Below, piece after piece: positions 1-39,315 of a stretch of 39,315 bases of DNA. Position 1 is the stretch's first letter; every line of letters starts with the position of its first letter. Source of the stretch: Candidatus Pacearchaeota archaeon (GTDB lineage: Archaea; Nanobdellota; Nanobdellia; Pacearchaeales; GW2011-AR1); assembly GCA_018304055.1 (NCBI GenBank), contig JAGVWY010000005.1, positions 1 through 39,315 on the forward strand, in the 5' to 3' direction. The notes beneath the pieces were generated by a model. That model saw only the letters and a program-made list of their open reading frames with translations. It made no database searches and was not told the DNA's origin. The translations under genes were made by a program, and so were the position numbers.

Positions 1-85
1 AATATGGATAGCAAGAGGAAAATTATCTATCAATAATAAAATTTCAATTTTTTATCTGATTATTGAGAATAATCAAATTGAATTG

Positions 86-262
86 TAACACAGCCTGCAA
101 AGTATATGGCGTGTTATGGTTCTTGACATAGTCAAACAACTAATTTATTAGGTTGTTGCAAACTAAAAGCATTTGCTATCTTTTTATTTTATTTATAATT
201 GCTCTTAGTTTGTTTGACTTATTAGTAAACCAATTTACTGACAAAGATAAATTGGTTTGCTA
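86..262 (+). ncRNA. Candidate structured RNA or cluster of inverted repeats (strand uncertain)
   Basis: Successive complementary arms: TAACAC-a-GCC(86-95)/GGCGTGTTA(108-116); AGTCAAA(130-136)/TTTGACT(213-219) enclosing CAACTAAT(137-144)/ATTAgGTTG(147-155) and CAAACTAA(159-166)/TTAGTTTG(205-212); TAGTAAACCAATTTA(223-237)/TAAATTGGTTTGCTA(248-262). No ORF here. Confidence 0.35.
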
Positions 263-400
263 TAGTTTAATTCTCAAGGATAATCTATTATTTTTTTATT
301 CTAATTAAAATAAAATGTATAATCTTAAAATTAAAGAGGTTTAATTGTGTATGGATTAACAAAAAATATTATTAAAATTTTATGAAGAGTCAAGAAAAAG

Positions 401-410
401 ATTTATATAC
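401..410 (+). promoter_or_regulatory. Archaeal TATA box (atttatatac) with upstream purine-rich BRE-like aaaaag
   Basis: AAAAAGATTTATATAC about 25 nt upstream of the start of the family A copy 1 hairpin. Confidence 0.5.
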
Positions 411-428
411 TATCATAAATTAGAAATA

Positions 429-518
429 TAGAGAATTTTGAAAGAATCTAAGTAACAAAATTCTCTAAGAAGAACTTTGCCGAAATTTCCTTCGGAAATC
501 GCAATTATGCAAAGTTCT
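429..518 (+). repeat. Family A twin-hairpin element, copy 1 (5' leader of the giant surface protein)
   Basis: TAGAGAATTTTG(429-440)/CAAAATTCTCTA(456-467), then AGAACTTTGC(471-480)/GCAAAGTTCT(509-518) with inner ATTTCC-TTC-GGAAAT. Homologous copies at 23457 and 35765. Confidence 0.75.
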
Positions 519-540
519 CTATAATAAAAAAGAGCGTGAA

Positions 541-3500
541 ATGAAAAATTATATTAAATGGCATTTCAGTTTATTTATTTTAATTTTATTTAGTTTAAAT
601 TTTGTTAGTGCGAATAATTACACCGTAGATATTTTCTTTACTGTTCCAGATACAGTTTATCAAACAAATGAAAGAATAGAAATAAAAGGTTCTGTTCATT
701 TATCAAATACTTCTGATAATGGAACTTTAATTACTAATATATCGGGTTTTGAGAATGCGCTAGTTAATTTAACCATTAAAAATGTTAATGGAACTTTTCA
801 TAGCAATTACACATTTACAACTTATACTAATGGAACCTTTTATTCTAAAAGCAGCTATTATAATAATGCAACTGAAATAAATGCTTCTAATGTTTCAGGA
901 GATTATTTAATTAGAGCAGAATATAAAGATCCCAATAATAAAATCTGGTATTCAGAGCTTGATATTAGAGTTTTAAATAATACGGTTGATCATCTGTTAG
1001 TAGGCCCTGAAAAAGCAAAATATAATCCATCAGAAACAGTTAAGGTAGTTGTAGTAGCTATGCAATTAATAGAAGGTCGAAATTTATATATTAGTAATGT
1101 TAGTGTTAATGGAACCTTAAGAAATCATACAAAAGGAATTTTAAGTAGTTTCAACTGCACAACAGGAGTATATGGATTTTGTATTGTCAGTTTAACAGCT
1201 CCAAGTGATTATGGTAGATATTTATTAGAGTTAAATAATTTTAAAGCATTTAGCAGTTTTTCAGTTGTTCCTTTTTCAGTTAATGTATACATGAAAGATG
1301 AATTAGGAAAATCAGTAAAAAATGTTTTTGCTAGCGGAGAAAAAGCGCGAGTTGAAGTTAGTATCTTAAATGCAAGTTCTACTGACGAATACACGTTTTC
1401 TGGATATATTAGAGATGCTTCTGGAAATGTTCTAAAAACAATAAATTCAACAACGTTAAATGATAATAATACCTTCATTAATACATTTCAGTTTACTATT
1501 GATAGTTTAACTTTTTCTAGCGGAGCATATTCTGCTTTTGTTACTGTCAATAAAACAGGGGATGGAAGTATTAACTCTTCTACCTCATTTGAAGTTAAAG
1601 ATTGGGTATTAACTATGACAAAAAAATCGTCTGGCTCTGGATTTGAATACGAGCATAGTGTTTTTCCTAATAGAACAGTAAAATTTGATGTTTATCCTAC
1701 TTATCGTTCTAATGGTTCTGTTATCAAAAATTTAAGCTCAAATCTTTTTACTGTTAATTTAAAAGATAATCTTAACAATGTAGTTGTTGTTGGAAATATT
1801 AGTTGGAATGAAAGTTGCGGAAACGAAGGATGTTATGAATTAGCCATGAATTCCACTAATGGAACTGGACAGTTTACTCTCTATGTTACTCTATCTAATG
1901 AAGGACTCACTCAAACAGTAACCAGAATAATAAATGTTATAAATGGAATTCTTTCTGCTCAATCAACTGATAGCGAGGGAAATTTGAAAGAATTGTTTGG
2001 CGCTAATGATTATGTATATTTTTCTTTAACAAGTTATAATACAACTTCAAGCTTTAATTTATCTGATGCAGAGATTTTTTTAGTTAAATATATGAATGGC
2101 AGCGAATATAATTACACAAATGTTAGTTATAATGCTGTTAATTATTCTAATTCTGTTTATGAATGGGGATGGAACGCTACTTTGCAAAGATTAAGATTGG
2201 ATGTGCCTAAAACAGGAGGGGTATATAATGTATTTATTTTTGGTAATAATAGGACTGTTGGAGCAACTTCTCGTTTTATAATAAATCCTTATTCATTGTG
2301 TTCAGTTCCAAAAGATACTCCAGGAAGTGTTTCTTCAACATCTGGAGCTTATTATGTTTGGCAGTTTAAAACAAGTGATACTGTTTATTTTGAATTAAAA
2401 ATAACGCAAGCAGATAATCCTTTAGGAAGAGCAAGTGCATTAAATTCAAGTTCATCGAATGGAACTTCAGGATTAGGAAGTGGATGTTCGATTGATACTT
2501 CAACAAAACAAGTAGTAAGTAATGCTACTATTAGTATTGTAGAAGTTAAACATTTAGAAACAGGAGCCCTTGATAATATTAATGTAAGTGAATCAAAATG
2601 CAAATCTGATGATAGCTCTGGAGGTTACACTTGCACTGTTCAGCCACTGACAAAATGGGCTGGAGGCAATCACATAGTTAAATTTAAAATTGAAGGACAG
2701 GATGGAACTACTGGAATAGGCTATAGTAGATTTGAAGCAAGAGCTTTCTATATGTATGGTTATAGTACAACCTGGCAAAATAGTCCTTCAAGTAATATTT
2801 CTTTAAATGTTCAATTATATGAAGCTGGAAGTGGGTGGTGGGGAAGTAGCAGTGGATTAAGTGGAACTGTTACTGTAAAAAAAGTAGAATATATGGGAAG
2901 AGATGGTGAATGGATATGGCCTCCTGTTGATTCTGGATTAAACGTTTCTAATTTATCAGCTTCAATTACATCTGGCTCTAGTTCAATAACAATTCCTGTA
3001 TCGAGAACAACTACAGGATCATGGAAAACTGGTTATTACAGAGTAGTTATGGAAGGAAAAACAAGTTCAGGAGATACTGATTATGGATATGCTTGGTTTG
3101 GTGTAAAATTATGGGATGTTTATGGAATGCCTGTTGATTGTACTACAAGTAGTTGTAATTATAAGAGCTATTTTAACTCAAAAGAAAATATAACTTTATA
3201 TGTAAAAATATCAAAGGCAGGTAGTTATAGTTACAGTTATAGTGGAGGACAAGATATTTGGGGAAATGTAAGTATTGGAGTTAAAAAAATACAAGATTGC
3301 AGAAAATGGCCATGTTCAGAATATAATGCCAGTAAATATAGCGCAACTATAATTTATGTTAATGAATCAAGTCCATGGTATTGGAACGCTAATACAAATA
3401 ATCAAAGTAAATTCCTTATAGGGATAAATAACACTGAAGGTAGCTGGGGAACAGGATGGTGGAGTGTTGTTTTAAACGTTAATGGAACTGATACAGGATA

Positions 3501-6500
3501 TGCTTGGTTTAATACAATTGCATTTTATGTTGGAATAAGGCCAACAGACATAAATGGCTCAAATTACAAATATAACATTAAACCAGGAGAAAGCAAATAT
3601 TATAATATAACAATAACAAAAAATTATAAAGGATGGGGTGTAAATTATAATGAAAGTGACTATGTAAGTGTTACTTTTGATGATCTTACTTTAAGAGCGT
3701 GGGACGATACAACTTATCAAACAATTGAAAAAAATTATCCTCAAGATTTAAATGTAACTCCTTTAGTAATTAATGGAAGTGTTTTAGTAAATATTAGCTA
3801 CGTTAATGGAAGTTGGCCTACTGGATGGTACTGGGGAGAAATTGTATACAGAAATAACTTAACAAATGAAACTTCTAGTGGATATATTTATTTTGGAGTT
3901 AAACCTTTTAGAGTAAATATAAATAGAAATACAGGTTATGAGATAGATGAATCGCAATGTACGAATGTTACTTTACAAATATATGAACCTGACTGGGGGA
4001 TTAATAGTTATATAGGAGGAAATTATTCAATTAAAACTATTTATGAAAATGTATGGAGTAGTGGATCAAGAAGAAGTATTAATTTAACTAATTATACAAT
4101 TGCAGAAACCTTTAATGCAACAACAAATGTTACTTTATGTCCTAACAATGGAACTTGGGGAAGCGGAAATTGGGGAGGATATCATTACATAAATTTTATA
4201 GTAATTGATAATTCAAATAATAACACAGCTAGTGGAGGAGATGGTTTTAGAGCAATGCCTTTTAGAATACGATGGGGTAGTGTCCAAGGTGTTTCAACTA
4301 AAATAATATCTGAACCTATTTATGTAAATGCGAATGTATCTCAATTTATATCAGGAGCAAGTGCAAACGGAAATTTAAGTTCTGTTTATCAATGGAGATA
4401 TGATAATTCATTTACTGGAAAAGAAACTTATGTATTTAGTGTAGGTAGTTGTTTTTCAAATGTGTCAGGACAATGCAATATAACAGGAGTAAAAAATGTA
4501 ACTATTTATCCTAATTCACGAGGATGGAGAGAAGGATATAATTATTTAACAACAGAATGGAATAAAGTTGATGATTCTTCAAGCAAAATTACTGATTGGA
4601 GCGGCATTTATTTTAATGCTAAACAAGCTTATACAGGAAGTTTTAGTAATACTAATAGGAATGGTAACTGGAAATACAACTTTTATGAAAATGATAGTGT
4701 AACTATAAGAATAACCGTAAGAGATACAAGCAATAATGCTGCAAATGTATCAATAACTTCTGTTTCATACGCTAATACAGGAGGAAATTGTTGGAGTGAA
4801 TGGTGCAAAAGTTATACTACTGCTAATGAATGGTCTTTAACTGATACAAACGCAACAAATGATACAGGAACAAGCGATGGTTCAGCTATTATTTTAATAA
4901 ATAAGCCAACTTCTAATTGGTCTAAAGGAGAATATACAATTAAAGTAGGTATAACAGGAATTAATGGTTCAGCAACAGTTACAGGAGGAAATTTCAGAAT
5001 AATAGATTCAGTTCTTCCAAATATAACAGTTACCTCTCCAACAGTGAATCAAACAATTACAAATAATAGTTTTTCAGTAAGCTGGACAACTACTGAAACT
5101 ACAAGTTGTTACTTATATTTTTGGGACTATAATACTTTTTACAACTATTATTGTGGTGCAGCTAATGCTTCAAATGCTTCTACTGTTGGTTTAACAGAAT
5201 CATGTAATGTAACAAAATATGGATTTAGTAATAATACTCTTTACTATTTTGAATATATAGGTAAAGACTATCAATCAGCTTCGAGTGGTTCTAGTTATGA
5301 CCATTGGTGGCAATCTGGCTCAACTGGATTAAGTACTGATAGCACAAGTCATTCATATTCATTTAATACTTCAAATAAAGTAACAAAAGGATTTTTGAGA
5401 ACACAGAATTATGGTCTTCAATTTTACTGTTATGACAGTGATTATAACTCTGTTAGTGCGTATGTTGCATTAAAAATAGATATAAATTCTAGTAATAATA
5501 TAACAGCTCCAACAATAACTTTAAATTCTCCTACTCATGATCAACATTTTAACACAACATCTGTAACTTTTAATTTTACTTTGGATAAAGCAGGTTATTG
5601 TGAATATTCATTAAATAACGGAACTGCAAATTACACCATGACGAATACAGATACAACTGTCAACTTAAGATTTAATGCCACAAATTCTTCTATTACCGAC
5701 GGAACTTATTTATTATATCCATATTGTAATGATACTTTTGGAAATACAAATTATACTTATAGAACTAACTTTACTATAGATACTATTAATCCTAACATAG
5801 TCTATGGTATTGGTACTGTTAATGATAGTACAAATCTTTCTGGTAATAGTATTTATGTAAATGTAACTGTTAATGATACAACTATAAATAATGTGACATT
5901 TAGATTATTTTATGCTAATGGAACAGCTGTTAATACAACTACTATAACAAGGACAATAACATCTGGATCTATGGGAACAACTGTTTCTGAAGGACTAAAT
6001 TATAAATCTATAAATTGGACTGGATTGGCTGATAATGTTACATATAAATTTAATGTCACTGCAATGGATAAAGCTAATAATAAAAATTCAACTTCAACTA
6101 TAACAACTACTATTAATTTGTCAGATACAACAAATCCTTCGCTAAATTTTACATCAGCTACTTCTAGTGCTGGAAATCAATCTTCAACTTCAATTAATGT
6201 AACTGTAAATGTAACAGAAGTAAATCAACAAGCGGTTGTATTCAGTTTATGGTATACTAATGGGTCATTAGTTAATAGAACTCAATTTAATGATAATAAA
6301 ACTAATTTTAATTGGACTGATTTAAGTGATGAAGATTATCATTTTAATGTAACTGTTAATGATACTGTTGGAAATAAAGGTGCAAGTGAAACTAGGGCAA
6401 TAACTATTGATACTATTAATCCTAACATAGACTATGGTATTGGTACTGTTAATGATAGTACAAATCTTTCTGGTAATAGTATTTATGTAAATGTAACTGT

Positions 6501-7317
6501 TAATGATACTAATCTGAATAATGTGACATTTAGATTATTTTATTCTAATGGAACAATTGTAAATACGACTAATAACCCGATGGCCATAGCGTCAGGAGGA
6601 GCTTTGAATTATCAATTTGTAAACTGGACTGGATTGAGTGATAATGTTACATATAAATTTAATGTTACAGTTAGAGATAGAGCTAATAATAAAAATTCAA
6701 CTTCAACGATTACAACAACAACGAATTTTTCTGATACAATAAATCCTTCGCTAAATTTAACAGTTTTAACTACGAATGCTGGAAATAAATCGACTAGTTT
6801 TATTTCTGTAGAAGTAAATGCAACAGATGACCATGTACAAGCTATTGTATTTGGTTTATGGTATACTAACGGAACATTAGTTAATAGAAGTCAATTTACT
6901 AATAATTGGAGTAATGTAAACTGGACTAATTTAATTGATGAAGACTATCATTTCAATGTTACAGCTAATGATAGTTATGGGAATATAAATACAACTGCAA
7001 CAAGAGCAGTTACTATTGATACTACAAATCCTTCTATAAATTACAGCGAAGGAACAGCAGTAAATTATGCAAATTTAACCCAGAATAATACTTATGTTAA
7101 TGTAAGTGTAACTGAAATTAACTTTTTGAATATTACATTTAGATTATATTATGGAAATCATACTATAGTAAATACTACAGCTTATACTGATAGGATATTT
7201 ACAATTAATTGGACGAATTTATCAATGACTAATTATACTTATAATGTAACTATATATGACGCTGCTGGAAATAAAAATGCAACCTCAAGCAGATATATAA
7301 ATTTATCAGCAGCTTAA
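541..7317 (+). CDS. Giant secreted surface glycoprotein with Ig-like repeats
   Basis: 2258-aa ORF with N-terminal signal peptide (hydrophobic segment ending FVSANN), very many N-x-S/T sequons and C-terminal Ig-like repeats. No C-terminal TM before the stop. Confidence 0.85.
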   Translation: MKNYIKWHFSLFILILFSLNFVSANNYTVDIFFTVPDTVYQTNERIEIKGSVHLSNTSDNGTLITNISGFENALVNLTIKNVNGTFHSNYTFTTYTNGTFYSKSSYYNNATEINASNVSGDYLIRAEYKDPNNKIWYSELDIRVLNNTVDHLLVGPEKAKYNPSETVKVVVVAMQLIEGRNLYISNVSVNGTLRNHTKGILSSFNCTTGVYGFCIVSLTAPSDYGRYLLELNNFKAFSSFSVVPFSVNVYMKDELGKSVKNVFASGEKARVEVSILNASSTDEYTFSGYIRDASGNVLKTINSTTLNDNNTFINTFQFTIDSLTFSSGAYSAFVTVNKTGDGSINSSTSFEVKDWVLTMTKKSSGSGFEYEHSVFPNRTVKFDVYPTYRSNGSVIKNLSSNLFTVNLKDNLNNVVVVGNISWNESCGNEGCYELAMNSTNGTGQFTLYVTLSNEGLTQTVTRIINVINGILSAQSTDSEGNLKELFGANDYVYFSLTSYNTTSSFNLSDAEIFLVKYMNGSEYNYTNVSYNAVNYSNSVYEWGWNATLQRLRLDVPKTGGVYNVFIFGNNRTVGATSRFIINPYSLCSVPKDTPGSVSSTSGAYYVWQFKTSDTVYFELKITQADNPLGRASALNSSSSNGTSGLGSGCSIDTSTKQVVSNATISIVEVKHLETGALDNINVSESKCKSDDSSGGYTCTVQPLTKWAGGNHIVKFKIEGQDGTTGIGYSRFEARAFYMYGYSTTWQNSPSSNISLNVQLYEAGSGWWGSSSGLSGTVTVKKVEYMGRDGEWIWPPVDSGLNVSNLSASITSGSSSITIPVSRTTTGSWKTGYYRVVMEGKTSSGDTDYGYAWFGVKLWDVYGMPVDCTTSSCNYKSYFNSKENITLYVKISKAGSYSYSYSGGQDIWGNVSIGVKKIQDCRKWPCSEYNASKYSATIIYVNESSPWYWNANTNNQSKFLIGINNTEGSWGTGWWSVVLNVNGTDTGYAWFNTIAFYVGIRPTDINGSNYKYNIKPGESKYYNITITKNYKGWGVNYNESDYVSVTFDDLTLRAWDDTTYQTIEKNYPQDLNVTPLVINGSVLVNISYVNGSWPTGWYWGEIVYRNNLTNETSSGYIYFGVKPFRVNINRNTGYEIDESQCTNVTLQIYEPDWGINSYIGGNYSIKTIYENVWSSGSRRSINLTNYTIAETFNATTNVTLCPNNGTWGSGNWGGYHYINFIVIDNSNNNTASGGDGFRAMPFRIRWGSVQGVSTKIISEPIYVNANVSQFISGASANGNLSSVYQWRYDNSFTGKETYVFSVGSCFSNVSGQCNITGVKNVTIYPNSRGWREGYNYLTTEWNKVDDSSSKITDWSGIYFNAKQAYTGSFSNTNRNGNWKYNFYENDSVTIRITVRDTSNNAANVSITSVSYANTGGNCWSEWCKSYTTANEWSLTDTNATNDTGTSDGSAIILINKPTSNWSKGEYTIKVGITGINGSATVTGGNFRIIDSVLPNITVTSPTVNQTITNNSFSVSWTTTETTSCYLYFWDYNTFYNYYCGAANASNASTVGLTESCNVTKYGFSNNTLYYFEYIGKDYQSASSGSSYDHWWQSGSTGLSTDSTSHSYSFNTSNKVTKGFLRTQNYGLQFYCYDSDYNSVSAYVALKIDINSSNNITAPTITLNSPTHDQHFNTTSVTFNFTLDKAGYCEYSLNNGTANYTMTNTDTTVNLRFNATNSSITDGTYLLYPYCNDTFGNTNYTYRTNFTIDTINPNIVYGIGTVNDSTNLSGNSIYVNVTVNDTTINNVTFRLFYANGTAVNTTTITRTITSGSMGTTVSEGLNYKSINWTGLADNVTYKFNVTAMDKANNKNSTSTITTTINLSDTTNPSLNFTSATSSAGNQSSTSINVTVNVTEVNQQAVVFSLWYTNGSLVNRTQFNDNKTNFNWTDLSDEDYHFNVTVNDTVGNKGASETRAITIDTINPNIDYGIGTVNDSTNLSGNSIYVNVTVNDTNLNNVTFRLFYSNGTIVNTTNNPMAIASGGALNYQFVNWTGLSDNVTYKFNVTVRDRANNKNSTSTITTTTNFSDTINPSLNLTVLTTNAGNKSTSFISVEVNATDDHVQAIVFGLWYTNGTLVNRSQFTNNWSNVNWTNLIDEDYHFNVTANDSYGNINTTATRAVTIDTTNPSINYSEGTAVNYANLTQNNTYVNVSVTEINFLNITFRLYYGNHTIVNTTAYTDRIFTINWTNLSMTNYTYNVTIYDAAGNKNATSSRYINLSAA
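5779..5879 (+). repeat. Internal direct repeat, copy 1 (101 bp, one mismatch to 6409-6509)
   Basis: gatactattaatcctaacatag[t/a]ctatggtattggtactg...gttaatgatac in both copies. Confidence 0.85.
6409..6509 (+). repeat. Internal direct repeat, copy 2
   Basis: See 5779-5879. Confidence 0.85.
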
Positions 7318-7368
7318 TGAAAAATGATAAACAAAAAAAAGAAGGAAATAAGTAGAGAAAGCTCTTCT

Positions 7369-8670
7369 ATGAAAATAGTTAGAATTAATTTGTTGATATT
7401 ATTTATAATTTTATTAATTCCTTTTGCAAAATCTGCTGCTGATTTTTCTGTAAATACTTTTTCTTGTACACCCAGTGAAATTGCTATAAATGATGTTTTC
7501 TCATGCACTGCACAAATAAAAAATAACGGGGATGCAGCTGGTTCTGTAAGCACTGCTACATTGTATCCTGATGCAGGTAATTGGCTAGAAGAATCTAGTT
7601 ATGCACAAGCTTCTGGATCAAGTGTGGATCCTGGACAGACAACAGAAGTCACTTTTACGAATTTAAGATCTGTACTATCTGGAAATAATGGATTTTCTAA
7701 AATAATGTTAGATGATGTAACCGATACTTATGTTGCAGACAATAATGTTAAAGAAAACGTTATAGATGTTGTTGTAAGTGTTAATAGTTCTGTAACAAGT
7801 GCAGATGCCAGCGATGATTTTGATGCAACTGCAGAAGTTACTGCTGGAGGAAACATTGACGTTGAATTAACTTTTACTGTGAATTCTGGAGGATGTAGTA
7901 TCGGAAGTCAGCAAAATCCTAAAACAATCTCTGACATGAGTGATGGAAATATTCAATCAAAATCATGGAGTGTTACAATGGGAACAACAGGGAGTTGCTC
8001 TTATAAGGTTACTGCTTCGGCAACAGGAGATGCAGGTGTTGCCTCAAAAGATGATAGTGATAGTGGGACAGTTAGCTGTAATGACTGTTCAAGTAGTAGT
8101 AATACTTCTTCGAGTTCTAGTGGAGGTGGGGGAGGTGGAGGAATTGGAACAACTGTAAAATCCATAGGAGAGCTTCCTGCTAGTTATACTATAGAGCTAT
8201 CAGCAAATGAAAATCTTGCATTTAATTATTCAGGAGAAAGGCATTATGTAAGTGTTACTGATATTAAAGAAACTTCTGCAACAATCGTAATAGAAAGTGA
8301 GCAACAGACTTTTGTCCTATCTATAGGACAGATAATTAACGCTGATTTAAACGGAGATAATTATGCAGAAGTTTCAGTTGAATTAAGATCAATTAACATA
8401 ATAACAAAAAAAGCAAAGGTGGTTATAACAAGATTAACTGAAGGAATAATTGCAGATAAAGGAGAAGAAGATAAGAAATTAGAGGGAGGAATAACTGGAA
8501 GAGCTGTTGATGGAAGTGACAAGGAAATTAGTGAAAAAGAAAAGTCAGAGACTTTAGAAGCTAAAAAAGGATTTTATAAAATCTTGTTAATTATCGTTGG
8601 TATAGTGATTATTTTGATTGTTATAATATTTATTTTAAAGAAATTCTCAAAGAGAAATATTTATAAATAA
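7369..8670 (+). CDS. Surface protein: signal peptide, CARDB-like domain, poly-Gly linker, juxtamembrane beta module, C-terminal TM
   Basis: ORF 7324..8670. The likely start is the internal Met (MKIVRINLLILFIILLIPFAKSAA). GGGGGGG linker and C-terminal ILLIIVGIVIILIVIIFILKK. Confidence 0.75.
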   Translation: MKIVRINLLILFIILLIPFAKSAADFSVNTFSCTPSEIAINDVFSCTAQIKNNGDAAGSVSTATLYPDAGNWLEESSYAQASGSSVDPGQTTEVTFTNLRSVLSGNNGFSKIMLDDVTDTYVADNNVKENVIDVVVSVNSSVTSADASDDFDATAEVTAGGNIDVELTFTVNSGGCSIGSQQNPKTISDMSDGNIQSKSWSVTMGTTGSCSYKVTASATGDAGVASKDDSDSGTVSCNDCSSSSNTSSSSSGGGGGGGIGTTVKSIGELPASYTIELSANENLAFNYSGERHYVSVTDIKETSATIVIESEQQTFVLSIGQIINADLNGDNYAEVSVELRSINIITKKAKVVITRLTEGIIADKGEEDKKLEGGITGRAVDGSDKEISEKEKSETLEAKKGFYKILLIIVGIVIILIVIIFILKKFSKRNIYK

Positions 8671-8706
8671 TAAAAATTTAATAAGTTATCTAAAAAGGGT
8701 GATAAA

Positions 8707-11700
8707 ATGGATAATAAAGAGAATATTGGTTACATTATTGTTTTCTTAGCCTTGATAATTATTTTATTATCTTATCCTGCGATTGCCTGGACCACAAGCG
8801 TATTAAGCTCAAGTGAAACAGCAGTGGTTAATTATTCTTCTATTTTTGGAGTTGTTAACGAGGATAAAGGACAAATTTATAATATCTCTATTAATCATAC
8901 TTCTGGGACTAATAATGTAACAGAAATTAACATTTCATTATGGGGAAATTTTATTTTTGTTTCTGGCTCAAATCAAACAGCAAATGTAACTGAAGGAAGT
9001 GATGAGCAATTTGCAATTTATTTTTCTAATACAAGTGATACTTTATCATGGAATGCAACTAATAGTACTAGTTATATTTTTCCATTCAACAAGTCGTTAA
9101 ATAGCACTTTTTTCTGGTTTAACGCAACTGTTGCAACACCAGGTAAATATAATATCACTGTAAGAGTTAGATACAATAATACAGTTGTTATAAACGAAAC
9201 TAATATTACTGTTTTAATTAATGATACAACTCTTCCTGATGAAATTAATGTAACATTAACTCCAATGTTTCTGGTTCTTTAACAATTAATGTTTCTGTTG
9301 CAGATAACGGAAATTTCTCTGCAGGAGGTAGAGAAATCACAGGAGTTAATATTTCATTTTTTAATGGAACTGAATATAATACTTCTTATATTGCTTTAAA
9401 TCAAAGTGCATTTTCTTATAGAGGATATTATTGGAATGTTACTGTTGATACTTCTATCATAACTCAAGGAGTTTATAACATTACTATAATAACAAATGAT
9501 TCAAATAATAATTTTAATATCACAAATATCAGCAATATAAGAATTGATAATGTTATTCCTTATGAGGTAAATATAAGTAACTCAAGCCATGTTTCTAGAG
9601 GAAATTACTCTGGAATTATTATATTTAATGCTTCTGTATTAGATGCTATTGCTGGAGTTAATACAGTAGTATTTAATATTACAAATGCTTCAGCAGAACA
9701 GAATATTACTCATATGTATTATACTGCTGCTCGTTCAGGGGATTATTTTAATTCGACTGTTAACACAAGTCTATTTGCTGATGGAGTTTATAATTTAACA
9801 ATTTATGCTAATGATAGTGCAGGGAATTTGAATGCTACAATTTCATGGTATAATATTACTTTTGATAATACAAAGCCGAATAATGTTAGTAATGCAAATG
9901 CTAGTCAAATTGATAATAGTAATTATACTGGAATATTTATTTTTAATGTAAGTGCTGTTGATGCAACTGCATTAGTAGCTACAGTTATTTTTAATGTAAC
10001 TTATGTTAATGGAACGCAGAATGCAAGTTATACTGCCCAAAGATCTGGAGATTATTTTAATATAACTATTAATACTTCACAATTTCCTGAAGGAAGATTT
10101 AATATTTCAGTTATTGTTAATGATAGTGCAAATAATTTGAATAATACTCTCTATATTGGTAATCTTACTTTTGATAATATTGTTCCTAATAATTTAAGTA
10201 ATGCAAATACAAGCATTCTATCAGGAGGGAATTATTCTGGAAGTTTTGTGTTTAATGTTAGTGCATTAGATGCAACTGTTGGAATGCAGACAGTTATTTT
10301 TAATGTGACTTATGTTAATGGAACACAAGCTCAAAATGGAAGTGCTACGACAACAAGATCAGGAGATTATTTCACGGCAACTATTAATACAAGTTTATTT
10401 TTAGAAGGAAGATATAATATTAGTATTATTGCAAATGACAGCTTAAATAATTTGAATACAACCTTGCTTATACTTAATTTAACGTTTGATAATACAGTAC
10501 CTAATAATGTAAGTAATGCTAATGCGAGTCATGTTGCTACAGGAAATTATTCAGGAACATTTGTATTTAATGTTAGTGCTTTGGATACTATAGCTGGCGT
10601 AAATACAGTAATTGTTAATATTACAAATTCTACAAGTAGCCAGAATGCAAGTTATACAGCAGCTAGATCAGGAGATTACTTTAATGTGACTATTGTTACA
10701 ACTCAATTTCCAGATGGAAGATATAATATCAGTGTATTGGCTAATGATAGTGCAGGAAATTTAAATAATACATTTTATTTAGGAAATATTACTTTTGATA
10801 ATACAAAGCCAAATAATGTTAGTAATGCAAATACAAGTATAATTTCAACTGGAAATTACTCAGGAACATTTGTATTTAATGTTAGTGCATTAGATGCTAC
10901 TGCTGGAATGGGGAATGTAATTGTTAATTTGACTAATTCATCTGGAGGACAAAACGCATCATATACCGCCGCACGTTCTGGAGATTATTTTAATGCAACA
11001 ATAAACACAAGTAATTTCCCTGATGGAAGATATAATATCAGTGTATTGGCTAATGATAGTGCAGGAAATTTAAATAATACATTTTATTTAGGAAATATTA
11101 CTTTTGATAATACAAGGCCTAATGAAGTTAATTTTACAAATTCTAGCTTTATTTCATTTGCAAATTTTTCAGGAGTTATTTTTATTAATGTTTCAGCTTT
11201 AGATGCTACTGCAGGAATTAATACAGTTTATGTAAATATAACAAATGCTACGGCTGTAGTGCAAAATGCAACTTATACAGCATCAAAAGTAGGAAATATA
11301 TTCAATGTAACTGTAAACACAAGCCACTTTGTTGATGGAAGATATAATATAACTGTTTGGTGCTCTGACGCAACTACTTCAGATGCTTTCCCTTGTTCAT
11401 GCACAAGAGAAGATAATGTATCAGGAATACAGTCAACATCAGAATCTTCTGACTCTCCTGATAATCTTGCAAGACCAAGCACTACTGGATCTTTTATTTA
11501 TACCTGTACTGTTACGAATCATGCTGGAATAAGCACAACAAGAACAGCAGGTTATAGAATAACTCAAGGCGGATCGTCTGTTGGTGGTGGCGGAGGAGGT
11601 GGAGGAACATCCTCTACATCAGATTATAAAAGAACAATTACTGTAAGTGAAAAACTTAATAAAGAAGGAATATCTGTTAACAAACAATTAGCTGAAAAAG

Positions 11701-12161
11701 AAAGAATAAAAATAGAAGTAGTTGAAAGTAGTAGTGTTAGTGGAGGAGGAGGAGGAGGAACATCTACACACTATGTAGGAATTAAAGATATTAAAAATAA
11801 TTCAGTAGTAATTGAAATAACAAGTAATCCTATAATTGTTGAATTGTTTGTTGGAGAAGAAAAGAAAGTAGATCTTAATAATGATGATATTTATGATATT
11901 AAAGTAAAACTTAATAGTATTATAAATAATAATAAAGCTGATTTAAAAGTTGAATATATAAGAGAAGCTCTTCCTCAAGAAGTGACTCCTCCAGTAGAAG
12001 AAAGTATTGAAGAGGAAGAACCTGTTGTGGAACAAGAGGAAGAAGAGATTAGCGTTAAAAAAAGTTATGGATGGTTATGGACACTACTAGCTGTAATAAT
12101 AATTATAATCATTATAATAGTTTTGATTATGACAAGGGCGCCAAAGAAAAGGTTTTATTAG
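8707..12161 (+). CDS. Repetitive surface protein, interrupted by a -1 frame change near 9249-9281
   Basis: ORF 8707..9282 ends in TLTPMFLVL*. The other frame is open from 9249 and reads TPNVSGSLTINVSVADNGNFSAGG... into ORF 9714..12161. About 300-bp Ig-like repeats, poly-Gly linkers, C-terminal TM and basic tail. Confidence 0.75.
10713..10806 (+). repeat. 94-bp perfect direct repeat, copy 1
   Basis: gatggaagatataatatcagtgtattggctaatgatagtgcaggaaatttaaataatacattttatttaggaaatattacttttgataatacaa, identical to 11022-11115. Confidence 0.9.
11022..11115 (+). repeat. 94-bp perfect direct repeat, copy 2
   Basis: Identical to 10713-10806. Confidence 0.9.
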
Positions 12162-12331
12162 GAGTAAAAACAAATAATTAGCTGATTTTTGAGATATGAT
12201 TCCTCTTTCAACCACTTAAAAGAAACTTAGTGTTTAAGTCTTCTTTGCTTCTAAGGCAAGAAATTAGGCTGGGCTATATGGAAGATAATAAAATTCTTAA
12301 AAAGCATTATTATGAGTTAATTTTAACTATT

Positions 12332-12682
12332 TTATATATTTATAGTTATAATTAACTGATCTAAATCAACAATAGGCCTTAGTCTTTCTCTGCCTGATTT
12401 ATGAGAGCTAATTAACTCAATAAAGCCGTATTTCTCCAATAATTTAATATCATGCCTTACTGCTTTAAAATCCCTTCCTAATAGCTTTGCTAATTTATAG
12501 ATAGAATCAGGAGATTTGGTTTTACAAACGTGCAATAAACGAGCTTTTTCATTGCTTAATACCTGCCTTAAGTTTATTAATTCTGTGTTTTTAGAGCTTC
12601 CTTTTATTCTTTTAAATAACACTGAAAAAGTCCCTTCTTTTTCTGATATAGATATTGATTTTGTTTTTATTTTTTTAGCCAT
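12332..12682 (-). CDS. Winged-HTH transcriptional regulator (MarR/ArsR-like)
   Basis: SIYKLAKLLGRDFKAVRHDIKLLEKYGFIEL resembles an archaeal wHTH helix pattern. Confidence 0.7.
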   Translation of the reverse strand: MAKKIKTKSISISEKEGTFSVLFKRIKGSSKNTELINLRQVLSNEKARLLHVCKTKSPDSIYKLAKLLGRDFKAVRHDIKLLEKYGFIELISSHKSGRERLRPIVDLDQLIITINI

Positions 12683-12689
12683 ATCATAT

Positions 12690-12785
12690 GAAAACCTAAG
12701 GTTTTCCTAAACTCAAAATTTGAATGTGATTATTTTTTATATATTGACATTCAAATTTCTCGCAAGTCACCTTTCCTAATATTGC
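12690..12785 (-). promoter_or_regulatory. Family B structured leader, copy 1 (upstream of the HTH regulator)
   Basis: On the minus strand: TTAGGAAAGGTGACTTGCGAGA then AAATTTGAATGT(12758-12747)/ACATTCAAATTT(12727-12716), TTGAGTTTAG, GAAAACC-TTA-GGTTTTC, then ATATGAT and ATG. Blocks shared with 24892-24981. Confidence 0.75.
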
Positions 12786-13127
12786 TAGTGATATATTTAC
12801 TTTTTTATTATATTTTATAGATAGCAATAGTATATAAATCTTACCATATATCTAAAGAATATATATTATAGATATGTGTTATAATAAAACATATATGTTT
12901 AAAAAAATACCATATAACTTTTTTAATTATTTTTGATAACCTGAAAATAATTGTATTTATTGTAGAGTTACATGGCAACATTTATAAAGAGAAAAAAATA
13001 TTATTAAGTATTGTCAATAGTTTGGCAAGAAAAAAGATGGCAGAAAACACAGTATTGTCTGAAAGGTATTGCAGAAAAAGAGGGACTTTTTTTATTATCA
13101 AATATTTTGAAAGGAGGTTATAATAAT

Positions 13128-15824
13128 ATGTTTAAATTTAAAAAGATAGCATCTGTACTCGCAAGTGCAGTAATGCTATCAAGTACAATAGGATTTGCTG
13201 CTGCTGCAAGTTATCCGCAACCATTTGTCACAAGTGGTTTAGCTGATGCAGCAGTTGTTTATGGTGCAAATGCTGCTATAAGCGATGTAACTGCTGCTAT
13301 AGATGTTCAGCAAAAATTAGGTGCTTTGGCTACAAGCGGTACTGCTACAACAAGTAGTTCAGTAAGCGGAGAAGCTACTCCTCTTTTTACAGGAGGAACA
13401 AAACTATACATTAATGATAGTTTAAACACAATTAAAGGAGTTTTAACTAAAAATGAAATGCCTACTATATTAAAGGCAGGTTCATTTTCAGGTAATGTAG
13501 ATGCTTCTATAACTCAAACAATTGATATTGGATCAAACCCAAGAATTACATTTAAAAGGCAACCTACAAGCTCTGATGACCCTAATTTTGCTGTAACAAC
13601 AAGTACAACTCAAGCTAACTATATTTATAATGCGACTATTAAGTTTGGCAAAGCAGTAAACTTCACTCATCCAGACTCTGAAGGAAGTGCTATAAAGCTT
13701 TTTGGTATGGACTATACTATTGGTTCTGCTACTGATGATGATACTCTCGTATTATTAAAAAGTGCGACTAAAGTTAACTTAGATAGTGACAATCCTTCAG
13801 CAGATGTTACAGTATCTGGAAAGGTTTATACTGTTGAGTTAGTTTCAGCATCAGACACTTCTGCAACAATAAAAATTACTGATAGCGATGGAAACAGTGA
13901 TAGCAAAGAAATTAACGAAGCTGCTTCAAAAAAAGTTCAAGGAATAACTGTTGCTGTAGTAACTGCAGATGAAACTAATCTAAAGTTATCTGCAAGTATT
14001 ATTGCAGGCTCTGAAAAAGTAACTTTTGAAAATGCTACTGCTGTTAAATATGGTGAGGAAGATAATAGCATTGATGGAACATTAGTTTTGTTCGGAGGCG
14101 GAGCTAATATGCAAACTGTTTCTTCTATAAGCGTTAGCATTTATGCTCCTGAATCTGATAAAGATGCTATTAAGGCTGGAGAATCTTTCGTGGATCCAGT
14201 TTTTGGAACATTTAAGCTTGACTTTTCAGGATTAAATATCCAAAACAATACTGCTGCTAGAGAAAATATCGAGATAACTCCTAATGGTGATGACAAATTA
14301 AACATTAATTTTAAGGACCATAGAGGTTATGAAAAAACATTCCAGTTTGCAAAAGACATTTCTGGGCAAAATGTTGCAAGTTCTCGAGGTAGTGTAGCAT
14401 TAATGTCAGATGATGACAACAGAAATATAACAGTTGCAGAAATGCAGAATATCACTTCTCAAAGCTATGTTATTGTTGGTAATGAAGATGAAGGTTACTT
14501 ATTAAAATTATCAGGAGTAAAGAATTCATCTGATACAGGTACATCAAATACTGCAGGAGATAAAGTTGAATTCACTGATGTGTTTTCAAGTGAAGTTTAC
14601 AAAACTACATGGACATCTGATGGAGTTGGTAGTGTTATTATTGGAGGTAAAACATATAATGTTTACTTATCTGGTAACGCTAACACTGCAACAGAAGACT
14701 ACCAGGTTCATTTAGATTATCCTGATAGTCCAACTGCAAATACAGATGTAATATTATTCCCAACAATACAGACTTCAAAAGGAGCAAAAATTGCGTTCTA
14801 TGAACCAGTTGAGCTTCACGTTGGTCGTCATGGATATAGAGCAGGATCTACTGGAGGTTATAATTTAACCACTATAAGAGTTCCTGATGGAGATGGATAT
14901 GAAACTGCTACTGTAGCTATTCAGGGTGATGGAGATCATACAAACTCTAGTGCAGTCACTATTACAGTTGATGGAACTGCAAGTCAACTTGTAACAAACG
15001 CAAGCGCTGCAGATAGTGGAGTAACATGGAGAGTTGAAGGACTTATCTATAATATTACAAACCATAATTTTACTGCAGAAGAAGGTTACATTAATGACAC
15101 AATCGTTGTTTACCTTGTTGAACCAGACGCTGGTGGAAATATTAATCAAACAGCTTTAGTTGTTTGGGAAGAAAAAGATGATAACAGCAATTACGAGGCA
15201 ATGATTATCTTGTTAGAAAATGGTAGAACAAGTGACGATGGACTTGGAATAGATACTTCTGGATCAGGAGATACTTGGAGTAATGTATCTGCTGGATGGA
15301 GATCATCTAGAGCCAGTGATAGTAAAATTACTGATGTTGCTGATTTATGGGGTACAATCTTAACACTTGATGCAGGAGACTCTGATCAAGCAAAAGCAAC
15401 AATAAGCTACCCTGATGAGCAGTTATATGCACAGGTTTATATGGCTGAACAATCAGCTGCAATTACCCCTGGACAATCAGGAACTACTGGTGGTGGACAG
15501 GTAATAATTGTAAAAGATTCAGAAGTAACATCTGTTTCTGATAAGAACTTATTTGTTGTTGGTGGAAGCTGTATTAATACAGTTGCTGCAAAGATTTTGG
15601 GAAGTGAAGTTCCATTATGTGGAGAAGATTTCACTGCTCAAACACAAGCAGGATCTGGACAATACATTATCAAGAGTATAAAATCGCCTTACAACGATAA
15701 TAAAATCGCTTTGTTAGTTGCTGGATATGAAGCTCCTGATACTGTAAACGCAGTAAAGAAAGCTATGGAAGGGGTTATGACTGATTCTGGTACAAGCCAA
15801 GTCTATCCTATCGTAAGTAGTTAA
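13128..15824 (+). CDS. S-layer protein (DPANN-type)
   Basis: Start at MFKFKKIASVLASAVMLSSTIGFAAA, preceded by SD AAAGGAGGT. C-terminus VVGGSCINTVAAKILGSEVPLCGEDFT... recalls S-layer family proteins of Woesearchaeota/Pacearchaeota. TATA near 12980. Confidence 0.8.
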   Translation: MFKFKKIASVLASAVMLSSTIGFAAAASYPQPFVTSGLADAAVVYGANAAISDVTAAIDVQQKLGALATSGTATTSSSVSGEATPLFTGGTKLYINDSLNTIKGVLTKNEMPTILKAGSFSGNVDASITQTIDIGSNPRITFKRQPTSSDDPNFAVTTSTTQANYIYNATIKFGKAVNFTHPDSEGSAIKLFGMDYTIGSATDDDTLVLLKSATKVNLDSDNPSADVTVSGKVYTVELVSASDTSATIKITDSDGNSDSKEINEAASKKVQGITVAVVTADETNLKLSASIIAGSEKVTFENATAVKYGEEDNSIDGTLVLFGGGANMQTVSSISVSIYAPESDKDAIKAGESFVDPVFGTFKLDFSGLNIQNNTAARENIEITPNGDDKLNINFKDHRGYEKTFQFAKDISGQNVASSRGSVALMSDDDNRNITVAEMQNITSQSYVIVGNEDEGYLLKLSGVKNSSDTGTSNTAGDKVEFTDVFSSEVYKTTWTSDGVGSVIIGGKTYNVYLSGNANTATEDYQVHLDYPDSPTANTDVILFPTIQTSKGAKIAFYEPVELHVGRHGYRAGSTGGYNLTTIRVPDGDGYETATVAIQGDGDHTNSSAVTITVDGTASQLVTNASAADSGVTWRVEGLIYNITNHNFTAEEGYINDTIVVYLVEPDAGGNINQTALVVWEEKDDNSNYEAMIILLENGRTSDDGLGIDTSGSGDTWSNVSAGWRSSRASDSKITDVADLWGTILTLDAGDSDQAKATISYPDEQLYAQVYMAEQSAAITPGQSGTTGGGQVIIVKDSEVTSVSDKNLFVVGGSCINTVAAKILGSEVPLCGEDFTAQTQAGSGQYIIKSIKSPYNDNKIALLVAGYEAPDTVNAVKKAMEGVMTDSGTSQVYPIVSS

Positions 15825-15865
15825 TTTTTTATTTATTTTTCTTTCTTTTTTTTATTTTTTATTAT
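15825..15865 (+). terminator. Poly-T transcription terminator
   Basis: ttttttatttatttttctttcttttttttattttttatt right after the S-layer stop, typical of archaeal U-tract termination. Confidence 0.6.
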
Positions 15866-15941
15866 CTTATAGATACATTTTGAACACATGGTTTTCCATT
15901 TAGGAAACATTTATATATCTATAGATACATTAACGTTTATA

Positions 15942-16481
15942 ATGGAACAAAAAAGTATCTTCAAATCAAGTGTTTGGAAAGTTTTTGAAATATTTATAGA
16001 TGAGCCAAGAAAAGTTCACTATATAAAAGAAATATCAAAAAAAATAAATTTAGCTCCAACTTCTGTAAAAAAATATATAGAAAATTTACAAAAAAATGAT
16101 ATGATAATAAAGACTAAAGGAAATATATTTAATGGTTATATCGCAAATAGGGATTATAATGAATTTCTTTTTTATAAAAGAATATTCAATTTAATAAAAA
16201 TTAAAGAATCAAAATTAGTAGATTATCTCATTACATTACTGTATCCTACCGCTATTATATTATACGGCTCTTATGTAAGAGGAGAAGATATTGAAGAAAG
16301 CGATATTGATTTGTTAATAATTTCAAAAGTAAAAAAAAGATTTGAAATAGAATCTTTTGAAAAAATTCTTCATAGGAAAATACATATTATAATTGATGAA
16401 AATTTAAAAAATCTGAATAAAAATCTTAGGCAAGAGATTATTAATGGTTATGTTTTATATGGTTATCTAAAAGATGGATGA
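15942..16481 (+). CDS. wHTH + nucleotidyltransferase (MNT) domain protein, putative antitoxin/NTase
   Basis: GSYVRGEDIEESDIDLLII NTase motif. Start at MEQKSIFKS, about 28 nt after TATA tttatata, so probably leaderless. Confidence 0.75.
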   Translation: MEQKSIFKSSVWKVFEIFIDEPRKVHYIKEISKKINLAPTSVKKYIENLQKNDMIIKTKGNIFNGYIANRDYNEFLFYKRIFNLIKIKESKLVDYLITLLYPTAIILYGSYVRGEDIEESDIDLLIISKVKKRFEIESFEKILHRKIHIIIDENLKNLNKNLRQEIINGYVLYGYLKDG

Positions 16482-16866
16482 AGAAATTTTCCGGGTAAGT
16501 AAGAACGAAAATAGAGCTAGCTCGCTTGTTGAAATGGCAAAAGAAAGATATAGTGATTTAAAAGATGAGGATAAACCATACAAAATTGTTGAAGAATATT
16601 ACGAAATCATAAAAGAATTAATAACTGCATTGATGTATTTGAACGGGTATAAGACATTGAGCCATAAAACTTTAGTTTCTTATTTAGAGAAAAATTATAA
16701 AGATTTTGATAAATCAGAGATAATTCTTATAGATGAGCTAAGAAAATTAAGGAACAACATTGTTTACTATGGCCAGAAAGTAGAAAAAGAATTTATTACT
16801 AACAATAAAAAAGAGTTAGATAAAATTATAGAAAAATTATTTAAAATCTTGAATTCTTTATTGTGA
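16474..16866 (+). CDS. HEPN-domain protein, MNT partner
   Basis: Helical 130-aa protein with LRKLRNNIVYYG motif. Overlaps the NTase ORF by 8 nt. Confidence 0.65.
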   Translation: MDEEIFRVSKNENRASSLVEMAKERYSDLKDEDKPYKIVEEYYEIIKELITALMYLNGYKTLSHKTLVSYLEKNYKDFDKSEIILIDELRKLRNNIVYYGQKVEKEFITNNKKELDKIIEKLFKILNSLL

Positions 16867-16900
16867 TAATTTATTTAAAGAGGAATAAATTAGTTGCAGT

Positions 16901-17485
16901 ATGAAAAAAATACTAAGCAAGGAAGAAAAAGATAGAATAACAAGAAGAAATCAGCTTATTCTTGGATTAATTTTAATTGGATTAATGATATTAAGTACTT
17001 TGGGATTTGCATTTAGTAATAATATCGCTGGAAATTCCCAGGGAAAAATAGAATACAATGGCATAGAGTTTACACAAGATAACGGTTATTGGAAATTTTC
17101 TGCTTCTGGTTATGAATTTTTAACTCTGTATAATCCAGAAGAAACAAAAGACATTGCTTTTTCTGGTTATGTTAGTTTAAATAATTATATGAGTAAACCT
17201 CTTTATTTTGTCAGTAAAAAAAACTCATTTTCAGAGATAGAGAGAAATTTGGCAGGAAGAATTGCATTAAGAGTTCAGGAAGCCTGCATAGAAAATGGAT
17301 CTTGCGATAAAGATTTGCCTGTAAAAAATTGTAAAGATGATAACATTATCGTCTATAAAGAAGTTATAAATAACAGCGATGAAAAAATATACCAAAAAGA
17401 CAACTGCATATTTATTGAAACTCAAGTAAGCAATGTGGAAAAATATGAAGATGCGTTTTTGTTTAACATTTTAGGGATAAACTGA
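16901..17485 (+). CDS. Membrane-anchored hypothetical protein, paralog of the next gene
   Basis: N-terminal TM, then IEYNGIEFTQDNGYWKFSASGYEF. Confidence 0.6.
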   Translation: MKKILSKEEKDRITRRNQLILGLILIGLMILSTLGFAFSNNIAGNSQGKIEYNGIEFTQDNGYWKFSASGYEFLTLYNPEETKDIAFSGYVSLNNYMSKPLYFVSKKNSFSEIERNLAGRIALRVQEACIENGSCDKDLPVKNCKDDNIIVYKEVINNSDEKIYQKDNCIFIETQVSNVEKYEDAFLFNILGIN

Positions 17486-17506
17486 ATAAAAAAGTTAATC
17501 TTATAT

Positions 17507-17580
17507 ATTTTCTTGACTTCAAGAAAATTTAAAAACTCTTGTTTTTTATTCAAAGGATAACGAAACCTTTCTAGGTTTCG
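17507..17580 (+). promoter_or_regulatory. Two perfect hairpins in the leader of the downstream gene
   Basis: ATTTTCTTGA-CT-TCAAGAAAAT(17507-17528) and CGAAACCT-TTCT-AGGTTTCG(17561-17580). Confidence 0.55.
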
Positions 17581-17625
17581 AATATCACAAAATCATAAAT
17601 ATGGAGTTTCAGGAGATTTTGCAAT

Positions 17626-18363
17626 ATGAAAGAGATAAAGGAAAAAATAGAGGATAATCAAAAGAATGAAGATAAAGAAGAGGTTAATGAAGCTATTAAG
17701 AAAAAACAAAATAGCCAAATGAGGTTTGCGCTCTTTCTTATGGTAGCAATAATAATTATCATTGTTGGTGTTCCTTATATTAACAATACTTTTTTAAATA
17801 ACTTTGAATACAAAGGATTAGAGTTTCAAAAAACAAAATTAGGAGATTTGGTTTTTTATTCAAGCAGATTTCCGGTTGTAACTCCCACAGGCAAGGTTAT
17901 AGGAAATTATGCTGTTAATTTTAGGAATGATCCAAGAAAATTAGAGGATATTAAAGTTAATGTTTCAAATAACACTATTAAATTTGCGGTAGAGGGAAAT
18001 AAATTTTCTCCAGTATACATTTCCTTAAATCCTTATATGGAAATATGTGAAGATAGCGTTATAAGCATGGCAGGCTTATCTAAATTTTTAGGAGATTCTG
18101 GATTACAAGTAAGTTCAGCGTATACTGATAAACCATTTGCAACAAAGAATAATGCAACTTATAGGTGGTGTGATTCAAGTTTTTTTGATACAGTTATTGT
18201 TGTCACTGATGGAAATGAAAGCTCTATAACAGAAATAATGCCTAATTGTTATAAATTAACTTTTAACGATTGTAGGATTTTAGAGGTTAGTGAAAAATTC
18301 CAGCTATCAATATTAGAGGAATATGCTTTTAGATTTAAAAATAAAGAAAATTTTGAAAAATGA
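17626..18363 (+). CDS. Membrane-anchored hypothetical protein, paralog of 16901..17485
   Basis: N-terminal TM, then FEYKGLEFQKTKLGDLVFYSSRF, matching the pattern in the upstream gene. Confidence 0.6.
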   Translation: MKEIKEKIEDNQKNEDKEEVNEAIKKKQNSQMRFALFLMVAIIIIIVGVPYINNTFLNNFEYKGLEFQKTKLGDLVFYSSRFPVVTPTGKVIGNYAVNFRNDPRKLEDIKVNVSNNTIKFAVEGNKFSPVYISLNPYMEICEDSVISMAGLSKFLGDSGLQVSSAYTDKPFATKNNATYRWCDSSFFDTVIVVTDGNESSITEIMPNCYKLTFNDCRILEVSEKFQLSILEEYAFRFKNKENFEK

Positions 18364-18544
18364 GAATACGGGGATTTCAAGTTTAGAAATTGGTCGCCTT
18401 CAGACAGCCCAATTTTTCTGGTTAGATTGGTAAGTTATATAAGATTTAATAAAGTGTGTGGAATAGTAAAGATTGGCCTAAAGTAGATATTTGGCTTTAC
18501 AAAACACAAAGATTAAATATAAACCTCTTTTCTTATTTTTTAAT

Positions 18545-19198
18545 ATGACTGTTATAACTGAATTTACACAAGGGATAATTAATTTGTTTATTTCTTTTGT
18601 AGGAACTCTAGATTATTTAGGAATTTTTATTTTAATGGCTATAGAAAGCTCATTTATCCCTTTTCCAAGTGAAGTTGTTTTAATTCCAGCAGGAGTTTTA
18701 GTTCAACAAGGCAAGATGAATTTTTTTCTTGTTTTATTTATGGGAATTTTAGGGAGTTTAACTGGAGCATTATTTAATTATTATCTCGCTTTACATTTAG
18801 GAAGAAAAACCGTTAACTCATTAATAAAAAAATATGGAAAAATATTTTTAATTGATGAAATTAAGCTAATAAAAAATGACCATTTTTTTGAGAAGCATGG
18901 ACCTATTGCTACTTTTGTAGGAAGATTAATTCCTGTTATAAGACAGTTAATTTCTCTTCCTGCAGGATTTTCACGAATGAATTTATTTAAGTTTTCATTG
19001 TATACTTGTTTAGGAGCAGGTATATGGAGCTTTATATTAATAGCACTAGGATATTTGTATGGAGACAACATGGAGGTTATTAATAAAAATCTTGATGTTA
19101 TAACGCTAGTACTTATTTTCTTGTCTTTATTAATAGTATTAATTTATGTAATGAAAAAAAGAAAACGTTATTTTAATAAAGAAGCTACATCAGTATAA
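18545..19198 (+). CDS. DedA family (SNARE-associated) membrane protein
   Basis: MAIESSFIPFPSEVVLIPAG...FVGRLIPVIRQLISLPAGFSRM. Internal start at MTVITEF. Confidence 0.85.
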   Translation: MTVITEFTQGIINLFISFVGTLDYLGIFILMAIESSFIPFPSEVVLIPAGVLVQQGKMNFFLVLFMGILGSLTGALFNYYLALHLGRKTVNSLIKKYGKIFLIDEIKLIKNDHFFEKHGPIATFVGRLIPVIRQLISLPAGFSRMNLFKFSLYTCLGAGIWSFILIALGYLYGDNMEVINKNLDVITLVLIFLSLLIVLIYVMKKRKRYFNKEATSV

Positions 19199-19737
19199 AC
19201 AGGTATTTCTTTAATTTTGAAAAGCTTAACTAAAAAAAACCATATGCCTGCAACAATCACAATGCTCAAACCATACCAAAATAATTTATGAGTAAAATCA
19301 AAAAACAAAAATCCTTCATGAAACCATATAGAAAAAAGAGAGATTCTTAGTATGTTTATTACAAGTAAAGAAAATACAGCTAATAAGGTAGCGAAAATTC
19401 TTTTTTTAAGATCCATAGGGATTGAGAAAATTAAGATAAGCAATAATAGATAGGCAGAGCCAGCAATACACGCAGGAATAATTTCCACTAATGTTAAATT
19501 ATTTATGATTATATTTTTTTCTGCTATTTCAACATCATAAAAAATATCTAAGAGCCAGGAAGAGGGATACATGGTTATTGGATAAAAAATTATATAGACT
19601 ATTTTTAAAGACAAAACAAGTAATAAGATGAATAAGTATCTTAAAAAAATTGAATAAATATTTTTATCTGATTTTTTCTTTTTATTAATTTTATGTATCT
19701 TTTCTTTTTTATTTACTTTTTTCCCTCTTTTTTTCAT
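19168..19737 (-). CDS. Archaeosortase/exosortase-family protein
   Basis: Polytopic, with the Cys/Arg/His pattern EIIPACIAGSAYLL..., LLVINILRISLF, FFDFTHKLFWYG. Confidence 0.7.
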   Translation of the reverse strand: MKKRGKKVNKKEKIHKINKKKKSDKNIYSIFLRYLFILLLVLSLKIVYIIFYPITMYPSSWLLDIFYDVEIAEKNIIINNLTLVEIIPACIAGSAYLLLLILIFSIPMDLKKRIFATLLAVFSLLVINILRISLFSIWFHEGFLFFDFTHKLFWYGLSIVIVAGIWFFLVKLFKIKEIPVYTDVASLLK

Positions 19738-19840
19738 GTATATACTAAAGGAGGATGTTTTAAATATCTATCTTTCACATTCTCAATCTTTAATTATTTG
19801 TTATGAATATCTTTAAATATTACCATAATTCATATTATTT

Positions 19841-20074
19841 ATGAAAAAAATATTATACAAGAATATTGTTGTAGATTATAATGTGATGGTTGGAAAACCA
19901 GTTATAGATGGAACAAGAATACCCATTGATTTAATAATTGAATTAATGGCTCAAGGAACAACAACTAATGAAATATTAGAAGATTATCCGAATTTAAAAA
20001 AGGAGGATATTATAACAGTATTAGAATATGTTGCAAAAGTAGTTAGAGGTGAGAGTATTTTACCTGTCAGCTGA
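19841..20074 (+). CDS. DUF433 antitoxin-like protein
   Basis: GKPVIDGTRIPIDLIIELMAQGTTTNEILEDYPNLKKEDI is the DUF433 signature. Confidence 0.85.
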   Translation: MKKILYKNIVVDYNVMVGKPVIDGTRIPIDLIIELMAQGTTTNEILEDYPNLKKEDIITVLEYVAKVVRGESILPVS

Positions 20075-20080
20075 TTTTCA

Positions 20081-20434
20081 ATGGTAAGGTTTCTAGTAGA
20101 TGAGAGTTCTGGAAAAAGAATTTCAATTTTTTTAAAGTCTAAAGATTTTGATGTTAAATTTGTTGGTGATGAAATGCACAAGGCAGATGACCTAGATATT
20201 TTAAAGAGTGCAGAAAATGAAAAAAGAGTTTTAATAACCAATGATAAAGATTTTGGAGAGTTGATATTTAGACTAAAAATGCCAAGTTCAGGAGTTATAC
20301 TCCTAAGGTTAAAAAAAGATAATTATAAAAATAGAGAGAAGTATTTAGAATTTTTATTAAATAACTATTTGAACAGATTAGAAGATAATTTTATAGTAAT
20401 AGATGAATCAAGTGTAAGATTTAGAGAAATTTAG
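20081..20434 (+). CDS. DUF5615 PIN-like toxin
   Basis: RFLVDESSG...RVLITNDKDFGEL...SGVILLRL, directly downstream of DUF433. Confidence 0.8.
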   Translation: MVRFLVDESSGKRISIFLKSKDFDVKFVGDEMHKADDLDILKSAENEKRVLITNDKDFGELIFRLKMPSSGVILLRLKKDNYKNREKYLEFLLNNYLNRLEDNFIVIDESSVRFREI

Positions 20435-20578
20435 TTTTGATTAGAACACAATTTTTATATTTTATTGTTTCATGTTTACTGCTTCATAATCTTCATCTCT
20501 GTAAGGCCTTACCTCTATCATGAGAATTAATTAAGATAGTTGTTAATAAATATTTGTACAATAAAATTGGTTGTTTTG

Positions 20579-21496
20579 TTATTTTTTGCTCATTAAAAAA
20601 TCACAAAACATTGAATAATTTTCAGATGTTGAAGCTGCAATAATTCCGTTCATTGATTCAAAGCCTGTTCTTTCATTTCCATTCAAATCTCTAAAAATCC
20701 CTTCTAAATCAGTAATAATCTTCCCAGCTGCAACAGTATCATAAAAATGATGTTTATCTTTTCCCTTTACCATATAAATATCACAAGAACCAGTAACAAT
20801 ACTCATTAAATTTTTTGAAAGAGAGCCGAGAGGTCTTTTAATCGAAACATCTAAAAAAGTTCTCATTTCATCTAATCTCGTTCTTATGTTATCATCGAAA
20901 AATTCATACCTTTCGGATATCCTAAGTTCTTTAAAAGAACTCCGAGATTTTTTTGGTGATAGTTTATATTTTTCAATTAAGTTTCTATTCGTATCAATCT
21001 CGTCCAAAACATCATTAGGTATTCTATAAACATTTTTATTAACATCAACAATTCTTTCCCTGCCGAATGGATAAGAAATTACACTAAGAGGAATAGTTCC
21101 ATCATTCATAACAATGGCTAAAGTAGAAGCAACTTCTGTTCCACCTCCCTTCAATTCTGCAGAACCATCAACAACGTCAACTACTACTATTGGATATTCT
21201 CTGTAAGTAGGAGTTATATTTAATCTATCATCCAAAAAAATACCTGCACCTGGAATAATATCCTTTAATTCCTTAACTCTATCTATCAATATTCTATTAA
21301 TAACTTCTTCAGCTCCTTCAAAGTTTTCTCTCTTCACCAAGATTGTGTGAGGAAGCCTCGTTGCTATCATTTTTTCAACTTTATCAAAATAACTGTGACT
21401 TAGTTTAATATAAACTTCCCAGAAATCTACTGATGGAGGAGATAAATTAATTTCGGCCATAAAATTCTTTATAGTTTCCAATTGTCCTTTGAACAA
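20579..21496 (-). CDS. Inositol monophosphatase/FBPase-superfamily protein
   Basis: VVDVVDGSAELKGGG resembles the DPIDGT motif. C-terminal VTGSCDIYMVKGKDKHHFYDTVAAGKIITDLEG resembles the WDiAAG motif. Confidence 0.6.
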   Translation of the reverse strand: MFKGQLETIKNFMAEINLSPPSVDFWEVYIKLSHSYFDKVEKMIATRLPHTILVKRENFEGAEEVINRILIDRVKELKDIIPGAGIFLDDRLNITPTYREYPIVVVDVVDGSAELKGGGTEVASTLAIVMNDGTIPLSVISYPFGRERIVDVNKNVYRIPNDVLDEIDTNRNLIEKYKLSPKKSRSSFKELRISERYEFFDDNIRTRLDEMRTFLDVSIKRPLGSLSKNLMSIVTGSCDIYMVKGKDKHHFYDTVAAGKIITDLEGIFRDLNGNERTGFESMNGIIAASTSENYSMFCDFLMSKK

Positions 21497-21590
21497 CTAA
21501 ATATTCCCCTTCTCTGTTTAATTGATCATTCATTTTATTTTAAAATAAGTAATCTTATAAAGTTATTTATAGAGTTTTATCTATATTTAT

Positions 21591-23282
21591 TTACAAAGTT
21601 TCTTTAGGAGCAACCATGCTTCTAATCACTAGAATTATTGCTATTATCAAAATTATATTAACTACTATTATAAGATAGATAAACCAATTATTCCTTATAT
21701 GCTCAATAATTGGTCCTATTTGAGGCTCTTGTGTTTGGCCTATAAGAATGGTAACTTTTTGTTCTTTTGTCATTCCATCAAATGAGGTTTTTATTGAAAA
21801 TGTTTTTTCTCCTGATGCTGTTGGAAGAATATTCAAAACAACATTTGCCTCTCGTGATTCCCCTGGCGCTAAGATTAAAATTTGAGGGTCTATAGATACA
21901 AGATTAGACCATTCTGTATTTCCTGTTACTGATAAAATATAATTTGTTTGTTTAGTTCCTGTATTCTTTAAATTTGCATTTATAACTACTTGTTTTCCCG
22001 CAATAGCTTCAGGAGTTTCTGGGTCAAGTTGTGCAGTTATTACTACATCTTTTACTTCAGTAGTTGGTGGTAGTTCTTCTTCTAAACAATTTCCTTCAAC
22101 AGTAAGTTGTTGGGTAAACCTTCTATCTGAGGTTATATCATACTCGTCATTATCTTCATCATAATCATAATAAGTTCTAAATTCTAATGTATAGCTTTTT
22201 TCCTGCGCATTTTTAGGAACAACAAAGTCAAAATCAACTAATTCTGAATCTCCTTCATCTAAATCTCCCCTTACAATTTTTTCTAAATTTAATTTAAGTT
22301 CAGAATTAACTAAAGTTACTTTAACCTGGTCTTCATAGTCCTCATCCCCAATATTTGCAACCTCTCCTGTTAGCTGAACAGTTTCTCCACATTGTGCTGG
22401 TGATGGCTCTACTTTAATATTGCTGAATATTACATGCCTGTCTTCATCTGTTTCTCTTTCTCCGCTTATAGTCTGGTAGAAATCATGGCTCAAATCTGAT
22501 GAACGTGAAACACATAACATATCCTCTCCAAGAGCACTATCATCACTAAATGTTTTAACAACTAATTTATAATTTCCATCTTCAAAATCAGCAGGTATTG
22601 TGAATTTGAAAAGAGCTGTTTCTTTATCTCCATCTTTTATACTTCCTAAATCTATTTGTTCGTCATCTAAACTATCCAAATCTCTTGTTATGTCCCTTCC
22701 ATTTTCATCAAATAGTCCAAGTTCAACGAACACATCGCTTAATTTTTCATCTCCCCTATTTGAAACCTCTACTTCAATTTCAATCTCATCTAAAGGCGAC
22801 CATTCATCATCATCTCCATCACTGTTTTTCATATCAACGTTTCTTATTTCTAAATCTGTTCCTATTTCTCCATCACTACAGAAAGAGCCAATAAAACTTA
22901 TAGGTAAAATTATTTTATCATTAGTAAGAGTATTATTTGAATCAAACTCTACAATTTCAATGTTTCCAGAATAGGTTTTCCCAACACTTATTTCATCATA
23001 ATTCACATTTGCACTAATAGTTATTGTTTGGGCTGAATTAATATCTGTAATATCTCCAGAAGAAGTAAAATCTATGAATACTTGATTATCTTGAGCAATT
23101 TGAGGGAAAGTTATTTGATAGGTATGAGTTTGATTACCAGTTGGAGGGGTTAATATAAGATTAAGCGAAGTAGTAGGTTCTGTAAATTTTAAAGAAGTTG
23201 GAGCAACAGTATGCGTTGCAGTTATGAAAGCAAGAGTTAAAAAAACCGTCAATAAACTTGCAGTTATTATTTTATGTTTCAT
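21591..23282 (-). CDS. Exported CARDB-type protein with C-terminal TM
   Basis: Signal peptide, LSDVFVELGLFDENG and NTGTKQTNYILSV repeats, C-terminal YLIIVVNIILIIAIILVI. Confidence 0.75.
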   Translation of the reverse strand: MKHKIITASLLTVFLTLAFITATHTVAPTSLKFTEPTTSLNLILTPPTGNQTHTYQITFPQIAQDNQVFIDFTSSGDITDINSAQTITISANVNYDEISVGKTYSGNIEIVEFDSNNTLTNDKIILPISFIGSFCSDGEIGTDLEIRNVDMKNSDGDDDEWSPLDEIEIEVEVSNRGDEKLSDVFVELGLFDENGRDITRDLDSLDDEQIDLGSIKDGDKETALFKFTIPADFEDGNYKLVVKTFSDDSALGEDMLCVSRSSDLSHDFYQTISGERETDEDRHVIFSNIKVEPSPAQCGETVQLTGEVANIGDEDYEDQVKVTLVNSELKLNLEKIVRGDLDEGDSELVDFDFVVPKNAQEKSYTLEFRTYYDYDEDNDEYDITSDRRFTQQLTVEGNCLEEELPPTTEVKDVVITAQLDPETPEAIAGKQVVINANLKNTGTKQTNYILSVTGNTEWSNLVSIDPQILILAPGESREANVVLNILPTASGEKTFSIKTSFDGMTKEQKVTILIGQTQEPQIGPIIEHIRNNWFIYLIIVVNIILIIAIILVIRSMVAPKETL

Positions 23283-23456
23283 TTTGTTATAATTTCTTAG
23301 TTATAACAGGTTTTTAAACTTTGTTGTTTTTGAAAATATAATATTTTATCACTTTTATCAGATAAAAATTTTCATTTATAGGAAACCAAAAAAAAGTCTT
23401 TTTGTTAATCTTTGTTTGTTATATCCGAAGAGAACAAGACTCTAATGTTTGATATA

Positions 23457-23545
23457 TAGAGAATTTTGAAAAACCCAAGAAATCAAAATTCTCTAAGAAG
23501 GACTTTGACGAATTTCCTTCGGAAAACGGGGTAAATCAAAGTCCT
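23457..23545 (+). repeat. Family A twin-hairpin element, copy 2
   Basis: TAGAGAATTTTGA(23457-23469)/TCAAAATTCTCTA(23483-23495); AGGACTTTGA(23499-23508)/TCAAAGTCCT(23536-23545); inner TTTCC-TTC-GGAAA. Confidence 0.75.
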
Positions 23546-23574
23546 GTATAGATGATAATTCAATTCGAGAATAA

Positions 23575-23955
23575 TTATCCTTTTAAAATTTTATTGTCTG
23601 AAACAGGTTTTTTTTCAGCCCTATATATATCTGCAAATTGAGGAGTAACAATTATAATGTTTTCTCCAAAACCAGCAATATTTCCCTCTAATGCGTCAGC
23701 AGTTTTCTTTATTTTTGAGATAGCCCTCTTTAACTCTAATATATCTTTTGATCTTAAAGGCTTGATATCTATTACTGCAATTGTATAGCCCTCTCGTAAA
23801 GAATTTAAAATAATCGTAACATCTTCAAAGCTTTTCAGAATAAATGGTCTCACAAGAACTTTAGATTTTTTTACTTCTCTTCCGAGGTCTATTTCAATAT
23901 ACTCTTGGCCATTATCTGATGATGAAAAAACTTTCTTTAATTTATCGAAAACCAT
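23575..23955 (-). CDS. sepF: SepF-like FtsZ membrane anchor
   Basis: N-terminal amphipathic MVFDKLKKVF, VLVRPFILKSFEDVTIILNSLREGYTIAVIDIKPL, LEGNIAGFGENIIIVTP. Confidence 0.85.
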   Translation of the reverse strand: MVFDKLKKVFSSSDNGQEYIEIDLGREVKKSKVLVRPFILKSFEDVTIILNSLREGYTIAVIDIKPLRSKDILELKRAISKIKKTADALEGNIAGFGENIIIVTPQFADIYRAEKKPVSDNKILKG

Positions 23956-24077
23956 GTATACAAAATAAAGATGAAGTTTATAAATATTTCTGTGTTAAAT
24001 TTTGAGAGCTGTAATAAAAAGTTTTTATTAGGATAAAAGATAATAGACTTTATAAATATAATGACCATGAGAAATCT

Positions 24078-24404
24078 ATGGAAAAAGAAACTAAGAATGA
24101 TAAATTATTAGAAAGATTGACTTTATCCCAGAAAGTTGATTATACTCTATTAGAAGGAAAGTTAGGAATTTTTTGTTTTGTAAGAAGAACAGACGAATAT
24201 ATTCAAGCCATAAGAGAACATTTAGAAGGAGGTATCCTTCCAAGAGAAATGATTTTTGCGAGAGTTTATAGGGATATTATGTATAATATGACAGAGGGTA
24301 ATAAGTTTTTTCAGGATTCTCCTACTTTAATTGCTTATTCGGTTGAAGAGGTTTATCAAGCCTTTAAAAAAGAATTAGATGAATATGAAAAGTCAATGAA
24401 ATAA
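24078..24404 (+). CDS. Hypothetical protein
   Basis: 108-aa ORF in a gap with plausible codon use; no family recognised. Confidence 0.6.
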   Translation: MEKETKNDKLLERLTLSQKVDYTLLEGKLGIFCFVRRTDEYIQAIREHLEGGILPREMIFARVYRDIMYNMTEGNKFFQDSPTLIAYSVEEVYQAFKKELDEYEKSMK

Positions 24405-24734
24405 TTATTTAATTTTGTTTAAAACATCTTTTTTTAACTCATCGAGCTGTTTTTGGACTGTCTCTTCCTGTTTTTCTATTGATCTTAACCTTAAATCAAT
24501 CATATCTCTCCTTTTTTTCAACTCTTTCTCGATTTTTTCTTTATCTGACTTAACCATGATGTTGCCTATAAGCTTGAAAATTTCATCTTTTGACTTATTA
24601 ATTTCAGTAAGAGCATTTTCTGTCTCGTTTAATTCTACCTGAAATGCCTGCTTCTGCATCATAAGATTATTCAAATTCTGCTCGTAAAGCTGTAATTCCT
24701 TAATCTTCTCCTGTGTTTCTTTGTCTATATTCAT
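24405..24734 (-). CDS. pfdB: Prefoldin subunit beta
   Basis: Coiled-coil ELQLYEQNLNNLMMQKQAFQVELNETENAL...YKLIGNIMV-like motif (IFKLIGNIMVKSDKEK). Confidence 0.85.
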   Translation of the reverse strand: MNIDKETQEKIKELQLYEQNLNNLMMQKQAFQVELNETENALTEINKSKDEIFKLIGNIMVKSDKEKIEKELKKRRDMIDLRLRSIEKQEETVQKQLDELKKDVLNKIK

Positions 24735-24745
24735 TATAAGAATTA

Positions 24746-24883
24746 TTAAATAGCTTTAATTTTAACCACGTTTTTTCTTGGCTTGTAAAACATTTTTGAT
24801 CTGCAATTGGGACAGAGAAATCTCTTTTCTAAAGCTGTATGAGATATCTTCTTGCTGCACTTAAAACATTTATAGGTGACCAT
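24746..24883 (-). CDS. rpoP: DNA-directed RNA polymerase subunit P (missed by the ORF track)
   Basis: Reverse complement translates to MVTYKCFKCSKKISHTALEKRFLCPNCRSKMFYKPRKNVVKIKAI*, a 45-aa zinc-ribbon protein. Confidence 0.85.
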   Translation of the reverse strand: MVTYKCFKCSKKISHTALEKRFLCPNCRSKMFYKPRKNVVKIKAI

Positions 24884-24891
24884 TCTCGTAT

Positions 24892-24981
24892 GGAAACCTA
24901 AGGTTTCCCTAAACTCAAACTTTGACTTTGTTTTTTATTCATTTTGCCAAAGTCCAAGTTCTCGCAAGTCACCCTTCCTAA
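24892..24981 (-). promoter_or_regulatory. Family B structured leader, copy 2 (upstream of rpoP)
   Basis: On the minus strand: TTAGGAAGGGTGACTTGCGAG, AACTTGGACTTTG(24960-24948)/CAAAGTCAAAGTT(24930-24918), TTGAGTTTAG, GGAAACC-TTA-GGTTTCC, ATACGAGA, then ATG. Confidence 0.75.
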
Positions 24982-25065
24982 GAGTGATTTTCAATTTAAT
25001 TTTATTTATCTTCATTCTCGTATGAAAACTTTTTCTATTTATTATATATTACAAGCTTTTTAAGT

Positions 25066-25284
25066 TTATTGATTTTTTAAAAAATAAATATGGCTAGTAA
25101 ACTTTTTGTTGCATTTCTTGCATTGCCAAATTCCTTTTGAAATCCTCTTTGCAGTTCCATTGCAGAAGATACATTTTTGGTCTTTTCTTTGCAAAGACTC
25201 TATCTCTGCAATTTTAGTTCTTACTCTTCTTCCATATCTAGGTCCAAACCTTCCTGCTGATTTTACTTTTTTAGTTTTTGGCAT
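25066..25284 (-). CDS. rpl37ae: Ribosomal protein L37Ae (eL43)
   Basis: MPKTKKVKSAGRFGPRYGRRVRTKIAEIE...CIFCNGTAKRISKGIWQCKKCNKKF. The start given in the ORF track lies inside the tRNA gene. Confidence 0.9.
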   Translation of the reverse strand: MPKTKKVKSAGRFGPRYGRRVRTKIAEIESLQRKDQKCIFCNGTAKRISKGIWQCKKCNKKFTSHIYFLKNQ

Positions 25285-25337
25285 TTTTATGTATAGTGAG
25301 TTTATTTTTAAAGGTTTTGATTGAAGCGAACTTGTGA

Positions 25338-25410
25338 TGGGGATGCTGAGATTTGAACTCAGATCGCAAGCTCCCAAAGCTCGAAGGCTACCAGGTTACC
25401 CCACATCCCC
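25338..25410 (-). tRNA. tRNA-Pro (TGG)
   Basis: Reverse complement GGGGATGTGGGGTAACCTGGTAGCCTTCGAGCTTTGGGAGCTTGCGATCTGAGTTCAAATCTCAGCATCCCCA. Acceptor GGGGATG/CATCCCC, anticodon loop TTTGGGA, GTTCAAATC T loop. Confidence 0.95.
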
Positions 25411-25450
25411 TCATTTAATTAGTAATTAAACTGATTTATAAATATAATTA

Positions 25451-25885
25451 TTACAATCTCTTAATTAAATTTTCTGGAGGGATAATTTCTTCTATAAAAC
25501 CTCTCATGGCTATATCTGCTAGTTCTGATGAAGACAAAATGGTTCTTGGTTTTTCGTAGGAACAATACTTTTTAATTCCATAAGCAAAACCCATTTCAGA
25601 ACAAACACCATTCCCAACATACCCTTCTCTACCTCCATAAACATAAACGATATCTGTTTCCAGTATTCTATGTCTATGGAGTTCCATATTTCTCCAAAAT
25701 GCTTCAAATAATTCTGGTTGGGAAATAATTAATTTATTTCTTAATAACCAGGGTTTTTTAGGATGAAGAAACTCATTCGGCACTGGTATCTCGGTTCTAA
25801 TACCTGCTTCTTCTAATTGTTTTTGAAGCTCTAAAACATCAGGATAAAACCTAAAACTACTACATATCACAATTGAAATCGCCAT
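25451..25885 (-). CDS. Nucleoside 2-deoxyribosyltransferase-like fold protein
   Basis: DIVYVYGGREGYVGNGVCSEMGFAYGIKK. Confidence 0.5.
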   Translation of the reverse strand: MAISIVICSSFRFYPDVLELQKQLEEAGIRTEIPVPNEFLHPKKPWLLRNKLIISQPELFEAFWRNMELHRHRILETDIVYVYGGREGYVGNGVCSEMGFAYGIKKYCSYEKPRTILSSSELADIAMRGFIEEIIPPENLIKRL

Positions 25886-25925
25886 TAATCAAATAAATAG
25901 ATAAATTTTATAAACCTTTTTGAAT

Positions 25926-26642
25926 TTATTTTTTCTTTTCTTGTTTTGCAGGGGATTTAGCAACGGGCTTTTCCGTAGTTGTTGAGGATTTTGCAGCAGC
26001 TTTCTGCTCTTTAGCTGGTGTTTTACCTGGTGCTGTAGTCTTATCAGTTTCTTTCGTTTCTTCTTCTGGTTTTGGAGCTGCGGCAGCGGCTTTAGCTTCT
26101 TGCACAGCTTTATATTCTTGAAAGAATGATTGGAGTGCTTTTCTCTTTTCACCATCAGTTATTTCTTTTCCTTCATTAATTTCTTCATCATATTTTCCTT
26201 TTTCTACTTCTTCTGTTATTTCTTTGGGATCTTTGTTTTCTACCAAAAGTCCCATAGAAGCGCAGCTTCCTAATATTGATTTCACTGCTTTTTTAAGGTT
26301 TTTTTCAAGCATACTCACATATTTTATTTTTGCTATTTTTATTACATCTTCAATAGATGCATTTCCTACTTTTGTTACAGAAATCTTGTCAGAACCTTTC
26401 TCTAATGAAAGTTCTTTTTTTAATAATTCAGAAATTGGAGGAGAAGACACTTTAATAGCAAATTCTTTTGTTTTTTCGTTAACATCCAGCTCTACTGGAA
26501 CTTTCATGCCCTTGAAGTTTTTCGTTGCTTCATTAATGTTGGAAATGACTTTTCCTAGGTTTATACCAATAGGTCCAAGCTGCTGAGCTACTGCCGGACC
26601 TGGTTTCATGTCTCCACCTTCAATTAATAATTTTATTTGCAT
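25926..26642 (-). CDS. rpl11: Ribosomal protein L11 (uL11) with long low-complexity C-terminal tail
   Basis: IEGGDMKPGPAVAQQLGPIGINLGKVISNINEATKNFKGMKVPVELDV...GSCASMGLLVE. Confidence 0.95.
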   Translation of the reverse strand: MQIKLLIEGGDMKPGPAVAQQLGPIGINLGKVISNINEATKNFKGMKVPVELDVNEKTKEFAIKVSSPPISELLKKELSLEKGSDKISVTKVGNASIEDVIKIAKIKYVSMLEKNLKKAVKSILGSCASMGLLVENKDPKEITEEVEKGKYDEEINEGKEITDGEKRKALQSFFQEYKAVQEAKAAAAAPKPEEETKETDKTTAPGKTPAKEQKAAAKSSTTTEKPVAKSPAKQEKKK

Positions 26643-26643
26643 A

Positions 26644-26686
26644 ATCTAAATCCAAGGAACCAAGTTTCCTTAGATGTATCCTCCTT
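26644..26686 (-). promoter_or_regulatory. L11 translation-initiation hairpin between a strong SD and the AUG
   Basis: Minus strand AAGGAGG(26686-26680) ATAC [ATCTAAGGAA-ACTTGG-TTCC-TTGGAT-TTAGAT, 26675-26644] T ATG. Confidence 0.6.
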
Positions 26687-26718
26687 CAATTGTCTTCGAT
26701 GTATCTTTCCTCAAATTG
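26673..26718. repeat. Imperfect direct repeat in the Spt5-L11 intergenic region
   Basis: GATGTATCCTCCTTCAATTG (26673-26692) and GATGTATCTTTCCTCAAATTG (26698-26718). Confidence 0.6.
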
Positions 26719-26790
26719 CTGCTTTGCAGTTTTCTCTTTTGTTTATTTAACTTTTTATGTTGAAATAATATTTGTTTAAAAAACTTTGGT

Positions 26791-27450
26791 TTAATAATCT
26801 TCTGGTATAAGGCTTCCAGAAAAGTTATCTCCTCTACTTATCTCAGGAGAATCACCCATGGGAGTTTCTGTATCAATAAGTTCGCTCTCCTCTCCTTCTG
26901 TTGGTTCTTTTTCTCTTCGTATAACTTTTACATTGTCCAATTTTACTGTTACTGGAATTGGAACAACTGCTGCTAACAAAGTAACAACAACCTCTCCTTT
27001 CGGTTTATCAACTCTGATAACCTTTGCCTTTTCTTTCTTAAAGGGTTCTCCGATAATCTCTACAATATCCCCTTTTTCTATATTAATCTCTTCTAATACT
27101 GGCTCAATCATATTTTTAATTTCGTCATAAGAAACAGTTTTTCCAATGATGCCTTTGACATAAGGAAGGTTATAGGCTGCTTCTTCTGCATTCTCTCTAT
27201 CTGCAGCTTCTAGAAATATATACCCCCTCAATCCATGAGGTCTTGCAAGAGAATACACTAATAAATTCTTTTTATGAATTTTGTCAGAGATTAATTCTAA
27301 GGCGCGATCTTCTTTGTTAGTTGTGACTTTTATAATGAAGATCTGACTCTCTTCAGGTTTTTCCTCGAGATTATTTTTAGGTTCTATATTTTCAACTTCA
27401 TTCTCCGTTCCTGTATTTTCAAATTCTAATTCTTCCATTTTTACGCCCAA
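26791..27450 (-). CDS. spt5: Transcription elongation factor Spt5/NusG
   Basis: NGN fold FIIKVTTNKEDRALELI...GLRGYIFLEAAD...VKGIIGKT, then KOW-like KGDIVEIIGEPFKKEKAKV. Acidic N- and C-terminal extensions. Confidence 0.9.
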   Translation of the reverse strand: MGVKMEELEFENTGTENEVENIEPKNNLEEKPEESQIFIIKVTTNKEDRALELISDKIHKKNLLVYSLARPHGLRGYIFLEAADRENAEEAAYNLPYVKGIIGKTVSYDEIKNMIEPVLEEINIEKGDIVEIIGEPFKKEKAKVIRVDKPKGEVVVTLLAAVVPIPVTVKLDNVKVIRREKEPTEGEESELIDTETPMGDSPEISRGDNFSGSLIPEDY

Positions 27451-27680
27451 CTAGCTATTAATATAATAGAAGCCGGTAATAATATTTAAGATTATGGGTT
27501 TAAAAAACTTTCGTTTTTTAACTCATTAAAATTTACATTTTGAAGATTTAAGAATTGTATAAACAATTTTCAAGCCACAAAAACCTTTGGTTTTTGATGT
27601 TTATGAATGTTATGACGTTTGTGATTTTATATATAAATATACCAACAACAAAAAAAGTAAAAATAGAATAATTCTCCAGT

Positions 27681-27959
27681 CTATTTGAATTTGTGATTTC
27701 TCTCCCATTTCTCTTTAAAATATTCTAAGTTTTTAATCCTTTCTGATAATCTGAGTTTTTCGTTAAATAATTTTATTTTTATTTTGTTGTCTTCAATTGA
27801 CTTGTAAATGTCAAACATAATGAATATAACTAAAGTAAGCATAATTAATCCGAAGAAAATTGCTTTTCCTTCAAAATCTGCTTCTCTGGGATCATAAAAT
27901 AATGAAAGAATGGCAAGTATTACTAAAGCCAATATCTGGATTACTGTTTCTTGTCTCAT
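27681..27959 (-). CDS. Small two-TM membrane protein with coiled-coil tail
   Basis: 92-aa ORF with two hydrophobic segments and a charged C-terminus. Confidence 0.55.
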   Translation of the reverse strand: MRQETVIQILALVILAILSLFYDPREADFEGKAIFFGLIMLTLVIFIMFDIYKSIEDNKIKIKLFNEKLRLSERIKNLEYFKEKWERNHKFK

Positions 27960-28013
27960 TTAAAAGTAGAATTAATATCAACATATTTAAGAATTATTAT
28001 AACAGAAGAATAA

Positions 28014-28187
28014 TTACTTCAAGCCAAAATATCCAAAAATCATTGAAATGGCAAATCCTATAAAGCCCACTACAACAAGTCCTATTGCAGAAACTTTTGC
28101 AACTGTTTTAAATTCATAAGAATCTGGCTTTTTCAAAAGATGCCAAACTCTTGTACATTGTTTTGCGAATGATTTGAAGTTAAACAT
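28014..28187 (-). CDS. secE: SecE/Sec61-gamma translocase subunit (missed by the ORF track)
   Basis: Translates to MFNFKSFAKQCTRVWHLLKKPDSYEFKTVAKVSAIGLVVVGFIGFAISMIFGYFGLK*, in the SecE-Spt5-L11 order. Confidence 0.9.
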   Translation of the reverse strand: MFNFKSFAKQCTRVWHLLKKPDSYEFKTVAKVSAIGLVVVGFIGFAISMIFGYFGLK

Positions 28188-28237
28188 GATAATAATTAGA
28201 AGAAAGGATTTTTAAAGTTTTAGGAATATAAAGTTTT

Positions 28238-28609
28238 ATGAAAGACAAGGCAAGTTTAACATCTAATAATGTAGAAGACATTGATGATTTAACTAAAAAA
28301 ATGTGTAGGGCTTGTGAAGGATTTGATAAGCCGATGAATTTAAAAGAAGCCGAAAAGTATCTGAAGAAAATTAATAATTGGAAATTAATTGATAATGGAA
28401 AAGCTATTGAAAAAGAGTTTTCATTTAAAGATTTTAAAGAAGCTCTTGAATTTGTAAATAAGATTGGTGAGATTGCAGAAAAAGAAGGCCATCATCCAGA
28501 TATAAACTTGCATAGTTATAAAAAAGTTAGAGTAAAGCTTTGGACACACGCTATTAAAGGATTGTCTGAGAATGATTTTATCGAGGCTGCAAAGATAGAT
28601 GCGATTTAG
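28238..28609 (+). CDS. Pterin-4a-carbinolamine dehydratase
   Basis: NNWKLI...EKEGHHPDINLHSYKKVRVKLWTHAIKGLSENDFIEAAKID. Confidence 0.9.
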   Translation: MKDKASLTSNNVEDIDDLTKKMCRACEGFDKPMNLKEAEKYLKKINNWKLIDNGKAIEKEFSFKDFKEALEFVNKIGEIAEKEGHHPDINLHSYKKVRVKLWTHAIKGLSENDFIEAAKIDAI

Positions 28610-28702
28610 GATTTTGGTGATTCTGAAATTTTTTAAATGTTCTGTTATAACGGAGAATTAAACTTAATGCATTTGCTATAGAATTAGTACTTACAATGTA
28701 GG

Positions 28703-29527
28703 TTATATCAATGCTTCATTTCTATAAGTAAAAAGACTTCGGAAAAACCAATACATTGCATATAATTCAAGGGCAAATGGAAAATAACCTAAATAACCTA
28801 AAACAGGCATTTCAAAAATCTTGAAAAATCCAACGAAAGGAATGTCATACTTCCATTTAATAACTGCCCAATAATTCCAGAATTCCCATAAAAATCCAAG
28901 AATTATTCCTGCAAGTAACAATGAGAGAGGAGTTGAGATATTTTTATCTTTTAAATGGCCTATTACACTTGGCTGTTTGTTCATATAATTTATTGGATCA
29001 AGCAAAAGAAAGAAGGACAACCAAATTAATGGAAATGTGAATCTGGGAAAAAATATGGGAAGGAAAAAACAAAAAATTCCTAGAATTATCATTATGTAAA
29101 GCAAAGACTTAGAAAAATTATATTTGCGTTTTAATTTTATTTTGTCAAATAAATGAATTGATTTAATTAAAGATGAAGTTTCAAAAAATGCAGGAAGAAC
29201 AGTTGAAAATGATATAACTTTAAATAATTCTTGAAATGAACCTAATCCTTCAGTTCCTATATATTCCCAGTTTTTTACAAAAATATTAAGGAATTCAAAT
29301 GTATACCAGAAAAAAATTGATAAAACAAATAATCCTATAAAACTGAAAAAATGATTGTTAATAAGAGAATTTTTCCTTATTTTATAGACAAGTGCATCAA
29401 TAACAAGAATGTATGAAAACCAGATTAAAGGAAAGTATAAACTTGCTAATGGTTCTATTTTTAAAAAGAAATTAATTTCTACTAATACTATGATAATAAG
29501 TCCAATAATCCCATATTTTTTGAGCAT
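28703..29527 (-). CDS. Polytopic membrane protein
   Basis: 274-aa ORF with multiple hydrophobic segments. Confidence 0.65.
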   Translation of the reverse strand: MLKKYGIIGLIIIVLVEINFFLKIEPLASLYFPLIWFSYILVIDALVYKIRKNSLINNHFFSFIGLFVLSIFFWYTFEFLNIFVKNWEYIGTEGLGSFQELFKVISFSTVLPAFFETSSLIKSIHLFDKIKLKRKYNFSKSLLYIMIILGIFCFFLPIFFPRFTFPLIWLSFFLLLDPINYMNKQPSVIGHLKDKNISTPLSLLLAGIILGFLWEFWNYWAVIKWKYDIPFVGFFKIFEMPVLGYLGYFPFALELYAMYWFFRSLFTYRNEALI

Positions 29528-29593
29528 GAAAAAATAAAGATTAAAGAGATTTTAAAGGTATTGAAATAATTTCAGTTATTTGATATAAATATC

Positions 29594-30013
29594 TCACTGC
29601 CACACTGCAAGAATTCCTCCCATAATAAGTAGAGAGATAAAATGATAAGTAATATTGATAAAATAAAAAACAAGTTTTTTACCTTCCCATAAAATACTTC
29701 CTAAAAGAACAGGAACAAAAAATCCAAGCCAAATCCAAAATCCATTTGTCATTCCTAAAAGAAATGTTGTTGAGCCTGTATAATCTACAAAATGAGCTAG
29801 GACATAAGCCATTAATAATGAACCAAGAAACGCGAATAAATATCTCCATGACATACCTTTTTTATGTTTTTCCATGAATTCTTTAGTTAATCCAGCAGAT
29901 TTCATCCAAGCATTACCAAACAGAAGAGGAGAATACCATAATGCACCAAGAATCATAGATATAATTGCAGCAACTAATACAGCTAAATAATTAATAGAAA
30001 CTTCAATTGCCAT
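29594..30013 (-). CDS. DUF1761-like membrane protein
   Basis: VSINYLAVLVAAIISMILGALWYSPLLFGNAWMKSAGLTKE. Confidence 0.75.
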   Translation of the reverse strand: MAIEVSINYLAVLVAAIISMILGALWYSPLLFGNAWMKSAGLTKEFMEKHKKGMSWRYLFAFLGSLLMAYVLAHFVDYTGSTTFLLGMTNGFWIWLGFFVPVLLGSILWEGKKLVFYFINITYHFISLLIMGGILAVWQ

Positions 30014-30209
30014 GTAATTTTATTGATTCTTAGATTTAAATATGTTTCTTTTTTATTGTCAATAATTAACATATAGTTTTATTTTGGTTTAATTTTATGG
30101 ATTCACATTGTGTTTATAATAGTTAAGTCACATTTGTGAGTTATTATCATAGAAAATCATAGAAAAATCAAGAACTCAACATTTTTAAAATACAATCCTT
30201 TATATTTAT

Positions 30210-31319
30210 ATGAAAAAAAAGGGGTTTTTTAAGGATCCGATGAATCTTCTAGAATTTTCTAGATTTTTTCCTAAAAAATCAGGAAAAACCGGGAAGCCAC
30301 CGGGAACTGTGCAATATCTAGGGAAGAAAAGAATTGAAGACGTCACTATAAATATTGCTACATATGATTACTTGGAATATTTTGAGAAAACTACTAAAGA
30401 TGTTAACGAGATTAAAAAGTATATTAATAAAAAAAAGATGTTGTGGATTAACGTTAACGGCGTCCATAAAACAGAGATTATAGAAAAAATAGGAGAGATA
30501 TTTAAACTACATCCGTTGTTGTTAGAGGATATTGCAAATGTTGATCAAAGGCCAAAGATAGAATATTATGATGACTTAATTTTTGTTATTTTCAAAATTT
30601 TTTCTTTTAATGAAACTAAAAAAACACTAACAAGTGAACAAATTAGCTTGATAATTGGAAAAAATTTTGTTTTGTCTTTTCAGGAAAATGATAAAGATGA
30701 TTTTGATATTATAAGAAACAGATTAAAAAAAAGCGGAAATAAAATTAGAAAACTTGGAAGTGATTATTTAATGTATACATTAATGGACTACATAATTGAT
30801 AGTTATTTCATTGTTTTAGAGAATATCGGTGAATATATTGAGCAAGTTGAACAAGATACTATTTTTAATCCAAGCATAAAAACACAAAATGAGATTTATA
30901 GTTTAAAAAGGGAATTAATATTATTAAGGAAATCTGTATGGCCACTTAGAGAAGTTCTAAGCTCTCTTCAAAGAGAAAATAATAAGTTAATTAGTAAAGA
31001 AATTTTATTTTTTTTAAGAGATATTTATGACCACACTATTCAGATAATAGATACTGTTGAAACATTCAGAGATATGCTTTCAGGAATGTTAGATTTATAT
31101 TTATCAAATGTAAGTAATAAGATGAATGAAGTTATGAAAATATTAACTGTAATTGCTACAATTTTTATTCCTTTAACTTTTATCGTCGGGATTTATGGAA
31201 TGAATTTTAGATATATGCCTGAATTAGAAATTTGGTGGTTTTATCCATCGTTATGGGGGGTAATGGTTGGAGTAGCCTTACTTATGTTTTTTGCTTTTAA
31301 AAAGAAAGGGTGGGTTTAA
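30210..31319 (+). CDS. corA: CorA-type Mg2+/Co2+ transporter
   Basis: C-terminal TM with FIPLTFIVGIYGMNFRYMPEL (GMN motif). Confidence 0.92.
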   Translation: MKKKGFFKDPMNLLEFSRFFPKKSGKTGKPPGTVQYLGKKRIEDVTINIATYDYLEYFEKTTKDVNEIKKYINKKKMLWINVNGVHKTEIIEKIGEIFKLHPLLLEDIANVDQRPKIEYYDDLIFVIFKIFSFNETKKTLTSEQISLIIGKNFVLSFQENDKDDFDIIRNRLKKSGNKIRKLGSDYLMYTLMDYIIDSYFIVLENIGEYIEQVEQDTIFNPSIKTQNEIYSLKRELILLRKSVWPLREVLSSLQRENNKLISKEILFFLRDIYDHTIQIIDTVETFRDMLSGMLDLYLSNVSNKMNEVMKILTVIATIFIPLTFIVGIYGMNFRYMPELEIWWFYPSLWGVMVGVALLMFFAFKKKGWV

Positions 31320-32419
31320 CTCCTAAAAAATTGTCTATAAACATTATGTCCATATTTTGAGAAATTTTCCCAATATCCTGTAAAACATTGATTTAATGAA
31401 ATGCCTGCTTTTTCAGATTCTTTAATATCATCTAAAGATTCTATTCCACCGGTTCTTATTACATGAAATTCTTGTGAAGGTTTTCCATGATTAAGATATT
31501 CAACTGCACTTGAACATATTTCTAATGATTTAGCTTTTAAAACTTTTCCAGAAACTCCTCCTCCAAATGTTTTAGTGAAATAATCAAATAGTTTTCTTTC
31601 TGCATGATGTATTTTTTTTCTTATTTCTAAATAATTTGTAGATGTATTGCCAAAATTAACGCCATCATAACCTAATTTAAATAATAAATCCATTAGAAAA
31701 GGAATTTGTTCTTTTTGCGTATCATTTGAAAATTTAACAATAACCGGAAGATTTCTAGTTATTTGATCTAAAAAATTCTCTTTTATGAATTTTAACCTGT
31801 ATTCTAAACTATTATATTCTTTATTTTGCGAAATGTTGGGACAACTTTCGTTAATCTCAATAAAATCAACTCCTGCTTTTTCATACATTTTTAATGATGA
31901 AGTAAATAATTTTAACCAATCAAATGCATGAAGATCAGAAGATGCACTTAAACTCCATCCAACTGGAAAATTCTCGTATTTTATTATTTTTTCTAGTCTA
32001 TTACTATTGATAAAATCCCCATCATTAGGTAAGCCAAGAAAATTTGATGCACAATTTGATTTAGGATATGGAACAAATGGTTGTAATATTCCTTGACCAT
32101 TATTTCCTATTCTCCAATTAATCGTGGATGTTCCTCCTAGATAAGCTCCAGCTCCTTGTCTATAAGAATGTTCATACCATTCACAATTTTTGAACATTCC
32201 TGCTGCGTTCATTATAGGAGAGCGAAAAGTTAATCCCCATAATTTTCTATGATATTCTATTGGAGGATGGAAAATTTCTTCAGGAATTTCATCTTCATTT
32301 AATTTTTTTATTAATTTAATTCTAGCTCTTGAATATTGAGAAATTACAAAATGAGGTGGTAAAGAGACTATATATGGACGAATAAATGATTCTAATTTTG
32401 ATAATGTTAAGAGTTTCAT
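31316..32419 (-). CDS. Dihydroorotate dehydrogenase family protein
   Basis: FRSPIMNAAGMFKN, INESCPNIS (Cys-type base), DGVNFGNTSTN, VIRTGGIESLDDI. Confidence 0.8.
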   Translation of the reverse strand: MKLLTLSKLESFIRPYIVSLPPHFVISQYSRARIKLIKKLNEDEIPEEIFHPPIEYHRKLWGLTFRSPIMNAAGMFKNCEWYEHSYRQGAGAYLGGTSTINWRIGNNGQGILQPFVPYPKSNCASNFLGLPNDGDFINSNRLEKIIKYENFPVGWSLSASSDLHAFDWLKLFTSSLKMYEKAGVDFIEINESCPNISQNKEYNSLEYRLKFIKENFLDQITRNLPVIVKFSNDTQKEQIPFLMDLLFKLGYDGVNFGNTSTNYLEIRKKIHHAERKLFDYFTKTFGGGVSGKVLKAKSLEICSSAVEYLNHGKPSQEFHVIRTGGIESLDDIKESEKAGISLNQCFTGYWENFSKYGHNVYRQFFRS

Positions 32420-32511
32420 TAATTAAGCAAAAATTTACTATTTTTATTTTTTATGGTGTCTTATTAAATAAGAATGATATGACTTTATAAATGGATAGAT
32501 TTAACATATAA

Positions 32512-33552
32512 TTATACTTCATTAAGTTCCTCTTCTAAAGATTCATAATAATTAAAACCATAATCATATGTTCTATCTTTTGTTTTTCTTCGTGATTTAT
32601 CTACATCTAGTTCAAATCTCTCCATTACATTTGAAAAAGTCAGTTTTTCTATTTCATCTTCAGAAAAATTATTTTTTCTTAAAAATTCATGAAATAAAGG
32701 CCAGTGTGGTAGACCTATAATTCCTGACAAATGATTATTTATTTTGTCCTTGACTGAATGAGGTGCATGATCTGTTTCTATCCAATTTATTTTTCCTTCT
32801 TTTAAATGATCTAACATTTTTTTTCGGGAATTATCAGATCTTAAAGGAGGATTCACTTTGTACATTATTCCATGTTCATTAAACATTTTGCTCCAATCAA
32901 AAATTAAATGATGTGGGCAAACTCCACAAGATATATCTAATTTTGATTTAGCTTTATTAACAATTTCAACAGCTCTTGGAGAAGAAATATGAGCTATATG
33001 CAATTTTCCTTTAAAGTTATATAGCTCTGCAAATTTTATTTGGTCTTTAATAGATTCAATCTCTGCTTTTTCTGGTCGAGCTAGACAATGAGTAAAAGGT
33101 TTTGAATGATTCCATAATTTGTGATTCATGTTAGATTCTTTTTCACAATGAACTGCTAAAATTCCTTCGTACCCTTCATTAGCTAAAGTTTCATAAATCA
33201 TTTGTTGATCTTCTTCTTTAATTATCCCGAGATTATTTGTTGAATGTCCAGCATACATTTTTATTCCAATGACTTCAGTGTATTCTCTAGCTAAATCAAT
33301 CGCATGTTTAACCTGTTCTCTATTTGATGTTAGACCAATATACAAATAATAAGAAACTTCTTTAACTCCTGAATTCTTTGCTAAAGAAATCCGCTCTTTA
33401 ACAGTTCCTTCATTTAATATTGGTGGATTAGTATTTGGCATATCACAAACAGCATCTACTCCCGAATCTAGTGCAACTTCTAATCCATGTTTAATAGTCT
33501 CCTTATATTTTTCATTAAAATCTCTTAAATGAACGTGACAATCTATATACAT
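32512..33552 (-). CDS. pyrC: Dihydroorotase
   Basis: DCHVHLRDF, AVCDMPNTNPP, KMYAGHSTNNLG, AHISSPRAVEIV, TDHAPH. Confidence 0.88.
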   Translation of the reverse strand: MYIDCHVHLRDFNEKYKETIKHGLEVALDSGVDAVCDMPNTNPPILNEGTVKERISLAKNSGVKEVSYYLYIGLTSNREQVKHAIDLAREYTEVIGIKMYAGHSTNNLGIIKEEDQQMIYETLANEGYEGILAVHCEKESNMNHKLWNHSKPFTHCLARPEKAEIESIKDQIKFAELYNFKGKLHIAHISSPRAVEIVNKAKSKLDISCGVCPHHLIFDWSKMFNEHGIMYKVNPPLRSDNSRKKMLDHLKEGKINWIETDHAPHSVKDKINNHLSGIIGLPHWPLFHEFLRKNNFSEDEIEKLTFSNVMERFELDVDKSRRKTKDRTYDYGFNYYESLEEELNEV

Positions 33553-33673
33553 GGAAAGATAATTTAAACTGTATTTATAAAAATTTATATTATAGTTAAA
33601 AATAATATTTTATATGAGTTTAGATAACTATTGTTAAGAGTATATTTATATAGGTGATGTGAGATAAATTGAA

Positions 33674-34150
33674 ATGAAAAAAGTTCATTATGCTATTGGG
33701 ATATTAAGAATAATTCTTGGATTAATTTTTTTATGGGCATTTTTTGATAAATTATTTGGTTTAGGATTTGCAACTCCCTACGATAAAGGATGGATTGAAG
33801 GAAATTCTCCAACTTATGGATTTTTAATGAGCACAAAAGGACCTTTTGCACCCTTATTTCAAGCTATTGCAGGTAATGTAATAATTGATATGTTGTTCAT
33901 GATTGGGTTACTTTTGATAGGATTAACGTTAGTGATTGGAATAATGGTAAATATTGCAGGTTATAGTGGATCTTTAATGATTTTTTTAATGTGGCTTGCG
34001 GTTTTGCCTCCGAAAAATCACCCTATTCTTGATGAGCATATTGTTTATATCTTTGTATTAATACTATTTATTTATTTTGAAGCTGGAAGTTATCTTGGAT
34101 TAGGAAAACAATGGAAAAGAATTGTTAACAGAAATAGATTTTTGCAATAA
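33674..34150 (+). CDS. DoxX/DoxD-like membrane protein
   Basis: RIILGLIFLWAFFDKLFGLGF...; multiple TM segments. Confidence 0.75.
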   Translation: MKKVHYAIGILRIILGLIFLWAFFDKLFGLGFATPYDKGWIEGNSPTYGFLMSTKGPFAPLFQAIAGNVIIDMLFMIGLLLIGLTLVIGIMVNIAGYSGSLMIFLMWLAVLPPKNHPILDEHIVYIFVLILFIYFEAGSYLGLGKQWKRIVNRNRFLQ

Positions 34151-35311
34151 TCACTCTAGAAATTCAATGCCAAATTCTTCTTCAAACTCATTATGTTGTT
34201 TAACTTCTTTTGGAATTTCTCCACCAACTATTTGAGAGCTTCTTACTCCTGTAATAATTATCATAACTCTAATAGACTTTTCCATTTCTGCAGAGATATT
34301 TGCACCCCAGATCATTTTTGCGTCGTTGCTTAACCTACCACCTACGTGAGAAATTATGGCTCGTGCTTCATCCAAAGACATATCAATTCCCCCAATAATA
34401 TTTACTAATGCTCCTGTTGCATTGGAAATATCAACATCTAATAATGGATTATTAATAGCTTTCTCAACTGATTCCAGCGCCCTATTTGCAGAATCAGATT
34501 CTCCCATGCCTATTAACGAAACTCCTCCATTTGTCATGACAGCTTTAACATCTGCAAAATCCAAATTAACTAACCCTGTTTTTGTAACTAATTCTGTTAC
34601 TCCCTTCACTGCATTTGTTAAGATTTCATCTGCGACTTTAAAAGCAGTTTGTAATGGCAGTTCTGGAGCAATTTCCAAAAGCTTATCATTTGGAATAATT
34701 ATCAATGTATCAACAACAGACTCCATTCTTTCTAAAGCGTATTCTGCATTTTCTATTCTTTTTTTTCCTTCTATAGTGAATGGCAGAGTTACAACACCTA
34801 TTGTCAATGCTCCTTGTTTTTTTGCCAACTCTGCAATAACTGGAGCTGCGCCACTTCCAGTTCCTCCTCCAAAACCACAGGTTACAAAAACCATATCGCA
34901 ATTAGCTAATCTTTTTTTTATGTCTTGTTCTGTTTCACGAGCAGCTTCTTCACCTATTTTAGGATCACTTCCTGCTCCCAATCCCATTGTTAATTCCCTT
35001 CCTATCAATATTTTGTAATCTGCATTAGTGTATAATAAATCTTGGGCATCTGTATTAACTGCTATGAATTCTCCTCCTTTAATACCAATTTCTTTCATCC
35101 TGCTTATAGTATTTCCCCCTCCACCACCAACTCCGAAAACTTTAACCTTGGAATGATGTTTTTTAAGAAGTTCTTCTAATTCTCTGTCTATTTCAGCTAA
35201 TTCAGGAGATCTATCAAATGATTTTTTAGAAAATCCCTCTTTTATAAAATCATGTTTTTCAGAAACCCCGTAACTTCTGTTGTAATCGTCTTTAAATACC
35301 TCTTCCATCAC
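34151..35311 (-). CDS. ftsZ: Cell division protein FtsZ
   Basis: Tubulin signature GFGGGTGSGAAPVIAELAK, VGGGGGNTISRMKE, VNTDAQDL. Confidence 0.97.
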   Translation of the reverse strand: MMEEVFKDDYNRSYGVSEKHDFIKEGFSKKSFDRSPELAEIDRELEELLKKHHSKVKVFGVGGGGGNTISRMKEIGIKGGEFIAVNTDAQDLLYTNADYKILIGRELTMGLGAGSDPKIGEEAARETEQDIKKRLANCDMVFVTCGFGGGTGSGAAPVIAELAKKQGALTIGVVTLPFTIEGKKRIENAEYALERMESVVDTLIIIPNDKLLEIAPELPLQTAFKVADEILTNAVKGVTELVTKTGLVNLDFADVKAVMTNGGVSLIGMGESDSANRALESVEKAINNPLLDVDISNATGALVNIIGGIDMSLDEARAIISHVGGRLSNDAKMIWGANISAEMEKSIRVMIIITGVRSSQIVGGEIPKEVKQHNEFEEEFGIEFLE

Positions 35312-35425
35312 TGAAAAAGTAATAATCTCTATTTAAAGATTATTGCAGTTTTATTATAGTTTTAGTTAAGTAATCTTGAATTGGATATTAATCTAAATTC
35401 TAGGTTACATAAAGAGATTATAGTA

Positions 35426-35620
35426 TTAATGAGAATTATCGTTTTCTATTATTTTTACTCTATCTTTATTTTTTTCTAGAATAATCTTGCAATCATTAAA
35501 TAATTTAATTCCTACTAACGAAAAATTTGAAGAAGTTGACAAGACAAATATTTCTTTTTCTTTATTGAATACATTGATATTTGCCTTATACAATTTAGTT
35601 ATTACTTTTTCTCCACTCAC
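35426..35620 (-). pseudogene. Possible C-terminal remnant of a retropepsin-like aspartic protease
   Basis: NFSLVGIKLFNDCKIILEKNKDRVKII resembles the C-terminal (L)LG...lf..f.i.fd strand region. No D-T/S-G catalytic motif. Confidence 0.3.
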
Positions 35621-35764
35621 AGTTTATATTCTGAAAATCCAAAATGAATTAACCCAAGGCTATGAATCGTGGTTTCTGATAGCATCATATAACTATTAAA
35701 ACCAGTATCAAGACAGTATCAAGAAGAAAATCAATATCATTCATATTGACAGTTAAAGATATTA

Positions 35765-35902
35765 TAGGGAATTTTGAAAAAATAGGAATAACAAAATTCT
35801 CTAAGAAGGACTCAGAGAACAAGTTCTCTGATACATTCAAAATCTTCGATTTTGAAGTCTTTGACGAATTTTCCTTCAGAAAACTGGGTTATTCAAAGTC
35901 CT
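35765..35902 (+). repeat. Family A twin-hairpin element, copy 3, with two nested hairpins
   Basis: TAGGGAATTTTG(35765-35776)/CAAAATTCTCTA(35792-35803); AGGACT(35807-35812)...CTTTGA(35859-35864) with TCAAAGTCCT(35893-35902). The insert holds CAGAGAAC-AA-GTTCTCTG and TTCAAAATC-TTC-GATTTTGAA. Confidence 0.75.
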
Positions 35903-35919
35903 CTACAGGGAACCCGGAT

Positions 35920-36164
35920 TTAAAGCATCCTTTTATTAGTTGAGTCATTATAAGTTCCTACTAGATACGCTGTTTCAAATCCTATTCTTTTAAAAAAAAA
36001 TTTTTATTTGGATGTTGTTTTTTTGCTCTTTTATATGCTTCTATTTAATTTTCATCTATAAAATAATCTCCTGATTCTGGTTCTATAACTAAGATTTTTC
36101 CCTTGTCTTCTGGAAATTTTTCATTTATTTCTTTAAATATCATATTTACTTTATTAGATTCCAT
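35920..36164 (-). pseudogene. Frameshifted remnant of a small protein (possibly DUF5678-like)
   Basis: Reads MESNKVNMIFKEINEKFPEDKGKILVIEPESGDYFIDEN*IEAYKRAKKQHPNKNFF[frameshift in T9]KRIGFETAYLVGTYNDSTNKRML*. One in-frame stop plus one homopolymer frameshift. Confidence 0.5.
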
Positions 36165-36188
36165 TTTTATATTAATATTAGGAAATAT

Positions 36189-36962
36189 TTAAGTTTTATT
36201 ATTTTCTTTCTTGTTTTCCTTGTCTTCTTTAGTTTTTTCCTTATTAGTTTCTTTCTTTTCCTCTTTTTTCTTTCCTTTCTTTTTTTCTTTAACATCTTCC
36301 TTATCTTCTTTAAGTTTTTCTTTAATATCTTCCTTGTCTTTTTTCTGTTCCTCAATGACAAATTCCATCCCAGTTATCTCCTTGAATTTTTCTCCTAATA
36401 AATCTAAAAATACCTTAACAACATTATCCTTAAAAACAACTTTTTTGTCTTTTATGGAAAACTCAAATCTCTGTCTAAAAAAATAATCTTGTAAGGCATT
36501 TATTTTTTCATTTTCATCTTCAACTTTTCTTTTTATCGTAAATTCATAATCTACTTCTTTTCCTGCAAGAGGATTATTAAAATCAACCATTACTCTTCCT
36601 CCTGTCACTGACCTTACAATTGCAATTGAATTATCTAATTGGAGAGTTAAACCTGGATAGGGATTTATGTTATTTTTTTTGAAAGAATTTAAAGAATAAG
36701 TCTTTATCAAATTCGGATTTCTTATTCCAAATGCTTTTTCTGGTTCTAAATGTATTGAATATTTTTTTTCTATTTCTTTTCCTATTAATGCTTCATCAAA
36801 TCCTTTTAATAGCATGTTATTTCCAACTGCTATTATTAGTGGTTTAACTTCTATATCTAATCCTATTTCTTTTGCTTCGTCTTTATTTGTTGTGTCAAAA
36901 ATTTTTCCATCAGATTTCCCTGTATAGGAAATTTCAATAAAATCATTTTTTTGCATTGCCAT
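36189..36962 (-). CDS. FKBP-type (SlyD-like) peptidyl-prolyl isomerase with Lys/Glu-rich tail
   Basis: DFIEISYTGKSDGKIFDTT...MLLKGFDEALIGKEIEKKYSIHLEPEKAFGIRN...GGRVMVDFNNPLAGKEVDYEF. Confidence 0.92.
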   Translation of the reverse strand: MAMQKNDFIEISYTGKSDGKIFDTTNKDEAKEIGLDIEVKPLIIAVGNNMLLKGFDEALIGKEIEKKYSIHLEPEKAFGIRNPNLIKTYSLNSFKKNNINPYPGLTLQLDNSIAIVRSVTGGRVMVDFNNPLAGKEVDYEFTIKRKVEDENEKINALQDYFFRQRFEFSIKDKKVVFKDNVVKVFLDLLGEKFKEITGMEFVIEEQKKDKEDIKEKLKEDKEDVKEKKKGKKKEEKKETNKEKTKEDKENKKENNKT

Positions 36963-37071
36963 GATTAACTTTGTGAAAAGCAGTTTAAAAAATTAATGGA
37001 TTTCTTATTAATTTTTATTTTACATGATTCAAGGCAATAATGTTTAAATAAACTTAGATTCTTCAATTTTC

Positions 37072-37572
37072 ATGAGTGATAATCTTTCAGAATCTTTAGA
37101 TAGTACTGTTGAAAATATTCCGGTTTATTATACAACAGGACAAGCAGCTAAATATTTATCTTTATCCGCTCATAAAATAACTGAATTATTCGAAAATGGT
37201 TACTTAGAAGGATTTTGCATCCCGAGAGGAGGACATAGAAGAATTTCTTATAAATCTTTAAAAGAATTAAAAGAAAAAATGAAAAGAGATTCTGGAGAAG
37301 ATAATACAGATAAGTTTAGTTCAGACACTTATACAACTGGAGAAGTTTCAAGAATTTGTAATTTATCTCCACAAACTATTACAAGGTATTTTAACGGGGG
37401 TACATTGAGAGGCTATCGTGTCCCTGATTCATCTCATAGAAGAATTCCTCATAAAAATTTAGTTGATTTTATGATAGAATACGGCATACCTCAAGATAGA
37501 TTGAGAATATTTCTCGAGAAAAAGAAATCGCGAATATCTAAAAAACAACAACCAGAAAACAGGAGAGATTAG
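37072..37572 (+). CDS. Tandem MerR/excisionase-like HTH protein
   Basis: Two copies: YTTGQAAKYLSLSAHKITELFENGYLEGFCIPRGGHRRISY and YTTGEVSRICNLSPQTITRYFNGGTLRGYRVPDSSHRRIPH. Confidence 0.8.
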   Translation: MSDNLSESLDSTVENIPVYYTTGQAAKYLSLSAHKITELFENGYLEGFCIPRGGHRRISYKSLKELKEKMKRDSGEDNTDKFSSDTYTTGEVSRICNLSPQTITRYFNGGTLRGYRVPDSSHRRIPHKNLVDFMIEYGIPQDRLRIFLEKKKSRISKKQQPENRRD

Positions 37573-37651
37573 TTGTTTAACTATATCTAAAAAATTACAA
37601 TCCTAAAAATACAATACAAATATTTTAATAGCTGATAATACAGAGGATTGT

Positions 37652-37900
37652 ATGGAAGATGATAATATTCAGAGATATAGGTCAATAGATAGAATTTATA
37701 CAACTGGGGAAATAGCTAGAATATGGGAAGTTTCTATAAAATCAGTTATAAAATGTATTGATAGCGGACATTTAAAAGCAGTTAGGTTTACGACCAAAGG
37801 TTTTAGAAGGGTATCAAACTCTGACCTTGTTGATTGTATGGTTAACCACAATATTCCATTGAATGGGTTAGACCGCTATGTGCGGGAAAGAGAAGATTAA
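37652..37900 (+). CDS. Single MerR/excisionase-like HTH protein
   Basis: YTTGEIARIWEVSIKSVIKCIDSGHLKAVRFTTKGFRRVSNSDL. Confidence 0.75.
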   Translation: MEDDNIQRYRSIDRIYTTGEIARIWEVSIKSVIKCIDSGHLKAVRFTTKGFRRVSNSDLVDCMVNHNIPLNGLDRYVRERED

Positions 37901-37953
37901 TTCTGCAAAACTTTATAAATCTATTTGAGTACATTACTAGAACGATTTTAAAA

Positions 37954-38343
37954 ATGGCTTTTAAATTAATTAATGCTGCTGAATCTCGACCAGGAACTAC
38001 TATTTCAGTTGATGGAACTGCTTGCGTAGTAAAAAACAATGATATTAGCAAAACAGGAAAACACGGACATGCAAAATGCAGGATTGAGGCTGTTAGTATT
38101 ATTGATGGCAAGAAAAAAGTTTTTGTTGTTGGAGGTCATGAGAGATTAGAGGTTCCTATGATAGAAAAAAATAAAGCTCAAGTTTTAACTATAACAGAAG
38201 ATAAAGCTAATATCATGGATTTAGAAAATTTTGAAACATTTGAAATACCTATACATGAAGATGTAAAAGGACAAATAGCTGAAGGGGATCAAGTTGAATA
38301 TTGGAATATTGAAGGGATTAAAATAATTAAGAGGAAAATGTAA
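37954..38343 (+). CDS. eif5a: Translation initiation factor aIF5A
   Basis: RPGTTISVDGTACVVKNNDISKTGKHGHAKCRIEAVSIIDGKKK (hypusination-loop context SKTGKHGHAK). Confidence 0.95.
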   Translation: MAFKLINAAESRPGTTISVDGTACVVKNNDISKTGKHGHAKCRIEAVSIIDGKKKVFVVGGHERLEVPMIEKNKAQVLTITEDKANIMDLENFETFEIPIHEDVKGQIAEGDQVEYWNIEGIKIIKRKM

Positions 38344-38347
38344 ATGG

Positions 38348-38407
38348 CAAAATCATCTTTGATGATTTTGAATATTTTAACTCCCAGAAATGGGAGAAGG
38401 AGTTAAA
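38348..38407 (+). promoter_or_regulatory. L40e leader: hairpin plus SD-sequestering hairpin with a competing alternative
   Basis: CAAAATCATC-TTT-GATGATTTTG (38348-38370); TTTAACTCC(38376-38384)/GGAGTTAAA(38399-38407) covers the SD; competing CTCCCA(38381-38386)/TGGGAG(38391-38396). Confidence 0.6.
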
Positions 38408-38409
38408 TC

Positions 38410-38574
38410 ATGGCAACAAAAATTCCGGCTGCACAAGCAAGACTTTTTAAAAATATTTTTGTATGTAAAAATTGTAAAGCAAAAATTAGATCTGATCCGA
38501 GAAAAATTATAGAGGGAAAAGTTAGATGCAGAAAGTGTTTAAAAAAAGCGTTCAGGCCTGTTAGGAAGAAATAG
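38410..38574 (+). CDS. rpl40e: Ribosomal protein L40e (eL40; missed by the ORF track)
   Basis: Translates to MATKIPAAQARLFKNIFVCKNCKAKIRSDPRKIIEGKVRCRKCLKKAFRPVRKK*. Confidence 0.92.
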   Translation: MATKIPAAQARLFKNIFVCKNCKAKIRSDPRKIIEGKVRCRKCLKKAFRPVRKK

Positions 38575-38745
38575 GTTTTAGGTTAATAGATTCTGATTAA
38601 ATATAATTGAGGACATTTGATAAGTTTTATATATCATATTATGTTTACTTGAAAATGAAAAAGAGTATGGTAATTGGTTAAGACAAAAGTAGTTGGGGTA
38701 ATTTGGATGAGATAAACTTATAAAATATAGATAATTTGAAAATAT

Positions 38746-39315
38746 ATGAAAAATAGAGGTACTATTGTGATAATATTCTTTATTTTAGTTATACTTCCGA
38801 TAAATATTTATGCAGAAATATTAATTAGTGATGTAGGAGTGGAATATGAAAGTGAAATCTTAAATAAATTTAACGAAGATAATCAGATTGAGTTAAAACT
38901 TGTTATAGAGTTAAGAGATGAATCTGGTATCATTGTTAATGGTACTAAAGAAGAAAAAAGAGAACAATTAAGGCAAATTGATGAATGGTTTAAGCCAAGA
39001 ATAGATGAAGTTTTGTTGGATTATTCTAATAATAGTAATTTTGTTATTTTAGATAAAACTTCCAGAGGATTTGCTGCATTCACAAGTAAGGATAGTTTTG
39101 ATAAATTGGCTGAGGATAGTAGAATAATGAAGATTGATATAGATAAACCCATATATCCTGGTGATAATGAAATTGGCAATGAAAGCGATATTATCGCTGA
39201 AGAATACGAATCTTCAGAAGAAACCATTAAGTATAAACAAGAGATAGATTTTGTTTACCTCAAAATATTAATAACATTTATAATACTATTAACATTAGTA
39301 GTTATGTGGTTTATA
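38746..39315 (+). CDS. Partial exported protein, possible peptidase-propeptide-like (I9-like) domain and C-terminal TM; runs off the window
   Basis: MKNRGTIVIIFFILVILPINIYAEILISDVGVEYE..., FVILDKTSRGFAAFTSKDSFDKLAEDSRIMKIDID, then YLKILITFIILLTLVVMWF. Confidence 0.6.
   Translation, partial: MKNRGTIVIIFFILVILPINIYAEILISDVGVEYESEILNKFNEDNQIELKLVIELRDESGIIVNGTKEEKREQLRQIDEWFKPRIDEVLLDYSNNSNFVILDKTSRGFAAFTSKDSFDKLAEDSRIMKIDIDKPIYPGDNEIGNESDIIAEEYESSEETIKYKQEIDFVYLKILITFIILLTLVVMWFI

Follow-up and report, generated by a model that had tools for sequence, protein, structure and literature searches.

The genomes of Pacearchaeota probably carry a family of short (about 45–135 nt), dispersed, mobile palindromic elements whose leader copies act as ribosome-binding sites with a folded spacer. 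Four properties of the family were established here, namely its dispersal, the covariation of its helices, its strict abutment of AUG codons on the same strand, and the complementarity of its 5' purine strand (S) to 16S rRNA. A preliminary description of the window, i.e., the whole 39,315-nt stretch of DNA analysed, had reported one structured element on the minus strand next to the start codons of two unrelated genes, encoding an HTH regulator and RpoP. Indeed, a repeat finder returned the two sites as a 101-nt repeat pair with 78% identity, and by our boundary only 1–2 nt separate either copy from its ATG. The leader is not confined to these two genes: a third copy in the window, of a divergent subtype and likewise on the minus strand, lies at 26650–26684, or 26641–26689 as delimited in the list below, and precedes the gene for ribosomal protein L11, and there are about 110 copies across genomes. 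The copies in the window, their parts and the adjoining genes are the following:

12680–12780, minus strand: copy 1, long form, upstream of the HTH gene (covariance model R1, 110 bits)
12769–12776, minus strand: copy 1, 5' purine strand S, GGAAAGGT, complementary to the 16S 3' end
12715–12759, minus strand: copy 1, P1 hairpin GAAATTTGAATGT/ACATTCAAATTTT, 13 pairs, GA/GA flanks (folding, alignment)
12690–12706, minus strand: copy 1, P2 hairpin GAAAACC-TTA-GGTTTTC (folding, alignment)
12332–12682, minus strand: gene 3' of copy 1, winged-helix HTH protein (Pfam HVO_A0114, E = 3.9e-16), start codon ATG at 12682
24881–24982, minus strand: copy 2, long form, upstream of rpoP
24881–25015, minus strand: 135-nt unit containing copy 2 (99% identity with the rpoD unit, contig C45)
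24971–24978, minus strand: copy 2, 5' purine strand S, GGAAGGGT
24917–24961, minus strand: copy 2, P1 hairpin GAACTTGGACTTTG/CAAAGTCAAAGTTT (folding, alignment)
24892–24908, minus strand: copy 2, P2 hairpin GGAAACC-TTA-GGTTTCC (folding)
24965–24968 with 24885–24888, minus strand: copy 2, outer helix P0, CTTG with CGAG (alignment)
24746–24883, minus strand: gene 3' of copy 2, RNA polymerase subunit Rpo12/RpoP, 45 aa (E = 3.8e-07), start codon ATG at 24883
26641–26689, minus strand: copy 3, third subtype, upstream of L11 (covariance model R3, 58 bits); S GGAGGAT, hairpin ATCTAAGGAAAC-TT-GGTTCCTTGGAT, duplicated in part upstream
25926–26642, minus strand: gene 3' of copy 3, ribosomal protein L11 (Pfam)

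Comparison with solved Rpo12 chains supports the identity of RpoP. An Rfam search of the window gave a single tRNA match and placed the element in no known family. Upstream of the L11 copy (26678–26712, minus strand) there is a partial tandem duplication, GAGGAAAGATACATC / GAAGGAGGATACATC, and a CTGCAAAGCAG hairpin.

Read 5' to 3', the element consists of S, whose 5' end is a constant GG, followed by the outer helix P0 enclosing the terminal hairpin P2 (optionally with P1 and others), 0–2 nt, and the AUG. Copies 1 and 2 are of the long form; the search with model R1 uncovered a short form of about 49 nt that dispenses with P1 and comprises S (GGAAGGGUGA and variants), P0 (CUUGU/ACGAG) and P2, directly followed by AUG. 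Single-strand folding yields the P1 and P2 hairpins in both long copies, which fold better than dinucleotide shuffles (z of -2.8 for copy 1 and -4.0 for copy 2). As first described, the stem between the conserved blocks differs in sequence while its pairing is kept (AAATTTGAATGT/ACATTCAAATTT in one copy, AACTTGGACTTTG/CAAAGTCAAAGTT in the other), and the congeners G014 and G005 have copies with yet another P1 stem sequence and equal pairing. In an alignment of eight sequences from the same genome and its relatives, 93% of the cells are paired, and both helices are compensatory, with 24 double-sided changes against 9.9 ± 2.3 after shuffling, a signal that collapses when the alignment is slid by one column. 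Many copies exchange A-U for G-C at two positions of P2, and in some P0 is swapped as a unit (AGUCU/AGACU, GUCU/AGAC, AUCU/GGAU). Since additional hairpins and nested elements fall within P0, the distance from S to the AUG by way of P0 is constant. In the nested elements L305, L286 and L288, one element occupies the place of another's P2 hairpin. Several intergenic copies in G003 (L260, L269, L270, L271) are bracketed by an AT-rich inverted repeat of about 10 bp.

Two other accounts of the structure were considered and dropped. The GA/GA step of P1 resembles a kink-turn, but the required C-stem is unpaired. A short ORF can also be seen in the 5' half, such as MKSKIKSKVIIRKGDLLGKP* in the copy that precedes Spt5 of G002; the reading frame shifts between copies and the stem changes are compensatory, and coding was therefore rejected as the main constraint. 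Short ORFs (MKINKIKLKITLRKGDLRELGLWQNE, MKSKIKSKVIIRKGDLLGKP) enter the element in G000 and G002 (window 24935–25015, minus strand; L202; L306), in frames that vary by copy.

The genome from which the window derives contains about 12 copies. A pattern search gave seven matches, of which inspection left six full long copies and one chance match, and all six full copies end beside an ATG; the one at C45:14633 has a shortened second copy directly after its ATG. With the 135-nt unit as query, the rpoP and rpoD copies are 99% identical and the remaining copies 77–91%. As the copy at rpoP is part of this unit, what is repeated exceeds the hairpins in length. The near-identity of the two units is a sign of recent duplication, and might suggest chance similarity or a tandem-duplicated ordinary operon leader. 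That explanation is so improbable that it can be set aside: the six full long copies together with covariation in relatives exclude chance, and the roughly 110 copies, spread over many genera and with compensatory changes, refute it as a whole.

Model R1 detected copies in 38 of 185 genomes of the family, while the short-form model R2 did so in 16 of 20 genomes of the same genus and 25 of 383 of the class; the third subtype (R3) comprises the L11 copy of the window and many copies in G004 and G006. Taken together, the copies found by the models are essentially confined to Pacearchaeota-type genomes, and in several species they number up to about a dozen per genome. A pattern with 29 specified bases matched only 21 stretches among 85,462 genomes, nearly all labelled Pacearchaeota, Nanoarchaeota or archaeon and one labelled bacterium, and it matched zero viral contigs. 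Exact 14-mer matches to viral contigs were spread through unrelated phage coding sequence and were discarded as chance. A covariance-model search of related genomes, the check suggested with the preliminary description, thus returned further copies, with covariation and with a constant spacing to start codons, and not the absence of copies, or the scatter without regard to start codons and without covariation, that would have spoken against the element. In the literature searched we found no dispersed element family of Pacearchaeota. Matches to P1 only, antisense to coding sequence (L178, L185, L186, L189, L193, L199), were left out of the counts. At these six loci (G000:C51) the genes contain, within the 5' part of their coding sequence and in antisense, a P1-like hairpin, GCGAGC..GAG, and the proteins begin like ..KSKRSQVTLFVIIAIV, possibly a palindromic peptide insert.

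The position of the copies is strikingly one-sided. Among 111 distinct copies, 48 have their right end -1 to +2 nt from the ATG of an ORF on the same strand, and in five more the distance is 8 nt. These counts are mildly biased toward such copies because the models contained ATG columns, although many copies without ATG were still recovered. The same test applied to the opposite strand beyond the left end gave no ATG within 8 nt for any of the 111. No bases are conserved between the element and the ATG. The downstream genes are mostly informational (rpoP, rpoD, Rpb6, L11, Spt5, Rad50, EF-1beta, SerRS), and some recur, i.e., Spt5 in six genomes, Rad50 in five, L11, EF-1beta and SPP protease in four each, and SerRS in three. 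Pfam confirmed leader genes for L11, Spt5, a Rad50-like AAA protein, EF-1beta, SPP protease, SerRS, FttA/aCPSF1, Gins51, Rpb6, L18e, RpoD, DUF424, S8e, a Mre11-like phosphoesterase, aRF1, S6e, L10e, an RFC-like ATPase, H+-PPase, GAPDH, prefoldin, L37ae and S19e. The same gene carries the element in different genomes in 53 cross-genome pairs, where about 2.6 would be expected for the 75 clustered leader genes of 23 genomes if each genome had 1,000 genes; part of these pairs were probably inherited together. The subtype in front of L11 differs between species, being the third in G000 and G004 and the first in G002 and G005.

This recurrence of genes across species with different subtypes, the compensatory changes and the exact distance to the AUG all favour a regulatory leader, that is, a cis-acting RNA that would bind a protein or small molecule and coordinate, as one regulon, genes for transcription, translation and repair, the regulon having been assembled by duplication and spread. 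We nevertheless consider a regulon of this kind unlikely, given that most congeners have no element at the same gene, that the copies in tRNA introns and within ORFs retain the same structure, and that neither an invariant pocket beyond the S/P0/P2 core nor a ligand-related theme among the genes was found. The cis-acting RNA leader of the preliminary description survives in part: its structure, covariation, fixed distance to the ATG and association with transcription and translation genes hold, but not its interpretation as a two-gene operator or classical riboswitch.

The 3' end of the 16S rRNA in this genome is GGATCACCTCCTAT. S pairs with this tail at a mean of -10.7 kcal/mol, compared with -5.7 when S is shuffled and -2.9 in 23 genes of the window that lack the element; subtype S strands such as GGAAGAU pair with it weakly. 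For the whole element against the tail (helix 45 plus anti-SD), z ranges from about -0.7 to -4, and the signal comes mostly from the Shine-Dalgarno part. S together with the 3' arm of P2 resembles a sequence complementary to the 3' end of the 16S rRNA, helix 45 included.

A Shine-Dalgarno strand lying 5' of a hairpin that ends beside the AUG is the layout of a split ribosome-binding site. In phage T4, a hairpin between the Shine-Dalgarno sequence and the AUG cuts the spacing from 22 to 5 nt in gene 38 and from 27 to 11 nt in gene 25 (PMC3014915). The Pacearchaeota element resembles this arrangement in that a hairpin between the two signals would shorten the spacing, and differs from it in being dispersed and archaeal and in holding extra hairpins inside an outer helix. 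S would thus double as a strong Shine-Dalgarno sequence, and P0 and P2 in the mRNA would loop out the spacer and bring S beside the AUG; with P0 closed, S would be a few nucleotides from the AUG irrespective of inserts in P0. The element apparently brings its own ribosome-docking signal, and the split arrangement would explain why gene-adjacent copies are placed in one orientation and at 0–2 nt. Insertion at a start codon may then have been tolerated or useful, so that copies were retained at informational genes. Little is known about the start of translation in these small-genome archaea, and a Shine-Dalgarno strand with a folding spacer that lands at start codons would show mobile DNA installing translation signals.

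In leader copies S does not pair more strongly with 16S rRNA than it does in the others (p = 0.54), and hence the complementarity may be a property of the element and not a function of the leader. The same equality fits selfish palindromic repeats of the REP/MITE kind, for which the position at start codons would reflect insertion preference or survivorship and leave expression unaffected; so do the species-specific amplification and the nested and tandem copies, as well as those in tRNA introns, beside tRNAs and in ORFs. It is doubtful, in our opinion, that this is the full account, as one-sided placement at 0–2 nt without conserved intervening bases is hard to obtain by target preference, and the same informational genes are used repeatedly.

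Several observations point to mobility, which is part of the split ribosome-binding-site reading that we prefer. Relatives are polymorphic for insertion at Spt5 and Rad50: the Spt5 element is found in 4 of 18 congeners with a readable upstream region (one degraded) and the Rad50 element in five congeners. At the Rad50 site, G019 has the element between an A-rich stretch and the ATG while G009 has none, with diverged flanks. Copies within one species share species-specific 5' hairpins, and tandem and nested copies occur. As with REP and MITE elements, there are several dispersed, near-identical copies per genome. The presence of up to about a dozen copies per genome, the species-specific forms, the absence from close relatives, and the nested, tandem and antisense tRNA-gene copies identify it primarily as a dispersed mobile element. 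Like REP/BIME and MITE sequences it is short, palindromic, multicopy and amplified per species, but it differs from them in its extreme one-sided placement before ATG and in having neither terminal inverted repeats in the copies inspected nor a linked Y1/RAYT transposase. Mobilisation by IS200/IS605 was rejected: the Y1 transposase is patchy, being missing from several element-rich genomes, and it is not flanked by copies.

Mostly outside the genus, antisense copies are found in tRNA introns, with the right end 1–2 nt inside the 5' splice site; the tRNAs include Gly(CCC), Gly(GCC), Ser(GCT), Ser(TGA), Leu(TAA), Thr(GGT) and Met(CAT), among others. The right end of the element therefore borders both tRNA intron boundaries and start codons. 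Copies in the tRNAs of relatives, as opposed to the window copies, lie in archaeal BHB introns at 37/38 (for example L224 Gly, L295 Gly, L292 Ser, L237 Leu); L224 is a tRNA-intron copy within the same genus, and one copy, L180, lies in sense orientation in a tRNA-Met intron. Other copies are immediately 5' of tRNA genes (L187, L245, L294, L289), and further ones lie in convergent spacers. Copies in tRNA introns and convergent spacers would be the same mobile element without a ribosome-binding role. According to Fujishima et al. (2010), as cited in PMC4090602, similar sequences recur at the canonical position in unrelated tRNAs as transposed introns of Thermoproteales. The two cases are alike in having similar introns across unrelated tRNAs at the canonical position, and unlike in that the Pacearchaeota family also precedes mRNA start codons, in the opposite orientation. 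With intron copies in the same family, it becomes possible to test a connection that has been proposed between mobile DNA and the tRNA introns of archaea. Related antisense copies at L262 and L273 lie within long ORFs, apparently as an in-frame translated peptide insert.

S also covaries with P2 as a mirror image. When reversed, S tracks the 5' arm of P2 (G opposite G; A or T opposite A) at 212 of 246 positions, compared with 170 ± 5.4 after shuffling (z = 7.8; 41 distinct pairs, the long and divergent forms partly assembled by hand). Interior positions give z = 7.5 and the direct orientation at most 3.1, and an earlier automatic set, which included interrupted copies (n = 42), gave 193 of 252 against 166 ± 5.1. 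Because the copies are related, shuffling overstates the significance of all these values. The lengths of the G-run and A-run covary, an arm G(m)A(n) being accompanied by S A(n-1)G(m), and multiple combinations of run lengths occur inside a single genome (G003, G012). Third-subtype copies, found later, obey the rule as well (17 of 19, by eye). Pairing of S antiparallel to the 3' arm of P2, as in a riboswitch-style alternative hairpin, was rejected, since it accounts for the A-run of S but leaves the G-run unexplained, and since L298 and L237 do not follow it; the mirror model accommodates both.

An antiparallel purine-motif triplex has the same code as this mirror rule. Intrastrand purine-motif triplex repeats occur in bacteria and reportedly do not form in RNA (PMC4666352), which would make the triplex a DNA-only feature. 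S lying in the groove of P2 as a DNA triplex may thus be the functional core of the element, for recognition or for replication stalling in mobility, a possibility that we take seriously while thinking it somewhat more likely to be wrong than right. In its favour are the contrast between mirror and direct orientation, the tracking of run lengths and the fit of the third subtype; against it, the kinship of copies inflates z, and the 5' GG of S and a 1-nt offset are left unaccounted for. The triplex is compatible with a mobile element carrying a ribosome-binding site and does not exclude it. As in E. coli BoxC and TM-ECO (PMC4666352), a short dispersed repeat has a purine third strand that mirrors a hairpin arm. 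BoxC is intergenic, has no strand bias and short loops, and follows the order pyrimidine-purine-third strand, whereas the Pacearchaeota element has its third strand 5', abuts start codons, and has a connecting stretch of about 8–10 nt with its own helix, exceeding the loops of 1–6 nt used in the ITxF search of PMC4666352. The mirror covariation is a natural, comparatively supported candidate for a function of DNA triplexes. Most tentatively, all these properties might be combined in a new class of archaeal mobile element, triplex-folding as a single strand, acting as a structure-gated ribosome-binding site at start codons and spliced out as a tRNA intron in the opposite orientation; if so, the informational genes of a DPANN lineage would have been rewired repeatedly by a mobile module for translation initiation.

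Lastly, the window contains a separate repeat family on the plus strand (425–525, 23455–23553 and 35750–35910), with a stem GAGAATTTTG/CAAAATTCTC followed by AAGGACTTTG..CAAAGTCC and with an inner CCTTCGG hairpin; the copy at 35750–35910 has two additional hairpins.
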